Below, piece by piece: positions 1-11,786 of a stretch of DNA of 11,786 bases. The DNA comes from Nitrospirae bacterium GWC2_42_7 (GTDB lineage Bacteria > Nitrospirota > Thermodesulfovibrionia > Thermodesulfovibrionales > UBA6898), in the NCBI GenBank assembly GCA_001803645.1, contig MHDW01000191.1:1336-13121 (forward strand). The letters are read 5' to 3'. Below the pieces are notes generated by a model. The model was not told where the DNA came from. It worked only from the letters and a program-made list of their open reading frames with translations, and searched no databases. Positions within the stretch are counted from its first letter, which is position 1. Every line of letters begins with the position of its first letter. The translations under genes were made by a program, and so were the position numbers.

Positions 1-758
1 CTGCCACAGATTCCAACCAGATAGTAGCAGCATCTACCTCAGGCACATACGCGCATTGGAAGATCGGAAATGTGGATTTTAAGATGGGTCTTTATCTTCT
101 TATCGGCGGTTTTGTCGGCGGGCTTGCAGGAGTACAGGGAATAAAGGTCCTTAAAGCAATGGGCAATGCTGATTTTGTCATAAAAATAACCTATGTGCTG
201 ATGCTCGGTATTGTAGGGACGTATATGTTTATCGAAAGCCTTATGAGCATGAGGAAAAAGAAGATCGAAGAAGCAAACACAGAGAAAGAAACAGCGCTCA
301 CAAGATTTCTTAAATCACTTCCTCTTCAGACCCATTTCGAAAAGTCAGGCGTAACTCACTCAATGCTCGTTCCAATAATTTTTGGAGGATTTGTCGGCAT
401 TCTGTCAGCTGTCATGGGAGTGGGCGGAGGTTTCCTCATGGTACCGGTAATGGTTTATATACTCAGGATGCCTATGCATGTAGTTGTAGGAACAAGTCTT
501 TTCCAGATCCTGTTTAACTGCATTGAAGTCACATTCCTGCAGGCTTATACAAATCATACGGTAGATTTCATTCTCGCTGTGCTCCTTCTGCTTGGCTCAA
601 CTGTAGGTGCACAGGTCGGGACAGTCTTTGGGAGAAAACTGAAAGGCGAACAACTAAAGATCATTCTTGCATCAATCGTTCTTGTTGTTACCATCAAGAT
701 AGTCTTTGATCTTACTTTAACCCCTTCATTACTGTTGGGTCAGGGAGGAGGACATTAA
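1..758 (+). CDS. TauE/SafE family anion exporter, 5' end outside the window
   Basis: This is an inner-membrane carrier of the TauE/SafE (DUF81) family, whose members are implicated in export of sulfite, sulfoacetate or related anions. The frame is open from the window edge (first whole codon at position 3, ATDSNQIVAAS...), so the 251 visible residues lack the N-terminal half-repeat start, roughly 60 residues judging from the second carrier at 7393. Visible parts are the end of repeat 1 with hydrophobic helices, a charged cytoplasmic loop (RKKKIEEANTEKE), and repeat 2 with the signature GILSAVMGVGGGFLMVPVM followed by VVGTSLFQILF. A GTG at 72 could be read as a start, but homology continues upstream of it, so it is internal. 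The C-terminal GGGH is encoded by the Shine-Dalgarno region of the next gene, one base away, which suggests coupling. The substrate cannot be read from the sequence; sulfite is only the family default. Confidence 0.9.
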   Translation, partial: ATDSNQIVAASTSGTYAHWKIGNVDFKMGLYLLIGGFVGGLAGVQGIKVLKAMGNADFVIKITYVLMLGIVGTYMFIESLMSMRKKKIEEANTEKETALTRFLKSLPLQTHFEKSGVTHSMLVPIIFGGFVGILSAVMGVGGGFLMVPVMVYILRMPMHVVVGTSLFQILFNCIEVTFLQAYTNHTVDFILAVLLLLGSTVGAQVGTVFGRKLKGEQLKIILASIVLVVTIKIVFDLTLTPSLLLGQGGGH

Positions 759-759
759 T

Positions 760-1572
760 ATGAACAAAGTTCAGAAGTCTAAAGTCAGAAGCCAGAAGTC
801 AAGAAATTATCATTTAATTAGTCTCCTGGTTTTTCTTGGAATGTTTATATTTTCCGGACAAGCATTAGCAGAGCTGACAGCAAAAGCAAATCACGACCAT
901 ATCAGCATAGACTTTTTCTATCACGGCAGCACTGTCGGTGTTAGTGGTATATCTGATCCTGATGCTGATCTTATAATCAAGATAACCTCTCCTGATGGCC
1001 ACCAGGCACTCAGGCAGAAAGGAAAGGTCGGCGGTATTCTATGGATGAACGTTGGTACGATTGATCTCGAGAATGTGCCGTCACTCTATTTTCTTACGAG
1101 CACAAAGAAAATAGACGATATCCTGAGTAAAGATGAGAGGGCTAAAGACATCGTCGGTTATGAGGCGCTTAAAGATCATGTTGAACTGGCCCCTGTGAAA
1201 AATGAAGATGAAAAAACAAGATGGTTCAATGAATTTGTTAAATATAGGGAACATTCAAAGCTTTATTCCATATCTTCCGGCAATATAACCTTTTCTCAGA
1301 AAGATGGCAAACAGAATTATTACACACTATTTCAATGGCCTTACCAGGCTGCACCCGGCGATTACCTTGTGACAGTCTATGCTGTTAAGAACAACAAGAT
1401 CATCGAAAAAGCTGAGGCAAAAGTTCAAGTTGAGCAGACGGGTATTGTAAAGACCCTTGCCGGCATGGCCAAGAACAACGCTGCTGTTTACGGTATCCTG
1501 TCTATCCTTGCTGCGCTTGGTGCCGGTATCGGGGTCGGGTTAATATTCACAAAAGGCGGAGGTGCGCACTAA
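760..1572 (+). CDS. TIGR02186 / Alph_Pro_TM-type exported, C-terminally anchored protein
   Basis: This 270-residue protein resembles the conserved family TIGR02186 (Pfam Alph_Pro_TM), described from Alphaproteobacteria and commonly found next to TauE/SafE genes. An unusually long basic N-terminus (residues 1-18) precedes a hydrophobic segment (19-33) and a signal-peptidase-like site QALA|E (about 37/38). A beta-rich periplasmic region follows, with D-P-D-A-D near 67-71 and W193-P194 before the AAPGDYLVTVY stretch typical of the family. The C-terminus has a glycine-rich membrane helix (about 241-264). Expected topology is a periplasmic domain tethered by the C-terminal helix. The ATG at 760 has a strong GGAGGAGG site 7 bases upstream. 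Adjacency to the exporter suggests an accessory or substrate-handling role, which is unproven. The 5' end carries 7-bp repeats (separate entry). The function of the family is not known. Confidence 0.8.
   Translation: MNKVQKSKVRSQKSRNYHLISLLVFLGMFIFSGQALAELTAKANHDHISIDFFYHGSTVGVSGISDPDADLIIKITSPDGHQALRQKGKVGGILWMNVGTIDLENVPSLYFLTSTKKIDDILSKDERAKDIVGYEALKDHVELAPVKNEDEKTRWFNEFVKYREHSKLYSISSGNITFSQKDGKQNYYTLFQWPYQAAPGDYLVTVYAVKNNKIIEKAEAKVQVEQTGIVKTLAGMAKNNAAVYGILSILAALGAGIGVGLIFTKGGGAH
765..806 (+). repeat. Degenerate 7-bp tandem repeat inside the 5' coding end
   Basis: Successive heptads read CAAAGTT, CAGAAGT, CTAAAGT, CAGAAGC, CAGAAGT, CAAGAAA. The unit is close to CAGAAGT, with two exact copies and several near copies. 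It encodes the Lys/Ser/Gln/Arg-rich N-terminal extension of the exported protein. Because 7 is not a multiple of 3, gain or loss of a unit would shift the frame, but the imperfect copies make slippage less likely. The tract may be a captured dispersed short repeat. Confidence 0.6.
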
Positions 1573-1574
1573 TC

Positions 1575-2432
1575 ATGTACGATACAATATTAGTAGGTTT
1601 TGACGAATCTTTATCAAGCAGGGCAGCCGTAATTGAAGCCTCTAACTGGACAAAAAAACATGGCGGAAAAGTGATACTTGTTCATGCTGTATTTTTTGAT
1701 ACGGAGGAGTTCGGAATTGCTCCAGAACAGCAGGAAAAACGTTTCAAGATCGGTGAAAAGGCCTGTATCCAGACAAAAGAAATGATCACTTCTGAATTCG
1801 GCATTGACGCACAATACCTGCTCTGTGAAGGTGAGCCGCCTGAAGTAATTATTGACATAGCCAATGGAAAAAAAGCGGATCTGATCGTTCTTGGCACTTA
1901 CGGGAGAAAGGGCCTGAACCGGCTGCTGATGGGAAGCGTTACTTCAAATGTAATTGGTAAATCATTAATCGATGTGCTTGTTGTAAAAAAACAGTGCGAT
2001 AAATGCACCGGAGAATATAAGTCGATACTTGTTCCTTTTGATGGTTCTGAATTCAGCAAGAAAGCTATTGATCGCGCATGTCAGTTATCAAAGCTCGACG
2101 GTAGCAGCATAACCGCCTTATACGTTATTCCCAGATACGAAGAGATGCTGGGGTTCTTCAAAACTGACTCAATAAAGAAAAGCCTGTATCAGGAGGCGGA
2201 CAAAATTATCAATGGCGCAATAAGTCTTGCTTCAAGCCAGGGCATAACAATTCAAAAGGAGATAATTGAAGGCCACTCAGCAGATAAGATCATCGAAACC
2301 ACTATAAAACTGCACAACGACCTGATAATTATCGGCAGTCATGGATATACCGGGATAGACAGGGCACTGATAGGGAGCACCACTGAAAGGGTCATCATAA
2401 ATGCCACCTGCCCCATATTGGTCGTAAGGTGA
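1575..2432 (+). CDS. Tandem-domain universal stress protein (UspA family)
   Basis: This is a 285-residue cytoplasmic protein with two Usp domains (about 1-138 and 147-285). Domain 1 has G107-TY-G110-9X-G120-S121 and domain 2 has G254-SH-G257-9X-G267-S268. Both match the G-2X-G-9X-G(S/T) ATP-binding motif of the UspFG/MJ0577 class, so both sites look competent. Each domain opens with the expected beta strand and acidic residue (ILVGFDES, ILVPFDGS). A CxxC pair (C141, C144, in QCDKCTG) lies in the inter-domain linker and could bind metal or be redox-active. The start ATG lies 2 bases after the previous stop, with GGAGGTG about 10 bases upstream inside the preceding gene. Usp proteins act as nucleotide-dependent regulators or chaperones in stress; here a role in gating or signalling to the neighbouring carrier is inference from context. 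Confidence 0.93.
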   Translation: MYDTILVGFDESLSSRAAVIEASNWTKKHGGKVILVHAVFFDTEEFGIAPEQQEKRFKIGEKACIQTKEMITSEFGIDAQYLLCEGEPPEVIIDIANGKKADLIVLGTYGRKGLNRLLMGSVTSNVIGKSLIDVLVVKKQCDKCTGEYKSILVPFDGSEFSKKAIDRACQLSKLDGSSITALYVIPRYEEMLGFFKTDSIKKSLYQEADKIINGAISLASSQGITIQKEIIEGHSADKIIETTIKLHNDLIIIGSHGYTGIDRALIGSTTERVIINATCPILVVR

Positions 2433-2437
2433 ATAAA

Positions 2438-2857
2438 ATGAAAGGATATAGAAAAATTCTGATAGCGGTCAATGGTTCAAAAAACGTACTTACTGAAGGG
2501 CTGAAACTTGCCGGTGATGAGAGCTGCTGGGTAACTGTTGTGAAGGTCATACCACCCAATGAAGGTGAGCTCCATCTAACAGGCATTAAAGATATAGGGG
2601 ATGTGCTGAACAGTAACGGAGAAAAGGAGACCTCTGAATTAAAAAAGATCGCAGAGACTGAGCGCTCGCTCATAAAAACAAGGCTTGAAGAAGGCAAAGT
2701 TCATGAAAAGATACTCGAGACAGCTGAAGAGGAAAAATGTGACCTGATAATCATGGGGTCCAAAAAGCGCAGTTGGTTAAGAAAAATATTTGGAGATAAC
2801 ACTGTTGAAAAGGTCATTGGACAGGCACCTTGTCCGGTACTGGTAGTAGACGTATAA
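2438..2857 (+). CDS. Single-domain universal stress protein with degenerate ATP motif
   Basis: This 139-residue protein has a single Usp fold, from YRKILIAVNGS at the N-terminus to PCPVLVVDV at the C-terminus. The ATP loop reads G-S-K-K followed by only 8 residues before G-D, so the second glycine, the 9-residue spacing and the S/T are all lost. Nucleotide binding is therefore doubtful. The protein is clearly paralogous to the N-terminal domain of the Usp at 8490 (VIPPNEGELHLTGI here, VVPPYEGDLDTTAI there). The ATG at 2438 is preferred because AAGGTG at 2426-2431 sits 6 bases upstream. A GTG at 2429 in the same frame overlaps the previous stop and would add three residues. This is the last gene of the left operon, followed by a strong terminator. 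It may have a structural or dimerisation role rather than sensing ATP. Confidence 0.88.
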   Translation: MKGYRKILIAVNGSKNVLTEGLKLAGDESCWVTVVKVIPPNEGELHLTGIKDIGDVLNSNGEKETSELKKIAETERSLIKTRLEEGKVHEKILETAEEEKCDLIIMGSKKRSWLRKIFGDNTVEKVIGQAPCPVLVVDV

Positions 2858-2880
2858 GCCAGCTGTTTTCTTCCGCTCTT

Positions 2881-2926
2881 AAAAATGGAGCCCCGCAAAC
2901 AAGCCAGTGGGGCTCCATTTTTTTTT
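2881..2926 (+). terminator. Strong rho-independent terminator
   Basis: A perfect 14-bp inverted repeat (AAAAATGGAGCCCC at 2881-2894 and GGGGCTCCATTTTT at 2909-2922) encloses a 14-base loop and runs into a T-tract (2918-2926). It lies 23 bases after the last Usp stop and closes the left operon. The A-tract on the left arm could also make it work on the opposite strand. Confidence 0.93.
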
Positions 2927-2935
2927 CTTTAATGA

Positions 2936-2941
2936 TATTAT
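2936..2941 (+). promoter_or_regulatory. Possible -10 element just before the kinase start
   Basis: TATTAT at 2936-2941 lies 8 bases before the kinase ATG at 2950, with a stop codon (TAG 2941-2943) just upstream in the kinase frame. If used, transcription would begin at or within a base or two of the ATG, giving a leaderless or nearly leaderless mRNA. This agrees with the absence of any Shine-Dalgarno sequence. No convincing -35 is visible, because the terminator occupies that place. Confidence 0.35.
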
Positions 2942-2949
2942 AGTCCTGT

Positions 2950-4629
2950 ATGTTACTTAAGAAAAAAATATTCCTTAGTTTTTTCATCAGTTCGAGCATC
3001 ATCGTGATTCTTGCTGCCATTGCTTATTCCAATTTTCTGGAAATCATGAAAGAAATCCGCTATCTCGAACTATCCGATACATTAAGAAGCAAGTCCCTCC
3101 AGTTAAGAAGGCATGAAAAGAATTTTTTTCTTTATGGCGATTTGAAGGAAATTGAAAACGTCCATATTTATATCAAAGAACTTAAGTTAATTCTCAGGGA
3201 TGCTGAACATTTCTACGCTGGAAAGAATTATCTTAGTGACGCAGCCAAGACAGAAGATGCGGAAAAATTCAACGGTATATATGAGGAATATTCATCTTAC
3301 ATAGAAAAAAAGCAGACAAATCCTGAGAATAATAAGTCCGGTTACAATAGATCTGCTCTTTTTAGTCTTGCAGATCCGATCGAAGAATACGATCAAAGGT
3401 TTAATCGAATTGAAGTGCTGTTTTGGGATTTCCACAAAGAATTCGATAATCTTAAACCATCATATCAGAAGTACTCAGTTTTTTTTCATCTTATTGAATC
3501 AACAGCTCTGGAGCGTCCAGCCATAAATGCAGAGCTTCTAACAAATATTTTTGTCTTGAAGCAGGACAATCCTGCAATAAGGAGTCTTCAGAAACTGGAT
3601 AATGAGATCAGCGCACTCAGAAAAAACGGCGAGGAGATCATAACCATCTCAAAAGAATTTGACAAATCAGCTCGAGAAAGAGTAGAAAAATACATAAATC
3701 TATCGCAGAAAGCAGCCTTGATATTTTTTCCGCTTTTCATCATCGTTGGGCTTGGCAGTCTATTCTTAATCAGTCATGGAGTTGTCAGACGCCTGAAGTC
3801 TTTAACAAAAGCTGTAGAAAAGACCGGAAAAGGTAATTTTATTTCACTGCCCCCTTACGGAGAACGCGATGAAGTCGGCATGCTGATATCAGCGTTTAAT
3901 AAAATGGAAAATGATCTTATAGTCAGGGACGGAGAAATCATACATAAAAATGAAGAGCTTTTACAAAGCAAAAAACTCGCCTCTATTGGCACTCTCGCCT
4001 CCGGAGTTGCTCACGAACTGAATAATCCTCTCAATAATATTTATCTTGCCGCACAGGTGCTCTCCCGAGAAGTCAAGCAGGAAGGATACCCTGGAATAAT
4101 AAAAGAAACCGTTCAGGACATATTCTCACAAACCTTAAGAGTTAAAAGAATTGTCGGCGATCTTCTTGAATTCTCAAGGGAAAAACCGCCGGAGCTTCAA
4201 AAGATCAATATAGTAAAAGTAATCAGTGATGTGCTTACCAGATTTATTGCCTCAGGTGAAATACTAAATACTAACCCGAATTTTGATGCGCCTGAAAGCA
4301 TTGAAATGTTTGGGGATAAGCATCTGCTTGAACAGGTATTTATAAATCTTTTCAGCAATGCCGTTGAAGCGATGAACGGCACTGGTGAAATATCTATAAA
4401 AGCAACCGAGGTTGATTCCACTGTTTTGATAAAAGTTACTGACAGTGGAAAGGGAATCCCTCCTGACATCCTTCCAAGGATTTTTGATCCCTTTTTTACC
4501 TCAAAGGAAAAGGGCACAGGACTTGGACTCTCAATAGTCTATAGTATAATAGAAAAACATAAAGGCAGGATCGAGGTAGAAAGCATGCCTGACAAAGGCA
4601 CTGTCTTTACAATAACATTACCCCGTTAG
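2950..4629 (+). CDS. Membrane sensor histidine kinase
   Basis: This 559-residue kinase is likely the partner of the downstream NtrC-type regulator. Transmembrane helix 1 (about 6-27) and helix 2 (about 255-278) bracket a periplasmic, probably all-helical sensor of about 225 residues. Its LRRHEKNFFLYGD (52-64) resembles the start of helical-bimodular/four-helix sensor domains. A HAMP linker (about 279-332) follows. HisKA has the phospho-acceptor H355 in GVAHELNNPLNN. The HATPase domain has the N box N466/N470 in FINLFSNAVEAM, G1 D498-x-G500-x-G502, F box DPFFTSKEKG and G2 G522-T-G524-L-G526. All catalytic residues are present. ATG 2950 is the first possible start after an in-frame stop and has no Shine-Dalgarno site; a later Met would delete helix 1. 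The ligand is unknown. The AHELNNPL phospho-acceptor motif is typical of kinases paired with sigma54 activators. Confidence 0.95.
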   Translation: MLLKKKIFLSFFISSSIIVILAAIAYSNFLEIMKEIRYLELSDTLRSKSLQLRRHEKNFFLYGDLKEIENVHIYIKELKLILRDAEHFYAGKNYLSDAAKTEDAEKFNGIYEEYSSYIEKKQTNPENNKSGYNRSALFSLADPIEEYDQRFNRIEVLFWDFHKEFDNLKPSYQKYSVFFHLIESTALERPAINAELLTNIFVLKQDNPAIRSLQKLDNEISALRKNGEEIITISKEFDKSARERVEKYINLSQKAALIFFPLFIIVGLGSLFLISHGVVRRLKSLTKAVEKTGKGNFISLPPYGERDEVGMLISAFNKMENDLIVRDGEIIHKNEELLQSKKLASIGTLASGVAHELNNPLNNIYLAAQVLSREVKQEGYPGIIKETVQDIFSQTLRVKRIVGDLLEFSREKPPELQKINIVKVISDVLTRFIASGEILNTNPNFDAPESIEMFGDKHLLEQVFINLFSNAVEAMNGTGEISIKATEVDSTVLIKVTDSGKGIPPDILPRIFDPFFTSKEKGTGLGLSIVYSIIEKHKGRIEVESMPDKGTVFTITLPR

Positions 4630-4706
4630 AAAGATAAGAGTATCATGAATGGGAATAATTCTGGTTTTGAATAACTGCAAGGAAAGTTCAAGACTATCTA
4701 ACGGGG
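4621..4706 (+). promoter_or_regulatory. Inverted repeat spanning kinase stop and regulator leader
   Basis: CCCCGTTAGA (4621-4630, containing the kinase stop codon) and TCTAACGGGG (4697-4706) form a perfect 10-bp inverted repeat around a 66-base loop. The right arm ends 15 bases before the regulator ATG, just upstream of its CGGAG ribosome-binding site. Folded in RNA, it could bring the two genes' ends together and affect expression of the second gene; as DNA it could be a spaced operator. There is no T-tract, so it is not a terminator. Confidence 0.5.
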
Positions 4707-4721
4707 CGGACCGGAGAAACA

Positions 4722-6050
4722 ATGAGTTTTAAAATTCTGATAGCAGAAGACGAGGAAATATCTTTAAAACATTTAAGTTATGCCCTTGAAAAAGAGGGGT
4801 ACAAAGTCACTGCGACAAAAAATGGCCTTGCAGCTCTAGAGAAGATCAGGAAAGAAACATTCGATATCCTGCTTGCTGATATAAAGATGCCTGGCATGGA
4901 CGGACTGGCTTTGCTTTCTGAAGTTAAAGAAAACTACCCTAACATCGAAGTAATAATAGTTACAGGATTTGGCAGTATTGAATCTGCTGTTGAAGCTATG
5001 AAAAAAGGCGCTTCCGAGTACGTAACAAAACCATTCAACCTCGATGAGCTGAATCTGAAAATCAAAAAGATACAGGAAAAAAAAAGATTAGAGAATGAAA
5101 ATATAGCGCTTAAAGTCTCCCTCGGGCTTAACAAAGACCAGCCCTTTATCGCAAAAAGCAGAATGATGAAAAGGGTGATAGATATAATAAACGGCATAAC
5201 CAACTCTGATTGCAATGTCCTGATAACCGGAGAAAGCGGGGTCGGTAAAGGTCTCGTTGCAAAGCTCATTCATTATTCCGGGATGAGAAAAGACAAGCCT
5301 TTCCTAGCAATAAATTGCGCAATTTTTACAGAGGAGCTTTTGGCGAGCGAATTGTTCGGCCACGAGAGAGGGGCTTTTACAGGCGCAATATCATCAAAAC
5401 AGGGACTACTCGAAATAGCAAACAACGGCACTCTATTTCTTGATGAGATCGCCGAGATGCCACCTAACCTGCAGGCCAAATTATTAAAAGTCATAGAAGA
5501 CAAGGAATTTATCAGGGTAGGAGGCACGAGATCAATAAAAGTTGATGTCAGGTTCATAGCAGCCACGAACCAGAATATAAACACAATGATATCCAATGGC
5601 AAGTTCAGAGAGGACCTGTATTACAGGCTCAACGTAATGGATATATATATTGCTCCTTTACGGGAAAGAAAAGATGATATCCTTCCTTTATGCAAATTCT
5701 TTCTTGAGAAACATGCTAAAAAAGAGAACAAAAAGATCGAAGCGTTCAGTAAAGAATCGCTCGAAATAATAATGTCATATGGATTTCCGGGCAATGTCAG
5801 GGAACTCGAAAATATAATAGAACGCGCAGTAATTCTGGAAAAAACCAATCTTGTAACTCCCGAGTGTCTTCCCCAAAGCATAAAAATGTTCCACGTCGAA
5901 ACCATCGACCCTAACAGGATCAAGACAATTGATGAACTCAATAAAGAGTATGCCGAAAAGATACTTGACTATGTTGATGACAACAGATCAAAGGCTGCTG
6001 AAGTCCTCGGTATCTCAAGGACCAGCCTCTGGCGAATATTGAAGAAGTAG
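4722..6050 (+). CDS. Sigma54-dependent response regulator, NtrC family
   Basis: This 442-residue transcription activator acts on RNA polymerase carrying sigma54. The receiver domain (1-120) has the acidic pair D10/E11, phospho-acceptor D53, T81 and K103. The AAA+ domain (about 140-375) has Walker A GESGVGKG (170-177), the sigma54-contacting loop GAFTGA (217-222), Walker B TLFLDEI (D241/E242), an arginine-bearing FREDLYYRL (295-303) and sensor II region FPGNVREL (355-362). A Fis-type helix-turn-helix (about 421-442, RSKAAEVLGISRTSLWRIL) ends the protein. Every functional element is intact. The start has GGAG 5 bases upstream. It is paired with the kinase 92 bases upstream. Its likely target is the sigma54-type promoter at 6387, which lies just downstream. 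It belongs to the AtoC/ZraR/HydG-like group and cannot be assigned more finely. Confidence 0.95.
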   Translation: MSFKILIAEDEEISLKHLSYALEKEGYKVTATKNGLAALEKIRKETFDILLADIKMPGMDGLALLSEVKENYPNIEVIIVTGFGSIESAVEAMKKGASEYVTKPFNLDELNLKIKKIQEKKRLENENIALKVSLGLNKDQPFIAKSRMMKRVIDIINGITNSDCNVLITGESGVGKGLVAKLIHYSGMRKDKPFLAINCAIFTEELLASELFGHERGAFTGAISSKQGLLEIANNGTLFLDEIAEMPPNLQAKLLKVIEDKEFIRVGGTRSIKVDVRFIAATNQNINTMISNGKFREDLYYRLNVMDIYIAPLRERKDDILPLCKFFLEKHAKKENKKIEAFSKESLEIIMSYGFPGNVRELENIIERAVILEKTNLVTPECLPQSIKMFHVETIDPNRIKTIDELNKEYAEKILDYVDDNRSKAAEVLGISRTSLWRILKK

Positions 6051-6079
6051 CCTCTGCAAGACTTCCCTTTTTTAATACT

Positions 6080-6104
6080 AAAACATACCTTCGTTTTATT
6101 TTTT
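6080..6104 (+). terminator. Weak candidate terminator after the regulator gene
   Basis: AAAAC (6080-6084) can pair with GTTTT (6093-6097) across an 8-base loop, followed by a T run (6099-6104). The stem is short and AT-rich, so termination may be inefficient. Its position 30 bases after the stop codon is appropriate. Confidence 0.35.
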
Positions 6105-6129
6105 AGTTTCCCTTTTTTGTGGTTTGATT

Positions 6130-6167
6130 CCCCATCTTAGGTTAAGAGGGGGTTAGGGGGCGTTACT
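6130..6167. repeat. REP-like hairpin repeat, left copy
   Basis: The copy begins CCCCATCTTAGG and continues through a GGGGG tract to GTTACT. It contains an internal near-palindrome (CCCC-A-TCTTA / TAAGA-GGGG). Nearly the same sequence appears inverted at 6255-6289, so the two copies form a head-to-head pair able to fold individually or together. This resembles bacterial REP/BIME or small MITE elements dispersed in extragenic DNA. Confidence 0.7.
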
Positions 6168-6254
6168 TTAAAGACTGCTTTTCTACCATTGTACATTCAG
6201 GGCTACTATCCTTACCACTTCCATAAGATGATTATGAAAATTCCTGTATTTTGG

Positions 6255-6289
6255 AGTAACTCCCCCGGCCCCTCTTAACCTAAGAGGGG
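6255..6289. repeat. REP-like hairpin repeat, right (inverted) copy
   Basis: This is the inverted counterpart of the copy at 6130-6167. It starts AGTAACTCCCCC and ends in a perfect 21-bp palindrome at 6269-6289, with 9-bp arms CCCCTCTTA and TAAGAGGGG around ACC. The two copies match over about 35 bases with a few substitutions, mostly where TTA in one is CC in the other. The pair encloses about 87 bp of unrelated sequence. A weaker relative occurs at 11638. Confidence 0.72.
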
Positions 6290-6318
6290 AGTTAAGGCAA
6301 TCGGTACCGTTCACCTCA

Positions 6319-6333
6319 GTTTCAATCTGAAAC
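6319..6333. promoter_or_regulatory. Palindrome, candidate upstream activator site
   Basis: GTTTCA-ATC-TGAAAC is a perfect dyad with 6-bp arms and a 3-base centre, about 55 bp upstream of the -24 element. This is a plausible place for a dimeric enhancer-binding protein such as the neighbouring NtrC-type regulator. Assignment to that regulator is inference; only one copy is seen. Confidence 0.4.
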
Positions 6334-6386
6334 ACTTTTATTGGTCCTGTCATCGTTGTTTTCCTTTAAATCCAATTAGTTACAGC

Positions 6387-6403
6387 TTGGCACAACACTT
6401 GAT
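6387..6403 (+). promoter_or_regulatory. Sigma54 (-24/-12) promoter
   Basis: TTGGCACAACACTTGAT fits the sigma54 consensus YTGGCAC-N5-TTGCW: the -24 box TTGGCAC is perfect, the 5-base spacing is exact and the -12 box is TTGAT, with A instead of the usual C. Transcription would start near 6413, leaving a leader of about 27 bases with AGGAGG before the ATG at 6440. The upstream neighbour encodes a sigma54 activator, which makes the call more credible. The off-consensus -12 base is the main doubt. Confidence 0.65.
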
Positions 6404-6439
6404 ACTAACATGTTAAAAGTACAAGAGGAGGCTGTAAAA

Positions 6440-6925
6440 ATGAAAGAAAAGCTCTTATTCGTAACAAAAGGAGGTGACAACCTGGAAGAGGGATTTTCTT
6501 ACGCAATAGATCTCGCAAAGACACTCGATGCAGGGATCGTGATCCTGATGATATTTGAAAAGCAGATGAACAGCGACTTCGAAGATTCTATGGCAGCTGC
6601 TGCATTTGCAGAGGCCGGAGAGTTCAGAACAGCCCAGGAGATCCTGCATGAACAAGAGAAAGAAACAACCAGGATTGCGGAAAAGGCATTCAGGGAATTA
6701 TCCGAAAAATACAAGGAGATCTCGAAAGATCTCACTTATCATATAGCCTTTTCCGATATTCATTCATCTATAAAAGATTTTCTAAAGAACATGTCCAGCG
6801 TTGATATGGTCCTTATAAGTCCCAGCCTGACAGTTAATAAAGGCGTTATAGACGTAAAAAAATTACTTAAAAATATTTCTAAACCTATCGTTACCATTTC
6901 AAGGCCTGAACAGGCCAGTGCGTAA
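6440..6925 (+). CDS. Usp-like alpha/beta protein carrying the AFAExGEF motif
   Basis: This 161-residue soluble protein has a predicted Usp-type Rossmann layout: beta1 KLLFVTKGG (4-12), alpha1 LEEGFSYAIDLA, beta2 GIVILMIFEK, a long helical segment (about 45-95), beta3 TYHIAFSD, beta4 VDMVLISPS (121-129) and beta5 KPIVTISR (148-155). The G-2X-G-9X-G(S/T) nucleotide motif is missing. Residues 47-71, with core MAAAAFAEAGEF then TA-E-I, closely match residues 11-35 of the next gene's product. The ATG at 6440 is chosen because AGGAGG (6426-6431) lies 8 bases upstream. The in-frame ATG at 6410 would precede the predicted transcription start and lacks a ribosome-binding site. This is the first gene of the predicted sigma54-controlled operon. 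Its role is unknown; a non-ATP-binding Usp partner of the carrier or of the downstream Usp is plausible. Confidence 0.82.
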   Translation: MKEKLLFVTKGGDNLEEGFSYAIDLAKTLDAGIVILMIFEKQMNSDFEDSMAAAAFAEAGEFRTAQEILHEQEKETTRIAEKAFRELSEKYKEISKDLTYHIAFSDIHSSIKDFLKNMSSVDMVLISPSLTVNKGVIDVKKLLKNISKPIVTISRPEQASA

Positions 6926-6948
6926 CGATACAAAAAAAGGAGAAACAG

Positions 6949-7137
6949 ATGAAAACGTTAAGCAGATTGATGAAGAGTTTTGAAAATGCGATGGCTGCAA
7001 CAGCCTTTGCAGAAGAAGGAGAATTCGAAACAGCAAGAGAGATCATGAACGAAGGCAATCGCCAGGGAGAAAGAATAAGCGGAAGAGTAGACAGTAAAAG
7101 AACAAAACCGACTCTTCGTGCCAGAGGAGGCAAATAA
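6949..7137 (+). CDS. Small 62-residue protein sharing a motif with the Usp-like neighbour
   Basis: No family name is recognised. Residues 1-35 look amphipathic-helical (MKTLSRLMKSFENAMAAT then AFAEEGEFETAREIMNE). The tail (36-62) is hydrophilic and strongly basic, with several Arg/Lys and an RARGGK end. Residues 11-35 match residues 47-71 of the upstream product at 17 of 25 positions, so this segment is a shared module rather than chance. Real translation is supported by AAGGAG (6937-6942) 6 bases before the ATG, its place 23 bases after the previous stop and 2 bases before the next gene, and the conserved protein motif. It is too small for an enzyme; an adaptor or regulator binding a Usp protein or the carrier is possible but unproven. 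Confidence 0.75.
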   Translation: MKTLSRLMKSFENAMAATAFAEEGEFETAREIMNEGNRQGERISGRVDSKRTKPTLRARGGK

Positions 7138-7139
7138 TC

Positions 7140-7391
7140 ATGGCAGCCACTTACACCAAAAAGAAACCGGTCGGCATGATGGTGCTGACCGGCATCATCT
7201 CAATTGCGCTATATGCAGCGCTGCTACTGAAACAGGACTATATTAATGCCACCTTTGCACACGGCGGTTTATACGCCTTTCTGCCTATTCTTACAGCATT
7301 TGTGTTTTCAATTTTTCACGGTTCTTTCACAAGCAATTTTTGGACAGTGATAGGGATAGAAGCATCGAAAAAGAAGAAGGAGGTAAAATAA
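7140..7391 (+). CDS. Small two-helix membrane protein next to TauE/SafE
   Basis: This 83-residue protein has a basic N-terminus (KKKPVG), membrane helix 1 (about 11-30), a short loop with KQDYINATFAHGG, helix 2 (about 44-62) and a lysine-rich C-terminus (KKKKEVK). Both ends are predicted cytoplasmic by the positive-inside rule. The ATG is 2 bases after the previous stop with AGAGGAGG (7123-7130) 9 bases upstream. The stop is one base before the carrier's ATG, and the carrier's AAGGAGGT site lies within its last codons, implying tight coupling. Context points to a small subunit or stabiliser of the TauE/SafE carrier. I recognise no named family. Confidence 0.82.
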   Translation: MAATYTKKKPVGMMVLTGIISIALYAALLLKQDYINATFAHGGLYAFLPILTAFVFSIFHGSFTSNFWTVIGIEASKKKKEVK

Positions 7392-7392
7392 T

Positions 7393-8487
7393 ATGCACGA
7401 TATAGCAGCCCAGGCAACTAATTTTATCGACCTCAACATTATTACCATACTTTATCTTTTGTTCGTCGGATTTGTCGGCGGACTGGTAAGCGGTTTTATC
7501 GGTTCAGGCGGCGCCTTTGTAATGACCCCTGCCATGATGAGTCTTGGCGTCCCGGGTCTTGTAGCTGTTGCAAGCAACATGTGCCATAAATTTCCAAAGG
7601 CGCTTGTTGGAGCGCTTAAACGCGCAAAGTATGGCCAGGTAGACTGGAAAATCGGCCTGGTTATCGGTGTCTCTGCCGAAGCTGGGGTTTTGTACGGCGC
7701 ACATATACAGGAAGGCATTAAAAAGAGTTTCGGCGAGGCCGGCTCAAATCTGTATGTCAGCGTTGCCTTTGTCGTTATTCTCGCCATTGTCGGCGGTTTT
7801 GTCCTGAGAGATGCAATTAAGACTTATAGATCAGGGACTACAAATGATGAAGAAAAGGTCACAAAGATTGCAAAGTGGGTGCAGTCTGTAAATATTCCCT
7901 ATACAATGGTCTATTTTAAGAGCCTGAATGCAAGGGTATCTGTGCTTTTTACAATTCCAATAGGGTTTGCAACCGGAATGCTCGCTGCAACCATTGCAGT
8001 TGGAGGTTTTATTGGTGTCCCGGCAATGATATATGTGCTCGGAGCACCAAGCCTGATGGCTTCTGCATCAGAGCTTGTTATAGCCTTTGTTATGGGTATG
8101 GGCGGCTCTTTCAAATATGCACTTCACGGTCTTGTTGACATTCGCCTTGCCATGATTATTCTTTGCGGTTCTCTTTTCGGCATCCAGCTTGGAGCAATAG
8201 GAACAACATATGTCAAAGGGTATGTTATAAAACTCGTTATGGGAACAATTATGGTAATAGTACTGTTCAGCCGTGCCTTGATGGTCCCTGTGTATCTCTC
8301 TCAACTGAATCTGATCCAACCCCTTAATGAGATGACAGTAAAAGTACTTAAGAACACCAGTTTCGCTATTATGATGATAGCTCTCCTGGTTGGGGCCTTC
8401 ATAGTGCTGACATCAATCTGGAAGGGACGCCGTACGGAACAACAACAGCTGGCTGCTGAAAAAGCAGTAGCTCATGGTAAAATATAA
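7393..8487 (+). CDS. TauE/SafE family anion exporter
   Basis: This 364-residue, multi-helix inner-membrane carrier has the two-fold repeat of the TauE/SafE family. Repeat 1 has GFIGSGGAFVMTPAMMSLG (34-52) followed by VAVASNMCHKF. Repeat 2 has GMLAATIAVGGFIGVPAM (195-212) followed by ASASELVIAF. A charged cytoplasmic loop (about 140-168, with NDEEKVTK) separates the halves. At 364 residues it is longer than the classical members of about 250, because of this loop and a C-terminal tail (QQQLAAEKAVAHGK). AAGGAGGT (7377-7384) lies 8 bases before the ATG. It is related to, but not a close duplicate of, the carrier at the left edge. Substrate is likely an anion such as sulfite, thiosulfate or an organosulfonate by family, not by any residue seen here. 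Confidence 0.93.
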   Translation: MHDIAAQATNFIDLNIITILYLLFVGFVGGLVSGFIGSGGAFVMTPAMMSLGVPGLVAVASNMCHKFPKALVGALKRAKYGQVDWKIGLVIGVSAEAGVLYGAHIQEGIKKSFGEAGSNLYVSVAFVVILAIVGGFVLRDAIKTYRSGTTNDEEKVTKIAKWVQSVNIPYTMVYFKSLNARVSVLFTIPIGFATGMLAATIAVGGFIGVPAMIYVLGAPSLMASASELVIAFVMGMGGSFKYALHGLVDIRLAMIILCGSLFGIQLGAIGTTYVKGYVIKLVMGTIMVIVLFSRALMVPVYLSQLNLIQPLNEMTVKVLKNTSFAIMMIALLVGAFIVLTSIWKGRRTEQQQLAAEKAVAHGKI

Positions 8488-8489
8488 AC

Positions 8490-9359
8490 ATGGCAAAGTT
8501 CGGAAAGGGAGGACATAAGAAAATGCTTGTTGCAATCGACGGCTCAGAATCAGGTATTCATGCATTAAAGGAATCCTTTAAGCTGGCAGCAAATGAAAAA
8601 AGCTGGATAACAGTAGTTTCTGTTGTCCCCCCCTACGAAGGAGATCTGGATACAACGGCTATTGGAAATATCCAGCATGCCTTAAGACATCCTTGTGAAA
8701 AGGCCCTTGCTGATGCAATCGACCTTGCAAAAGCTGAAAGGGCCTCGATCAAGACAGTATGCGAAGAAGGCGTGCCGCATGAACGAATTATAGACCTTGC
8801 AGAAGCAGAAAACTGCGAACTGATAGTAATGGGCAGAAGTGGACTCAGCAAGATCAAAAGAGCATTGATCGGCAGTGTTTCTTCGAGGGTCATAGGATTC
8901 AGCCAGAGAGATGTCCTTATTATTCCGCTCGGCGCCGCTGTTGCCTGGACAAACATACTGCTTGCAGTTGACGGTTCGAAATACAGCAAAATTGCGGCTG
9001 AAAGGGCCATGGATTTTGCCATGGCATACGGCGGGAACTTAAAGATCATATCAGTTGTTGATGTACCGCCGGAATTTTACGGTGAAGCCCCTGATGCTGT
9101 TGAAGACCTGATCAAAAAAGCAAGAGGGTATGCAGACGAAACAGCCAAACAGGCAGGATCAAAGGGCATAAAGGCAGAGGCCTTTGTGAGGGAAGGAGAG
9201 ACCTCAGAAGTCATCATCAACTTTGCAAAGGAACAGAAGGCAGACACTATAATAATCGGTTCTCATGGAAGAACAGGGCTCAAGAGACTTCTTATGGGCA
9301 GTGTTGCCGAGAAGGTAATCGGCCTCTCATCCTGTCCGGTACTTGTAGTAAAGGGATAG
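8490..9359 (+). CDS. Tandem-domain universal stress protein (UspA family)
   Basis: This 289-residue protein has two Usp domains (about 11-147 and 153-289). ATP motifs are G115-RS-G118-9X-G128-S129 and G257-SH-G260-9X-G270-S271, both complete. Domain 1 is the closest relative in the window of the single-domain Usp at 2438, sharing the PP-x-EG-(D/E)-L segment near 47-53. Domain 2 ends with SSCPVLVVKG. The start is uncertain. ATG 8490 lies 2 bases after the carrier stop but has no clear ribosome-binding site; ATG 8523 (Met12, MLVAIDGS) sits 10 bases after GGGAGG and begins exactly at the first beta strand. I keep 8490 because the extra residues (GHKK) resemble the usual lead-in to beta1. It is the last gene of the predicted sigma54 operon and possibly an ATP-responsive partner of the carrier. 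Confidence 0.93.
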   Translation: MAKFGKGGHKKMLVAIDGSESGIHALKESFKLAANEKSWITVVSVVPPYEGDLDTTAIGNIQHALRHPCEKALADAIDLAKAERASIKTVCEEGVPHERIIDLAEAENCELIVMGRSGLSKIKRALIGSVSSRVIGFSQRDVLIIPLGAAVAWTNILLAVDGSKYSKIAAERAMDFAMAYGGNLKIISVVDVPPEFYGEAPDAVEDLIKKARGYADETAKQAGSKGIKAEAFVREGETSEVIINFAKEQKADTIIIGSHGRTGLKRLLMGSVAEKVIGLSSCPVLVVKG

Positions 9360-9768
9360 GAGCAGTTATTATTTTATGTGACAAAACAATTAAGTCTTCT
9401 TCGTAAATTTTCTGTTCCTCTTCTCTCTGGCGTTGCATTAGCCCCGATCCGGGCCAATTACAATCCTGAGAGCTGCCATAATTTTCTCCATGCCCCTTTT
9501 CCCTGCGCTACAAACTTTCACTTTCTGACAAATAACATATTTATGGTCTTCTTCTTTGAGATTATTTAAGCAGAGGCAACCCAAAACTTACTGACGGTCA
9601 GATCTGCTCTTGTCAAACTTCTATCCAATCATTTCATCTGCTCGAAGGAAATAAATAAGCTTTATATATTGATAGTTGTCTTAAGATTGTCTATTATTAC
9701 AATATGGCCGATACCCGGAATAGCGGTTCGGAATGCCGATAATGATAATATAGTTGAACGGAGGATTT
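9360..9768. other. 409-bp intergenic region
   Basis: No convincing gene is present. A 63-codon open frame at 9378-9569 has a GTG start, no ribosome-binding site and an unprotein-like composition, so it is rejected. Structures seen are an 11-bp palindrome CTGACGGTCAG (9591-9601) inside a wider AGCAGA/TCTGCT pair (9569-9574 and 9603-9608), and a sigma70-like promoter near the right end. No clear intrinsic terminator follows the Usp gene, so read-through is possible. Confidence 0.65.
9669..9697 (+). promoter_or_regulatory. Sigma70-type promoter of the CBS-permease operon
   Basis: TTGATA (9669-9674) and TATTAT (9692-9697) are separated by exactly 17 bp and embedded in AT-rich DNA. Predicted start near 9704 gives a leader of about 65 bases. 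The leader contains short direct repeats GCCGAT (9707, 9735) and CGGAAT (9716, 9729), which could be regulatory or fortuitous. Confidence 0.65.
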
Positions 9769-10257
9769 ATGAAAGCAAAGGATTTGATGATACCGCTTCA
9801 GGAATACCTTAAGCCTGATACAACTCTCAGGGAAGCAGCAAATCTTCTCAGAACTGCAAAAAGAAACGAAGAGAGAATTGGCGTTAAAGGGCTTCCGGTA
9901 CTTGATACGAATGGTGAAATGGTCGGGTTCATTTCAATGGGAGATATCCTTAATGCTGTTTTTCCTTCCTATATGTCTCTTATGAACCTCGGGGATTTCA
10001 CGTGGGACGGAATGGTTGAAGATATGGCAAAAAAAGCAGGGAACAAGAAGGTCTCTGAGGTGATGACAACAAAAGTAATAAGCGTACCTGAAGAAGCTCC
10101 TTTAATGGAATGTGTTGATCATATGCTCAAAAATAATGTAAAAAGACTGCCAGTTATCAGTAAAGACAGCAAAGTCACCGGGATTCTCTATGAAAGAGAT
10201 GTGTTCTTTGCGATTACAAAGTCTATGCTGAATGAAAATACCGGGGGGATTAAATGA
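9769..10257 (+). CDS. CBS-pair domain protein
   Basis: This 162-residue cytoplasmic protein is made of two CBS motifs (about 3-65 and 95-151) forming one Bateman module. Typical strings are KDLMIPLQEYLKPDTTLREAA, GLPVLDTNGEMVGFISMGDIL, VSEVMTTKVISVPEEAPL and RLPVISKDSKVTGILYERDV. Such modules bind adenosine nucleotides and regulate channels, transporters or enzymes. Residues 66-94 form an insert rich in aromatic and Met residues (YMSLMNLGDFTWDGM) between the halves. ATG 9769 is chosen with GGAGG (9760-9764) just upstream; a TTG at 9754 would place that site inside the gene. Its stop overlaps the permease start (ATGA), so the pair is probably co-translated and the CBS protein is likely a nucleotide-sensing regulator of the permease. 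Confidence 0.92.
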   Translation: MKAKDLMIPLQEYLKPDTTLREAANLLRTAKRNEERIGVKGLPVLDTNGEMVGFISMGDILNAVFPSYMSLMNLGDFTWDGMVEDMAKKAGNKKVSEVMTTKVISVPEEAPLMECVDHMLKNNVKRLPVISKDSKVTGILYERDVFFAITKSMLNENTGGIK

Positions 10258-11624
10258 CACACGAGACTGCGACAGCTGCGCAGCCCTTTGTAATGGACAC
10301 GGCATTCTGGACGGCAACAGTCATTTTTTTGATAGCTTATGCCGTGATCATATCAGAAAAAATACATAAGACGGTCATTGCAATATTTGGGGCCGGGCTG
10401 ATGCTTGTTCTAAAGATACTCGAACAGCATGAAGCATTTCATCTCGAAGAATTCGGAATTGACTGGAATGTTATCTTTCTCCTTATTTCAATGATGGTGA
10501 TAATCAATCTTATGAGACCAACCGGTGTGTTTGAATATATTGCTATCAAGAGCGCAAAATTAGGGAAAGGTGAACCCTTCAGGATCATGGCTATTTTTGC
10601 TATTGTTACTGCTGTCCTCAGCGCTTTGCTTGATAACGTTACAACCGTTTTGCTGATCACTCCTGTAACATTGCTTATTGCAGATGCCCTTGATGTTGAC
10701 CCGATCCCCTATCTGATCTCCTGCGCCTTAGCGTCGAATATAGGCGGAACAGCTACTTTGATCGGTGACCCCCCGAATATTATGATCGCATCAAAGGCAC
10801 AGTTGAATTTTATGGATTTTATATATCATCTCGCTCCAATAGTTATAGTAATGATGGTCGTATATATTTTTATAATTAAGCTTATCTGGGGCAAAAAGCT
10901 TAAGACAAGGGACGACTTAAAGCAGAGAATAATGTCAATGAATGAGAATGAGGCGATAAAAGACCCTCTTATGCTTAAGAAATCTCTTTTTGTACTTACA
11001 CTGGTTCTAACCGGTTTTGTCTTCCACGGAATGCTCCATTTCCAGCCTGCAACAGTAGCTCTTTTTGGTGCCGGGCTGCTGCTTCTGCTTTCAAATACGC
11101 ATGAGCCTCACCATGTGCTTGCAGAAGTTGAATGGCCGACGATATTCTTTTTCATGGGGCTTTTCATTATTGTTGGTGGTGTTGTAAAAGTCGGTCTGAT
11201 CAAATGGATGTCATTGCAGATACTTGATCTGACGCAGGGGAACATGTTTGCGACCTCTATGGTTATCATGTGGTTTTCTGCCTTTGCCTCTGCAATCGTT
11301 GACAATATTCCCTATGTAGCTACAATGAACCCGTTGATCGTCGATATGGCAAGACAGCTTTGGCCTGATCTTTCCGGAACAAAACTCCTTCATCACGTTG
11401 ACCTGATGCCTGTATGGTGGTCACTTGCCCTTGGAGCATGCCTAGGAGGGAACGGCTCTGCAATCGGGGCATCGGCAAATGTCATTGTGGTAGGTATGTC
11501 AGAGAAGGCCGGCAAAAAGATATCTTTTATGAAATTCATGGCATATGGAATGCCGATCATGATCCTTACGGTTGTTATATCAACTGTATATGTCTGGCTC
11601 AGATATTATGTGTTAAAAATATAA
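10254..11624 (+). CDS. ArsB/NhaD-type permease (ion transporter superfamily)
   Basis: This 456-residue inner-membrane transporter has two inverted repeats. Repeat 1 carries ALLDNVTTVLLITPV (124-138) and SNIGGTATLIGDPPNIM (161-177). Repeat 2 carries AIVDNIPYVATMNP (347-360) and GGNGSAIGASANVI (398-411). These DN and G-rich helix-break motifs are characteristic of the ArsB/NhaD/CitM/P-protein group. Members move arsenite, Na+/H+, citrate or sulfate, and the sequence does not decide which. A hydrophilic loop (about 213-242) separates the halves. The start overlaps the CBS stop by ATGA, and a GGGGGGAT stretch provides the ribosome-binding site. There is no arsenic-resistance gene nearby, so an arsenite role is not supported. 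A link to Na+/H+ exchange or oxyanion transport is more in keeping with the context. Confidence 0.92.
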   Translation: MTHETATAAQPFVMDTAFWTATVIFLIAYAVIISEKIHKTVIAIFGAGLMLVLKILEQHEAFHLEEFGIDWNVIFLLISMMVIINLMRPTGVFEYIAIKSAKLGKGEPFRIMAIFAIVTAVLSALLDNVTTVLLITPVTLLIADALDVDPIPYLISCALASNIGGTATLIGDPPNIMIASKAQLNFMDFIYHLAPIVIVMMVVYIFIIKLIWGKKLKTRDDLKQRIMSMNENEAIKDPLMLKKSLFVLTLVLTGFVFHGMLHFQPATVALFGAGLLLLLSNTHEPHHVLAEVEWPTIFFFMGLFIIVGGVVKVGLIKWMSLQILDLTQGNMFATSMVIMWFSAFASAIVDNIPYVATMNPLIVDMARQLWPDLSGTKLLHHVDLMPVWWSLALGACLGGNGSAIGASANVIVVGMSEKAGKKISFMKFMAYGMPIMILTVVISTVYVWLRYYVLKI

Positions 11625-11637
11625 TTAATTTGCACCC

Positions 11638-11670
11638 CCCTTCCCTCTCTTAAAGTTGAGGGGCGAAGGG
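11638..11670. repeat. Hairpin related to the REP-like repeats
   Basis: CCCTTC (11638-11643) pairs with GAAGGG (11665-11670), with an inner CTC/GAG pairing around TTAAAGTT. The C-tract, CTCTTAA and GAGGGG parts resemble the repeats at 6130 and 6255, so this is probably a diverged family member placed after the permease gene. It could protect the mRNA 3' end. There is no T-tract. Confidence 0.5.
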
Positions 11671-11705
11671 ATTATAATAAGTACTGAATATTGATAGTAT
11701 ATTAC

Positions 11706-11728
11706 CCCGATTTTATCGGGTTAAATTT
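11706..11728 (+). terminator. Candidate terminator hairpin after the permease
   Basis: CCCGAT (11706-11711) and ATCGGG (11715-11720) form a 6-bp stem with a TTT loop, followed by TTAAATTT. The T-rich tail is interrupted, so efficiency is uncertain. It lies between the permease and the next gene. Confidence 0.4.
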
Positions 11729-11754
11729 AGGTGGAGACTGTCAGAAAGGAAGAG

Positions 11755-11786
11755 ATGTTTGAAGTAGAAGTAAAGTCGGGTATGCC
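11755..11786 (+). CDS. Start of a gene, possible CYTH-domain protein, 3' end outside the window
   Basis: Only ten codons are visible: MFEVEVKSGM. EVEVK matches the N-terminal ExExK signature of CYTH proteins (class IV adenylate cyclase CyaB-like and inorganic triphosphatases). AAGGA (11746-11750) lies 4 bases before the ATG; a GTG at 11731 is in frame and would add eight residues. With so little sequence the family assignment is tentative. Confidence 0.45.
   Translation, partial: MFEVEVKSGM

What the first reader, a model, noticed from the sequence alone, without database searches (positions are those of the whole stretch)
6578..7053. A 25-residue module shared by adjacent proteins: inside a Usp-like protein and as a stand-alone small protein
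Residues 47-71 of the 161-residue Usp-like product and 11-35 of the 62-residue product share 17 of 25 residues, with common core MAA-x-AFAE-x-GEF-x-TA-x-EI. In the first it lies between beta2 and beta3 of a Usp fold; in the second it is nearly the whole protein. This looks like a reusable helical interaction element duplicated or fused within one operon. I do not recognise it as a named domain.
Basis: partly seen in the sequence, partly recalled or inferred. Interest (0 to 1): 0.7.

Follow-up and report, generated by a model that had tools for sequence, protein, structure and literature searches.

The report
Shared helical tag in sulfur-transporter operons
Two neighbouring bacterial proteins share a short helical hairpin that turns out to be an unnamed, ancient and widely reused add-on of proteins encoded beside sulfate/sulfite-type transporters, probably a docking or assembly tag.

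Summary
It is not a recent local duplication. A 33-column model finds the module in 96 of 295 genomes of the window's phylum, 37 of 297 of a second and 4 of 149 of a third. It occurs alone, in tandem, inside or N-terminal to degenerate Usp domains, as a tail of receiver domains and as an insertion in a PEP-synthase-like protein whose adjacent paralog lacks it. No Pfam or NCBIfam model reached its cut-off over it and no PDB chain matched. Clusters often have a sigma54-type site upstream (75 of 95; 5.8 in shuffles, 13.2 in random same-locus stretches) and TauE/SafE or DASS-type transporters nearby. AlphaFold2 gives a helix-turn-helix on a Usp fold. Best reading: a docking/oligomerisation hairpin assembling regulators of sulfur-oxyanion transport. 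Interaction is inferred, never tested; no complex could be modelled.

The parts
6578..6652 (+). Module core (residues 47-71) inside the Usp-like protein; HMM match spans about 6563-6658
6979..7053 (+). Module core (residues 11-35) in the small protein; HMM match spans about 6964-7062
6440..6925 (+). Usp-like protein with the module between beta2 and beta3 (161 aa); no canonical Usp ATP motif
   Evidence: Pfam Usp below cut-off, 15 vs 24 bits; AlphaFold2 and VIA-align Usp fold; the 120 listed of 286 homologs all carry the module; none of those 120 has the ATP motif
6949..7137 (+). Stand-alone module protein (62 aa), hairpin plus basic tail
6388..6403 (+). sigma54-type -24/-12 promoter-like site TGGCACAACACTTGAT before the Usp-like gene
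   Evidence: one match, 0.84 expected by chance in the window, so alone not significant; similar sites recur upstream in 75 of 95 module clusters
7140..7391 (+). Small protein with hydrophobic segments (83 aa, 'TM83'), co-occurring with the module; no Pfam family
7393..8487 (+). TauE/SafE (TSUP) permease
   Evidence: Pfam PF01925, 125 bits
8490..9359 (+). Two-domain Usp with canonical ATP motif
2950..4629 (+). Sensor histidine kinase next to the operon (named from its sequence by me; not scanned with a family library here)
   Evidence: ORF; homologs recur beside module loci
4722..6050 (+). NtrC-like sigma54 activator / response regulator (named from its sequence by me; not scanned with a family library here)
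   Evidence: ORF; homologs recur beside module loci
72..2857 (+). Second (type B) transporter operon: TauE (72-758, start not certain because of an N gap upstream), Alph_Pro_TM (760-1572), two-domain Usp (1575-2432), Usp (2429-2857); the module gene that precedes it lies upstream of the window

Best explanation
The shared segment is one copy of an undescribed mobile domain of about 33 residues, a helix-turn-helix hairpin with the core A-x2-FAE-x-GE-x2-TA(R/K). It is added to soluble signalling proteins (Usp domains without the nucleotide motif, receiver domains, a PEP-synthase-like protein) and is also made alone or in tandem, largely in sigma54/two-component-linked operons for oxyanion-type transporters (TauE/SafE, DASS). 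Most likely it is a protein-protein docking or oligomerisation hairpin that brings these soluble proteins together with the transporter complex (module to module, or module to a shared partner such as TM83), with the 62-aa protein acting as free adaptor or competitor. Shown: the module, its reuse, its linkage, the promoter-like sites, the predicted fold of the Usp-like host. Inferred: that it mediates interaction, with what, and that the transported ion is sulfate or sulfite.
For: Reuse in unrelated hosts and architectures: small, Usp middle, Usp N-terminus, tandem; receiver proteins, 117 of the 120 listed of 4097 hits to a module-bearing query, 111 of them with the module as C-terminal tail; about 30 extra residues with the module in a PPDK/PEP-synthase-like protein, absent from the adjacent paralog, in two genomes. 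Helix-turn-helix in the model, block pLDDT 83-85 over residues 51-80, pTM 0.77. Small and polar residues nearly invariant over 187 distinct modules (A12 0.97, F15 0.92, A16 0.98, E17 0.96, G19 0.94, A24 0.91). Genome-level linkage with TM83: both 71, module only 25, TM83 only 8, neither 191 of 295, Fisher p 3e-37, not corrected for kinship. A module-like Usp fused in one ORF to TM83 in two genomes of one genus; there the module is degenerate, about 12 bits, as if tethering made it dispensable. Transporters of two unrelated families are neighbours. sigma54-type sites in 75 of 95 clusters against 5.8 in shuffles and 13.2 in random same-locus stretches. Module-bearing Usp proteins lack the ATP motif (0 of 120; 1 of 50) while two-domain Usp proteins from the same loci keep it (54 of 58).
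Against: No interaction measured or modelled; the second structure job, a tandem-module protein, was interrupted and the tool then switched off. The junction before the module is poorly predicted (block 41-50, pLDDT 57), so its placement on the Usp domain is uncertain. 19 of 96 genomes show a single module, so pairing of different module proteins cannot be obligatory. I saw no TM83 in the type B and DASS operons read, so it cannot be the universal partner. L073 keeps a Usp-TM83-TauE operon with no detectable module, and L076 a TM83-TauE operon with none. 14 of 81 clusters had no transporter-like protein within 3 kb downstream, several being module genes at operon ends. The single-domain Usp of type B operons, without module, also lacks the ATP motif (0 of 6), so motif loss is not special to module carriers.
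Confidence: 0.6

Rival explanations
1. A single TPR-like repeat: the module is a one-repeat member of the TPR superfamily that binds peptides or stacks with other repeats as TPRs do.
For: TPR-like spacing of A12, F15, G19, A24, L28 (my reading; the TPR positions are recalled). Sub-threshold Pfam TPR_4 in tandem proteins: 26.9 vs 27.0 bits (L060) and 23.8 vs 27 (L047). Tandem copies exist.
Against: No TPR model reached its cut-off; TPR_4 and TPR_12 each match 1 of 26 small or tandem proteins at E<=0.01, the window protein matching no family. Conserved polar E17, E20, T23, R25 are not typical TPR positions (recalled). Often a single copy per protein.
Confidence: 0.2
2. The module is a sensor or ligand-binding element: it binds a metabolite (sulfate, sulfite, APS, nucleotide) and reports it to the Usp or receiver domain.
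For: Near-invariant polar residues; hosts are signalling proteins; 88 of 96 module genomes have dsrA.
Against: 33 residues in two helices offer little pocket (inference); it occurs alone with only a tail, and inside an enzyme-like protein.
Confidence: 0.12
3. The module is merely an extended alpha2 of these Usp proteins and the small gene is a decayed Usp fragment.
For: In the model helix 2 runs on into Usp alpha2 (62-90).
Against: Same module in receiver proteins, in a PPDK-like protein and N-terminal to Usp domains; the small gene is under purifying selection.
Confidence: 0.03

Closest known systems
TeaD, the universal stress protein of the TeaABC ectoine TRAP transporter (PDB 3hgm)
   Different: I did not read the TeaD sequence; the PDB profile search gave no credible chain with the module (one row, E 6.5). 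The window protein lacks the ATP motif.
Universal stress protein family (PF00582)
   Different: Sequence score 15 bits, below Pfam's 24; ATP motif missing; module hairpin between beta2 and beta3.
Tetratricopeptide repeats (PF07721 and others)
   Same: Helical hairpin, similar spacing of small and aromatic residues, sub-threshold scores in tandem proteins.
   Different: No curated cut-off reached; often a single copy; different conserved polar residues (TPR positions recalled).
sigma54-controlled TSUP/PSE permease operons of Desulfovibrio vulgaris (PMC4641369)
   Same: sigma54 plus TSUP permease; passages read say nine such operons encode TSUP or PSE transporters without substrate data, and name DVU0132-DVU0133.
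   Different: The module is not mentioned in the passages I read, and 'universal stress' occurs 0 times in the main text; I did not read the whole paper.

Membership tests
Universal stress protein (PF00582) | Sequence match over Pfam gathering score | tested here: not met
   15.0 bits vs 24 for the window protein; some homologs carry PF00582 as precomputed Pfam
Universal stress protein (PF00582) | Usp alpha/beta fold | tested here: met
Universal stress protein (PF00582) | ATP motif G-x2-G-x9-G(S/T) (not universal in the family; recalled) | tested here: not met
   0 of 120 homologs (spacer of 8-10 residues allowed)
TPR repeat | Match over curated cut-off of a TPR model | tested here: not met
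   best 26.9 vs 27.0 bits for a tandem protein; TPR_4 and TPR_12 in 1 of 26 members each at E<=0.01
TPR repeat | TPR-type packing of the hairpin | not testable with these tools
   a tandem-module protein could not be folded
TauE/SafE operon accessory (context) | Transporter encoded in the same operon | tested here: met
   window 7393-8487 PF01925; TauE-like protein within 3 kb downstream in 59 of 81 clusters, any transporter-like protein in 67 of 81

The most novel reading that the evidence does not exclude
Sulfur-cycling bacteria use a shared 33-residue docking tag as a plug: Usp-like, receiver and PEP-synthase-like proteins and free adaptors all carry it, so that different signalling outputs (two-component, stress, energy state) are assembled on sulfate/sulfite-type transporters by the same hairpin, either by module-module pairing in trans or through a common receptor.
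Probability: 0.35. Interest if true: 0.8.

Novelty: new variant of a known kind. Interest (0 to 1): 0.62.

Why it matters
How sulfate reducers control sulfate entry, the first step of their respiration, is little known, and TSUP permeases there lack substrate data (PMC5840216 and PMC4641369, passages read). A recognisable sequence tag that marks likely soluble partners of such transporters in several bacterial groups would give a direct handle on that regulation, would give a reading for a large set of receivers with an unexplained tail, and would be a new short domain to name and test.

Tried and rejected
Recent duplication within the operon: rejected (8 of 164). Chance similarity: rejected. 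Named domain: no Pfam or NCBIfam model over cut-off on the module; the PDB profile search gave one meaningless row, E 6.5. The first sigma54 scan had a position error in my script and found nothing; the corrected scan is. Link with sulfate reduction: dsrA (E<=1e-30) and module in the same 295 genomes, both 88, module only 8, dsrA only 45, neither 154; confounded by phylogeny, since by my hand count 111 of 117 genomes of the window's class have dsrA; for the 178 outside that class the hand count is both 13, module only 5, dsrA only 9, neither 151 (from, checked). Literature: 'FAEAGE' anywhere in a word, 0 papers; DVU0258-0261, 0 papers; TIGR02186/PF09608, 0 papers; in the listings I saw no paper about the module, in an open-access library only. 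An expectation of mine from memory, a Tmc-operon link in Desulfovibrio, found no support. The context counts are biased: loci came from a search with the small protein and from regions that I chose, near-duplicate species are included, and 17 clusters with too little flank were dropped. The homolog lists were found with module-bearing queries, so the share with module there is partly by construction.

Full report
The observation. The 161-aa start at 6440 is favoured over the 171-aa ORF, since Met1 is the commonest residue (0.93) at that column in the alignment of 120 homologs. The small ORF is a gene: homologs, ribosome site and codon-position pattern.

What it is. The segment is one copy of a module of about 33 residues. 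An HMM made from five seeds, then rebuilt, finds 65 copies in 29 loci of named records plus the window's own contig. After more loci were added there were 192 copies (187 distinct), classed by simple rules as small 64, Usp N-terminal 45, tandem 42, Usp middle 25, C-terminal 15, other 1. In the window's phylum 96 of 295 genomes have it at E<=1e-3, with up to nine copies; in the phylum of a Desulfobulbaceae MAG 37 of 297 and in that of an Actinomycetes MAG 4 of 149, both at E<=1e-4. Of the 29 named-record loci 22 are from Nitrospirota-type MAGs (Nitrospirae, Nitrospiraceae, Nitrospirales, Thermodesulfovibrionales); the rest are Desulfobulbaceae 3, Thermoleophilia 2, Actinomycetes 1, Caldimicrobium 1.

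Hosts. (1) Usp-like with the module between beta2 and beta3: the 120 listed of 286 homologs all carry it. (2) Usp-like with it at the N-terminus. (3) Receiver proteins: 117 of 120 listed of 4097, in 111 as a C-terminal tail, in 6 elsewhere. Both lists came from queries that bear the module. (4) Stand-alone and tandem proteins. (5) A PPDK/PEP-synthase-like protein (PF01326 and PF00391), in two genomes; the adjacent paralog is 30 residues shorter there and gives no module score. Both lie in a TauE - Alph_Pro_TM - receiver gene order. This case is the clearest sign that the module moves as a unit. Copies within a locus are old: nearest relatives are in the same locus for 8 of 164.

Context. Type A, as in the window: module gene(s) - TM83 - TauE - two-domain Usp, with a histidine kinase and NtrC-like regulator often nearby. 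Type B: Usp-with-module - TauE - Alph_Pro_TM - two-domain Usp - Usp; the window holds its downstream part (72-2857) and the module gene lies upstream at C191:669-1151. Others have DASS-type transporters (PF00939/PF03600). Of 81 clusters with 2 kb or more downstream, 59 have a TauE-like protein and 67 some transporter-like protein within 3 kb; 64 have a histidine-kinase homolog and 62 an NtrC-like one within 6 kb (sample biased as told). TM83 and module co-occur in genomes (71/25/8/191 of 295; kinship not corrected), and 58 of 79 TM83 places have a listed module place within 1.5 kb though the module listing was cut at 150. Of the eight TM83-only genomes I read four: two have a module-like Usp fused to TM83 in one ORF (L074, L075) with a degenerate module; one has the Usp gene without a detectable module (L073); in L076 I saw neither.

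Regulation. A -24/-12 site scoring 9 or more of 12 lies upstream of the first module gene in 75 of 95 clusters (5.8 expected in shuffles; 13.2 in random stretches of the same loci, which can include the true sites), mostly 55-110 or 170-200 bases before the module, as the two gene types require. The window's own site (6388-6403) is no better than chance by itself. sigma54 control of TSUP operons is known in Desulfovibrio vulgaris (PMC4641369, passages).

Structure and mechanism. AlphaFold2 on 45 sequences gives pLDDT 81.5, pTM 0.77; the module is helix 47-58, turn, helix 62-90, the latter running on as Usp alpha2; confidence is 83-85 over 51-80 but 57 over 41-50. VIA-align puts Usp proteins on top, among them TeaD of a transporter operon and the KdpD Usp domain. 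Module-bearing Usp proteins have lost the ATP motif (0 of 120, 1 of 50) while two-domain Usp proteins from the same loci keep it (54 of 58); the module-free single Usp of type B also lacks it (0 of 6). A short hairpin with near-invariant small and polar residues, grafted on signalling proteins of related operons, is most simply a docking or oligomerisation element. Against a strict module-module code: 19 of 96 genomes show one module. Against TM83 as sole partner: I saw none in type B and DASS operons. The substrate (sulfate or sulfite) is inferred from transporter families and from dsrA in 88 of 96 module genomes, which phylogeny confounds.

Novelty. No Pfam or NCBIfam model over cut-off and no credible PDB sequence match, and not met in the papers searched. 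TPR-like scores stay below cut-off. I file it as an undescribed interaction-type hairpin domain: a new variant of a known kind.

Noticed in passing
window 6131-6289: Terminal 21-nt inverted repeats (95% complementary, 117 nt apart) between the NtrC-like gene and the Usp-like gene; the stretch gives 36 matches in the own genome, itself included, nearly all to its ends: it looks like a dispersed MITE-like element.
   Followed up: partly
L074:4136-5071 and L075:4280-5143: Module-like Usp and TM83 fused in one ORF, with a degenerate module.
   Followed up: partly
L071:4322-9999; window 9754-11624: A CBS-protein and ArsB-like transporter pair like the window's lies near receivers, one with module, in another genome.
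   Followed up: no
L078, L079, L080, L086: Clusters in genomes of the Desulfobulbaceae phylum with a tandem-module protein and two proteins with a C-terminal module in a row, at least one a receiver.
   Followed up: partly
window 7140-7391: TM83: unnamed small protein with invariant KP, FS-x2-HG and G residues in 21 aligned copies; found in 79 of 295 genomes.
   Followed up: partly
L004 (G000:C191) about 1160-1340: Run of N just upstream of the window, between the type B module gene and its TauE gene.
   Followed up: no
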